Program-made: the position numbers and the translations under genes
Shown: in pieces, positions 1-47,113 of the stretch
Position numbering within the stretch: the stretch's first letter is position 1
How the letters are laid out: every line of letters starts with the position of its first letter
Notes under the pieces: generated by a model
What the model saw: only the letters and a program-made list of their open reading frames with translations
What the model was told of the DNA's origin: nothing
The model's database searches: none
Source: an uncultured Thomasclavelia sp.
Lineage (GTDB): Bacteria > Bacillota_I > Bacilli_A > Erysipelotrichales > Coprobacillaceae
Assembly (NCBI RefSeq): GCF_944324745.1
Contig: NZ_CALUXO010000011.1
Span: 1 to 47,113 of the forward strand
DNA: 47,113 nt
Reading direction: 5' to 3'

Positions 1-101
1 TTTATTTCATCCCCTTCTCTATTTGACACCTATATTCTAACAATAAAGCGGTTACATTCCATCTGTCGATTGTCATAAGATCATACTTACATTTTTCACT
101 G

Positions 102-127
102 TTTTTTATGACATTTGTCATAAAAAA
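102..127. promoter_or_regulatory. Perfect palindrome (12-bp arms, TT centre) next to operon terminator
   Basis: The arms TTTTTTATGACA and TGTCATAAAAAA flank a central TT. The element shares its A/T tract with the terminator hairpin at 127-154. It could be a second terminator, acting on either strand, or an operator with a TGACA-N2-TGTCA core. No gene start is visible between it and the window edge, so its role is open. Confidence 0.5.
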
Positions 128-154
128 AGTTTGACTCCATATTAAGCCAAACTT
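127..154 (-). terminator. Intrinsic terminator of the binding-protein/two-component operon
   Basis: On the minus strand AAGTTTGGCT pairs with AGTCAAACTT (one G-U pair) around an 8-nt loop, followed by seven T residues. It lies 23 bases after the stop of the family 1 solute-binding protein and closes the four-gene operon. Confidence 0.75.
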
Positions 155-177
155 AAAAATATTTATTAAAGATAATA

Positions 178-1470
178 CTACTCTTCTAAGTATTTATTTA
201 TTTCCTTTTGTAAATCCATCAAACTAAGATCAATATCTTCATTATCACGAATAATATTTTGGATTTCTGTATCCATTAAATTTAAAGCCGATGTATATTT
301 TTTAAATCTGTCTTGACCAACAGTATTTTCCATGACTTCATTTAGTAAACTTAAATCAACTTTAGTATCTCCTAAAATTTCTTCATTTAATAACGCCAAA
401 GTCTCTGATGAACTCATAACCGATTTTAAGGAAGAAATCCCTTGAGAATATTGAAATAAATTCTGCTGGGTTTCTTGGTCATATGTCAGCATTTTTAAAA
501 ACTCCCATGCTGTTTGGCTATATGAAGTCCGAGAAGATATTCCCATCAGTAAAGAAGACACTTCACTTTGACTGCTGGTAGCAACTCCTGGCATCTTAAC
601 ACAATCCCATTCAAACTGTGAATATTTTTTTACTCGCCATGGATAAGGTTTATATGTTCGATATTGTGAAAAAGGCATTGGAGAAAAAGCCACTTTACCT
701 TCATCGAACTCAATTGAAGTAACAGTATGCCCTTGATTTAATTCATTCAATTTAGTAATGAAAGTAATAGCATTTTTAACTGACTCCTGATTAAGATAAC
801 ATTCAGTTCCATCACTATTAAATAATTCAACATTGTGACTATAAATAGAATCCAACCAATCAAAATCATAACATCCATATTGATCAATTTGACCATCACC
901 ATCAGTATCTTTAGTTACTTGTTTACAAATTTGATAAAAATCATCTAATGTCCAGCTATTATCGGGAAGAGCAATATTTTCGTTTCCTAACAAAGTTTTA
1001 TTTACAAACATCAAAGTGGGATTACTTTCATATGGCAAAGCATACTGATTTCCTTGATACTTTCCTGCTTCTAAAGCACTTTTATAAAAATCGTCACTAT
1101 TGAAAGTATGATCATTATCAATAAATTCTGATAGATCCTGTAATGCTCCTAAAGAACTTAAAGTATTAAAGTCTTCACTCAATACCATAAATACATCCGG
1201 TTCCTTGCCCTGCAAATAGAGACTAGATAACCAATTAGAATAATCATCTTTTAAAATTCCACTTACATACTCGATTTCCACTAGTGGATTTTTAGCCTCA
1301 AATGTTTCAATCGCCTGATCAATCACCTTATAACTATCACCACTAGGAACATCCCAATTACTTCCAGCAAAAATTCCAATATTTAATACAATTTTATGTG
1401 GAAAACACAATAGCAACAATAAACAAATAGTCCCAAAACTTAAAATAACTACTACTAATTTTTTAATCAT
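178..1470 (-). CDS. Family 1 extracellular solute-binding protein (carbohydrate type)
   Basis: A substrate-binding protein of the ABC sugar-transporter type, about 430 aa, anchored on the outer face of the membrane. The N-terminus is a hydrophobic segment (about residues 4-22) after MIKK. A Cys in it (LLLLLC) gives only a poor lipobox, so an uncleaved anchor is as likely as a lipoprotein. The DTDGDGQID stretch is the Ca-binding-like turn common in this family, and VFMVLSED and NKTLL fit the fold. The ATG at 1470 is preferred over the in-frame GTG at 1473; an AGGA lies upstream. It overlaps the response regulator gene by 8 bases and is last in its operon. No permease or ATPase gene is adjacent, so it probably serves signalling or a distant transporter. 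The family is clear; the ligand is unknown. Confidence 0.85.
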   Translation of the reverse strand: MIKKLVVVILSFGTICLLLLLCFPHKIVLNIGIFAGSNWDVPSGDSYKVIDQAIETFEAKNPLVEIEYVSGILKDDYSNWLSSLYLQGKEPDVFMVLSEDFNTLSSLGALQDLSEFIDNDHTFNSDDFYKSALEAGKYQGNQYALPYESNPTLMFVNKTLLGNENIALPDNSWTLDDFYQICKQVTKDTDGDGQIDQYGCYDFDWLDSIYSHNVELFNSDGTECYLNQESVKNAITFITKLNELNQGHTVTSIEFDEGKVAFSPMPFSQYRTYKPYPWRVKKYSQFEWDCVKMPGVATSSQSEVSSLLMGISSRTSYSQTAWEFLKMLTYDQETQQNLFQYSQGISSLKSVMSSSETLALLNEEILGDTKVDLSLLNEVMENTVGQDRFKKYTSALNLMDTEIQNIIRDNEDIDLSLMDLQKEINKYLEE

Positions 1471-2137
1471 CACTAAAATCCTTTGTTGTCTGACCCGTTT
1501 GAACAGCCCAAATAGCTAACTGAGTTCGATCACGAAGGTTTAGTTTCGATAAAATTGAACTTAAATAATTTCGAATGGTTCCTTCTGATAAATAAAGTTT
1601 TTGTGCTATTTCACGATTTGATAAACCAAATGCCACTTGTTGGATAACACGCCATTCTGGTTTACTTATATCATTAACTGCATCTTCAGAAACTTGAATT
1701 GAATAATTGTTTTGAGACATTTTTGAAAACATACTAAATACTTTAGTAGCAATATCAGGATTAATCATGCCACCACCACTGTTAACAGTCAATACCGCCT
1801 GATATAACTCATCCATGCTGACTCCTTTTAACAAATAACCACTAGCTCCATATTTTAAAGCACTAAAGACAAAATCATCATCATCAAAAGTAGTTAAAAT
1901 AATAATTTTAGTATTAGGATATTGCTCCTTTACCAGTTTAGTACAATGCACCCCGTCCATTCCTGGCATCCGAATATCCATTAAAATAACATCTATCGCT
2001 TCCTGGTTTAAAATCTGTAAAACTTCAAAACCATCTGCTGCCGTAGCAACAACTTTAATATCATCATGCGTACCTAAAACAATTTTTAATGATTCTCTGA
2101 TTAACTCCTGATCATCAGCTATTACAATTTTAATCAT
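1463..2137 (-). CDS. NarL/LuxR-family response regulator
   Basis: Cytoplasmic DNA-binding response regulator of 224 aa, partner of the kinase encoded just upstream. The receiver domain (1-120) has the acidic pair Asp8/Asp9, phospho-acceptor Asp54 in LMDIRMPGMDG, Thr82 and Lys104. A LuxR-type helix-turn-helix follows at about 158-205, with GLSNREIAQKLYLSEGTIRN as the core. Its ATG lies inside the end of the kinase gene (8-base overlap), preceded by GGGGCGAG, so the two are translationally coupled. Members of this class act on promoters of stress, transport or metabolism genes; the target here is not visible. Confidence 0.92.
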   Translation of the reverse strand: MIKIVIADDQELIRESLKIVLGTHDDIKVVATAADGFEVLQILNQEAIDVILMDIRMPGMDGVHCTKLVKEQYPNTKIIILTTFDDDDFVFSALKYGASGYLLKGVSMDELYQAVLTVNSGGGMINPDIATKVFSMFSKMSQNNYSIQVSEDAVNDISKPEWRVIQQVAFGLSNREIAQKLYLSEGTIRNYLSSILSKLNLRDRTQLAIWAVQTGQTTKDFSDD

Positions 2138-3443
2138 TACACTCGCCCCTTTGCATCGGTATTTTCACAACTGTTAAAAATCCATTGGTTCCATCAAAAT
2201 GAACCTGACCATTAATCATGGCCACCCGCTCTTGCATCTGTTTTAAGCCAAAACCATAATTAATTTCTTTACAGCCAATACCGTTATCCTGAATTTTTAA
2301 AATAACAGACTCCTTTTCTTTATATAAAGCTATATCTATGATACTAGCTCCTCCATGACGCAAACCATTAGTAATACTCTCTTGAATAATTCTAAAAAAG
2401 ATATCTTCTTTGGTATTTTCAAAATCCACATTATCTAAACGATAATCCAAATTTATTTTCAAATCACTAACACCAGAAAACTCTGAAATCATCTTTTCAA
2501 TTGCCCCTTTAAAACCATGTTCCTCTAAAGCACCTGGTCTTAGTTTATTTAAAGAATTTCGAACATCACCGATTCCCTGACGAACAACTTTAGAAATAAT
2601 CTCAAGTTGATTTTTAGTTGCCTGAGGATTATTTTCAACCATAGCAATACAGGCATCTATTCCAGCTGCAATTCCTGTCAAAGCATGACCAAGCGTGTCA
2701 TGAATTTCACGAGCTAAACGTTTACGTTCATTGCTCTCACCAATTTTTTCTGTAATAGCAGCATAATCTTTTAATTCCTGATTTACCCGAGAAACCATGC
2801 TCAACTCCTCAGTTATATTCTTGTTTTCCTGAATTTCATCAGCAATATAAATGATAATAAAAGCTATAAATAAAATTATATTTACTGTCTCTAAACTGCG
2901 TTTTATAATCATCAACAAGCCATTGATTTGAAAACCATAAACTTCAAAATATGCATTGATATTAGTAATTGGTACTAACGCTGAAAAAACATCATAACTA
3001 GATACCAGATAGATAAAAATTAATGCAATGACAAACCATTTTGAATAACGCTCATCTTTTAAATGATAAATAAAGTCACAAAAAACCAAAAATAAAATTC
3101 CATTATATCCCATGTATAATAAATATATCAAACCTAAACAAATTACTACTTCAATAACACTAGATAAAATATTTAATTTCTTATCATTCTTAATAAAATC
3201 TACACCACGATTATACATAATAAAAACAAGAACCAAAAACAATAATAATGACCCAAAAAAAGTATACAATGGATGATGAGGAATATGGGAAATCTGATTT
3301 AAAAAATCACGAGATAACTGTTCACTTACAATATATTTAGTAGAAAATAACAATACGCTACTTAAAAAAGTAATAATAATCAAATTTAAAATTGTCATCA
3401 GCGTTCTAATAAAGGAAAGTGACTTAAAATATGAATATTTCAT
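2130..3443 (-). CDS. Membrane sensor histidine kinase, HisKA_3 (NarX/DesK/LiaS) class
   Basis: Sensor kinase of 437 aa. About six hydrophobic segments (roughly 10-35, 60-78, 93-112, 114-127, 136-152, 180-202) form a membrane sensor with only short outside loops. They are followed by a linker helix and a HisKA_3 domain with the phospho-acceptor His248 in RLAREIHDTLGHAL. The HATPase domain has an N-box at Asn359 (ESITNGLRHGG) and a G-box DNGIGCKEINYGFGL. The ATG at 3443 overlaps the upstream stop as TAATG and is preceded by GGGGTGG; the longer GTG start at 3452 is less likely. With almost no extracellular domain of its own, the kinase may read the two binding proteins encoded either side; that is inference. 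Confidence 0.9.
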   Translation of the reverse strand: MKYSYFKSLSFIRTLMTILNLIIITFLSSVLLFSTKYIVSEQLSRDFLNQISHIPHHPLYTFFGSLLLFLVLVFIMYNRGVDFIKNDKKLNILSSVIEVVICLGLIYLLYMGYNGILFLVFCDFIYHLKDERYSKWFVIALIFIYLVSSYDVFSALVPITNINAYFEVYGFQINGLLMIIKRSLETVNIILFIAFIIIYIADEIQENKNITEELSMVSRVNQELKDYAAITEKIGESNERKRLAREIHDTLGHALTGIAAGIDACIAMVENNPQATKNQLEIISKVVRQGIGDVRNSLNKLRPGALEEHGFKGAIEKMISEFSGVSDLKINLDYRLDNVDFENTKEDIFFRIIQESITNGLRHGGASIIDIALYKEKESVILKIQDNGIGCKEINYGFGLKQMQERVAMINGQVHFDGTNGFLTVVKIPMQRGECND

Positions 3444-4399
3444 TATTGCCACCCCGTTTCATCATATTGACTAATATTATTTTTATTTATTAATGTTACC
3501 GGAATAACAACTTCGGCTTCAATCTTTGAGCCTGATAAATATTGATACATTTTTTCACTGGCAATTTGCCCAATGGAAATTGGTGATTGAGCAACAGTAC
3601 CAGCTACCATAGTACTTTGATTTATTAAAGATTTGACATCAGGGGTTCCATCTACGCCATAGACAATTACATTCTCACGACCTTTTGATTCCAATGCTGC
3701 CAATGCTCCTAACGCACTAGGATCATTAAGGGCCATCACTACATCAACATCTGTATTTTTATCAAGAATATCTTGCATTAAAGGCATAGCCAATTCTAGT
3801 TGTCCTTCACATTCTCCTTCGTCAATAACTTGATATTGCGGATAGCTGGCAATAGTATCTAAAAAACCATCAATACGATCCTTAGCCGATTTTACAGCCG
3901 TATGTTTAAGCAAAACAATCTTAGCACTAGCCATTCTAGTCATCATATCACGAGCACATTGAACACCAGCATCATAATTATCGGATACAATTGTACAATT
4001 GACTAATTCTGGATCATCAACTGGCGCATCAATTATTATAACAGGAATATTAGCTTCTTTAGCTGCTTTTAATGCTGGTCGAATCTTGGTTGAATCAATC
4101 GGATTAATAAAAATACCAGAAACTTGCATATCAATCAGATAATAAATTTGATCAATCTGCTTTTCAACATCGAGGGCTGGATCTAAAGTAATTAATTGAT
4201 CACCATTAGACTCAATTGTTTTCAACAATTCATTATTGATTACTTCATAAAAAGGATTATTCATTGTCATATAAGTGACTCCAAACATTCGATAACTACG
4301 ATTATTATTATAGCTATAATTATAATAAACGATGCTAACTGCAATTATCAAAGTAATAGAAACGATTGAAATTATTATCTTCTGGTTGTATTTTTTCAT
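3443..4399 (-). CDS. RbsB/LacI-type periplasmic sugar-binding protein, membrane-anchored
   Basis: Substrate-binding protein of the Peripla_BP_4 (ribose/galactose-binding) type, about 318 aa. A single N-terminal hydrophobic segment after MKKYNQK lacks a lipobox Cys, so it is probably an uncleaved signal anchor. Family features include NPFYEVINNELLKTIE, the IDQIYYLIDMQVSGIFINP segment, VDDPELVNCTIVSDNYDAG and NDPSALGALAALE. The ATG at 4399, with GGGTGA 4-5 bases upstream, is preferred to the GTG at 4411. It is first in the operon, overlaps the kinase gene as TAATG, and has a promoter at 4428-4456. No ABC permease accompanies it, unlike a normal rbs cluster, which points to ligand sensing. Confidence 0.88.
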   Translation of the reverse strand: MKKYNQKIIISIVSITLIIAVSIVYYNYSYNNNRSYRMFGVTYMTMNNPFYEVINNELLKTIESNGDQLITLDPALDVEKQIDQIYYLIDMQVSGIFINPIDSTKIRPALKAAKEANIPVIIIDAPVDDPELVNCTIVSDNYDAGVQCARDMMTRMASAKIVLLKHTAVKSAKDRIDGFLDTIASYPQYQVIDEGECEGQLELAMPLMQDILDKNTDVDVVMALNDPSALGALAALESKGRENVIVYGVDGTPDVKSLINQSTMVAGTVAQSPISIGQIASEKMYQYLSGSKIEAEVVIPVTLINKNNISQYDETGWQ

Positions 4400-4427
4400 A
4401 TTTTCACCCACTTAATCACATTTTATC

Positions 4428-4456
4428 ATGATAGTACACTAGAATCAAAGTGACAA
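4428..4456 (-). promoter_or_regulatory. Sigma-A-type promoter for the binding-protein/two-component operon
   Basis: On the minus strand TTGTCA (4456-4451) and TATCAT (4433-4428) are separated by exactly 17 bases, about 30 bases upstream of the first start codon. Confidence 0.55.
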
Positions 4457-4472
4457 AAGTAATATTTAAAAT

Positions 4473-4503
4473 AAAAGCATGAAATTATCAACCTCATGCT
4501 TTT
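4473..4503 (-). terminator. Intrinsic terminator after the metallophosphoesterase gene
   Basis: AAAAGCATGA pairs with TCATGCTTTT around an 11-base loop, immediately after the stop codon (4505-4507). On the minus strand it is followed by ATTTTAAATATT. Confidence 0.75.
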
Positions 4504-4504
4504 A

Positions 4505-5587
4505 TCAAGTCTTATCTATTTCTACAACCACATACTCACTACGAGCTCCAGTTTTAATTGGATAACGCCAACCGCCAATACCACTGGTTGTTATTGCCGT
4601 AAAGTTACCGATATCCCGACGTCCATAAACTAAAGTATCCGAAATCAAAGTTTGAAAAAAACGCATTGGGAATAGCTGACCACCATGCGTATGTCCTGAT
4701 AATTGTAAGTCAATTCCTAAACTGGCATTTTCATTTAAATCTAGTGGCTGATGATCTAATAGCAAGGTATAATTATCTTTTTTATCAGCTGGTATTTGTG
4801 CTAACAATTCAGCCGTTGTAGCTCGGTCACTGGTTCCATAAAAACTAGCATCACTACGACCAATAATATTAATCTCATCTAAAACCACTGCTTCATCATC
4901 CAATACCACGATTCCATCACTTTCTAAAATATTTTCTATTTGTTGCGGTGTAAAAATCGTTCCTGGATAATCAGCCTGTTCATGATTTCCATAAACAAAA
5001 TAAATTCCTAATCGATTATTAATTTGGCTTAAAATTTTACTGGCACCAATCATTTCATCATATGTAGTATTTTCATCAAAAATATCCCCAGTCAAAACTA
5101 CTAAATCAGGATTTTCAGCACTTATTTGTTGGCAATGCTGTTTTAATTCTGATACATTCATTGACGTTCCCATGTGTAAATCGACAATCTCCACGATTTT
5201 AAAATCATCTAGCTTATCACTAGTCAGCTGATAATCTGTTGCCACGACATGTTTAATATTATAATAACCATAACCTAGAAACATTGCGGTAATCAATATT
5301 CCTAAAATGCCACTTGTAAACAAAAAGCGATATGCCAAAAAACGTTTAAAACCTAAATTCATCACTTCTAACACTAACATAATTACCAAAAAGTGATAAT
5401 AAATCGTACCATACAGATCAATAATATTAATAGCTGGAAAAGAAATAATCGTTACAAGTAAGCCAATGGTAAAAATAATAATAAAGTTAGTATGCACGTT
5501 TAATATTTTTCTTAAAAAACGATTAATAAAAAAAGTAAAATAAATAATTCCTGGTATTACAGCAATTAGACCTAAATATCGAAACAT
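4505..5587 (-). CDS. Membrane-anchored metallophosphoesterase (calcineurin-like, YkuE type)
   Basis: Predicted phosphohydrolase with a dinuclear metal site, 360 aa. Four hydrophobic segments fill residues 1-110, followed by the catalytic domain. Its motifs are DLH (136-138), GDIFD (167-171), GNHE (200-203), a lone His279 (LLDHQP) and GHTHGGQ (298-304), i.e. the complete ligand set. YkuE/YaeI-type relatives act on phospholipids or nucleotide-type substrates at the membrane; the substrate here is unknown. The ATG at 5587 is preceded by GGAGGTTAT. The gene follows the TetR regulator by 12 bases and shares its transcript. Confidence 0.9.
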   Translation of the reverse strand: MFRYLGLIAVIPGIIYFTFFINRFLRKILNVHTNFIIIFTIGLLVTIISFPAINIIDLYGTIYYHFLVIMLVLEVMNLGFKRFLAYRFLFTSGILGILITAMFLGYGYYNIKHVVATDYQLTSDKLDDFKIVEIVDLHMGTSMNVSELKQHCQQISAENPDLVVLTGDIFDENTTYDEMIGASKILSQINNRLGIYFVYGNHEQADYPGTIFTPQQIENILESDGIVVLDDEAVVLDEINIIGRSDASFYGTSDRATTAELLAQIPADKKDNYTLLLDHQPLDLNENASLGIDLQLSGHTHGGQLFPMRFFQTLISDTLVYGRRDIGNFTAITTSGIGGWRYPIKTGARSEYVVVEIDKT

Positions 5588-5599
5588 ATAACCTCCACA

Positions 5600-6154
5600 T
5601 TAATGAGTTAAAAATAAAAAGTACTTTAATGTTAACTCCAATGAATCTTCGATCCACTGTTCAATATCATTATTATCTTTAATCAAAAAATTAAAAATTC
5701 GCCCTCGACAAAAATCTAAGATATCCCATGTATAATTTTTTGCCAATTCTTCATCATTGACGATACGTAAAATTTCATTATACAAAACAACAAAAACATC
5801 CCGTTTTTCATCAAAATAATAATCATCATGATAATTAAGATGACAGCTATATAAAGTTCGATACACTGGTAATGGTTCCAAATTAACCATATTATAATAA
5901 GTATCAAGAATTAATTTAATATTATCAAGAGGTTCTTGTTCTAATTTTAAACTATGAAACTGTTCGTCCAATTGATGATAAACATATAAAAGGGCTTCTT
6001 CTTTACTAGAAAAATAAATATAAAATGTTCCTATGGCTATTTGCGCTTTTTGACAGATTTCTCGAATAGATACTTTATCTAATGATTTTTCTTTGACTAG
6101 ATCTTCTATTGCCTGAATAATTTTTGTTTGTGTTTGTTTCCCAATGTCCTTCAT
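5600..6154 (-). CDS. TetR/AcrR-family regulator
   Basis: Transcription regulator of 184 aa. The N-terminal helix-turn-helix, about residues 10-55, reads SIREICQKAQIAIGTFYIYF followed by SSKEEAL, which is diagnostic of TetR. The C-terminal ligand-binding half is all-helical and not assignable. I start it at 6154, where GGAGGTAAGC precedes the ATG; the frame stays open to 6325 but that extension runs across the divergent promoter and lacks family character. It is divergent from the flavin oxidoreductase and probably represses it and its own operon through the palindrome at 6230-6243. The downstream metallophosphoesterase is in the same transcript. Confidence 0.9.
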   Translation of the reverse strand: MKDIGKQTQTKIIQAIEDLVKEKSLDKVSIREICQKAQIAIGTFYIYFSSKEEALLYVYHQLDEQFHSLKLEQEPLDNIKLILDTYYNMVNLEPLPVYRTLYSCHLNYHDDYYFDEKRDVFVVLYNEILRIVNDEELAKNYTWDILDFCRGRIFNFLIKDNNDIEQWIEDSLELTLKYFLFLTH

Positions 6155-6196
6155 GCTTACCTCCAATAAATTTAGCTTCATTTTACATTGATATGC

Positions 6197-6225
6197 TTGA
6201 AAAGACAAGTTGCAAGTGCTATCAT
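6197..6225 (+). promoter_or_regulatory. Promoter of the flavin oxidoreductase gene
   Basis: TTGAAA (6197-6202) and TATCAT (6220-6225) are separated by 17 bases. The predicted start of transcription falls in the palindrome at 6230-6243. The gene's ribosome-binding site AAGGAGG follows. Confidence 0.6.
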
Positions 6226-6229
6226 AAAA

Positions 6230-6243
6230 ATGAACAAGTTCAT
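6230..6243. promoter_or_regulatory. Palindromic operator, probable TetR site
   Basis: ATGAAC-AA-GTTCAT is a perfect inverted repeat in the 106-base divergent gap, just downstream of the -10 hexamer of the rightward promoter. Binding here would block initiation. Assignment to the adjacent TetR protein is by position only. Confidence 0.5.
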
Positions 6244-6260
6244 GTTTAAGGAGGAATATT

Positions 6261-8249
6261 ATGAAGGAAAAATTTAAACCGTTATTCAAACCATTTAAAA
6301 TTGCGGATGTGGAAATCAAAAACAAATTTTTTATGGCTCCTATGGCAACAATCGTTATGACTGACGAGAATCAATGTTATACTCCCCAAAGTGTTGAGTA
6401 TTATGTCCAAAGAGCCAAAGGTGGAGTTGGTTTAATTATCACTGGTGCTAACTGGGTTGATAATGAAGTCGAACCACATGCTCCTTCATCATTCCCTTGT
6501 CCAAACAAAGTTCCAAACTTATATACTAAAATGGCAAGAGAAATGACTGATCGCGTTCATGCTTATGATACAAAAATTTTTTTACAATTAACAGCTGGTT
6601 TAGGAAGAAGTGCCTTACCAAACTTTGTAGCACCAGAAAATTTTGTTGCTCCAAGCAAGACAACAAATCGCTGGTTGCCAAATGTTGAATGTCGTGAATT
6701 AAAAACTGAAGAAATTGAAAAAATCGTTAAAGACTTTGGTAGTGCGGCATTAATTGCTAAAGAAGCTGGTTTTGATGGTGTGGAAATTCATGCTGTCCAT
6801 GAAGGTTATTTACTAGATTGTTTTACAATGAGCCTATTTAATCAAAGAACTGATAAATATGGTGGTGATTTAAAAGGACGTTTAACTTTTGCAATTGAAA
6901 TCGTACAGGAAATTAAGAAAAAATGTGGTCAAAATTTCCCTGTTGTATTACGTTTTTCAATTAAAAGCTATATTAAAGCATTGCGCCAAGGTGGTCTACC
7001 TGGTGAAAAATTTGAAGAATTAGGTCGTGATGTTGATGAAGCAATTGAAGCTGTAAAAATCTTGCAAGAAGCTGGATACGATGCTTTTGATGCTGATGCT
7101 GGTACTTATGATTCATGGTATTGGGCTCATCCACCGATGTATTTTAAAAAAGGTATGTATTTGCCTTTAGCTAAACAAATTCAAGATGCAGCTAAAGTTC
7201 CAGTAATGGTTGCTGGAAGAATGGATGATCCAGATATGGCTGTTCAAGCCTTAAATGACGGTACTATTGATGCTGTTGGTTTAGGACGACCATTATTGAC
7301 TGATCCTGATTATGTTAATAAACTTAAAAACGCACACGAAGTTGACATTCGCCCTTGTCTTGGATGTCATGATGGATGCTTTGGTCGGTTATTACAACAT
7401 GGTTTAGGAAGTTGTGCTGTCAATCCTGAATGTGGTCGTGAATCTTTAGTTGGTATTAAACCAGCCGAAACCAAGAAAAAAGTTGTTGTTATCGGTGGTG
7501 GTCCTGCTGGTATGGAAGCCGCTCGTGTTAGTGCCTTACGTGGTCATGATGTAACTTTATTTGAAAGTAAAAACAGTTTAGGTGGGGCTTTAACTATTGC
7601 CGGTGTTCCTGACTTTAAAGAAGATGACCGTGCTCTAGTAGCCTGGTATACAAATCAATTAAACGAATTAAAAGTTGATGTTCATTTAAATACTAAAGCT
7701 ACTAAAGAAATGATTGATGAATTAAAACCTGATGCTGTTTTTGTTAGTGAAGGTTCTAATCCAGTTATTCCTAAAATACCAGGAGTTGAAAATGCTGTCT
7801 TAGCTCAAGATGTTTTATTAGGAAATGTTCCTGCTAAAGATAACATTGTCGTCATTGGTGGCGGTTTAGTTGGTTGCGAATTATCATTGCATCTTGCAAA
7901 ACTTGGTAAACATGTAACTATTGTTGAAGCCTTATCAGATATTTTGAAATCAGGAGCTCCATTACCTCCAATGAATGAATTTATGCTTCGTGATTTATTA
8001 GCATTTAATGATGTTAATATTAAAGCTGATGCTAAAGTTACAGAAATTAAAACTGATGGTGTTGCTTTAGGTGATGAAACAATTGCTTGTGATCAAATCG
8101 TATTAGCTATTGGTTATCGCTCTAATCACACATTATTTAATCAAATCAAATATGATTATCCTGAAGTTTATAATGTTGGTGATAGTCGTGAAGTTCGTAA
8201 TATTCGTGGTGCTATCTGGGATAGTTATGAAATCGCTAGAAATTTATAA
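6261..8249 (+). CDS. NADH:flavin oxidoreductase/enoate reductase (FadH/BaiCD architecture)
   Basis: Old-yellow-enzyme-type reductase of 662 aa with the full multidomain layout of 2,4-dienoyl-CoA reductase: FMN TIM barrel (1-350), [4Fe-4S] cluster and FAD/NAD(P)H module. The barrel carries EIHAVHEGYLLDCF (175-188) and NQRTDKYGG (194-202). Cluster cysteines are Cys366, Cys369, Cys373 and Cys385. FAD- and NAD-binding GxGxxG-type loops are IGGGPAG (411-417) and IGGGLVG (532-538). Such enzymes reduce activated C=C bonds; gut relatives act on bile-acid 4-en-3-one intermediates, steroids, cinnamates or fatty enoates. The substrate cannot be told here. It is monocistronic, with its own promoter, operator and terminator. 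Confidence 0.9.
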   Translation: MKEKFKPLFKPFKIADVEIKNKFFMAPMATIVMTDENQCYTPQSVEYYVQRAKGGVGLIITGANWVDNEVEPHAPSSFPCPNKVPNLYTKMAREMTDRVHAYDTKIFLQLTAGLGRSALPNFVAPENFVAPSKTTNRWLPNVECRELKTEEIEKIVKDFGSAALIAKEAGFDGVEIHAVHEGYLLDCFTMSLFNQRTDKYGGDLKGRLTFAIEIVQEIKKKCGQNFPVVLRFSIKSYIKALRQGGLPGEKFEELGRDVDEAIEAVKILQEAGYDAFDADAGTYDSWYWAHPPMYFKKGMYLPLAKQIQDAAKVPVMVAGRMDDPDMAVQALNDGTIDAVGLGRPLLTDPDYVNKLKNAHEVDIRPCLGCHDGCFGRLLQHGLGSCAVNPECGRESLVGIKPAETKKKVVVIGGGPAGMEAARVSALRGHDVTLFESKNSLGGALTIAGVPDFKEDDRALVAWYTNQLNELKVDVHLNTKATKEMIDELKPDAVFVSEGSNPVIPKIPGVENAVLAQDVLLGNVPAKDNIVVIGGGLVGCELSLHLAKLGKHVTIVEALSDILKSGAPLPPMNEFMLRDLLAFNDVNIKADAKVTEIKTDGVALGDETIACDQIVLAIGYRSNHTLFNQIKYDYPEVYNVGDSREVRNIRGAIWDSYEIARNL

Positions 8250-8264
8250 ATTCTAAATTTAAAG

Positions 8265-8296
8265 AAACCTCTAAAGTAAATTAGCTTTAGAGGTTT
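8265..8296. terminator. Bidirectional terminator between convergent genes
   Basis: AAACCTCTAAAG pairs with CTTTAGAGGTTT around 8 bases. T-rich tracts on both strands let it serve the flavin oxidoreductase (+) and the XRE regulator (-), whose stop is at 8300. Confidence 0.8.
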
Positions 8297-8299
8297 TTA

Positions 8300-9052
8300 T
8301 TATCCCATTGTAAATAAATCAATTAACCATTGACTTAAATCTGGAAAATAATTACGTAAAAAATTGACTAGATCACTATGTTTTATAAACTGAACCTGTT
8401 GATTAATTATCACTTTGACCATGCCATTATCAATTGGCTGAATCGTCATTTTTCCTCGAGCTACAGATCCATAACCAATTTGATTAGCAATTGCTAAACC
8501 ACCAACAGCATAGATTCCAATGGCCACCGCTCCAATTGCCAGATATCCAATAGCGATTGCTCCTATCGCAATCGTTCCAACAGCTATACTACCGATTCCA
8601 AGTAATAAACCAGCACTAATGGCGCCAATAGCAACAAGAGCTAAAGATACACAGCCAAATGTCAGCAAACCAATTGAAACAATACCAATCGCAAAAATAC
8701 CATAAGCAATATTACCAATGGCAATAATTCCCTTAGCTTTTTTCAATCCCCGACCAATATTGATATGAACTAATGGTAAATTAAATATTTTTGTTTTGCT
8801 TTGATATTCATAACTCCAGCGATAATGACGAAATAAATTTATAGTTTCCCTTTGCTGATTATCATCATCAAACTCTGATAAATTTACATTATAAATACGG
8901 CATAATTGTTTTACCTGTTCAAGATTGGGAATTGTCAAATCACTTTCCCATTTGCTCAACGTTTGTCTAGTTACATTTATTCTTTGAGCAACATCTTCTT
9001 GGGATAACCCTTGTTTTTTACGTAATGATACTAGTTTTTCTCCTAAACTCAT
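8300..9052 (-). CDS. XRE regulator fused to a glycine-pentad hydrophobic repeat domain
   Basis: Protein of 250 aa. Residues 1-60 are a Cro/CI-type helix-turn-helix (QEDVAQRINVTRQTLSKWES). Residues about 108-200 are a hydrophobic repeat with glycine at nearly every fifth position (108, 113, 118, 123, 128, 133, 143, 148, then after a one-residue slip 154/159, 164, 169, 174, 179, 184) in units such as AIGAI and AIGYL. A soluble tail of about 50 aa ends the protein. The repeat could be a membrane-embedded bundle or a solenoid; either would make a surface-tethered or ligand-sensing regulator. The ATG is preceded by AGGAGA. Targets are unknown; there is no operon partner. Confidence 0.8.
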   Translation of the reverse strand: MSLGEKLVSLRKKQGLSQEDVAQRINVTRQTLSKWESDLTIPNLEQVKQLCRIYNVNLSEFDDDNQQRETINLFRHYRWSYEYQSKTKIFNLPLVHINIGRGLKKAKGIIAIGNIAYGIFAIGIVSIGLLTFGCVSLALVAIGAISAGLLLGIGSIAVGTIAIGAIAIGYLAIGAVAIGIYAVGGLAIANQIGYGSVARGKMTIQPIDNGMVKVIINQQVQFIKHSDLVNFLRNYFPDLSQWLIDLFTMG

Positions 9053-9138
9053 GGTCTATCTCTCCTTTGACATCCATCATTTTAAGAGAAAAACTAATTA
9101 TTGTCTATCAATTAAACGTAACATCAACGCAAATATTA

Positions 9139-9272
9139 TTAACACGTTCGTGATATCAATGAAATAATAAACAAATCAATTCCTGCTACCATAAAAACTA
9201 ATCCGATTCCAGCCTACTTTTTAATTTTCAAACCCATTTTTGATTAGATATTTTCTTCTTAGCTATTTCCAC
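9139..9272 (-). pseudogene. Possible decayed small membrane-protein gene
   Basis: In the 371-base gap 9053-9423 the minus strand has an AAAGGAG followed by a short GTG frame (from 9272). A second frame from ATG 9237 carries an in-frame TAG after seven codons and then reads AGIGLVFMVAGIDLFIISLI, a membrane-like segment, to a stop at 9139. It looks like a remnant with a frameshift and a nonsense codon. The rest of the gap shows nothing else except the terminator at 9389-9410. Confidence 0.2.
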
Positions 9273-9388
9273 GATTTGCTCCTTTCATCATGTCAGTTTA
9301 AATCTAATTTGACTATCAAATATCTTTAACATCGTTTTTTGACAAAATTATTTGATAATAATCAATATTTCCTAGGAAATACAAAAAA

Positions 9389-9410
9389 CCGAAGGACTAA
9401 TAACCTTCGG
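9389..9410 (-). terminator. Intrinsic terminator of the MarR/activase operon
   Basis: On the minus strand CCGAAGG pairs with CCTTCGG around an 8-base loop, followed by TTTTTTG, 13 bases past the stop of the activase gene. Confidence 0.85.
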
Positions 9411-9423
9411 CTAATTTTTATAT

Positions 9424-12400
9424 TTAAGCTTGACTTTCTTCTTGGGCCTTTAAGTTTTTAAAAGCCGTTGAAAGCATCAATTTAATTCGGTTCAATTGGT
9501 TAACTTCACTAGCTCCTGGATCATAGTCAATTGCCACAATATTACTTTGTGGATAAGCTTTACGTAAAGCTTTGATTGCTCCTTTACCAGTAACATGGTT
9601 TGGTAAGCAGGCAAATGGCTGCATACATACAATATTCGGTGCTCCAGATTCAATTAATTCAATCATTTCACCTGTTAAGAACCAACCTTCACCAGTCTGG
9701 TTTCCAATTGAAACAATTTGGCTGGCTTTATCAGCTAAATGCGCAATTGAAGCTGGTGGATCAAACCGTTTTGATTTTTTCAATGCCTTGATCATATCAT
9801 GACGCAATAAATCAACAAATTTAATTGCTAAATTACAAATACGAACACTATTTTTAGAAGCATGGAAATGTTTATTTTCAAAATCAGTGCTATAGAAACA
9901 GTATTGGAAGAAATCAATTAAATCTGGCATTACTGCTTCGCCACCTTCACGTTCAATGATTTCGACAATTTCATTATTAGCCGTTGGATGGAATTTTACT
10001 AAGATTTCCCCAACTAAACCAACTCGTGGCTTTTTAATATCTAATAATGGTAACTCATCAAATTCTTTAACAATTTGATAAACATTCTTTCTAAATTTAG
10101 TGATGCTACCATCTTTAACATTAGCTTGACAGCGATCAACCCAAGATTCATATAATTCATTAGCACTTCCTGGCGTTGCTTCATATGGACGTACTCGGTA
10201 TAAAACACGCATAAATAAGTCACCATACATTGCTCCAATAATAGCTTTTTTCGCTAATGGTAAGGTAATTTTAAAACCTGGATTATTTTCTAACCCTTGC
10301 AAGTTGGCAGAAATTACCGGAACCTGTGGCATTCCAGCATCTTTTAATGCCTTACGGATAAAGGCAATATAATTAGTTGCCCGGCAACCACCACCTGTTT
10401 GTGATATGATTACAGCTGTTTTATTTAAATCATATTCACCACTCAATAGTGCTTCCATTATTTGTCCTGTTACTAAAATACTTGGATAGCAAGCATCATT
10501 ATTAACATATTTTAATCCGGCATCAACAGCCCCTTTATCGACTGATGGTAAAACGACGAGATTATATCCAGATTCTCTCATTGCTGTTTCCACAAATTGG
10601 AAGTGGATTGGTGACATTTGTGGACATAAAATAGTATACCCTTCTTCTTTCATTTCCTTAGTAAATGGTACTTTTAACGGCTGGAATTTAGGATAAATCA
10701 TTCGATTTTCAGCACTTTGTTTTAAAAGAGTGGCTTTTAAAGAACGGATTCTAATTCTAATTGCTCCTAAGTTACTTCCTTCGTCAATCTTAATTAAAGT
10801 ATAAATTTTATGACGAGCTTTTAATATTTCAGCTACCTGATCACTAGTTACAGCATCAAGACCACAACCAAATGATGTTAATTGAATCAATTCAAGATTA
10901 GGTTGGGTAGAAACAAATGAAGCAGCTCGATATAGTCTTGAGTGATAAGTCCATTGGTCAACTACTCGTAATTGATCAACTTCTTTATCCAAATGACAAA
11001 CACTATCTTCAGTCAACACAGCCATTCCTTCAGCTGTAATTAAATCTGCTAATCCATGATTAATTTCTGGATCCACATGATAAGGACGACCAGCTAAAAC
11101 TATTCCTCTAATATTATTTTCTTTTAGATATCCTAGAACTAATTCACCTTGTTCCTGAATATCTTTACGACATTTAGCTAATTCTTCATATGCGGCATCA
11201 ATAGCTTCTTTTAACTCTTTATCATTAACATTAAAAGCACTTAATTCATCTTTTAAAACATTAAATAATGTTTTAGGATTACTTAAGTCCATAAATGGAT
11301 TTCTAAAAATTACATCATCGCTTTGTAAACTATCAACATTATTTCTAATTACTTCTGGATATGAAGTAACTACTGGACAATTGTAATGATTATTGGCAGT
11401 ATCAAATTCTTTGCGTTCATAAGCTACACTTGGATAGAAAATAAAGCGAACTCCTTTTTCAATTAAAGCTTCAATATGGCCATGAGAAATTTTGGCAGGA
11501 TAGCAAACACTTTCAGATGGTATTGATTCCATTCCTTTTTCATAAATAGCTTTAGAAGAACGTGGTGATAACGCTACTCTAAATCCCAATTTAGTAAAGA
11601 ATGTATGCCAGAATGGATAATTTTCATACATATTTAATACTCGAGGAATTCCAACAGTTCCTCTTTTAGCCTGATCCTCAGTTAAAGAACGATAATTAAA
11701 TACTCGGCGATATTTATAATCAAATAAGTTTGGTAACTTTTTAGATTTTAATGGTAAATTAGCCCCTCGTTCACAACGGTTACCACTAATATATTCACTA
11801 TTATCATTGAAAGTTGAAACAGTTAACATACAATGGTTAGTACATTTTTGGCAATAACGAATCTCACTTTGACAAGTGAAAGCTTCTAATTGTTCTTTGT
11901 TTAATAACGTTGTTGGTTGTCCATGATAACTTTCACGAGCTAAACGGGCAATCCCAAAAGCCCCCATCAAACCAGCAATATCAGGACGAATTGCATTGAC
12001 TCCGGCTTCTTTTTCAAAAGCACGTAAAACTGCTTCATTATAGAAAGTACCACCTTGTACTAAGATACTATTTCCTAATTCTTCTTTACTTCTTAGTTTA
12101 ATTACTTTATATAAAGCATTTTTAATGACTGAATATGATAATCCGGCACTAATATCTTCGACTTTAGCCCCTTCTTTTTGCGCCTGTTTAACTTTTGAAT
12201 TCATAAAGACAGTACAACGACTACCTAAATCGATTGGAGCTCTAGATTTTAAAGCCATAGCGGCAAAGTCACTAACATTGTATCCTAATGATTTAGCAAA
12301 AGTTTCAATAAATGAACCACAACCACTAGAACATGCTTCATTTAATAATATATCCTGAATAATTCCATCTTTAATTTTGATGGCTTTCATATCTTGACCA

Positions 12401-13668
12401 CCAATATCTAAAATGAAACTTACATCTTCTTTAAAATATGTTGCTGCCTTATAATGAGCCATTGTCTCAACTTCACTCATATCAACTTTCATGGCTGCTT
12501 TAACTAAGGCTTCACCATAACCAGTAACCCCACTATATGCTAATTTTACATTTGGTGGCAAAATATCATAAATCTCTTTAATGATTTTTTGAACGACACC
12601 TAATGGATTACCTTCATTAGAATCATAGAATGAATATAAAATCGAATCATTATCATCGATCAAAACTGCTTTTGTAGTTGTAGAACCAACGTCTAAACCT
12701 AAATAAGCATTTCCAATATAACTCTTTAAATCATTTTTTCTAACTTTATCAATATAATGACGATGTCTAAATTCATTTAATTCTTCATCATTTTTAAATA
12801 GCGGGTCTAACGTATTCCCTTTAGATAATTTACTTTCATCAATATTTTCTAATCGATTGATCAAAGTATCAATATCAGTACTTTCAGTTTCTTCTTTAGC
12901 TAATAATGTTGCTCCCATAGCAACAAATAATTGAGAATTATCAGGGAAAATAATCTCATCTTCTTTTAATTTCAAAGTATCAATAAAACATTGTCTTAAT
13001 TGGTCAAGGAAATATAAAGGTCCTCCTAAGAAAGCTACATTTCCTCGAATCGGTTTACCACAAGCTAAACCACTGATTGTTTGATTAACAACTGCCTGGA
13101 AAATAGAAATTGCTAAATCTTCTTTATTTGCTCCATCATTAATTAATGGCTGAATATCTGTTTTGGCAAACACACCACAACGTGATGCAATTGGATAAAT
13201 AGTTGTGTAGTTTTTAGCTAGTTCGTTTAAACCAGCTGCATCAGTTTGTAATAATGATGCCATTTGGTCGATAAATGCCCCAGTTCCCCCAGCACAAGTA
13301 CCATTCATTCTTTGTTCCAATGAACCCTGGAAATATGTAATTTTGGCATCCTCACCACCTAATTCAATTGCAACGTCACATTCAGGAATATATGTTTCAA
13401 CTGTTTTAGTACATGCAATAACTTCTTGAACGAATTTAATTCCTAAACATTCTGATAAAGCCAACCCACCGGAACCAGTCATTACCGCTGTTATTGGAAG
13501 ATTTCCAAATTTTTCTTTAACTTCTTTTATTAAAGTATCAATTGTAGCTTGAATATCCGAATAATGTCTTTCATATTTTGAAAATATACAATTATCATCT
13601 TGATCAGTAATATAAACTTTTATCGTAGTTGACCCAACGTCAATTCCCATGTAATACTTCTTATCCAT
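9424..13668 (-). CDS. Giant 2-hydroxyacyl-CoA dehydratase activase (tandem BcrAD ASKHA + DUF2229 + HgdB-like)
   Basis: Multidomain protein of 1414 aa from the BadF/BadG/BcrA/BcrD family. ASKHA ATPase domain 1 (6-260) begins GIDVGSTTIK and has Cys125 (NGTCAGGTG) and Cys164 (SRCGVFAKTD). Domain 2 (322-580) begins GLDVGSTTTK and has Cys446 (NEACSSGCGSF) and Cys485 (SRCTVFMNS). These pairs match the Cys that hold the bridging [4Fe-4S] cluster in HgdC-type activators. A Cys cluster (606, 609, 613, 632), a DUF2229-type region (about 670-890) and an HgdB-like region (about 1020-1400, with SQTGGGCRATNY and CMQPFACLPNHVTGKG) follow. The family couples ATP hydrolysis to low-potential electron transfer for radical dehydration or related reductions; the acceptor is unknown. 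AGGAGA precedes the ATG and overlaps the marR stop. Confidence 0.9.
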   Translation of the reverse strand: MDKKYYMGIDVGSTTIKVYITDQDDNCIFSKYERHYSDIQATIDTLIKEVKEKFGNLPITAVMTGSGGLALSECLGIKFVQEVIACTKTVETYIPECDVAIELGGEDAKITYFQGSLEQRMNGTCAGGTGAFIDQMASLLQTDAAGLNELAKNYTTIYPIASRCGVFAKTDIQPLINDGANKEDLAISIFQAVVNQTISGLACGKPIRGNVAFLGGPLYFLDQLRQCFIDTLKLKEDEIIFPDNSQLFVAMGATLLAKEETESTDIDTLINRLENIDESKLSKGNTLDPLFKNDEELNEFRHRHYIDKVRKNDLKSYIGNAYLGLDVGSTTTKAVLIDDNDSILYSFYDSNEGNPLGVVQKIIKEIYDILPPNVKLAYSGVTGYGEALVKAAMKVDMSEVETMAHYKAATYFKEDVSFILDIGGQDMKAIKIKDGIIQDILLNEACSSGCGSFIETFAKSLGYNVSDFAAMALKSRAPIDLGSRCTVFMNSKVKQAQKEGAKVEDISAGLSYSVIKNALYKVIKLRSKEELGNSILVQGGTFYNEAVLRAFEKEAGVNAIRPDIAGLMGAFGIARLARESYHGQPTTLLNKEQLEAFTCQSEIRYCQKCTNHCMLTVSTFNDNSEYISGNRCERGANLPLKSKKLPNLFDYKYRRVFNYRSLTEDQAKRGTVGIPRVLNMYENYPFWHTFFTKLGFRVALSPRSSKAIYEKGMESIPSESVCYPAKISHGHIEALIEKGVRFIFYPSVAYERKEFDTANNHYNCPVVTSYPEVIRNNVDSLQSDDVIFRNPFMDLSNPKTLFNVLKDELSAFNVNDKELKEAIDAAYEELAKCRKDIQEQGELVLGYLKENNIRGIVLAGRPYHVDPEINHGLADLITAEGMAVLTEDSVCHLDKEVDQLRVVDQWTYHSRLYRAASFVSTQPNLELIQLTSFGCGLDAVTSDQVAEILKARHKIYTLIKIDEGSNLGAIRIRIRSLKATLLKQSAENRMIYPKFQPLKVPFTKEMKEEGYTILCPQMSPIHFQFVETAMRESGYNLVVLPSVDKGAVDAGLKYVNNDACYPSILVTGQIMEALLSGEYDLNKTAVIISQTGGGCRATNYIAFIRKALKDAGMPQVPVISANLQGLENNPGFKITLPLAKKAIIGAMYGDLFMRVLYRVRPYEATPGSANELYESWVDRCQANVKDGSITKFRKNVYQIVKEFDELPLLDIKKPRVGLVGEILVKFHPTANNEIVEIIEREGGEAVMPDLIDFFQYCFYSTDFENKHFHASKNSVRICNLAIKFVDLLRHDMIKALKKSKRFDPPASIAHLADKASQIVSIGNQTGEGWFLTGEMIELIESGAPNIVCMQPFACLPNHVTGKGAIKALRKAYPQSNIVAIDYDPGASEVNQLNRIKLMLSTAFKNLKAQEESQA

Positions 13669-13677
13669 TTTGTTCTC

Positions 13678-14112
13678 CTACTCTAAATTTTTCTTTATCT
13701 TACCTATAATTTTTAAAAATTGCTCAATTTCTTCAGGCTCAAGATTTTTTGTCAAAGTTTGTTCCATTTCTTGAATATGCTGTTCCAAAGAATCCTTAAA
13801 TTCCAAAGCCTTTTGTGTCAAAATAATTTTCTTTAATCTAGCATCATAATCAACACCAACTCTAGTAATAAAACCATTATTTTCCAAACAATGAAGTAAT
13901 CCAGTAGCACTAGAACGGCGAATATTAAAAATCACTTCTAGATCTTTTTGAAAAATATCTTCACCCTGGTGATCATATAAATAACAAAGCAGCAAACCCT
14001 GTGGCCCTGTTAGATTACATCCACTATTTAAATATCCAATTTCATTTAAGTAGCGTCCAATCAAATTAGCTAAAACCTTTATTTCAATACCAATTTGCAT
14101 CTCCTGCATCAT
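13678..14112 (-). CDS. MarR-family regulator
   Basis: Winged-helix regulator of about 144 aa. The sequence runs LTGPQGLLLCYLYDHQGEDI, then the recognition region IFNIRRSSATGLLHCLENNG and the wing DYDARLKKIILT, in the usual MarR order. Two adjacent ATGs (14112, 14109) follow GTGGGGTGA; the open frame to 14157 overlaps the promoter and is rejected. It is first in a two-gene operon: its TAG stop is part of the ribosome-binding site of the giant activase. A palindrome at 14125-14140 abuts its own -10, so autorepression with coregulation of the activase is likely (inference). Confidence 0.88.
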   Translation of the reverse strand: MMQEMQIGIEIKVLANLIGRYLNEIGYLNSGCNLTGPQGLLLCYLYDHQGEDIFQKDLEVIFNIRRSSATGLLHCLENNGFITRVGVDYDARLKKIILTQKALEFKDSLEQHIQEMEQTLTKNLEPEEIEQFLKIIGKIKKNLE

Positions 14113-14124
14113 TTCACCCCACTT

Positions 14125-14140
14125 TGTTAGGTTGCTAACA
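14125..14140. promoter_or_regulatory. Palindromic MarR operator candidate
   Basis: TGTTAG-GTTG-CTAACA is a perfect 6+6 inverted repeat located between the -10 hexamer and the marR ribosome-binding site, where a bound repressor would block transcription. Confidence 0.6.
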
Positions 14141-14167
14141 TTATATACTAATGTCAAAAGTTGTCAA
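14140..14167 (-). promoter_or_regulatory. Consensus promoter of the marR/activase operon
   Basis: On the minus strand a perfect TTGACA (14167-14162) and a perfect TATAAT (14145-14140) are separated by 16 bases. It is the strongest promoter seen in the window, consistent with a repressed gene. Confidence 0.8.
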
Positions 14168-14242
14168 CGGATATGCTTAAAATATTAGACAATTTTTCTT
14201 TTTTTATTCTCTATTTTTGACTTAATTTCTTTTTATTGCATT

Positions 14243-14271
14243 AAAAAAGGTTCAACTTAATGAACCTTTTT
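14243..14271 (-). terminator. Terminator after the O-antigen-ligase-like gene
   Basis: AAAAAGGTTCA pairs with TGAACCTTTTT around a 6-base loop; the gene's stop is at 14275-14277. T tracts occur on both sides. Confidence 0.75.
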
Positions 14272-14274
14272 CTT

Positions 14275-15627
14275 TCAATCTGTTTTTTCTATTCGTTGAT
14301 ATGCATATAAATACCCTAAAAAACACCAAGCCAATGTTGCCGATAATGAATAAATATAAAAAACACCATAATCGGTTAAACTACCTAAAAATTCACATAA
14401 AACAATCATCGTAAACATCTGCACCACAAAATATAGTGAAGTTCCCCGACAACGTTTCAATACTTTAAAAATCATTGCAATCGATTGGACAAAAAACAGA
14501 ACAAACAAGATAAATCCAATAATTCCCGTTGAAACTAAAGCTTCTAAAAAGACATTATGACTATGAACAACTTGAATCGCCCAATAATCTAAAACATCTG
14601 TTTCCTGACTACCAATCTTTTTAAAATTATTTGCTCCAATTCCAATTACCGGATCATTTTGCCAGATTTCTAGAGCTGTTTTCGTTAAGGATATCCGTCC
14701 ATTTGATACCTCATCAATAATTTGCAATCCCTGATTAAAATCATCATAATTACCAGAAACTAATAATCGTCCAGCTTCAACTAGTTCATCCATTTGAAAA
14801 CGACTAGTTTCATGTATCGTCAATTCACCAACTGATGGAACAATATTAACTAAGTATTGTCCTAATAAACCAGTACCCGCGATTACAATGACCAAGGCTC
14901 CAATTAAAGAAATCCGTTTAAGCATACTATAGGGCTTGCGTCTGATTAAAAAATAATAGCCAACCATAATAATGATAATAACTAGAATTACTAAGGCAAT
15001 CCGACATTTAGTCAACAAAATATAAATTATTTGAATTCCGATATTCAATAAATACCAATAGCGACCACGATATTTTTGCCTAACAGCCACTAACGCCAGA
15101 ACTATCGTAATACAAGCTAGAAAAGCCGCCGGATTACTATTAAAATAAATTCCTGATAAACGACCAGCAACCACTCCTAAATTCCAGCCATTAGCCACAC
15201 TGGAAAAATTGATTGCATACATCCCAATCGATATTAAAGAAGCAACTCCAACTAAAATGTTGACAATCATGATAATCGGTTTTACTTCCTGATGAATCTG
15301 TTTTTTTGTCATCGAGGATGGATTATTAAAAATAAGCAGATATATCACTAATTGCATAATAGCAATAACATATGAATTTAAATCACTATAATCATTTAAA
15401 CAAGTTGCCAGCAATAAAACCAATCCCTGTAAGATCATTAAAATGCTATAGTTATTTTTAATTGTAAATTCTTTTTTATAAAGATCATGTATAAATATCA
15501 ATCCAGCCCAGATTAATATCGGGACAAATAAGTAATTTATTTCAATTCCTAAATAGCCTAATGCTAAGGTATTAATAAACATATATATAATAAAACATAA
15601 TTTAAAATACTTACGATTAAAAACCAT
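14275..15627 (-). CDS. O-antigen ligase (Wzy/WaaL)-like polytopic membrane protein
   Basis: Integral membrane protein of 450 aa with about 11-12 hydrophobic segments and one large outside loop (about 265-345) before the conserved VHSHNVFLEALVSTGIIGF block, the hallmark of the Wzy_C/O-antigen-ligase fold. NSNPAAFLACI earlier in the protein is also typical. In Gram-positives such proteins polymerise or transfer cell-surface polysaccharide. No glycosyltransferase or flippase gene lies nearby, so the acceptor and glycan are unknown. GGAG lies about 9 bases before the ATG. It is transcribed alone, with a terminator at 14243-14271. A second member of the family is at 33081-34265. Confidence 0.85.
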   Translation of the reverse strand: MVFNRKYFKLCFIIYMFINTLALGYLGIEINYLFVPILIWAGLIFIHDLYKKEFTIKNNYSILMILQGLVLLLATCLNDYSDLNSYVIAIMQLVIYLLIFNNPSSMTKKQIHQEVKPIIMIVNILVGVASLISIGMYAINFSSVANGWNLGVVAGRLSGIYFNSNPAAFLACITIVLALVAVRQKYRGRYWYLLNIGIQIIYILLTKCRIALVILVIIIIMVGYYFLIRRKPYSMLKRISLIGALVIVIAGTGLLGQYLVNIVPSVGELTIHETSRFQMDELVEAGRLLVSGNYDDFNQGLQIIDEVSNGRISLTKTALEIWQNDPVIGIGANNFKKIGSQETDVLDYWAIQVVHSHNVFLEALVSTGIIGFILFVLFFVQSIAMIFKVLKRCRGTSLYFVVQMFTMIVLCEFLGSLTDYGVFYIYSLSATLAWCFLGYLYAYQRIEKTD

Positions 15628-15932
15628 TTTCTATTTCTCCAATATATTTAACAACTATTATACCATTTCTTCAAAAAAATTAAATACTAACCCTTTTTAT
15701 CTTTTAAACAAAAAATTCCATAAATTTTCAATTATTTAAATAATATATAAAAAGAAATAGAATCCTAAATATAAATTGCTACTAGTATTAAAATAACAAC
15801 TTTTTAATAAAAAAAGCTAAAATTAATTTATCCTAGAAACAAAAAATATACCTATTATCTTAGACAAAGCACTAGCTAAACTGTATTAATGATCAACACT
15901 GAATAATCAAAACTGGGATTTCATAGTTAGTT
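15628..15932. other. AT-rich intergenic stretch, no feature seen
   Basis: Very AT-rich. I see no open frame with a ribosome-binding site, no convincing hairpin with a T tract, and no repeat. The 3' end of the DUF4405 gene at 15933 lacks an obvious terminator here. Confidence 0.5.
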
Positions 15933-16588
15933 TTATCTTTTTTGTAACCATTTAAAACCATAATGTCCAATAAATATTCCAAGCCCCATTAATGAAAGAT
16001 AATCAAGATAAAATAATAAAACTGGTTCTTGAAAATCAAAAAATACAAATTCTGATTGTAAAAACAGATACGTTAAAAAATTCCTATCAATAAAAACAAA
16101 TAATCCATATCCAGCAATAATTAAACTAATAATAAACAAAAATCTCTTATTCACTTTTAATTCAATCTGTTTCTTTAAAAGATTAATGACCATATTCCAA
16201 TGCATTCCTAGATGAACTGCCATTAAAATAAATCCCCAATAAGCTCCTAAAATATGCAATCTTCGTGCCAAAGATAAACCACCATTAAGCCCTAAAAAGC
16301 CAAAAACATACCGTGACATAACTATTCCACTATACATCTGTAAAAACATAGTAATCAACAATAACCCGATTACACTGATTCTAATTAGCTTTGATAAAGT
16401 CATCTGTCCTTTAAACAATCCTCGATACCAGTTTCGATTTAACAAATGGTGCCCGATAAATAAAACAAACATCACCATTCCAGCCCATTCATGATTTGAC
16501 TCCCCAAAAAACTGATATCCCATTAAAAAAGTAAGATTAATGTCATCATTACATCAATAACAATTTTTATTACTAAAGATTTTTTCAT
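15933..16588 (-). pseudogene. DUF4405/cytochrome-b-like membrane protein gene, frameshifted near its start
   Basis: The main frame (ATG 16523, 196 aa) is a four-to-five-helix membrane protein with paired histidines (11, 25, 26, 90, 104, 108). Its HHLLNRNWYRG and RRLHILGAYWGFILMAVHLG motifs match the DUF4405 family, whose members probably bind heme. The family's N-terminal helix is present but in another frame: an ATG at 16588 with AGGAGGATTAAGCA reads MKKSLVIKIVIDVMMTLILL, then stops at TAA 16525-16523. One extra T in the T6 run would join the frames. The stop overlaps the downstream ATG as TAATG, so reinitiation could still make the 196-aa part. It may be a pseudogene, a phase-variable gene or a sequencing error. 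Confidence 0.7.
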
Positions 16589-16926
16589 TGCTTAATCCTC
16601 CTGATAAAATTATTAGACTATTTAATATAATTTTATCGAGTCTAAAATTATCTGTCTAATACTTATGATCAATCACTAAAAATAGCTATCAGGCATAATT
16701 CCTTTTATAACAAAAAGTGCCTCCTTTAAGATTACCACTCATAATTAGTTTTTTATTATTTTATCAGTTGTTCAAGTCACAAATACAACAGCAATATCAG
16801 CTTTTTCTAAGTAATAATATAATACTTAAAACGACAACAAGCCTGAAACAATCTGTTTTCATCACAGCAAGCAAAACTAATTTTAATTTTTAACTCCTGA
16901 TAGAGTTTATAAACGAATTGAACCAT
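16589..16926. other. Upstream region of the DUF4405 gene, mostly without features
   Basis: Apart from the TTAGAC repeats at 16611-16661 I see only scattered short frames. One is a 39-codon frame running from the ATG just after the stop of the 54-aa ORF at 16927; it resembles nothing I know. No terminator hairpin was found. Confidence 0.4.
16611..16661. promoter_or_regulatory. Three TTAGAC half-sites upstream of the DUF4405 gene
   Basis: TATTAGAC (16611-16618) and its perfect inverse GTCTAATA (16654-16661) flank a third copy, AGTCTAA (16639-16645). They begin 23 bases upstream of the start codon at 16588 and overlap where a promoter should sit (a TAAAAT -10 candidate lies between). They look like regulator half-sites; the regulator is unknown. 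Confidence 0.4.
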
Positions 16927-17091
16927 TTAAAACAAAATATAAATATGGGGATTTTCTATTTGGGACTTTTGTATTTTATGATTTAAATAATAATATATTT
17001 TTAGATAATCTATTTTAGTAACATTTTCTCCCTTATTTAAAAGTGAAAGTGACTTAGTAAGTTCTTGTAGTTGTTGATAAGTATTTTCCAT
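16927..17091 (-). CDS. Small hypothetical ORF (54 aa)
   Basis: ATG 17091 to TAA 16927 encodes a polar helical N-terminus (MENTYQQLQELTKSLSLL) and a tyrosine-rich tail. The ribosome-binding site is weak (GAG). An in-frame ATG follows the stop directly and continues 39 codons, so this may be one broken gene. It starts just past the sortase terminator. No family is recognised. Confidence 0.25.
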   Translation of the reverse strand: MENTYQQLQELTKSLSLLNKGENVTKIDYLKIYYYLNHKIQKSQIENPHIYILF

Positions 17092-17110
17092 ACAATATCT
17101 CGTTTGAAAA

Positions 17111-17139
17111 AAAACTGTTAACTTAGAGTTAACAGTTTT
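17111..17139 (-). terminator. Terminator of the ychF/sortase operon
   Basis: AAAACTGTTAAC and GTTAACAGTTTT form a perfect 12-bp stem with a 5-base loop, followed on the minus strand by a run of eight T. It starts 6 bases past the sortase stop. Confidence 0.9.
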
Positions 17140-17144
17140 ATCAG

Positions 17145-17948
17145 TTATTCCATTTTTTCAGTTTTTGGATCAATTCCAGCTCGATCTAAGACCGCATGAA
17201 CTACATTTCGCTTACCACTTTCACTACCTGCTGAAGTACAAGTTGAAAGCGTAATTACCGGATTATTAGCACTTTGATCAAAATCAACACTAATATCACT
17301 AGTACTTAGCATTTCTTGATAGAACGCTTGAATATCAGTAATTGCTGTATTATATAAAACACTTTCTTCAGGAATAATATGAGCAGCTACTACTTTATAA
17401 CGACTCACTGTTCCGTCAGGTAAATAAATATAGACATATGGATGCTCATTGGCAAACGTTTGATCAGTATATGATTTTATATTATTAAACATAGAACCAT
17501 TTTTCATATTATGTCCATAAATAACAGTATTTAGATCATTGAATGGATCCGCATTTTCACTGGCAATAAAGATTGAACCAGCTCTAAAATAGTTTTTATC
17601 GATATCACTATGAATATATGTATCATTAGTTTCCCCTTGAAGAATTGGATAAGAGACATTAGTATCTGGAATATCAATCCAGCCTTTAACATCCGGATTA
17701 CGAGCTAACAAAGCATCAAAATCAACAATCTTATAGCTCTTATCATCTTCAGTATTTTCAGTTACATAAGTTTCTTCAATTTCCTGATTACTATCATCCA
17801 TTTCTTTATATTCCCATAAAATAGATGCTAGATTATAAGCACTATAGCAAAATACACAAATACAAACTAATAAAATAACTTTCCTTACAAAATCCATAGG
17901 ACCAGATGGTTTGATTCGATCAAGTAAACTCTTTTTTTCTTTAGCCAT
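17145..17948 (-). CDS. srtB: Class B sortase
   Basis: Membrane-anchored transpeptidase of 267 aa. A cytoplasmic basic N-terminus is followed by one TM segment (24-44), an acidic linker and the sortase barrel (75-255). Catalytic residues are visible: His146 (VIYGHNM), Cys237 (ITLSTC) and Arg247 (GKRNVVHAVL). The YGHNM and TLSTC contexts and the FDALLARNPDVKGWIDIPDT entry fit class B. SrtB enzymes attach proteins with NPxTN-like signals or build pili; no such substrate is encoded in this window. Its ATG overlaps the ychF stop as TAATG with no good ribosome-binding site of its own, so translation probably depends on coupling to ychF. Confidence 0.92.
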   Translation of the reverse strand: MAKEKKSLLDRIKPSGPMDFVRKVILLVCICVFCYSAYNLASILWEYKEMDDSNQEIEETYVTENTEDDKSYKIVDFDALLARNPDVKGWIDIPDTNVSYPILQGETNDTYIHSDIDKNYFRAGSIFIASENADPFNDLNTVIYGHNMKNGSMFNNIKSYTDQTFANEHPYVYIYLPDGTVSRYKVVAAHIIPEESVLYNTAITDIQAFYQEMLSTSDISVDFDQSANNPVITLSTCTSAGSESGKRNVVHAVLDRAGIDPKTEKME

Positions 17949-19048
17949 TAGACATTGAATTTAAACAACATGACGTCACCATCTTGACCAACATATTGCT
18001 TTCCTTCCTGACGAATTTTACCAGCTTCTTTTAAAGCATGTTCACTACCATAAGCAATCAAATCATCATAGCTATATGTTTCAGCTTTAATAAAACCTCT
18101 TTGGAAATCACTATGGATAATTCCCGCCATCTCTGGAGCTGTCATTCCTTCTTTAAAAGTCCAAGCTCGAACTTCTTGAGGTCCGGCAGTAAAAAATGTT
18201 CTTAGTCCTAATAATGTATAAGCTTCTTTGATTAATTTATCAAGTCCACTTTCTTCAATTCCCAGTTCTTCTAGAAAGATTGCTTTCTCCTCTCTTTCCA
18301 TCCCCACTAGTTCACTTTCAATTTTAGCACAAATTGGAACAACGTTAGCTCCTTCATTATTAGCAAATTTAACCACTTTTTGATAATAAGGATTACTGTT
18401 AGGATCATCAAGATCCTCTTCTCCAATATTAGCAACATAGATAATTGGTTTCATTGTCAATAATGTGTACTGTTTAACAATTGCCATTTCTTCTTTAGAA
18501 AATTCAATTGTTCGTGCAGATTGATTAGCTTCTAAGGCAGCTTTTAGTTTTTCTAAAATGCTAATTTCTTCTTTAGCTCCCTTATCACCTGATTGAGCTT
18601 TTTTCCCAATTCGACCAATTCTTCTTTCAACGGTTTCTAAATCAGCAAATATAAGTTCTAGATTAATTGTTTCAATATCTCTAATAGGATCTACATCACC
18701 ATCAACATGAGTAACGTCCTTATCTCTAAAACAACGAACAACTTCGCAAATAGCATCAGTTTCACGAATATTTCCTAAAAACTTATTTCCTAATCCTTCA
18801 CCACGACTAGCTCCTTTAACTAACCCGGCAATATCCGTAAATCCAAAAGTAGTTGGAACTGTCTTTTTAGGATTAAATATTTCTGTCAATTTATCTAATC
18901 GATAATCAGGTACTTCGACAACACCAACGTTAGGATCGATAGTTGCAAACGGATAATTAGCCGCTTCAACTTGAGCGTTAGTGATTGCATTAAATAACGT
19001 TGATTTTCCTACATTTGGTAAACCAACAATTCCGGCTGTCAGTGCCAT
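17948..19048 (-). CDS. ychF: YchF/OLA1 family P-loop ATPase
   Basis: Ribosome-associated ATPase of the Obg-related class, 366 aa, the usual length. It has the P-loop GLPNVGKST (9-17), switch II DIAGLVKGASRGEGLGNKFL (72-91), and NIGEED in place of NKxD, the family's signature that shifts specificity from GTP to ATP. A coiled-coil arm precedes it, and a C-terminal TGS domain starts near 280 (GPQEVRAWTFKEGMTAPEMA). Homologues bind 70S ribosomes and act in stress and redox responses. It is first in a two-gene operon with the sortase. Confidence 0.97.
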   Translation of the reverse strand: MALTAGIVGLPNVGKSTLFNAITNAQVEAANYPFATIDPNVGVVEVPDYRLDKLTEIFNPKKTVPTTFGFTDIAGLVKGASRGEGLGNKFLGNIRETDAICEVVRCFRDKDVTHVDGDVDPIRDIETINLELIFADLETVERRIGRIGKKAQSGDKGAKEEISILEKLKAALEANQSARTIEFSKEEMAIVKQYTLLTMKPIIYVANIGEEDLDDPNSNPYYQKVVKFANNEGANVVPICAKIESELVGMEREEKAIFLEELGIEESGLDKLIKEAYTLLGLRTFFTAGPQEVRAWTFKEGMTAPEMAGIIHSDFQRGFIKAETYSYDDLIAYGSEHALKEAGKIRQEGKQYVGQDGDVMLFKFNV

Positions 19049-19098
19049 TTTATATCACTCCATTCATCTGTATCTATTCTACTTAATATCTTTCTAAA

Positions 19099-19127
19099 TT
19101 GCAAGTTTGTTTAATTGCATGTATAAT
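19099..19127 (+). promoter_or_regulatory. Promoter of the smr/PAP2/DUF/M50 operon
   Basis: TTGCAA (19099-19104) and TATAAT (19122-19127) are separated by 17 bases, 27 bases before the GTG start at 19154. Confidence 0.7.
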
Positions 19128-19153
19128 ATTTTTAATATAGAAGGTGACTAAGA

Positions 19154-19378
19154 GTGTTTAATGAAATTGATATTCATAATTGTAATACCAGTGAAGCCAA
19201 AGTGATGCTTGATAATTATCTTGATGGTTTGAGTCCTTTAGTTTCAGAAGTAACTGTAATTCATGGTTATTCGAGTACTGTTTTACAACAATACGTCCGC
19301 AAACGATATCATCATAAACGAATTAAAAGAAAAATTTTGACCATCAATGCTGGTCAAACGGTATTAATATTAAAATAA
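19154..19378 (+). CDS. Stand-alone Smr-domain protein
   Basis: A protein of 74 aa equivalent to one Smr domain, the nicking-nuclease module found at the end of MutS2. It has EIDIHNCNTSEAKVMLDNYL (like the DLHG...EA motif) and VIHGYSSTVLQQYVRK in place of HGxGxGxLR. The missing second glycine and the weak first motif suggest altered activity. The start is GTG with AAGGTGAC upstream. It is first in a four-gene operon. Whether it cuts nucleic acid is unknown. Confidence 0.75.
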   Translation: MFNEIDIHNCNTSEAKVMLDNYLDGLSPLVSEVTVIHGYSSTVLQQYVRKRYHHKRIKRKILTINAGQTVLILK

Positions 19379-19388
19379 AGGAGTTTTT

Positions 19389-19868
19389 ATGGAAGGTTTT
19401 TATCAAAATATGTTGCAGACTATTCGACAACATAAAAAATTACCAGTAATCCTAATTGGATTTACTCGTTATATTCCAGTTATAACTTTTATTATTTATC
19501 CGACGGTTTTAATTTGGTTATTAATAACTAAAAATCCATTATTTTTAGACACCTTGGTTCGTCCCTGCCTTTCGTTTGTTTTAGTTACTATATTTAGAAA
19601 AATTATCAATCGCCAACGTCCTTATGAAGCGATGAATATTGAGCCATTAATTAAACATAAACATGGTGAATCATTTCCTAGCCGGCATACTGTCAGTGCT
19701 TTTGCCATTGCGTTTGCTTGTCTACATATTTACTTACCATTGGGAATTATTATGACTATTCTAGCTATTATCGTTAGTAGTTCTAGAATCTTGTGCGGTG
19801 TTCACTATATCAGCGATGTTATTAGTGCTATCATCATTGCCTTTATTATTGGATTTATTAGTATATAG
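19389..19868 (+). CDS. PAP2-family membrane phosphatase
   Basis: Integral membrane phosphatase of 159 aa. The three catalytic motifs are KIINRQRP (71-78), PSRH (97-100) and SRILCGVHYISD (132-143), all intact. Family members dephosphorylate undecaprenyl pyrophosphate, phosphatidate or phosphatidylglycerophosphate at the outer face. AAAGGAG precedes the ATG; it follows smr by 10 bases and precedes the DUF7309 gene by 12. A role in lipid-carrier recycling is plausible but not shown. Confidence 0.9.
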   Translation: MEGFYQNMLQTIRQHKKLPVILIGFTRYIPVITFIIYPTVLIWLLITKNPLFLDTLVRPCLSFVLVTIFRKIINRQRPYEAMNIEPLIKHKHGESFPSRHTVSAFAIAFACLHIYLPLGIIMTILAIIVSSSRILCGVHYISDVISAIIIAFIIGFISI

Positions 19869-19880
19869 GAGAAATATTAT

Positions 19881-20879
19881 ATGGAACATGATTTAAATGT
19901 ATGGAAAAGCTTATATGAAACAGCTAAAGCCTGGAAAAGTCAACAACCTTGGTTTTATTTACGTAGTAACGATTGGATTCAAATTGATTTTCCAGACGAG
20001 GAAACTATTTACTGTTCAATCATGGGAAATCTAGGTACTTGTACCGGTCTTTCAATCTATCAAGGTGATCAGGGACTTGCTGACTTAATGTCAATTTCAA
20101 TTGATTGTACCGATACAAATTTAATTCAATATCTAATGTACGAACAAAAATGTATTACGTTTTATCTAGGAAACCGAGATGAAGTTCCTAAAGCTCAAAA
20201 GAAAATCATTAAACAACTAGGTATGCGATTTCGCGGCAATGGAAACTGGCCTTACTTTATTTCCTTTGAAAAGCACTATGCTCCTGATAGCATCAATGAA
20301 CAACAAGCAATATTATTAACCAAGGTAATGTCTAAATTATTGGAAATCGTTGATATTTATACACAATCAAAAATTGATGTTATCTTTGATGACGATGAAA
20401 TGATTTATGCTCATGTTGAAGATAACAATTGGATTTATGAAGCTATTTGTATTACAGAACAAGATAAATTTATGCCTGTTGATCTTGATGATCAAGAACT
20501 TTTACAACAATTAAAACAATGTCCTCAAAGTGATATTAATCTTTGTTTAGATTTATTCTATCTAAATACTTATTACTTTGATGAAAATTCAAAACGACCA
20601 ATCAATCCATTAATGTTTATAGTTGTAGATGAAGAAAGTGAAATGATTATTTATCAAAAATTATTAACTGTTGATGATGATGAAATTAGTATTGTACTAT
20701 CTTTTATAGTTGAATTCATTTTACAATATGACCGTCCACAACAGATCATTATTCGAAATCCAACAATTTGGGCAGCCATCAATAATCTATGTGAAGAATG
20801 TCGCATCAAACTAGACATTGTTTCGCCATTACCATTAATTGACGAGATTATCGATGAATTTAATGAGTTTATGGACTAA
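19881..20879 (+). CDS. DUF7309/DUF6930-type conserved protein of unknown function
   Basis: Acidic cytoplasmic protein of 332 aa with no signal or TM segment. The N-terminal part, with WKSLYETAKAW, PWFYL, YCSIMGNLGTCTGLSIYQG and GLADL, resembles the DUF7309 domain as I remember it. The C-terminal half (about 200-330) resembles DUF6930, including IIYQKLLTVDDDEISIVLSF and PQQIIIRN. No catalytic motif is evident. AGGAGA precedes the ATG. Its stop overlaps the start of the M50 protease gene (TAATG), so the two are translationally coupled. The domain assignment is from memory. Confidence 0.7.
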   Translation: MEHDLNVWKSLYETAKAWKSQQPWFYLRSNDWIQIDFPDEETIYCSIMGNLGTCTGLSIYQGDQGLADLMSISIDCTDTNLIQYLMYEQKCITFYLGNRDEVPKAQKKIIKQLGMRFRGNGNWPYFISFEKHYAPDSINEQQAILLTKVMSKLLEIVDIYTQSKIDVIFDDDEMIYAHVEDNNWIYEAICITEQDKFMPVDLDDQELLQQLKQCPQSDINLCLDLFYLNTYYFDENSKRPINPLMFIVVDEESEMIIYQKLLTVDDDEISIVLSFIVEFILQYDRPQQIIIRNPTIWAAINNLCEECRIKLDIVSPLPLIDEIIDEFNEFMD

Positions 20880-21994
20880 TGAAAAAATTTCTATCAACTG
20901 TTGTTGCGGTAATTGTAGGTCTAGTAATCGGATTTTTATTTGGGCTGATTGTTGCAGCTAACAGTAATAATACGCCTCTTTATATCACGATAATTGTTTT
21001 TGTAATTTCTATTATCATTGCGTTTACTTTAGGAATCATCATTCACGAAAGCGGTCATCTTTTCTTCGGATTATTGACAGGTTATCAATTTAATAGTTTT
21101 AGAATTGGAAAAATTATTATAATTAAACAAAATAATCATTTAAACATTAAAAAACTGGCAATTAGTGGCACCGGTGGCCAATGTTTATTACAACCACCTA
21201 AATACTCTGTTGATTTTCCTTATTTTTTATATAATGCTGGTGGTGGTTTATTTAATCTTTTAGTTAGTTTTTTATCTTTTATTCTGTTGTTAGATCAAAC
21301 TAATGAAATTATCAAAATCGGGTTAATTTCACTGAGCATTATCAACTTGTATCTTGGATTAGTTAATCTAATTCCTTTACGGTTAGCAGTTCCTAATGAT
21401 GGTTATAATATTTTATCAATTATCAAAAACCCTGAAAGTCGCTACTCTTTTTACAGTCAGTTACAAATAAACTATCTACAGACAAATAATATTCCTTTCA
21501 AAGATATGGATGCTTGTTTATTTTGGCTACCAAAAGACGCTAATTTAAATAACCCGTTAAATCAGGCTATCTTATTTGCTCAGGTAGATTCTTTGCATGA
21601 GCAGTTTAAATTTCATGGTGCAAAAATACTAATTGAACAAATACTAAACAATTGTCAATTAATTGCATATTATTCGAATTCATTAAAATTAGAATATTTA
21701 TTTTATTTGATCATTGAAGATGAAATTTCTAAAGCTAAAGATTTATTCTATGAATTAAAACCATTTATTAATCAGACATTAAAAAATAATATTATTAATT
21801 GTTATCGTATTATGTATGCTTATGAATTACTGATCAATCATGATTATCAAGAAGCAATGACCTATTATACAAAAATCGAAAATATTATTCCAAGCTACCC
21901 ATATCCTAATGTAATTAAAACTGAAAAACAAATTCTAGCTCTAATTAAACAAATTAGTGTTGAACATACAAATAAAACAAGCCTTTGTAATTAA
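20879..21994 (+). CDS. M50 (site-2-protease-like) membrane metalloprotease
   Basis: Polytopic zinc protease candidate of 371 aa. Two N-terminal TM segments are followed by IIIHESGHLFFG with the HExxH motif at 56-60. NAGGGLFNLLVSFLSF and NLIPLRLAVPNDGYNIL supply the third-ligand region (Asp174, where family members have an N/LDG motif). The C-terminal 180 aa form a cytoplasmic helical, TPR-like region (LFYELKPFINQTLKNNIINC, YAYELLINHDYQEAMTYY). Site-2 proteases cut substrates within the membrane, often anti-sigma factors; no substrate is evident. It is last in the operon, and its final codons lie within the terminator stem. Confidence 0.85.
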   Translation: MKKFLSTVVAVIVGLVIGFLFGLIVAANSNNTPLYITIIVFVISIIIAFTLGIIIHESGHLFFGLLTGYQFNSFRIGKIIIIKQNNHLNIKKLAISGTGGQCLLQPPKYSVDFPYFLYNAGGGLFNLLVSFLSFILLLDQTNEIIKIGLISLSIINLYLGLVNLIPLRLAVPNDGYNILSIIKNPESRYSFYSQLQINYLQTNNIPFKDMDACLFWLPKDANLNNPLNQAILFAQVDSLHEQFKFHGAKILIEQILNNCQLIAYYSNSLKLEYLFYLIIEDEISKAKDLFYELKPFINQTLKNNIINCYRIMYAYELLINHDYQEAMTYYTKIENIIPSYPYPNVIKTEKQILALIKQISVEHTNKTSLCN

Positions 21995-22008
21995 AGGCTT
22001 GTTTTATT
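21971..22008. terminator. Bidirectional terminator overlapping the end of the M50 gene
   Basis: AATAAAACAAGCCTTT and AAAGGCTTGTTTTATT form a perfect 16-bp stem with a 6-base loop. The left arm and loop encode the last codons and stop (21992-21994) of the M50 protein. Confidence 0.9.
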
Positions 22009-22030
22009 TAGTGATTTTGATTTATTTTTA

Positions 22031-22171
22031 CTATATTTTCTTCTTCTTTCTTTTTTGTATCAAAAATAGAATTGAACAGGCTATTATTACTAGAACAGCT
22101 ATTGCTATAACGATGTGGAAAAAAGTTATTTCCACTGGCTTATAGCAAAATCCAATACCTGAATTACCCAT
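22031..22171 (-). CDS. Small single-pass membrane peptide (46 aa)
   Basis: ATG 22171 to TAG 22031. A short N-terminus (MGNSGIGFCYKPVE) leads into about 24 hydrophobic residues (HIVIAIAVLVIIACSILFL) and a basic tail IQKRKKKKI. The topology resembles small regulatory or toxic membrane peptides. The ribosome-binding site is weak. A promoter candidate lies upstream on the minus strand (TTGATT, 18 bases, TATAAA), and the bidirectional hairpin at 21971-22008 would terminate it. A 62-aa frame on the other strand (21957-22145) starts inside the M50 gene and runs through its terminator, so I prefer this one. Confidence 0.4.
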   Translation of the reverse strand: MGNSGIGFCYKPVEITFFHIVIAIAVLVIIACSILFLIQKRKKKKI

Positions 22172-22331
22172 TGATATCACTGCCCAATATTTTATATATT
22201 AATCTTTCCCATTCAATCAAAATCACCAATATTTAATGCTATTTTCCCTTATAAATTATATTATAATGTCGCTATTTTATAAGCAATATTTCTTAAGAAT
22301 TATTCATGATTTAGTCGATTTTAAGCAGCAA

Positions 22332-23141
22332 TTATACTACTGGAACCCAAATATTATGCCAATTAAAATATTCATCTTCAGGCTTACACATCGAAACTAT
22401 TTGAGTAATTATATCACCAGCTAATTGCAAGTTATGTTCTTTCATATAATCAAAGGCTGGCTGCAAAACTTGATAAGTTAAAAATTGACTTGAACGTGAT
22501 GGAACTGACATATAAAGACAATTACACGGAGGATAATATTTGATATATTCGGTTTCATGAATATCTAACCCCAAAGCAAACTGTTCTTCAATTCCAACGC
22601 CAAAATAAAAATCAGTATTGCCATTTATAACATGTTCTTTAGGAAATAATGCTGTTGAAAAAATGAAAGGTACTTTTTGACAGAATTGTTTCAATTCTTC
22701 TTGTTCCTCTTTAGATAAAACCAAATTGTAACATTTTTGGGTATCAATTCGATAAATACCAGGACGACTTCTTATTGTAAGATTATGATCATTGTTTTTA
22801 GAATCATTAATTAACATCCGATTAATTCTTAATTTCTTCAAAACATTCATTTGATAAATAATATTTTCTTGTAAAACTTGTTCCTGGCTGGCTAAAATAT
22901 CATCAATTTGTTCAATATTATCTTTTTGTAATAAGTTAGAAACTTGTTCAATAGTAAAACCAAATCCTAAATAACACCGAGCTCGTATAATCATATGTAA
23001 ATCCCAGGCGGTATAGTAACGATATCCACTATTTTCATCATGAATCGGCGTAATAATCTTTTTTCTTTCATAATAACGAATCGTTTCAGCAGTAATTCCT
23101 AATATTTTAGCTAATTCCCCAATCGTATAAGTTTTATACAT
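22332..23141 (-). CDS. MerR-family regulator with effector-binding domain
   Basis: Regulator of 269 aa in the BmrR/BltR style. Residues 1-70 are the MerR winged helix (YTIGELAKILGITAETIRYY, then SGYRYYTAWDLHMI). A coiled-coil dimerisation helix spans about 80-115 and a GyrI-like effector-binding domain about 125-269 (FYFGVGIEEQFALGL, YMSVPSRSSQFLTYQVL). Such proteins bind hydrophobic drugs or metabolites and activate a promoter with an overlong spacer. GAGGAA precedes the ATG. It is divergent from the SDR/MFS pair, whose promoter fits this mechanism. Confidence 0.9.
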   Translation of the reverse strand: MYKTYTIGELAKILGITAETIRYYERKKIITPIHDENSGYRYYTAWDLHMIIRARCYLGFGFTIEQVSNLLQKDNIEQIDDILASQEQVLQENIIYQMNVLKKLRINRMLINDSKNNDHNLTIRSRPGIYRIDTQKCYNLVLSKEEQEELKQFCQKVPFIFSTALFPKEHVINGNTDFYFGVGIEEQFALGLDIHETEYIKYYPPCNCLYMSVPSRSSQFLTYQVLQPAFDYMKEHNLQLAGDIITQIVSMCKPEDEYFNWHNIWVPVV

Positions 23142-23236
23142 TCACATTCCTCAACTTTCAAATTATTTTAAAGTTAACATCGTTATTTTAGCATATTTTT
23201 GCTGAAAATTACTAAATATCCCAACAAAATAGCTAA

Positions 23237-23267
23237 TTGACTTTATAATAATTTGAAGGATTATACT
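23237..23267 (+). promoter_or_regulatory. MerR-type promoter with 19-bp spacer and internal dyad
   Basis: TTGACT (23237-23242) and TATACT (23262-23267) are separated by 19 bases, the spacing MerR activators correct by untwisting DNA. A perfect dyad, TATAAT-N10-ATTATA (23244-23265), lies in the spacer. It drives the SDR/MFS operon. Confidence 0.65.
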
Positions 23268-23301
23268 TATTACGTGAAAAAAATAACAAGGGAGGATTAA
23301 T

Positions 23302-24078
23302 ATGAACGATAAAAAAGTTGTCCTAATTACCGGAGGAGCAATGGGACAAGGGCGTGGTCATGCCTATAAATATGCTGAAAATAATTTTGATGTAGTTTTA
23401 GGCGATATGCTGGAACCAGAAAATGAAAGTTTTCAAGAAACTATTCAAGAATGTCAAAACAAAGGAGCTAAAGTACTAGCAATGCGCTGTGATATCACTA
23501 ATAATGATGATATGGAAAAATTATTTAGTGAAGCCTGGAAAACTTTTGGGCGTTTAGATGTTGTCATTGCAAATGCCGGAGTTATTAACTTTGGTTATAC
23601 TTGGGAATTAACTGATGAGCAAGTTGAAAAAGTTATTAATATTAATTTGATTGGAACTTGGAGAACTGACAAATATGCTGCCAAATATATGTTAAAACAA
23701 GGATTTGGACGAATTATTAATATTTCTTCAACTTCAGGATTATATGGAACACCAAAACTAGCTACATATTGTATGTCTAAATGGGGAATTATTGGACTTA
23801 CCAGAACTTTAGCTAAAGAAGTTGGTCCTAAAGGTATTATTGTAAATGCATTGTGTCCAACGAAAGTAAAAACTCCAATGTGTGAGACAATGGATTACGT
23901 TGAGTTTATTAATGATCTAACTGGTAATAACTTTACATCAGTTGCTCAAATGTACGCTGGAGTACCATTTTTAGATGTTGAAGACATCACTGATATGGTA
24001 TATTGGATGGGAACTAGTCGCGAAGCTGGTAAATTCAATGGTCGTGATATCCCATTAGATCTAGGAACTTTACAATAA
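23302..24078 (+). CDS. Short-chain dehydrogenase/reductase
   Basis: NAD(P)-dependent oxidoreductase of 258 aa. The cofactor loop TGGAMGQGRGHA (10-21) resembles the SDR group that includes carveol-dehydrogenase-like enzymes. NAG is at 91-93, and the catalytic residues are Ser143, Tyr156 and Lys160 (YCMSK). Asp35 after the second strand (VVLGD) favours NAD over NADP. The substrate is probably a secondary alcohol or ketone carried by the partner MFS protein. The ribosome-binding site is GGGAGG. It is first of two genes under the MerR-type promoter. Confidence 0.9.
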   Translation: MNDKKVVLITGGAMGQGRGHAYKYAENNFDVVLGDMLEPENESFQETIQECQNKGAKVLAMRCDITNNDDMEKLFSEAWKTFGRLDVVIANAGVINFGYTWELTDEQVEKVININLIGTWRTDKYAAKYMLKQGFGRIINISSTSGLYGTPKLATYCMSKWGIIGLTRTLAKEVGPKGIIVNALCPTKVKTPMCETMDYVEFINDLTGNNFTSVAQMYAGVPFLDVEDITDMVYWMGTSREAGKFNGRDIPLDLGTLQ

Positions 24079-24092
24079 TGGGGGTTAAAAAA

Positions 24093-25313
24093 ATGAAAAT
24101 TACTAAAGCAACTCGCTGGCGTGTTTTTGCCGGTGTTTGGATTCAAAGTTTATTTACATCAGCTACTGCTTTCTTTAGTTTATTTGCATTACCATTATGT
24201 GATCAATTTGGCTGGAGCAGTTCTGACTTTTCCATGGCTTATACCATTTATATGTTTATTTATTGTGCAGTTGGTTTTTTAGGTGGTATTTTAGCTGAAA
24301 AATTACAACCGCGGGTAGCAATTTATATCGGCTTAGTATTATTCGCTGGTGGCTGGATTTTAACTGGCTTTGCCAATACAATTCCATTTCTTTATATTGC
24401 CTATGGTTTCATTGCCGGGGCTGGCGCTGGAATGATTTATCCAGCTTGTTTACCGACAGCTTTAAAATGGTTCCCTGATAAAAGTGGTTCTATTTCTGGT
24501 TTAGTTCAAGCTGGAGCTGCTTGTGGTCCTTTTATCATGTCACCGATTGCTCAAATGTTAATTGATAACTTTGGAGCTCAAAGTGCTTGTAAGATTTTAG
24601 GGGTGATCTTTTTAATTGGAGTTGGTGTCGTAGCCTGGATGATCGTTCCTTGCCCTGATGGCTGGACACCTGAAGGTTGGGTTCCTTCAACTCAACAAAG
24701 CAAGGAATTAAACACTAAAGATTATAATATTCCACAAATGGTCAAAAAGCCTATTTTCTGGGTTTTATTAGTTATGTTTATTTTTGCCAATGCTGCAGGA
24801 ACAATGATGGTTAGTGCCACATCACCAATTGCTCAAAATCAAATTGGTCTATCAGCAATGGATGCTGCTTTATGTGTAAGCTTAATGACGTTATTTAATA
24901 TGTTTGGACGGATTGTCTTTGGTTTTATCTATGATAAGTTAAAAGGATGGAATTCATTACTATTGGTTTTAGTGATCAACGGTATTTCTATGTTGATGCT
25001 AACGATTGCTAATTCATATATTTACTTTATCTTGTGTATCGCTTTGGTTGGCTTTTCATTTGGTGGTCTATTAGTTGTTTTTGCCCCAATGGTTAAAATA
25101 ATTTTTGGATCAAAATACTATAATCGTAACTATGGTTTAATTTTTATTGGTTATGGTATCGGAGCTTTTGTCGGACCAAAAATTTCGGCCAGCTTCTATG
25201 ATGCAACTGGATCATATGTTATGGGATATCTTGGTTCAGCAATCTTAGCAGCCTTAGCTATCGCCTTGGTAATAATCGCTAAAAAAATGGCTGATAAAAT
25301 GCTGAATGCTTAA
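24093..25313 (+). CDS. MFS transporter, OFA (oxalate/formate antiporter-like) family
   Basis: Twelve-helix transporter of 406 aa. Family marks include FGWSSSDFSMAYTIYMFIYC, the GFIAGAGAGMIYPACLPTAL block and KWFPDKSGSISGLVQAGAACG, typical of OFA members that move small carboxylates. The WTPEGWVPS loop between helices 6 and 7 is also typical. I start at ATG 24093, 8 bases after GGGGGT; an upstream in-frame ATG overlaps the SDR stop. It probably imports or exports the SDR substrate or product (inference). Confidence 0.88.
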   Translation: MKITKATRWRVFAGVWIQSLFTSATAFFSLFALPLCDQFGWSSSDFSMAYTIYMFIYCAVGFLGGILAEKLQPRVAIYIGLVLFAGGWILTGFANTIPFLYIAYGFIAGAGAGMIYPACLPTALKWFPDKSGSISGLVQAGAACGPFIMSPIAQMLIDNFGAQSACKILGVIFLIGVGVVAWMIVPCPDGWTPEGWVPSTQQSKELNTKDYNIPQMVKKPIFWVLLVMFIFANAAGTMMVSATSPIAQNQIGLSAMDAALCVSLMTLFNMFGRIVFGFIYDKLKGWNSLLLVLVINGISMLMLTIANSYIYFILCIALVGFSFGGLLVVFAPMVKIIFGSKYYNRNYGLIFIGYGIGAFVGPKISASFYDATGSYVMGYLGSAILAALAIALVIIAKKMADKMLNA

Positions 25314-25320
25314 AATTAAA

Positions 25321-25346
25321 ATCATCGAAATTTTACTTTCGATGAT
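25321..25346. terminator. Bidirectional terminator between MFS and MBL genes
   Basis: ATCATCGAAA pairs with TTTCGATGAT around a 6-base loop, with seven T after it on the plus strand and an A-rich left flank serving the minus-strand MBL gene. Confidence 0.85.
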
Positions 25347-25359
25347 TTTTTTATTTATT

Positions 25360-25995
25360 TTAACTTTGACATTTAATAAAAGAACCATGACCTGTGGCCA
25401 CAAATTCAGGCTCTAGCTTTGCTAAATCAGTCTTTAATTTATTTAATAAATCCTGATTACAAACTCGTTTATCATCAATAGCAGCAACTTCTTGTTGCCA
25501 ATTACCATTAATTACTTTACTAATTCTTTTTTCTTGCATTAAATCTGAGCTATAGATGATCTTTCGATTACTTTCAAAACAAATAATTCCATTTTGTAAA
25601 TGAACCTCTGAAGGATAATCTATTATTTGTAAACATAAATTACCATCTTCTAATTCAAAACCACCATAAACTGGCATCAAATTATCACAAAATCCATAAC
25701 CAGGTAATTCACGACTAGCCAAATTTGAACAAATAATTTGTAAATCTGGATATTCTTCTTTAAAAATTGATAAACCACCACATTCATCAGATTCCAAATG
25801 CGAAATAAATAAATATTTTAAAGGCTGGTCTTTTAGAATCTGTTTAATTTTTGGTAAATTATCAAGAGCCATAATTTTAGTCCCAGTAGCAAATAATATG
25901 GCTGGATTACTAGCTAATAAATATTGATTAATTGAAAAATCAATCGGTTTAATATGAGTTGTAAACTGATATAAATCACTTATTATTTGTTTCAT
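25360..25995 (-). CDS. MBL-fold protein with flavodiiron-type metal site
   Basis: A 211-aa single-domain metallo-beta-lactamase-fold protein. The first motif is HLESDE (66-71), with Glu68 where hydrolases have His. This is the H-x-E-x-D form of flavodiiron proteins (FprA/ODP), which hold a non-heme di-iron centre. His132 and Asp151 follow at the flavodiiron spacing (61 and 18 residues between ligands), with His203 in GHGS as the last ligand. The flavodoxin domain of a full flavodiiron protein is absent. Possible roles are O2 or NO reduction with a separate electron donor, or sensing. The second of two ATGs (25995) is better spaced from AGGAGG. Divergent from a TetR gene. Confidence 0.85.
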   Translation of the reverse strand: MKQIISDLYQFTTHIKPIDFSINQYLLASNPAILFATGTKIMALDNLPKIKQILKDQPLKYLFISHLESDECGGLSIFKEEYPDLQIICSNLASRELPGYGFCDNLMPVYGGFELEDGNLCLQIIDYPSEVHLQNGIICFESNRKIIYSSDLMQEKRISKVINGNWQQEVAAIDDKRVCNQDLLNKLKTDLAKLEPEFVATGHGSFIKCQS

Positions 25996-26130
25996 CATGA
26001 CCTCCTAATTTTATCTATCTTTTCAATATAATTAACATTTAATAATATATTCTGATAAAATTATAATTAACTTCATCAATTTTTCAAGTTTTCAAACTTT
26101 AAATGCAACAAAGAAAGGAAATTGTCGCTT

Positions 26131-26655
26131 ATGAAACGTAATGCTACAACTAAAATGACAAAAACATATATGGTTACCAGTTTATTTTTACTAATGGAAC
26201 ATCAGCCTTTTACAGCCATCACTATTAGTGATATTGCCAAAAAAGCTGGGGTTAATCGTTCGACATACTATCGACACTTTAACAGTAAAGAAGAAATAGT
26301 TTATTATTTTGTTGAACAAGTACTTGATGAATTTTCTAAGACAATCTCAACTAATATTGATTTATATCATTATTTACTCCAACTGTTTAGCCATTTAAAA
26401 AAATACCAAAAAGAATTTCTATTACTTTGTCAAAACAAACTATCACTTTTTTATTTAACTGCTTTAAATAAAAATCTAGATATTTCCAGTCATCAAGCAT
26501 ACCTAAACGCTTATCATATTGGTGGTATTTTTAATTGTTCACTACTGTGGTTTTCTAGAAATATGATCGATACCCCAGAAAAAATGGCTCAAATTAGTTT
26601 AGAAATTTTACCTGATAATTTTGTTCCATATTTAATTAGTAAAAAAAAGTGCTAA
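26131..26655 (+). CDS. TetR/AcrR-family regulator
   Basis: Regulator of about 174 aa. The helix-turn-helix ITISDIAKKAGVNRSTYYRHF followed by NSKEEIV (about 30-60) is classic TetR; the C-terminal region fits a TetR_C domain. The start is uncertain: ATG 26131 is 11 bases from AAGGA, while an in-frame TTG at 26122 is too close. It is divergent from the di-iron MBL gene, with 135 bases between starts, and may control it. Confidence 0.85.
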   Translation: MKRNATTKMTKTYMVTSLFLLMEHQPFTAITISDIAKKAGVNRSTYYRHFNSKEEIVYYFVEQVLDEFSKTISTNIDLYHYLLQLFSHLKKYQKEFLLLCQNKLSLFYLTALNKNLDISSHQAYLNAYHIGGIFNCSLLWFSRNMIDTPEKMAQISLEILPDNFVPYLISKKKC

Positions 26656-26674
26656 TTTTAATAATTAGCACTTT
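26646..26674. terminator. Bidirectional terminator between TetR and cstA
   Basis: AAAGTGCTAATT and AATTAGCACTTT form a perfect 12-bp stem with a 5-base loop. It includes the TetR stop codon and lies 8 bases from the end of cstA on the other strand. Confidence 0.85.
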
Positions 26675-26682
26675 ATCTTTAA

Positions 26683-28398
26683 CTATGCAGTAGCCTTTTT
26701 AGATTCAAATAATTTTTTGAAATCAAAGAATGCCACTGAAATACCTAGAGCAACTAATAATACTGCTACAATTAATTGTAATCCAGATGTTAAGAAATCA
26801 ATTGATCCTGTAGTCATCCAAGCAAATACAATGTTATAAATAGACATTCCTAATGAAGTTAATGTTACAACTAACATAATGCACATTGGAATATATAACA
26901 TAAATCCTTTTCTTCCAGTAACTTTTAAGAATACTGAAATACTGATTAATACCATTGCAGCCAATAATTGGTTAGCAGAACCGAATAATGGCCAGATATT
27001 ATTATAACCACCTAAAGATAATAAGTATCCACAGAACAATGAAATTAATGTTGCTACATATTTATTTGTTAAGAATTTATTCAATCCAGATTGTTCTTGT
27101 CCAGCTTCTACTTCAAAGAATTCTTGGAATGATAAACGACTGATTCTAGCAACGGCATCCAATGAAGTTAATGCCAAAGCAGAAACGAACATTGTCATGA
27201 TACAAATTCCCCATTCTTGTGGTAACCCTAATTGAGAAACAAAACCAGTAACTCCAACTGCAAATTGAGTAAATGGAGTAGCACCACCTTCTACTGTAAC
27301 CATTGCAGCTAATTGATCTATTAAAGTTCCATCAGCAATTAATGAAGATAATGAACCAACAACAACTACTACTAAGATAGCTAATAATGATTCTAATAAC
27401 ATTGAACCATATCCTACTTGTAACATATCTTTTTCGTTTTCAATTTGTTTACTACTAGTTTCAGAAGAAACCAAAGAGTGGAAACCAGAAACAGCACCAC
27501 AGGCAATAGTAACGAATAATGTTGGGAATAAATAACTTCCACTTTCAGTTACAAATCCAGTAAAAGCTGGAGTTGAAATAGTAGGGTTATAAATTAATAC
27601 CCCAACAACAGCAGCAATAATCATACCAACAAATAAGAAAGTAGTTAAATAATCACGAGGTTGTTTTAATAACCACATTGGTGTGATTGATGCAAAGAAA
27701 ATATAAACAAAAACAATATAAATCCAAGTTGTTTTGCTAAAGAAAATTGGGCAAGCAATACCAGCAGCTAACATTAAAATAATTAAAACAATACCAATAA
27801 CTGCTTGTAATTTACCGCTAATTTTTGTTTTTCTTAAGAAGAAGCCAAAAGCAATTGCAACTACAATATATAACATTGAAATTGAAGCTGCTGACCCATT
27901 GGCAGCAACATGTGAACCATCAGCAGCAATACCATTAAATGTACCAGCAACCATATCGGCAAATGCTGCAATAACTAATAAAGTAAATAACCAGCAGAAT
28001 AAGAAGAATAATTTTCTTCCTGTTTTTCCAATATACTCTTCGATGATTCCACCCATAGATTTACCATTAGATTTTACAGAAGCATAAAGTGATCCAAAGT
28101 CTTGGACAGCACCAAAGAAAATACCTCCAACTAAAATCCATAATACTGTTGGAACCCATCCAAACATCAATGCCATGACTGGTCCAGTAACTGGTCCCGC
28201 ACCTGCAATAGAAGAGAATTGATGGGCGAAAACGTTCCATTTATTACTAGGTACAAAATCAACACCATCATCTTGTTCAACTGCAGGGGTTTTAGCATTT
28301 GGATCGACTCCCCAAGTTCTTTCCAAGTAGCGTCCATATATTACATAGGCAAGGACTAAAACTACCATGGCTAGAACTAATAAGATTAAACCATTCAT
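26683..28398 (-). CDS. cstA: Carbon starvation protein CstA family transporter
   Basis: Polytopic membrane transporter of 571 aa with some 15-16 hydrophobic segments. The N-terminal GRYLERTWGVDP, the WNVFAHQFSSIAGAGPVTGP block and QDFGSLYASVKSNGKSMG are diagnostic of CstA/YjiY. Members import peptides or pyruvate under nutrient limitation. The size is that of the shorter, 550-600-aa subfamily. GGGGGAAG precedes the ATG, and a promoter is at 28431-28459. No LytST/PdtaS regulator adjoins it, unlike the yjiY case. Confidence 0.93.
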   Translation of the reverse strand: MNGLILLVLAMVVLVLAYVIYGRYLERTWGVDPNAKTPAVEQDDGVDFVPSNKWNVFAHQFSSIAGAGPVTGPVMALMFGWVPTVLWILVGGIFFGAVQDFGSLYASVKSNGKSMGGIIEEYIGKTGRKLFFLFCWLFTLLVIAAFADMVAGTFNGIAADGSHVAANGSAASISMLYIVVAIAFGFFLRKTKISGKLQAVIGIVLIILMLAAGIACPIFFSKTTWIYIVFVYIFFASITPMWLLKQPRDYLTTFLFVGMIIAAVVGVLIYNPTISTPAFTGFVTESGSYLFPTLFVTIACGAVSGFHSLVSSETSSKQIENEKDMLQVGYGSMLLESLLAILVVVVVGSLSSLIADGTLIDQLAAMVTVEGGATPFTQFAVGVTGFVSQLGLPQEWGICIMTMFVSALALTSLDAVARISRLSFQEFFEVEAGQEQSGLNKFLTNKYVATLISLFCGYLLSLGGYNNIWPLFGSANQLLAAMVLISISVFLKVTGRKGFMLYIPMCIMLVVTLTSLGMSIYNIVFAWMTTGSIDFLTSGLQLIVAVLLVALGISVAFFDFKKLFESKKATA

Positions 28399-28430
28399 TT
28401 TTCTTCCCCCTTAAATTATTAATCTCTATT

Positions 28431-28459
28431 AAAATACTATTGTAATTGTTGTTTGTCAA
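28431..28459 (-). promoter_or_regulatory. Probable cstA promoter
   Basis: On the minus strand TTGACA (28459-28454) and TATTTT (28436-28431) are separated by 17 bases, about 33 bases before the start codon. The -10 is a weak match. Confidence 0.5.
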
Positions 28460-28553
28460 TATAATAATTTATTTGTAACTAAAAATATTTATCTTTTTTT
28501 AGTCAAAAAGTAAAAAAGTACTTAAATTTTATTAAAAAGCTAAACATATAAAA

Positions 28554-28577
28554 AGAAGATCAGCTTACTGATCTTCT
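28554..28577 (-). terminator. Terminator of the ABC exporter operon
   Basis: AGAAGATCAG pairs with CTGATCTTCT around a 4-base loop, and TTTTTATA follows on the minus strand. The loop and one arm hold the stop and last codons of the exporter subunit. Confidence 0.85.
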
Positions 28578-30307
28578 CCTAAATTAAACTGACTATTATA
28601 TAGCTGATAATAATAACCATGTTTTTCTAATAATGATTGATGGGTACCCTGCTCTAAAATTCTTCCCTTATCCATAACTAAGATCAAGTCAGCATTTTGA
28701 ATCGTTGATAAACGATGCGCTACAATAAAGGTCGTCCGTCCTTCCATCATCGCATCAAAAGCTTCTTGAATTTGTAATTCCGTCCGGGTATCAATTGAAC
28801 TAGTTGCTTCATCTAAAATAAGCATCGGTGGTTTGGTCAACATAATTCTAGCAATACACAATAATTGCTTTTGACCTTGAGATAAATTGCCACCATCTTC
28901 TTCTACCATGGTATCATAACCTGCTGGTAACTTCATGATAAACTTATGAACCCGAGCTTTTTTCGCCGCTGCAATTATTTCTTCATCAGTGGCATTGTCT
29001 TTACCATAAGTAATATTTTCTTTAATAGTTCCTTTGAAAATCCATGATTCCTGTAAAACCATTCCATATAATTTACGTAAATAATCACGTTCCATTTCTA
29101 AAGTATTAACATCATCAATAGCAATCGTTCCTTGATTTTGATCATAAAAACGCATCAGTAAATTAATTAACGTCGTTTTACCACAACCTGTTTTACCAAC
29201 AATCGCCACTGTCTGACCCGGTTTAGCCTCTAAATTTAAATCTTCGATTAATTTAACTTTAGGATCATAACTAAAACAAATGTTTTTCAAACTTACTTTA
29301 CCAGTGACATTTTCAATCGTTTTAGGATTGGCCACTGGTACTTCAATTGGTTCATCTAAAAGATCAAAAACTCGCTGACTGGCAGCTAATGCTGTTTGCA
29401 TTTCTGACATTACTGAAGATATCTCATTAAATGGTTTTGTATACTGGTTAGCATAAGTCAAAAAACTTGATAATAGCCCAACACTAAATTGACCATTTAA
29501 CACACTCAAAGCTCCAAAGACCCCTACTGCTGCATAAACTAAACTATTAACGATTCTAGTAGTTGGATTGATCAAGGCGCCATAAAACTGTGATTTGACT
29601 CCACTGACATGCATACGCTGATTAATATCATCAAATCGCTGTTCATTAATAGCTTCATAATTAAAAGCTTTGATCAGCCGCTGATTTCCAATCATTTCTT
29701 CAATATAACCATTCATATCACCACGAATATCCAATTGTTCTCTAAAATAGATACTAGTTCTACGAACGATTAATGAGGCTACTAATAATGAAAGTGGTGT
29801 TAAAACAATGACTACAACTGCAATAGTTATATTAATAGTACACATAATTGCAATCGTTCCGACAATCGTCGCTACCCCAGTAAATAAACTAGTAAAGCTT
29901 TGCAATAGTCCATTACCAATTAAATCAATATCATTAATAACGCGACCAATAATATCTCCATGAAGATGACCATCAATGTATTTTAATGGTAATAAATGAA
30001 TCTTTTCAAATACCCGGTCTCTCAAATCATTAGTAATACTATATGTAATCTTGTTTGTTAGCTGGCCTGATAACCATTGAACTAGTGATTCAATTACAAT
30101 AATCAAAGCAATAAATAATAATTGACTAGCTAAGGCGTTAAAATCAACTTTTCCCTTTCCAACAAGTAAATCAATCGCCCATCCTAATAAGATTGGTGTT
30201 AATAAAGTTAAACAAACACTTATAAAAGATAATACTAAAATACCCACTAATATCAATCGGTATGGCTGACAATAAGCCATCAATCGTTTAATTGTTTTAC
30301 TATTCAT
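28565..30307 (-). CDS. ABC exporter subunit with consensus ATPase site (BmrD-like)
   Basis: Half-transporter of 580 aa: six TM helices (about 15-300) plus a nucleotide-binding domain. It has Walker A GKTGCGKT (371-378), Walker B MLILDE with catalytic Glu500, and H-loop His531 (AHRLST). Its signature motif is degenerate, LSQGQ (475-479). It pairs with the subunit encoded just upstream, whose features are complementary. The ATG at 30307 follows GGTGAT and lies 8 bases inside the partner gene. Heterodimers of this type export drugs, lipids or peptides; the substrate is not predictable. Confidence 0.92.
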   Translation of the reverse strand: MNSKTIKRLMAYCQPYRLILVGILVLSFISVCLTLLTPILLGWAIDLLVGKGKVDFNALASQLLFIALIIVIESLVQWLSGQLTNKITYSITNDLRDRVFEKIHLLPLKYIDGHLHGDIIGRVINDIDLIGNGLLQSFTSLFTGVATIVGTIAIMCTINITIAVVVIVLTPLSLLVASLIVRRTSIYFREQLDIRGDMNGYIEEMIGNQRLIKAFNYEAINEQRFDDINQRMHVSGVKSQFYGALINPTTRIVNSLVYAAVGVFGALSVLNGQFSVGLLSSFLTYANQYTKPFNEISSVMSEMQTALAASQRVFDLLDEPIEVPVANPKTIENVTGKVSLKNICFSYDPKVKLIEDLNLEAKPGQTVAIVGKTGCGKTTLINLLMRFYDQNQGTIAIDDVNTLEMERDYLRKLYGMVLQESWIFKGTIKENITYGKDNATDEEIIAAAKKARVHKFIMKLPAGYDTMVEEDGGNLSQGQKQLLCIARIMLTKPPMLILDEATSSIDTRTELQIQEAFDAMMEGRTTFIVAHRLSTIQNADLILVMDKGRILEQGTHQSLLEKHGYYYQLYNSQFNLGEDQ

Positions 30308-32018
30308 GACGATCACCATCCTTATTATGTTGTGAAGCATAGATTTCTTGATAAATCTGACAATTCTTCATTAAATTTTGATGGGTATCAAAACCAACTA
30401 ACTCACCATGATACAAAACAATAATTTTATCAGCCTGTTCAATTGAAGCCGTACGTTGTGAAATAATAATTTTTGTCATCTTTAATTGTTTCAATGCCTG
30501 TCTTAAACGATAATCAGTTGCATAATCTAAAGCACTAGAGCTATCATCAAGAATTAGTATCTTTGGCTTTTTAACTAATGCTCTGGCAATCGTCAAACGT
30601 TGCTTTTGACCACCGGAAAGGTTTTTACCACCCTGTTCAATCATTGTATCCAATCCTGCGGCTTTATCACTAATTAATTCAGTTCCTTGAGCAACTTCCA
30701 AAGCCTGCATTAATTCTTCATCACTGGCTTGTTGATTACCCAACTGTAAATTTTCTCTAATTGTTCCAGAAAAAAGTGAAGCATATTGCGGAACAATTCC
30801 AATAAAACTTCTAAGCGTTGATAAATCATAATCTTTGATTGATTTTCCATTCAATAAGATTTCACCACTAGTTGTATCATAAAACCGCGCAATTAAATTA
30901 ACTAAAGAACTTTTACCAGCCCCGGTTCCACCAATAATCCCAATTGTTTGTCCAGAATAAATCTTAAAATTAATTTGATTTAAAACATTTTTCTTATCAT
31001 AAGCAAAATCAACATTCTTAAACTCTAGACAAACCGGTGTTTGATGCCATTGTTTATCATCATTAATGTTTACCACTTCAGGAGTCGTTTCCAAAACTTC
31101 AAAAATTCGAGTATAACTAGCCCCGGCTTTATTATAAATTGACAAAACATTGGCAAAAACAATTAAGGCCTGTAAAATCGAATTCATATAGTTAACTAAA
31201 GCGATAATTTCCCCTTGGGATAAACCGCCAATATTGACTTGAAACCCACCACAATAAACAATTAAAACAATGGCAATATTTACAACTAAATAAGTTAGTG
31301 GATTTGATAATGCCTGTATTCTTCCAACTTTAACTTGGATTTCTTTTTGACTCTTTGTTTCTTGTTTAAACTTATTAATTTCTTTATCTTGAGAAGCAAA
31401 AGCCCGAATTACTCTAATCCCATTAAGATTCTCTCTAACAATCAAACTAATTTTATCAAGCTTTTGTTGGATACGATTAAAGTAAGGCATCGATACAATT
31501 GTAATTGCCAACATAACTCCTGCAAGCACAATTGCGCCTAAGACAAAAATAGAAGCCAAAGAACCACTGATAAAAAATGCTAAAAATAAAGAACCTAACA
31601 TAATAAAGGGAGCTCGCGATGTTAGTCTGATAGTCATGGCTATTGCCAATTGAATTTGAACAACATCGTTAACTAACCGAGTAACTAATGTTGGTGCACT
31701 TAATTTATCTAGATTCCGATGATCATAACTGTTTATTTGATGATACATATCTCTTCTTAATTCTGTTCCGACACTTTGTGAAGTGACTGAAGCATAATAT
31801 TGACAAACCAAAGCAAACATATAACCAAATACTGCTAAAGCTACTAAAATCAATCCTCGTGATAAAATATAATTTTGGTCTTTATTGATAATACCAATAT
31901 CGATAATATCACTCATTACTAAAGGAACCATTAATTCTAGCGCTGCTTCGGCTATCTTGAAAATAAAACCGACAATTGCCGGGAAGCGATACGCTTTAAT
32001 ATATTTTAATAATTTCAT
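30300..32018 (-). CDS. ABC exporter subunit with degenerate ATPase site (BmrC-like)
   Basis: Partner half-transporter of 572 aa with six TM helices and a nucleotide-binding domain. Walker A is intact (GGTGAGKSS, 363-371) and the signature is canonical (LSGGQ, 467-471). The Walker B Glu is Asp492 (ILILDDSS) and the H-loop His is Gln521 (ISQRTAS). So its own ATP site is degenerate, while its LSGGQ completes the active site of the partner, as in BmrCD, LmrCD and TM287/288. Its end overlaps the partner start by 8 bases. Upstream GGGGGG and AGGT precede the ATG. Confidence 0.92.
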   Translation of the reverse strand: MKLLKYIKAYRFPAIVGFIFKIAEAALELMVPLVMSDIIDIGIINKDQNYILSRGLILVALAVFGYMFALVCQYYASVTSQSVGTELRRDMYHQINSYDHRNLDKLSAPTLVTRLVNDVVQIQLAIAMTIRLTSRAPFIMLGSLFLAFFISGSLASIFVLGAIVLAGVMLAITIVSMPYFNRIQQKLDKISLIVRENLNGIRVIRAFASQDKEINKFKQETKSQKEIQVKVGRIQALSNPLTYLVVNIAIVLIVYCGGFQVNIGGLSQGEIIALVNYMNSILQALIVFANVLSIYNKAGASYTRIFEVLETTPEVVNINDDKQWHQTPVCLEFKNVDFAYDKKNVLNQINFKIYSGQTIGIIGGTGAGKSSLVNLIARFYDTTSGEILLNGKSIKDYDLSTLRSFIGIVPQYASLFSGTIRENLQLGNQQASDEELMQALEVAQGTELISDKAAGLDTMIEQGGKNLSGGQKQRLTIARALVKKPKILILDDSSSALDYATDYRLRQALKQLKMTKIIISQRTASIEQADKIIVLYHGELVGFDTHQNLMKNCQIYQEIYASQHNKDGDRHE

Positions 32019-32081
32019 TACCTAACCCCCCAAATTCTGGAATTATTATACCCTATCTCTTAATAATTTAGAAACCCTATT

Positions 32082-33017
32082 TTAATGACATAAGTAAATA
32101 TAGCGACCAAATTTACTTTTCTCGCTCTTTCTTCGAAAAACTTTACGATCAATTTGATAACCACTATTTTTCAATTCCTCATCCATAGTTTCATAAGTTA
32201 CCAGTACTAACTGTTGACATATTTTTCGTGATGAAGTAATTATTGCTACTTGTTCTTCATAGGTTATTGGCGTATATAAATTATAGGGTAAGTCAATAAT
32301 AGCTACATCGTAATGATCAACTAGATCATGTATACTTTTCTTATTGATCAAATGACCATCATAACCATAAAATTCTAAATTTTTCCGAGCATGCCATGAA
32401 GTATCTCGAGAAATATCAAAGCCGACAATCTTTAACTTTAATGCTAATCCTTCTAATACCACTGTTCCTACTCCACAACATGGATCGACAATTGAAACAC
32501 TTTTATCACCCTTAGCTGCCAGATTGACCAAGGTCCTAGCTAAACGAATATCTAGTGAATTCGAAAAAGTATAGGGTTTATTATCATGTTTTTTCCAATC
32601 AGGAATTCCATGGTGATAATAGCCACAATACCATTTATGATCTAATTTTGTAATTGCAATGATGTGTTTAGGTTTATTCATATTAACACTACCACCAATT
32701 CCCCAGGAAATATCACGGCATTTATCTAAAGTTTCCTGATAATCGACATGTGTCTGTTCATTTTTTAAATAGATAACTTTAAAATCTACATAGCTTTTCT
32801 TTAACTTGGTAATTTTATGAATCAATTGTTTAAAATCTTCACTTTCACCCCATAAATCAACCTTAGCTTTCATAAAAACACTCTGATTAACACTATAATC
32901 TAGATTTGAAAGATATATCTTACCTGAATAGCGATCATTAAACAACGCTTCAAATTCTAAAGCACATAATTCTTGATCTTCTGGTGGATAATTAAATACA
33001 TATAAATATTTCTTCAT
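32082..33017 (-). CDS. TRM11-like SAM-dependent methyltransferase
   Basis: A 311-aa protein with an N-terminal domain of unknown type (1-150) and a Rossmann methyltransferase domain. The SAM motif is DPCCGVGTVVLEGL (near 180-195). IIDLPYNLY stands where N6-adenine or guanine-N2 methylases have (D/N)PPY, and LVLVTYETM follows. The layout is that of TRM11/THUMP-type RNA guanine methyltransferases, but no THUMP domain is evident. The likely substrate is a tRNA or rRNA base. It is divergent from the O-antigen-ligase-like gene at 33081. Confidence 0.75.
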   Translation of the reverse strand: MKKYLYVFNYPPEDQELCALEFEALFNDRYSGKIYLSNLDYSVNQSVFMKAKVDLWGESEDFKQLIHKITKLKKSYVDFKVIYLKNEQTHVDYQETLDKCRDISWGIGGSVNMNKPKHIIAITKLDHKWYCGYYHHGIPDWKKHDNKPYTFSNSLDIRLARTLVNLAAKGDKSVSIVDPCCGVGTVVLEGLALKLKIVGFDISRDTSWHARKNLEFYGYDGHLINKKSIHDLVDHYDVAIIDLPYNLYTPITYEEQVAIITSSRKICQQLVLVTYETMDEELKNSGYQIDRKVFRRKSEKSKFGRYIYLCH

Positions 33018-33030
33018 ACTGTCTCCTTAT

Positions 33031-33059
33031 TTGTAACTAGATTAAATATGTGATATATT
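33031..33059 (+). promoter_or_regulatory. Promoter of the O-antigen-ligase-like/methyltransferase pair
   Basis: TTGTAA (33031-33036) and TATATT (33054-33059) are separated by 17 bases. GGAGG follows and the ATG is at 33081. Confidence 0.55.
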
Positions 33060-33080
33060 AGTTCTACTTGGAGGTTTGTT

Positions 33081-34265
33081 ATGCAACTAATAAATTCACT
33101 AAAAAATCGATTTTCTCAAGAGCAATTACTTATTATTATTAGTGCCTTAAGTTTATCGACTCCTTTTTATATTTGTGTTCCGATTCTACTAATAGAAACA
33201 ATATATTTATTGTATACTAAAAAAATCATTTATGCATATAAAAATAGTCCAAAATCTAAATATCTCTTAATCTTTATGACTATTTCTTTAATCGTATCGC
33301 TATTTTATCAAAACTGGATCGGGGTTGGCTGTCTGGCTTTAATCTTTATAGCTGTTTCATTAATGCTATTTTATCGTCAACATATAAATCAGGAAGTCTT
33401 TGAATTAATTCTTGATTTGTTGATTGCTTTGTCAGTTTTATGGGCATTATATGGTTTATATGAACAAACACAGATATTATCGCGTTTAGGCTATGACCAT
33501 TTCACTTTAAAAGTATTTAGTCGCCGTGAGAATCGTTTAAACTCCGTCTTTTATAACGCCAATTATTATGCAATGATGATTGAATTTATTATTATGATGA
33601 TTGGATACAAGATTTTTGGAACTAAAAATTTCAAAAAACAAGTTTATTATTTCATTGTGGCAATTATCAATTTTTTCCTATTATATATGACTGGCTGTCG
33701 TACCGCTTTAATTGCTACTGCTGGTGCGATGCTTGTTTTTTTAATTGTAAATAAAAATTATCGTATCTGTACTGTAATTGGAATTGGCTGTGTTCTAGCT
33801 GGAATTTATTTTATTTTCAATCCGGAACAATTTCCACGTATCGAGCGTATCGTTAAGAATTTTACGGTTAGATTAAAAATCTGGCGAGCCGCTATCGCTG
33901 GTATTAAAGCCCATCCCCTGTTTGGTCAAGGTCCAATGACATATATGATGATTTATGAAAAATATGGTGGTCACGTTACCCAGCATGCTCATAGTGTTTA
34001 TTTAGATCCGATTTTATCTTTTGGAATCGTTGGACTGGCTTCATTAGTCCCTTATGTTTTTGATAACTTTAAACGTTTAATCAAAGTTTATCGTCAAAAA
34101 CTAAACAATCGTTATGTTGCCTTAGTTATTTCATGTATCACAGTAATTTTATTACACGGTATTTTTGACTATACTATTTTCTGGGTTCATACTGGTATTT
34201 TATTTTTACTAATCGCATCATCTTTTGGTATTTATGAAAACAATCAACAAATCATTCGTTTATAG
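33081..34265 (+). CDS. O-antigen ligase (Wzy/WaaL)-like membrane protein
   Basis: Polytopic protein of 394 aa with about ten TM segments. Conserved parts are FYNANYYAMMIEFIIMM, MTGCRTALIATAGA, a loop with IWRAAIAGIKAHPLFGQGP, and HAHSVYLDPILSFGIVGL, the Wzy_C-type core with its essential His. It differs from the relative at 14275-15627 in length and sequence. It sits 11 bases upstream of a methyltransferase gene and shares its promoter; no other glycan genes are adjacent. Product and acceptor are unknown. Confidence 0.82.
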   Translation: MQLINSLKNRFSQEQLLIIISALSLSTPFYICVPILLIETIYLLYTKKIIYAYKNSPKSKYLLIFMTISLIVSLFYQNWIGVGCLALIFIAVSLMLFYRQHINQEVFELILDLLIALSVLWALYGLYEQTQILSRLGYDHFTLKVFSRRENRLNSVFYNANYYAMMIEFIIMMIGYKIFGTKNFKKQVYYFIVAIINFFLLYMTGCRTALIATAGAMLVFLIVNKNYRICTVIGIGCVLAGIYFIFNPEQFPRIERIVKNFTVRLKIWRAAIAGIKAHPLFGQGPMTYMMIYEKYGGHVTQHAHSVYLDPILSFGIVGLASLVPYVFDNFKRLIKVYRQKLNNRYVALVISCITVILLHGIFDYTIFWVHTGILFLLIASSFGIYENNQQIIRL

Positions 34266-34276
34266 GAAGGTTAGAC

Positions 34277-35008
34277 ATGAAAGAAAACAAATATGATCAA
34301 ATAGAATTTTTTGAAAAATATCAACAAATGAATCGTTCAATTAACGGTTTAGCCGGCGCCGGCGAATGGTCAGCACTAAAAAAGATTTTACCTGATTTTA
34401 AAGACAAAAAAGTATTAGATTTAGGTTGTGGTATGGGCTGGCATTGTAAATATGCCAGTGATCACGGTGCCAAAGAAGTTTTAGGAACTGATATATCAAA
34501 GAGGATGTTAGAAAAAGCGCAACAGATCAATGCAGCTGCTAATATTAAATACTTTCATCAGGCAATGGAAGATTTATCTTTTGCCAATAATAGTTTTGAT
34601 ATTGTTTTTAGTTCACTAGCCTTTCATTATGTTGAAGACTTTGATACCTTAGTGAAAAATATTTATTCCTGGTTAAATACAAACGGGGACTTTATTTTCT
34701 CAGTTGAACATCCGGTTTTTACGGCTGCTGGAAACCAGGACTGGATATACGATGATAATGGCAACATTCAACATTTTCCTGTTGATAATTATTATTATGA
34801 AGGTAAACGTGAAGCTATTTTCCTAGATGAAAAAGTAACCAAATATCATCGAACCCTTACTTCATATTTACAAACACTATTAAAATATAATTTTACAATT
34901 ACCAATGTCATTGAACCGATGCCACCTGAAGATATGATGGATTTACCTGGGATGCAAGATGAGATGCGACGACCAATGATGTTGCTGGTAAGCGCCAAAA
35001 AAGCATGA
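34277..35008 (+). CDS. Class I SAM-dependent methyltransferase
   Basis: A 243-aa soluble methyltransferase of the UbiE/type 11 kind. Motif I is KVLDLGCGMGWHCKYA (about 44-59); GTDISKRMLEKA carries the acidic residue for the ribose, and FDIVFSSLAFHYVEDF is motif II/post-II. The C-terminal half (HPVFTAAGNQDW and later) holds the unknown acceptor. AGGAAGG precedes the ATG, 11 bases after the O-antigen-ligase-like gene. It may methylate a small metabolite or glycan precursor. Confidence 0.88.
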   Translation: MKENKYDQIEFFEKYQQMNRSINGLAGAGEWSALKKILPDFKDKKVLDLGCGMGWHCKYASDHGAKEVLGTDISKRMLEKAQQINAAANIKYFHQAMEDLSFANNSFDIVFSSLAFHYVEDFDTLVKNIYSWLNTNGDFIFSVEHPVFTAAGNQDWIYDDNGNIQHFPVDNYYYEGKREAIFLDEKVTKYHRTLTSYLQTLLKYNFTITNVIEPMPPEDMMDLPGMQDEMRRPMMLLVSAKKA

Positions 35009-35029
35009 AGTTAATTTTCATGCTTTTTT
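34997..35029. terminator. Bidirectional terminator
   Basis: AAAAAAGCATGAA pairs with TTCATGCTTTTTT around a 7-base loop. It overlaps the methyltransferase stop on the plus strand and the stop of the small membrane protein (35028) on the minus strand. Confidence 0.85.
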
Positions 35030-35198
35030 AAAAATCTTGAAAATGTTTCATTTCGGCCAATTTCAAAATTGCCATCCATATTACTGTAAATATCATCAAA
35101 CCAATTAACCAAAGTGGAACTTCATAAATAGAAATATTACTGATTAATATTTCTATTATAGCAAACAAGCTCAATGTAACCAAAGCTATTTTGTTCAT
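35028..35198 (-). CDS. Small two-helix membrane protein (56 aa)
   Basis: ATG 35198, preceded by a perfect AAGGAGGCTTAT, to TAA 35028. The protein has two hydrophobic stretches (about 3-22 and 26-46: IALVTLSLFAIIEILI and PLWLIGLMIFTVIWMAIL) separated by a short loop, and ends in a polar tail (KLAEMKHFQDF). The strong ribosome-binding site and the terminator at its end support it as a real gene. No family recognised. Confidence 0.7.
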   Translation of the reverse strand: MNKIALVTLSLFAIIEILISNISIYEVPLWLIGLMIFTVIWMAILKLAEMKHFQDF

Positions 35199-35310
35199 AT
35201 AAGCCTCCTTATTAAATTATCAATATGTTTAACTTACCTTCTTTATCTATTATTATATGCAATAATAATATCATCAATGTATTAATAATATGTTAATTTT
35301 ATGGGTAAAT

Positions 35311-35342
35311 AGAAAATGGTAGCTAATTAGCTACCATTTTCT
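35311..35342. terminator. Perfect 32-base palindrome, probable transcription barrier
   Basis: AGAAAATGGTAGCTAA meets its exact inverse TTAGCTACCATTTTCT with no spacer. It lies between the small proteins at 35028 and 35485, the latter of which ends about 140 bases away. A following T tract is poor, so an operator or processing hairpin is possible. Confidence 0.45.
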
Positions 35343-35484
35343 ATATTGGAAAGTTATTCAAAAACAAATAGGTATAAAATTTGCATAAAAGGACTAAAAA
35401 CATTATCTTTTATACCTGCTTTAATTTTACAACTTTTAAATTCTGCAAATAGCTAATTTTCCTTAATTCTATGTTAAGTTTTAT

Positions 35485-35664
35485 TTACTTTGTTTCATTT
35501 TTCAATGCCACATAAATAACCCCTAACATAAACGGTACTAACAAAATCAATACCCCACTAGGTAAATTAGTATTTTCACTACTTGTTAATGCAAAAACAT
35601 TAGAAACACTTAAACTTAAAAACATTAGCTGGACTAATACAACCATTACTACTCTTTTTATCAT
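35485..35664 (-). CDS. Small exported/membrane protein (59 aa)
   Basis: ATG 35664, 5-6 bases after AAGGTGA, to 35485. An N-terminal signal-like segment (RVVMVVLVQLMFLSLSVSNV) with a possible cut after FAL is followed by a very short polar stretch (TSSENTN), LPSGV, a second hydrophobic helix (LILLVPFMLGVIYVAL) and a KNETK tail. The layout mimics a minimal cell-wall-sorting precursor, but LPSGV is not a true LPxTG. A two-helix membrane protein is the simpler reading. An in-frame GTG at 35673 is less well placed. Confidence 0.6.
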   Translation of the reverse strand: MIKRVVMVVLVQLMFLSLSVSNVFALTSSENTNLPSGVLILLVPFMLGVIYVALKNETK

Positions 35665-35743
35665 CTTTTTCACCTTCTATGGTTTTTATTATAATCAAAT
35701 ACCATAAAGTAAATAGACAAAGATAATTAAGATTATGTAAATA

Positions 35744-36517
35744 TTAGCCTAAAGCAACATCTAAGATCATCATTACAACAAAACCAACGGCAAATCCAAT
35801 CGTCGCAACATTACTATGCGCTCCTTGAGAAGCTTCAGGAATCAACTCTTCTACGACAACATAGATCATAGCCCCAGCTGCAAATGCTAATAAATAAGGT
35901 AAAAATGGAACAACAAATGATGAAAGCAAGATAGTAACTCCAGCTCCAATCGGTTCCACAATTCCTGATAATGTGCCATATAAAAAAGAACGATTTTTAG
36001 ATAATCCATTTGCCTTTAACGGCAGCGAAATAATCGCTCCTTCAGGAAAGTTTTGGATAGCAATTCCTAATGATAAAGCAATTGCCCCGGCAAAAGTAAC
36101 CCCCTGACTTCCAGAAATCAGACCGGCAAACAAGACACCTACCGCCATTCCTTCAGGAATATTATGCATGGTCACCGCTAATACTAACATTGTTGTTTTC
36201 TTTAGATTACTTTTAGGACCTTCAGATTTATTATCTAAATGCATGTGGGGTACCATCCGATCTAAAAATAATAAAAATAAAATGCCTAACATGAAACCAA
36301 CAGCTGCTGGAATAAAGGCTAATTTTCCCATTGAGGCTGACATATCCATTGCTGGTATCAACAATGACCAGACAGAAGCAGCGACCATTACCCCTGAGGC
36401 AAAGCCTAATAATACTTTTTGAATATAAGTATTCATCTTATCTTTCATAAAATAAACACAACCTGCTCCTAAAGTTGTTCCAATAAATGGTGTAATTATT
36501 CCCCAAAATATTTCCAT
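35744..36517 (-). CDS. ZIP-family divalent metal transporter (GufA/ZupT-like)
   Basis: Membrane transporter of 257 aa with eight TM segments. The metal-site motifs MHNIPEGMAVG in TM4 and QNFPEGAIISLPL in TM5 are intact; EPIGAG and VVEELIPEA follow, as in GufA-type proteins. The cytosolic loop between TM3 and TM4 is short (MHLDNKSEGPKSNLKK), with a His. Members take up Zn, Fe or Mn. ATG 36517 is chosen for AGGAAGTGG before it; an upstream ATG at 36535 overlaps that site. No metal-responsive regulator is adjacent. Confidence 0.92.
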   Translation of the reverse strand: MEIFWGIITPFIGTTLGAGCVYFMKDKMNTYIQKVLLGFASGVMVAASVWSLLIPAMDMSASMGKLAFIPAAVGFMLGILFLLFLDRMVPHMHLDNKSEGPKSNLKKTTMLVLAVTMHNIPEGMAVGVLFAGLISGSQGVTFAGAIALSLGIAIQNFPEGAIISLPLKANGLSKNRSFLYGTLSGIVEPIGAGVTILLSSFVVPFLPYLLAFAAGAMIYVVVEELIPEASQGAHSNVATIGFAVGFVVMMILDVALG

Positions 36518-36670
36518 ATTTCCACTTCCTTTCATTTATTTTTTATTAATTAAATTATTACTAATTACTGTTTTAGACAACTTAATATAACATAGTTATA
36601 TTTTTGAACTATTCTATCGTAATAAATTTATAGCAGCAAATAATATGATAATAATTCTAAAAAATAAAAA

Positions 36671-36689
36671 GGATACGTTATACGCATCC
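36671..36689 (-). terminator. Terminator after mscL
   Basis: On the minus strand GGATGCG pairs with CGTATCC (one G-U) around 5 bases and is followed by TTTTTATTTT. Confidence 0.7.
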
Positions 36690-36695
36690 AAAAAT

Positions 36696-37136
36696 TTACT
36701 CTAATATCGATGTACAGTGCGGACATCTAGTTGCTTCGTTGGCTATCTCTTCTTTACAATAAGGACAAACTTTAACTTTAATAACTTTTTCTTCACTTTC
36801 ATTACTGATTTTAGCTTTAATGCTATCGTTAATTGAATTTATTACTTTAACAAGTACAAAAATCACCAGTGCAATTATCAAGAAATTAATAACGGCAGTA
36901 ATAAAATTTCCATAAGCTAGTATTGGAGCATTGCTACCACTTCCTAATTTTAATTTTAAGTTAGAAAAATCAACACCACCAAATATTCCTAAGATTGGTG
37001 CAATAATATCATTGTTTAATGAGGTAACTATTGTCGTAAATGAGCCCCCAATTATAACCCCAACAGCCATGTCAATCACATTGCCTCGTGTAATAAACTT
37101 CTTGAATTCTTCGATAAATGCTTTTCTTTTTTTCAT
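36696..37136 (-). CDS. mscL: Large-conductance mechanosensitive channel with C-terminal zinc ribbon
   Basis: Tension-gated channel of 146 aa. The N-terminal helix EEFKKFITRGNVIDMAVGVIIGG and TM1 are typical, as are the loop FSNLKLKLG and TM2 (YGNFITAVINFLIIALVIF). After TM2 a basic linker leads to CPYC-x10-CPHC (Cys124, 127, 138, 141), a zinc ribbon replacing the usual helical bundle of E. coli MscL. The channel releases solutes on osmotic downshock; the ribbon may stabilise the pentamer or bind a partner. Confidence 0.95.
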   Translation of the reverse strand: MKKRKAFIEEFKKFITRGNVIDMAVGVIIGGSFTTIVTSLNNDIIAPILGIFGGVDFSNLKLKLGSGSNAPILAYGNFITAVINFLIIALVIFVLVKVINSINDSIKAKISNESEEKVIKVKVCPYCKEEIANEATRCPHCTSILE

Positions 37137-37210
37137 GCTGTCCCACTCTCTTTCTTTAAATAAAGCTAGAAAAAATTATAACATGATTCTTACTATTTTT
37201 CATTTATTAT

Positions 37211-38467
37211 TCATTTTTCAAAAAAATATGGTTCATACATTCGTTTTAAAGTTCTGACGACTTTATTACTATCATCCTTAGCAATTAAAACATCGTATTT
37301 ACCAGGAATACTTCCAAAAGTAACGATCTTGCTGGCATTGATCTGTTGCTTTAAATACTCATTCATATTAGCTCTAGTAGCATTAATATCATAGATTTTT
37401 AGATAATAATAACCAGGATAATCAGTTGATGGATATTTTAAGATCTTTAAATCGTCAAATTCTTTTTTCAATGCCATTTCTATTTGATCAATTATTTCTT
37501 GATGATCAATTAACATTATATAAACAACATTATCATTATTATTAGAGTGTTGTTTAATATAATTTCGATAAGGATTCTTTTTTAATTGCTGATATATGTT
37601 TAATTCAGCTTCATTTTTAAAATCACCATAATAGATTATTAAACGATCATCAATAATTTCATTACTAAAATAATTAACTTCATATTGCATCAAGAATGAT
37701 TTTAATTGCTTAGCTGTTTGCGGTTTAATGGCAATAACATATTCAAAATGATTTTCATTGATATTATATAAAACCGCCCCATCCATTGCGATAACTGGTA
37801 AATTTAACTTAATGCCACCTAATACTTCCATAATACTAGCCGGGGTTCTTAAAGAAGATACCGTGAACTTAATACCATCATCTAACATTCTTTTTAATTC
37901 TATTTGACTATATGGTGTTAATGTTTCACTTATAGTAAGTAGTGTTTCATCTAATCCTGATATAAACAAGATATCATTTCTTTTATGATAAGGGATTCGA
38001 AACCGATTAACTAAAACAGCAACCACAATTCCAATAATAGTATCTAGAACACGGTTAAACACAAAAATCAACGGGTTAACATCAGTAATATGATTAATTG
38101 TAATACTTAAAAATACGACACATGAAAAATAGGACGCTTCTTTTTTATTAATTAAAATCGTAGTATATAAAACCGCAATAATTAATACTGCTGAAATAAA
38201 ATAATATGTTACTTCATTAAACAAACCTAGATATATCTTCATAGCTACAACTAATAATCCATATATCGCACCAATAAAAGTACCTAAAATCCTTTGCCGT
38301 GCCATTTGATAGCTGTTAGCTACAAATGGTCGCATACACCATAAAGCTGCAATAGCACTATAAAATGGGGTTCCAGTTTCCCCTCTAATAACATAAATGA
38401 CAAAACATAAAATAACCGCAACGCTCGATTTAATTATCCTTAGTCCTGGTAATGGTATTTTTTTCAT
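37211..38467 (-). CDS. FUSC/aromatic-acid-exporter membrane domain fused to a degenerate HAD (Cof-type) domain
   Basis: A 418-aa fusion. Residues 1-155 hold about five to six TM helices of the FUSC/ArAE type (YSAIAALWCMRPF, RQRILGTFIGAIYG, NRVLDTIIGIVVAVLVNRF). Residues 163-418 follow a Cof-type HAD-IIB pattern: ILFISGLDETLL is motif I, FTVSSLRTPAS motif II, PVIAMDGAVLY the cap entry and IVTFGSIPGKYD motif IV. The nucleophile Asp is Gly171 and the motif IV GD is GS (386), so catalysis is probably lost and the domain may sense a phosphometabolite. GGAGGG precedes the ATG. The gene is monocistronic; its substrate is unknown. Confidence 0.8.
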   Translation of the reverse strand: MKKIPLPGLRIIKSSVAVILCFVIYVIRGETGTPFYSAIAALWCMRPFVANSYQMARQRILGTFIGAIYGLLVVAMKIYLGLFNEVTYYFISAVLIIAVLYTTILINKKEASYFSCVVFLSITINHITDVNPLIFVFNRVLDTIIGIVVAVLVNRFRIPYHKRNDILFISGLDETLLTISETLTPYSQIELKRMLDDGIKFTVSSLRTPASIMEVLGGIKLNLPVIAMDGAVLYNINENHFEYVIAIKPQTAKQLKSFLMQYEVNYFSNEIIDDRLIIYYGDFKNEAELNIYQQLKKNPYRNYIKQHSNNNDNVVYIMLIDHQEIIDQIEMALKKEFDDLKILKYPSTDYPGYYYLKIYDINATRANMNEYLKQQINASKIVTFGSIPGKYDVLIAKDDSNKVVRTLKRMYEPYFFEK

Positions 38468-38547
38468 ATTCCCTCCATCAATAATTATTTATTAAGTTGA
38501 AACTATCTTATCGTGCTATAATTATTCTGTCAAGAATAACACTAAAA

Positions 38548-38574
38548 AAGCAGTAAGCTAGGAACTTACTGCTT
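38548..38574 (-). terminator. Terminator of the Bce-type operon
   Basis: AAGCAGTAAG pairs with CTTACTGCTT around a 7-base loop, followed on the minus strand by TTTTTTAG. It includes part of the permease stop codon. Confidence 0.85.
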
Positions 38575-40471
38575 AAATATAGATGCTAAAACATTTCTTT
38601 TTGAAAGCTATTACTGATATTTGATATGCTAAATAGAAGATAACTAAAATTACCACCGCACTAATAATATTGATACTATATAATTCTGTTTTCATTGTAT
38701 GCGCTAAAGCTGATACTGAAAAATATGAGGTAATGACCATTAGAATAAATGGGCAATAATAAGCAAATCTAATTTCATTGCGAATTGATTTTGATAACAC
38801 TCTATCATTAATTCCCAGTTTCTTTAACACTTGATAGCGCTGACGATCTTCATACGCTTCATTACTTACTTTCATAAAAATGATACTGCCACTAGCTAAT
38901 ATAAAGACAACGAATAAAAAGACACAAATAGAATATAATATCCGCACCCAGGCAATATCACTATATTCAGGATCAACAGCTACATAGCTAGTTGTATCAT
39001 TTACAATACTATCTAAATAACTAATTGAAGCCTGGTAATTAGCTGGATCGTTAATTTTAAAATTATACATATAGTATTCATTGCCAATTGGCTTTAATTG
39101 ATCATATATTTCATCATTAACAACATAAGTATTTATATTTTCCTGAACTATTCCTAAATATGATACATTTGTTTCTTCAACGATTTGATATTCTTGATCA
39201 TTAATAACTACTGATGGATTCGGATCCGGATCAGAAATATCTAATAAATATACTCTAGTCAATTGAATAACTTGATCATTATTTAATGCTGGTAAATCAA
39301 AGCTTAATCCCGCAGCACTTGCCAGCTGTTGTAATTGGCTATAAGAGATTATTCCATAACTACTATAAATACTTTGTGACCTAACATCCTGACTATTGAT
39401 TGAAAGCATTTGATAACTATTGGCATAATCAATCTGATTAGTTTTGGCAATTTCATCTTTGATTTCCTTTTGATTTAAACTCCCATTAGACATAATAGTA
39501 TAGGTATAAGTATCTCGAAAATGAGCAATATTGTCATAACGCTGTTTCATGGCAAAAGCTGTGGCCAAAACGGTAACTGAGCAAATCATCAAGATCGTAA
39601 CCATTGCATAAGTTCGATAATTCTTCTTTAGACGAAACGCTAAATTATTTATCCATAAGACACGTTGTTTTTGGTATAAATATTTTTTATTTTGAGTTAA
39701 TTTATAAATCACATAAGGGATGACCCCATCATAAAGAAAATAGATACCGACAATAACTAAAACAACTGCATATAAAATATACATAAATGAAGACATATCA
39801 CCAACTTGCAAAGCAAAATAGTAACCAGTTCCTAACAATACAACACCAATAATGGCCTTAAGTGTTGACCACCATCCTTTAGGAATTTGCAGTTCATTTT
39901 GTTTTGAAGCTGATAACATTTCCAAAACGCTGCTTCTAACAATATTAACATATCCTTTTATAATCATAATTGCAAAAATTAAAACAAAAATACCAATCGT
40001 CAAGATAAAAGGAGTTACTGATAATTCAAAACCAACATCAACACTGGTGCTAGATATTGATAGTAACAACATTGTAAATAGTTTTGAAAAAATCACACCA
40101 CAGCCAATTCCAATAACTAATGATAATAAAGCCATCATTGATATTTCTAAAACATACATGCGACCAATTTTACCATTATCTAATCCCATAAAAGTATAGA
40201 TTCCAATTTCCTTTTTTCTTTGAGCTAGAAAAACATTAGTAGCATACCAGATAAAGAAGAAAACAAAGATAACAAAAACAATCGAAATAACTTCAATAAT
40301 AATTGTAATATAATCACTGTTTTTATCTTTTAAAGTGTCCATCGCACTAGAAAAAGCAATATTTTGAAAATTAAAGAACACAAAGATAGAAAAAGACAAT
40401 GAAATTATTAATGAAAGATAATTTTTTAAACTGCGCTTAAAATTAGAATAAGCTAATTTAACCAAACTCAT
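38573..40471 (-). CDS. BceB-type ABC permease (FtsX-like)
   Basis: Permease of 632 aa with about ten TM segments. Two FtsX-like blocks are visible: TM2-4 (about 50-185, with FLAQRKKEIGIYTFMGL) and TM8-10 (C-terminal, with EAYEDRQRYQVLKKLGI). Between TM7 and TM8 is a large extracellular domain of about 200 aa (about 310-505), the part that recognises cell-wall-active peptides such as bacitracin or lantibiotics in BceB, VraG and PsdB. The start overlaps the ATPase gene by ATGA. In Bce modules the transporter itself is the sensor for the kinase. Confidence 0.93.
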   Translation of the reverse strand: MSLVKLAYSNFKRSLKNYLSLIISLSFSIFVFFNFQNIAFSSAMDTLKDKNSDYITIIIEVISIVFVIFVFFFIWYATNVFLAQRKKEIGIYTFMGLDNGKIGRMYVLEISMMALLSLVIGIGCGVIFSKLFTMLLLSISSTSVDVGFELSVTPFILTIGIFVLIFAIMIIKGYVNIVRSSVLEMLSASKQNELQIPKGWWSTLKAIIGVVLLGTGYYFALQVGDMSSFMYILYAVVLVIVGIYFLYDGVIPYVIYKLTQNKKYLYQKQRVLWINNLAFRLKKNYRTYAMVTILMICSVTVLATAFAMKQRYDNIAHFRDTYTYTIMSNGSLNQKEIKDEIAKTNQIDYANSYQMLSINSQDVRSQSIYSSYGIISYSQLQQLASAAGLSFDLPALNNDQVIQLTRVYLLDISDPDPNPSVVINDQEYQIVEETNVSYLGIVQENINTYVVNDEIYDQLKPIGNEYYMYNFKINDPANYQASISYLDSIVNDTTSYVAVDPEYSDIAWVRILYSICVFLFVVFILASGSIIFMKVSNEAYEDRQRYQVLKKLGINDRVLSKSIRNEIRFAYYCPFILMVITSYFSVSALAHTMKTELYSINIISAVVILVIFYLAYQISVIAFKKKCFSIYI

Positions 40472-41223
40472 CCTTGTTCACTTCCCATCGTTGCAAGTAA
40501 GCTTAAGATTTCATCATAAAACTGCTGACGACTACCAGTATGATTTAAACGACATTGAATCATCCCATCACGAAGCAAGTAGACCTGTTTAGCATAACTG
40601 GCACTATATGCATCATGAGTAACCATTAGAATTGTTGCATGATTATGTTCATTAGCATTTTTTAATGACATCAATAAATCTGTACTTGACTTTGAATCTA
40701 GCGCTCCGGTCGGTTCATCGGCAAATATTATACGTGGTCTAGTAATTAAAGCACGAGCACTAGCTCCCCTTTGCTTTTGACCTCCTGATAACTGGTAGGG
40801 ATATTTGTTTAAATGACCACTCAAACCAAACAAATCAGCCATTTCCTTAGTTCGCCGCATTACTTCTTTACTCTTGACTCCATTTAAACTAAGTGGCAAA
40901 GCAATGTTATCAGCTAATGTCATATTATCTAACAAATTATAATCTTGAAAAATAAATCCTATTTTTTCTTGTCTGATTTTTGATAGACGCTTATTATTGA
41001 CATTAGTCACATCTTCACCATCAATAATGATTTGGCCATGAGTCGGTTTATCTAACGTAGAAATTAAATTTAATAACGTTGATTTACCTGCTCCTGATGG
41101 TCCCATAATGGCAATAAAATCATCTTCATAAATATCTAAATTAATATTTTTTAAAACTTTAGTTTGATAATCTTTACCACCATATGTTTTAACTAAATTT
41201 TGAATTTCGACAACTTTTTTCAT
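40468..41223 (-). CDS. BceA-type ABC ATPase
   Basis: ATPase of 251 aa. Walker A is GPSGAGKST, the Q-loop IGFIFQDYNLLD, the signature LSGGQKQRGASARAL, Walker B IIFADEPTGALDSKSS and the H-loop MVTHD, all intact. It powers the permease encoded downstream, removing peptide antibiotics from lipid II-cycle intermediates in the known examples. AGGAGGG precedes the ATG. It is separated from the kinase gene by 96 bases that hold their own candidate promoter. Confidence 0.95.
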   Translation of the reverse strand: MKKVVEIQNLVKTYGGKDYQTKVLKNINLDIYEDDFIAIMGPSGAGKSTLLNLISTLDKPTHGQIIIDGEDVTNVNNKRLSKIRQEKIGFIFQDYNLLDNMTLADNIALPLSLNGVKSKEVMRRTKEMADLFGLSGHLNKYPYQLSGGQKQRGASARALITRPRIIFADEPTGALDSKSSTDLLMSLKNANEHNHATILMVTHDAYSASYAKQVYLLRDGMIQCRLNHTGSRQQFYDEILSLLATMGSEQG

Positions 41224-41237
41224 TTCAAGCCCTCCTT

Positions 41238-41301
41238 AGATTACAACTAAATTCTATCAATTATAATCTAAAAAATCCTAACGTCTAAATAACAGTTAAC
41301 C
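41238..41301 (-). promoter_or_regulatory. Candidate BceR-responsive promoter of the transporter genes
   Basis: On the minus strand TTAGAC (41288-41283) and TATAAT (41265-41260) are 17 bases apart. An imperfect inverted repeat (AGATTATAA with TTGTAATCT, 41269-41238) overlaps the -10, and TAACTGTTA plus GTTAAC lie just upstream of the -35, where BceR-type regulators bind. The -35 is poor, as expected for an activated promoter. Confidence 0.45.
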
Positions 41302-41319
41302 TGCTAATCTTACATTTTC

Positions 41320-42315
41320 TTAATCTAGGATGAAATACTCACGGTTGTCGTTAAAAATAAGCAAAAAACGCGTCCCGTTATTATAAGTTGCATCTACTTT
41401 AACATCGATATTTAATCTTTTGGCAATGTCTTTGACAAAATATAAACCCATTCCGGTAGAACGATAATCACCATCGCGAAGATTACTACCGACAAAGCCA
41501 CGATCAAAAATATAAGGTAAATCTATTTCTTTGATCCCTATTCCATTATCTTCAATAATTAAAGTATTTTTTTGATTATCGGCTACTTTAAAAATTAACC
41601 GTGGTTGTTTACTGCTACGATATTTGATTGAATTGGAGATAAACTGATCTAGCATATAAGTTAACCAGCGTCGATCACAATATACATAGATATCATCCAT
41701 GTCTAAAATAATTTCAAAATGTTGATTGATCAAAAAATAAGATTGATGCTTAACTGCTTCCTTGATTACCTGATTCAAGCGAATTCTTTCGATTTTAAAA
41801 TCATTTTCGGGATTTCTTAATTTACTGCTCATTAACATTGTATTTAACAGCTGCTGTATTTTTTCAATAGTTGCCCGCATATCTTTTTTTAGTCCCTGAT
41901 CTTGGAGGCGTTCATTCATTAACCTAAGGGCAGCTAATGGCAATTTTACTTCATGAACCCATTTAGAAATATAATCAACTAAATCCTGAATCTGATTAGT
42001 TAAATAATTAAGCTGATGATCATAGTATTGATTATTTTTTTCGATTAAATTAATTATTGGTGGAGTAACTAAATTCGTCAATTCTGCCACTTCAATATGT
42101 TGCAATGCCTCTACTTGTTTTGTCAGCCGATAAAATTTATAGAAATCATAGCCAATCGCTAAAAGTAAAACAAAAATAAGGATCACATCTAGATAAATCA
42201 AATCAACCAAATATAAACGACTGGCACATAAAACTAAAAAATAAATATTTATAAAAATAATGATCAAGATTCCAGCTAGAATCTTCAAACCGGATTGCTT
42301 TATATAATTAATCAA
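41320..42315 (-). CDS. BceS-type intramembrane-sensing histidine kinase
   Basis: Kinase of about 331 aa. Two N-terminal TM helices with almost no outside loop (about 8-31 and 38-56) are the mark of intramembrane-sensing kinases that listen to a BceAB transporter. The dimerisation motif is YISKWVHEVKLPLAAL with phospho-acceptor His121; ATPase motifs are FISNSIKYRS (N-box), EDNGIGIKEIDLPYIF (G1) and STGMGLYFVK (G2). No ATG is available near the start: the frame opens at TTG 42327, directly after GGAG, and the TTG at 42315 is better placed. Both overlap the regulator gene. Confidence 0.88.
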   Translation of the reverse strand: MINYIKQSGLKILAGILIIIFINIYFLVLCASRLYLVDLIYLDVILIFVLLLAIGYDFYKFYRLTKQVEALQHIEVAELTNLVTPPIINLIEKNNQYYDHQLNYLTNQIQDLVDYISKWVHEVKLPLAALRLMNERLQDQGLKKDMRATIEKIQQLLNTMLMSSKLRNPENDFKIERIRLNQVIKEAVKHQSYFLINQHFEIILDMDDIYVYCDRRWLTYMLDQFISNSIKYRSSKQPRLIFKVADNQKNTLIIEDNGIGIKEIDLPYIFDRGFVGSNLRDGDYRSTGMGLYFVKDIAKRLNIDVKVDATYNNGTRFLLIFNDNREYFILD

Positions 42316-42979
42316 TATAATAACCAACTCCTTTTTTTGTTTTAATTACTTCCTGGCCCTGCAACAATTCCTTCAATTTATTTCGTAATCGTGAGACATG
42401 AACTGATAAAGTGGCATCAGTAACGAATTCATCAGTATTCCATAAAACCATCATTAATTGTTCCCTAGATACACAGCTACCTCGATGTTCTAGTAAAGTT
42501 GACATAATTTTACTTTCTGATTTTGTCAATTCAATGATCTGGTTATTATGAATCAAACGGCCACTTAAAATGTCATAACTTGTATTGTCATCTAAATACT
42601 CTTTTTCCGTCTGTTTATATTCATAAGTTCTTCTTAAGATAGCTTTGATTTTAAATAATAAAACTTCTAAATCAAATGGCTTTTCAATATAATCATCACC
42701 GCCGCTAGATAAAGCCATAATTTTATCAGCATTTTGTTCTCGACTAGAAATAAATAGGATGGGTACAGTCGAATTAGCTCTAATTTTTTGACACCAGTAA
42801 AAACCATCATAAAATGGCAAATTAATATCTAATAAAATTAAATCGGGAAGATATTCAAAACACTCACGATCGACATGTTTAAAATCATTAATTATTTTTG
42901 TTTGAAAATCCCATTTTTCTAATAATAATTCTAATTCATGAGCTAAGGTACTGTCATCTTCAACAATCATTATTTTCAT
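42308..42979 (-). CDS. BceR-type OmpR-family response regulator
   Basis: Regulator of 223 aa. The receiver domain has the acidic EDD pocket near residues 7-9, phospho-acceptor Asp51 (LILLDINLPFYDG) and Lys in EKPFDLE. The C-terminal winged helix (about 130-223) contains LTKSESKIMSTLLEHRGSCV and TDATLSVHVSRLRNKL. ATG 42979, 8 bases after AAGGAAG, is preferred to starts at 42985 or 42988. It begins the four-gene RR-HK-ATPase-permease module, matching bceRS-bceAB order. Confidence 0.93.
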   Translation of the reverse strand: MKIMIVEDDSTLAHELELLLEKWDFQTKIINDFKHVDRECFEYLPDLILLDINLPFYDGFYWCQKIRANSTVPILFISSREQNADKIMALSSGGDDYIEKPFDLEVLLFKIKAILRRTYEYKQTEKEYLDDNTSYDILSGRLIHNNQIIELTKSESKIMSTLLEHRGSCVSREQLMMVLWNTDEFVTDATLSVHVSRLRNKLKELLQGQEVIKTKKGVGYYID

Positions 42980-43080
42980 TGTCATCACTTCCTTATGTAT
43001 TTATTATAGCTAATAATTTGATAAAATAATATCAAAACAGCGCTATCTCTTAAGCAAAAAAATTTATGATAATTATATAA

Positions 43081-43106
43081 AAATACTAAGCGTCTGCTTA
43101 GTATTT
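43081..43106 (-). terminator. Terminator after the phosphodiesterase gene
   Basis: AAATACTAAGC pairs with GCTTAGTATTT around a 4-base loop, followed by a T-rich tract on the minus strand. The stop codon (43098-43100) lies in one arm. Confidence 0.85.
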
Positions 43107-45212
43107 TGGATAACCACTATCTTGATAATAATAATATCGATACTTCTTGTCCAAAAATTGATTAACTGCTGTTTTACCACGATTAGGATAATTAGTTATA
43201 ATACCACTAACTCCCATATCAAGATATTGTAACATTTTATCAGTTGTATCAACTGTCCAGACATATACTGGTGTTATATTATAATTTGCTTTTTCAATGA
43301 AGTTGACAGTAGCCCGATTTTCTTCAATTGCCAAAAAATCAATATTTAGATTCCATAATGAAATATCTAAATCACCGGCACTACCATAAATACAATAACC
43401 GACCCACCATTCTGGATGAACTTGCTGCAAATAAGAAACAACATCATAATCTAATGACATGAAAATAGCTTGCTCTTCAAAATCATTTTCTTCAATTATC
43501 TCAATAACTGTTTGTGCTAATATTTCACCATCACAATTTTCAGTCTTTAATTCTACTAATAAACCTACTTCTAAATCATCATCCTTCATTTTCTCAATAA
43601 TTTGATCAAGGGTATTAATTTTATCAGTATAACCATTTTGCGATACTTCAATATCTGTCAACTGTTTAGCTGGCGTTTCATTTACTTTAAGATTGACACC
43701 TGCTAAGCGCGATAAATCATTGTCATGAACAACCATGACTTGATCATCACTGGAAAGCTGAACATCGATTTCGGCATAATCGGCACCATTTTCATCAGCA
43801 GCAGCAATTGCGCTATATGTATTTTCAACACCATAACGACTGCCCCGATGTCCAATTACCCAAGGTTGGTGCAGCATTGTCGCCGGTTCTAGATAAGCAA
43901 CGATAATCAACAATGAAATACCAATCAAAACAAAAGAGACTAACCGGGGATAGCGATTATAAATTTTAGAACGATTTAAAATATTATTAATTATCCGATA
44001 GGGTAAAAACAACCATGACTTACTCTCTTTGATCGTTTGTTTATTCTTATTTTGTTCATAGTGATTAATTATACTGGCAATACAATACATAATAATCACT
44101 ACAATTAAAATCATACATAAAATATAGATTGAATTAGGGAAAAGATACGTAATTACCAGCAACAATACACTCCAGAAAACAATATTAATAACTCCCCAAT
44201 GCTTTTGATAAAAATTATTTTGAAAAATATATTTATCCAGTGACTGATAAATAATATTTCCATGTATTTTAGCTTCTAACACCGTCTCATCAAAAGCCTG
44301 ATTAAAACTATTATCGATGTTGACCGTGACAATCGCTGAATCATAATCATCGACAATTTTAATAATCACCAGATAAAAAACTATCATAAGTACGATTAAA
44401 GCAATACATGTAATTAAGTATTGTAATAAATAAATTCGAAAACGTGATGATATGATTAGATTTCTTAAAAAGAATCGATTAAAATCACTATTTTTAATGA
44501 TGGCATTTGACAACAATTTTCCTAGTCCCCATTCAATTAAAACAAAGCCACCAACATTTACTAATAATATCAATCGTTGTTTAATTGTCAGATGACGATG
44601 AATATCCAAATTAGTTTTAAAGGCTTTAATAAAGCTTTCATGTTTTAAAATCATAATTACTGGAACAAATAACAGCAACAAATATAAGCCATAACAAAAT
44701 AAATAAAAAATAATAATTAAAATATTTCCACCAATTGTCAACTGCAATTCTCCCGTAACAAAATTTGGAATTGAAAGACTAGGAACAAAGGAATTAAGAT
44801 AACCAATATGCACTAATGGCAATAAGAGTAAAAAATATAATCCAGCCAAAATAAAACTGGGGTTTTTTAAACATTTAAGATTTAAAAGCGATGATTTCAT
44901 GACTTCATAGATTCGAAATTCAATTTTTCGGTAACTTAAAGTAACGATATTAATTAGTACACTTATTTCATAGCCAACTACTATTAATGTTCCAATAAAT
45001 AGTAGTAATATTATTAAAATTCCCTGAAGATTCAAAAAATCAAAAACGATATTTAAATTAAACGCACCACCATGTGACTTTTCATTTAAATAAATTTGGA
45101 TTATTTTATTGAATAATGGCGTGATAATAATGATGATACCTAGTTTATAAACAAATTCGAATTTCAATATTTTGATAAACAGTAACCAAAATCTTTTAAT
45201 CTTTTTAATCAT
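43098..45212 (-). CDS. Membrane-anchored glycerophosphodiester phosphodiesterase (GDPD)
   Basis: A 704-aa fusion. The first 450 residues have about eight to ten TM segments of the GDPD-associated membrane domain (YfjD/GdpD type). The C-terminal GlpQ domain faces out: GHRGSRYGVENT (from about 454) with the catalytic His, YAEIDVQLSSDDQVMVVHDN with the metal-binding Glu/Asp and the second His, and ELKTE. Such enzymes hydrolyse glycerophosphodiesters from lipids or teichoic acids. ATG 45212 is 7 bases after GGAGG; a TTG at 45215 is less likely. Monocistronic. Confidence 0.92.
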   Translation of the reverse strand: MIKKIKRFWLLFIKILKFEFVYKLGIIIIITPLFNKIIQIYLNEKSHGGAFNLNIVFDFLNLQGILIILLLFIGTLIVVGYEISVLINIVTLSYRKIEFRIYEVMKSSLLNLKCLKNPSFILAGLYFLLLLPLVHIGYLNSFVPSLSIPNFVTGELQLTIGGNILIIIFYLFCYGLYLLLLFVPVIMILKHESFIKAFKTNLDIHRHLTIKQRLILLVNVGGFVLIEWGLGKLLSNAIIKNSDFNRFFLRNLIISSRFRIYLLQYLITCIALIVLMIVFYLVIIKIVDDYDSAIVTVNIDNSFNQAFDETVLEAKIHGNIIYQSLDKYIFQNNFYQKHWGVINIVFWSVLLLVITYLFPNSIYILCMILIVVIIMYCIASIINHYEQNKNKQTIKESKSWLFLPYRIINNILNRSKIYNRYPRLVSFVLIGISLLIIVAYLEPATMLHQPWVIGHRGSRYGVENTYSAIAAADENGADYAEIDVQLSSDDQVMVVHDNDLSRLAGVNLKVNETPAKQLTDIEVSQNGYTDKINTLDQIIEKMKDDDLEVGLLVELKTENCDGEILAQTVIEIIEENDFEEQAIFMSLDYDVVSYLQQVHPEWWVGYCIYGSAGDLDISLWNLNIDFLAIEENRATVNFIEKANYNITPVYVWTVDTTDKMLQYLDMGVSGIITNYPNRGKTAVNQFLDKKYRYYYYQDSGYPKY

Positions 45213-45323
45213 CAAATCGCCTCCAATAATGATATTCTATCATTATTACCACCTTTTTTTAATTAATATTCTTTAAAAATTTCTTAAAGAAACTAAAAAG
45301 AAGGAAGTTCCTTCTTCTTTAAA

Positions 45324-46970
<1,647 letters not shown>

Positions 46971-46988
46971 TCAAAAATCGGTTAAGCG

Positions 46989-47018
46989 ATACAAATACAC
47001 TCCCATATCAATTTGTAT
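46989..47018. promoter_or_regulatory. Inverted repeat upstream of the GH1 gene
   Basis: ATACAAAT and ATTTGTAT are perfect inverted arms separated by 14 bases, about 50 bases upstream of the start codon. It is a plausible operator for a GntR- or LacI-type sugar regulator; the regulator is not in the window. Confidence 0.4.
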
Positions 47019-47030
47019 ATATAAACAGTA

Positions 47031-47062
47031 AAAATGATCACTGATTATATTTCTTTGATCAT
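47031..47062. terminator. Hairpin with T tracts at the window edge
   Basis: ATGATCA and TGATCAT (7 bp) around a 15-base loop, with AAAA on one side and TTTTTT on the other. It could terminate a gene outside the window or be a leader hairpin of the GH1 transcript. Confidence 0.4.
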
Positions 47063-47113
47063 CTTTTTTATGATTTTACTAAAAAAGATGAAGATTCCGT
47101 GCTATACTTGTTT

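Follow-up and report, generated by a model that had tools for sequence, protein, structure and literature searches.

The window, a 47,113-nucleotide stretch of DNA from an uncultured Thomasclavelia sp., carries on its minus strand a gene for a protein in which a six-helix membrane domain of the FUSC/ArAE_1 type (residues 1-158) is fused to a HAD-IIB domain of the Cof type (residues 163-397; Table 1). The gene starts with ATG, with GGAGGG located three bases to its 5' side. Pfam profiles matched both halves above the curated cut-offs, with FUSC_2 at residues 30-153 (E 1.5e-12, 48.2 bits, cut-off 25.6), ArAE_1 at residues 8-155 (E 1.5e-9, 38.6 bits, cut-off 22) and Hydrolase_3 at residues 169-385 (E 6.1e-18, 65.9 bits, cut-off 20.9). 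The NCBIfam profile of the Cof subfamily, TIGR00099, gave 41.9 bits, far under its cut-off of 137, as expected for a degenerate Cof member. Assembly error or an isolated mutation is ruled out as the source of the altered active site described below, because the closest fusion, 66% identical and encoded by a second genome of the genus, a Thomasclavelia MAG, has Gly and Ser at the corresponding positions. An initial annotation had described the product as a FUSC membrane domain fused to a dead HAD domain; Pfam, Foldseek, VIA-align and the motif alignment all agree, and the strand, the conservation of the active-site loss and the ALMT kinship of the membrane half are points beyond that description.

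Table 1. Features of the FUSC-HAD fusion gene and its upstream flank, in window coordinates.
Feature	Position	Strand	Evidence and remarks
Terminator-like hairpin, after the upstream FtsX-type permease gene	38548..38574	minus	12-pair stem and T tract
Promoter-like site TTGACA-17-TAAGAT, before the fusion gene	38505..38533	minus	consensus match only
FUSC/ArAE_1 - pseudo-HAD fusion gene	37211..38467	minus (38467 -> 37211)	418 codons; ORF, Pfam, full-length homologues
Membrane domain, six helices, ALMT-like	37994..38467	minus	residues 1-158; FUSC_2/ArAE_1, model pLDDT 89.4, AtALMT1 Z 14.8, Foldseek
Arg59, aligned with ALMT9 pore Arg143	38291..38293	minus	HMM alignment; 63/63 fusions
Arg139, aligned with ALMT9 pore Arg226	38051..38053	minus	HMM alignment; 62/63 fusions
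Cof-type HAD-IIB domain without catalytic Asp	37214..37981	minus	residues 163-418; Hydrolase_3, Foldseek, VIA-align
Degenerate motif I (FISGLDET)	37943..37966	minus	residues 168-175; alignment to 20 intact free-standing HADs
Gly171 at the nucleophile position	37955-37957	minus	alignment to free-standing HADs
Motif II Ser205 and Arg207, both retained	37847..37855	minus	alignment
Conserved cap signature S/N-P-Y-R-N-Y (SPxRNY), new	37559..37576	minus	residues 298-303
Lys357, replacing the invariant Glu of free-standing HADs	37397..37399	minus	alignment
Degenerate motif IV (GS for GD)	37310..37315	minus	residues 385-386

There is no support for an operon shared with the FtsX-type ABC transporter genes upstream: a terminator-like hairpin and a promoter-like site lie between the genes, and the neighbors of homologues differ. 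Promoter-like matches show no excess in the region (18 found vs 19.5 expected). The mscL gene lies 75 bases downstream of the fusion gene (36696-37136, minus strand) and encodes a 146-aa MscL with a zinc-ribbon-like C-terminal tail (CPYC...CPHC), for which zinc-ribbon Pfam matches fall below the cut-offs. Another minus-strand gene in the window (43098-45215) encodes a 705-aa glycerophosphodiester phosphodiesterase with a GPDPase_memb membrane domain, an ordinary architecture.

Elsewhere in its subclade (Thomasclavelia G008, Butyrivibrio and other Lachnospirales), the fusion gene adjoins an amino-acid ABC importer with a binding protein that most resembles PEB1, an aspartate/glutamate protein. 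A Cytidylate_kin2 gene is found at most of these loci, and a CP_ATPgrasp/Alpha-E/transglutaminase/AstE-AspA cluster at several, in more than one gene order. These neighbors are a hint, to be taken as a lead, that the cargo may be acidic amino acids or their derivatives. At four loci (L067:2152-11951, L066, L196 and L201), the fusion gene sits inside or beside a group comprising the PEB1-like importer, Cytidylate_kin2, CP_ATPgrasp, Alpha-E, transglutaminase and AstE/AspA genes, the order and completeness of which differ among the four. In the genome of the window, the CP_ATPgrasp, Alpha-E and transglutaminase genes sit on another contig. Co-occurrence of the CP_ATPgrasp/Alpha-E cluster with the fusion within the order was not significant (two shared genomes, p = 0.18), and a functional link on that basis was dropped, although the genes are adjacent in several Lachnospirales loci.

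Membrane half and plant ALMT channels

Modeled alone (52 sequences), the membrane half reached a pLDDT of 89.4, and its first ten Foldseek matches were all ALMT structures (AtALMT1, GmALMT12 and AtALMT9 chains). Match probabilities were 1.00 for ranks 1-7 and 0.98, 0.99 and 0.77 for ranks 8-10, and the next match stood at 0.11. Because the Foldseek E-values are weak (best 0.012, none below 0.001), the ALMT likeness leans jointly on the break after rank ten, on VIA-align, which placed residues 1-158 of the full model on AtALMT1 (Z 14.8, rmsd 3.7 over 158 residues), and on a profile of 52 membrane halves, which by sequence only found GmALMT12 (E 0.0028) and AtALMT9 (E 0.0086).

Two pore arginines of ALMT9, R143 and R226, correspond to Arg59 and Arg139 when positions are counted by hand on the profile alignment. 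The only one of 63 fusions to lack Arg139 is L181, a protein considered further below. The third pore arginine, R200, is Ser, Ala or Thr in the fusions, a difference from ALMT9. All tested R226 mutants of ALMT9, as well as R143E/N, abolish currents (PMC11842843). Basic residues lie mainly on the N-side loops (10 vs 2 in the window protein, with an N-side excess in 63/63 fusions), so both ends, and hence the C-terminal domain, should be cytosolic. ALMT dimers have a regulatory cytoplasmic domain (PMC11842843).

The window protein thus shares with plant ALMT malate channels (AtALMT1, AtALMT9, GmALMT12) a FUSC-like domain of about 158 residues and six helices, two key pore arginines and a predicted cytosolic C-terminal domain. 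In ALMTs the C-terminal domain is a helical bundle, whereas here it is a HAD domain, so the protein, although possibly ALMT-like in action, is not classed with the ALMTs, and its channel role is a prediction. By curated cut-offs, the membrane half is a member of the bacterial aromatic acid exporter family 1/FUSC_2 (PF06081, PF13515), to which the window protein adds a C-terminal pseudo-HAD domain. The label "efflux protein" in the initial annotation can accordingly be sharpened to an ALMT-like membrane half in which two pore arginines are retained. To our knowledge, no mechanism is agreed upon for half-size FUSC/ArAE proteins from Gram-positive bacteria; the fusion links them to structurally solved ALMT channels and names pore residues.

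HAD half: fold, active site and constraint

The whole-protein AlphaFold2 model, built from an alignment of seven fusions, had a mean pLDDT of 80.7 and values close to 90 over extended parts of the HAD half. Foldseek against the PDB returned Cof-type and related HAD phosphatases exclusively as top matches (TM0651, 1nf2, E 2e-11), and VIA-align superimposed residues 164-393 on Cof-type HADs (Z 19.7). Across residues 163-397, the resemblance is far too strong for chance. The Hydrolase_3 match and this alignment place the domain in HAD-IIB, with a Rossmannoid core and a C2B cap. The comparison with Cof phosphatases proposed at the outset therefore came out in favor of a fold retained despite motif loss, and the possibility that the C-terminal region is not HAD-like is ruled out by Pfam, Foldseek and VIA-align alike.

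Loss of the motif I nucleophile and of the motif IV acid, both read initially from the window alone, was confirmed by alignment to free-standing HADs. Motif I reads FISGLDETLL in the window protein, as against F/Y-x-S-DLDGTLL in free-standing relatives, with Asp173 retained; motif IV reads TFGSIPGKYD as against xFGDNxND, with Ser386 at the acid position. Asp occupies both positions in 20/20 free HADs. Other features of an active Cof phosphatase are present, namely the motif II Ser/Thr (Ser205) and the basic residue of motif III, which at position 365 is Arg for Lys, a conservative change. Ser or Thr is found at position 205 in 62/63 fusions, and Arg207 in 47/63 fusions and 20/20 free HADs. The window protein therefore resembles Cof-type HAD-IIB phosphatases (TIGR00099; TM0651, YidA, BT4131) in fold, cap type and motif II/III remnants, and differs from them in the absence of the nucleophile and motif IV Asp and in the changes Glu357 to Lys and Asn229 to Asp.

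Conservation of the dead motif among homologous fusions was counted in 63 less redundant fusions against 20 free-standing HADs. The catalytic set is incomplete in 62/63 fusions and in 0/20 free HADs; all five catalytic residues are present in L181 alone among the fusions and in every free HAD. At the nucleophile position, 33 fusions have Gly and five have Asp, the rest having Ser, Pro, Asn, Glu, Ala and others; in motif IV, 32 have Ser in place of the acid and five have Asp. In L179, Asn replaces both Asp and the active site is otherwise intact. Both Asp (DxD and (G/S)D) are present in the Lachnospiraceae proteins L066 and L067, but Val replaces the motif III Lys. When the HAD tree was computed with the catalytic columns removed, these two proteins fell inside a clade of Gly171 proteins. 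Given this position and the lost Lys, their Asp residues are likely secondary, which rules them out as proof of an active ancestor.

The dead HAD domains are under purifying selection. Nei-Gojobori dN/dS of the HAD half was 0.03-0.28 in 15 of 16 pairs with finite dS and 0.40 in the remaining pair, mostly similar to the FUSC half of the same pairs (0.03-0.24), though these values are rough since dS is near or above 1 in several pairs. In one Erysipelotrichales genus (pairs L040/L041 and L042/L043), values of 0.22 and 0.40 for the HAD half compare with 0.04 and 0.14 for the FUSC half. Within a core set of 37 fusions, picked with the tree already in view, Arg301 of the cap is present in 37/37 (0/20 free HADs), and Asn302 and Tyr303 of the cap and Met368 are also fixed, being rare or absent in free HADs. 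Position 357 is Lys in 97% of the core fusions and Glu in 20/20 free HADs, and position 229 is fixed as Asp where 19/20 free HADs have Asn. Fixed residues that differ from those of free HADs are the pattern of a re-used domain, not of decay. Judging by where these segments lie in HAD enzymes, the new conserved residues would line one pocket.

Spread and origin of the fusion

The fusion is not confined to one genome. In total, 71 distinct fusion proteins were aligned, and five loci were added later (L178-L182, of which L178 and L180 are near-identical). Within the genus, the fusion was found in 2/9 genomes. Full-length fusions also occur in several Erysipelotrichales genera, in other Bacilli and in 35 of 295 sampled Lachnospirales genomes, as well as in Clostridium sulfidigenes, Anaerotignum lactatifermentans, Butyrivibrio, an Acholeplasmatales MAG and a Spirochaetales MAG. 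Plasmid records gave partial matches only, none covering more than 80% of the fusion protein. At L169:1517-2591 (genome G800), the fusion is split across two reading frames, representing either a broken gene or a sequencing error.

With long-branch rows excluded, a single branch of the HAD tree separates the fusions other than L181 from 19 free HADs (SH-aLRT 98). In the HAD tree made without the catalytic columns, L181 itself falls among the free HADs (98). In the FUSC tree, one clade (96) unites 62 fusions with six FUSC-only proteins, and L181 clusters with the other FUSC-only proteins (96). An intact active site in a homologue had been named beforehand as evidence against a dead domain. L181 does have a fully intact site, but it groups with unfused proteins in both trees, and on that ground seems to have arisen separately, by fusion to a live phosphatase. 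Most simply read, the trees would mean that the FUSC and HAD families were fused twice, independently, but a single origin was not rejected for the HAD half (AU test, p = 0.318). The L181 gene (L181:487-1794) encodes an intact Cof active site and a pore without the otherwise near-universal Arg139. FUSC-only proteins of Butyrivibrio fibrisolvens and Pseudobutyrivibrio relatives are nested within the fused clade, which points to later loss of the HAD half in Pseudobutyrivibrio/Butyrivibrio.

Putative regulatory role and comparison with known systems

We give somewhat better than even chances to the proposal, drawn from sequence and structural models, that the window protein exports organic anions or forms a channel for them, as a small bacterial representative of the FUSC/ALMT kind whose cytosolic regulatory domain is a built-in pseudophosphatase. 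Like ALMTs, it would function as a dimer; both ends would lie in the cytosol, and anions would pass along Arg59/Arg139. The HAD domain, in which the Mg2+-binding acids are lost and the basic residues Arg207, Arg301, Lys357 and Lys/Arg365 are kept or gained, would bind a cytosolic anionic metabolite, at a first guess a phosphorylated one, without hydrolyzing it, and binding would alter the pore gate or its assembly. The dead domain probably regulates the pore and does not cut phosphate, because the fusion, nearly always with a dead site, has been kept in dozens of other anaerobes; the regulator role suggested initially is plausible on this conservation, and sensing of a phosphate compound is a hypothesis. 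Three points count against the proposal: the nested FUSC-only proteins, which imply that the pore can do without the HAD domain; the strong divergence and weaker constraint of the HAD half in one Erysipelotrichales genus; and residual chemistry that L066 and L067, with both Asp present, may have. A broader claim, that a widespread ALMT-like pore family is gated by a pseudophosphatase reading phosphorylated metabolites, with the domain joined at least twice, once live and once dead, is tentative and rather improbable as a whole.

Conservation of the dead domain would also be expected if the HAD half were a scaffold without a small ligand, tying two or more subunits of the pore together or bringing in a partner protein, and the new fixed cap patch SPxRNY does lie outside the catalytic motifs. 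We regard a scaffold as unlikely, since Arg207, Gly230, Pro224 and Thr/Ser205 are fixed as in the enzymes, with the change at position 229 alongside, which fits a used pocket better. Still less probable is that the domain is a relic of an accidental fusion, decaying after enzyme function was lost. Decay would fit the later disappearance of the entire domain from Pseudobutyrivibrio/Butyrivibrio, the marked divergence and weaker constraint of the HAD half in some Erysipelotrichales and the split frame in G800, but frames are open in more than 70 distinct proteins, dN/dS is low, and the group-specific fixed residues are unlike those of enzymes. We hold it very unlikely that the domain still processes a phosphorylated substrate, whether through a different mechanism or in some lineages only. 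The intact site of the L181 fusion, the DxD and (G/S)D motifs of L066 and L067 and the wide retention of the motif II Ser/Thr and Asp173 speak for such activity; the window protein, however, has neither nucleophile nor motif IV Asp, and L066 and L067 lack the motif III Lys and lie inside the Gly171 clade, where their Asp look secondary.

A pore regulated by a pseudophosphatase domain would have partial counterparts elsewhere. Plant TPS proteins have conserved TPP (HAD) domains, in some proteins without catalytic residues (PMC1769515), and both these and the SPP-like domain of sucrose-phosphate synthase are HAD phosphatase-like domains fused to another protein (PMC1769515, PMC4493782); their partners are glycosyltransferases, unlike the membrane pore of the window protein. 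PRL pseudophosphatases regulate CNNM Mg transporters (PMC10040874) and so also pair a transporter with a pseudophosphatase, but as separate proteins and with a different phosphatase fold. For ALMTs, an origin by addition of a regulatory C-terminal domain to a FUSC pore has been proposed (PMC10490231), and the fusion parallels it. For the FUSC-dead HAD fusion itself, we found no describing paper in the open-access literature; within that scope, the initial remark that the architecture had not been seen described holds.

If a phosphorylated metabolite does gate the pore, anion efflux in anaerobic gut bacteria would be under direct metabolic control. The compact putative regulator domain is also found in graded natural states, with an intact site in L181, a nearly intact one in L179 and a dead one in most fusions, and is absent in Pseudobutyrivibrio; this gradation offers a setting to study how a phosphatase might turn into a sensor. 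The C-terminal slot of FUSC pores can hold other domains as well, as indicated by L171:333-1604 of Lachnospirales genome G662, which encodes FUSC_2/ArAE_1 followed by a HutD-like C-terminal domain (Pfam HutD just at its cut-off).
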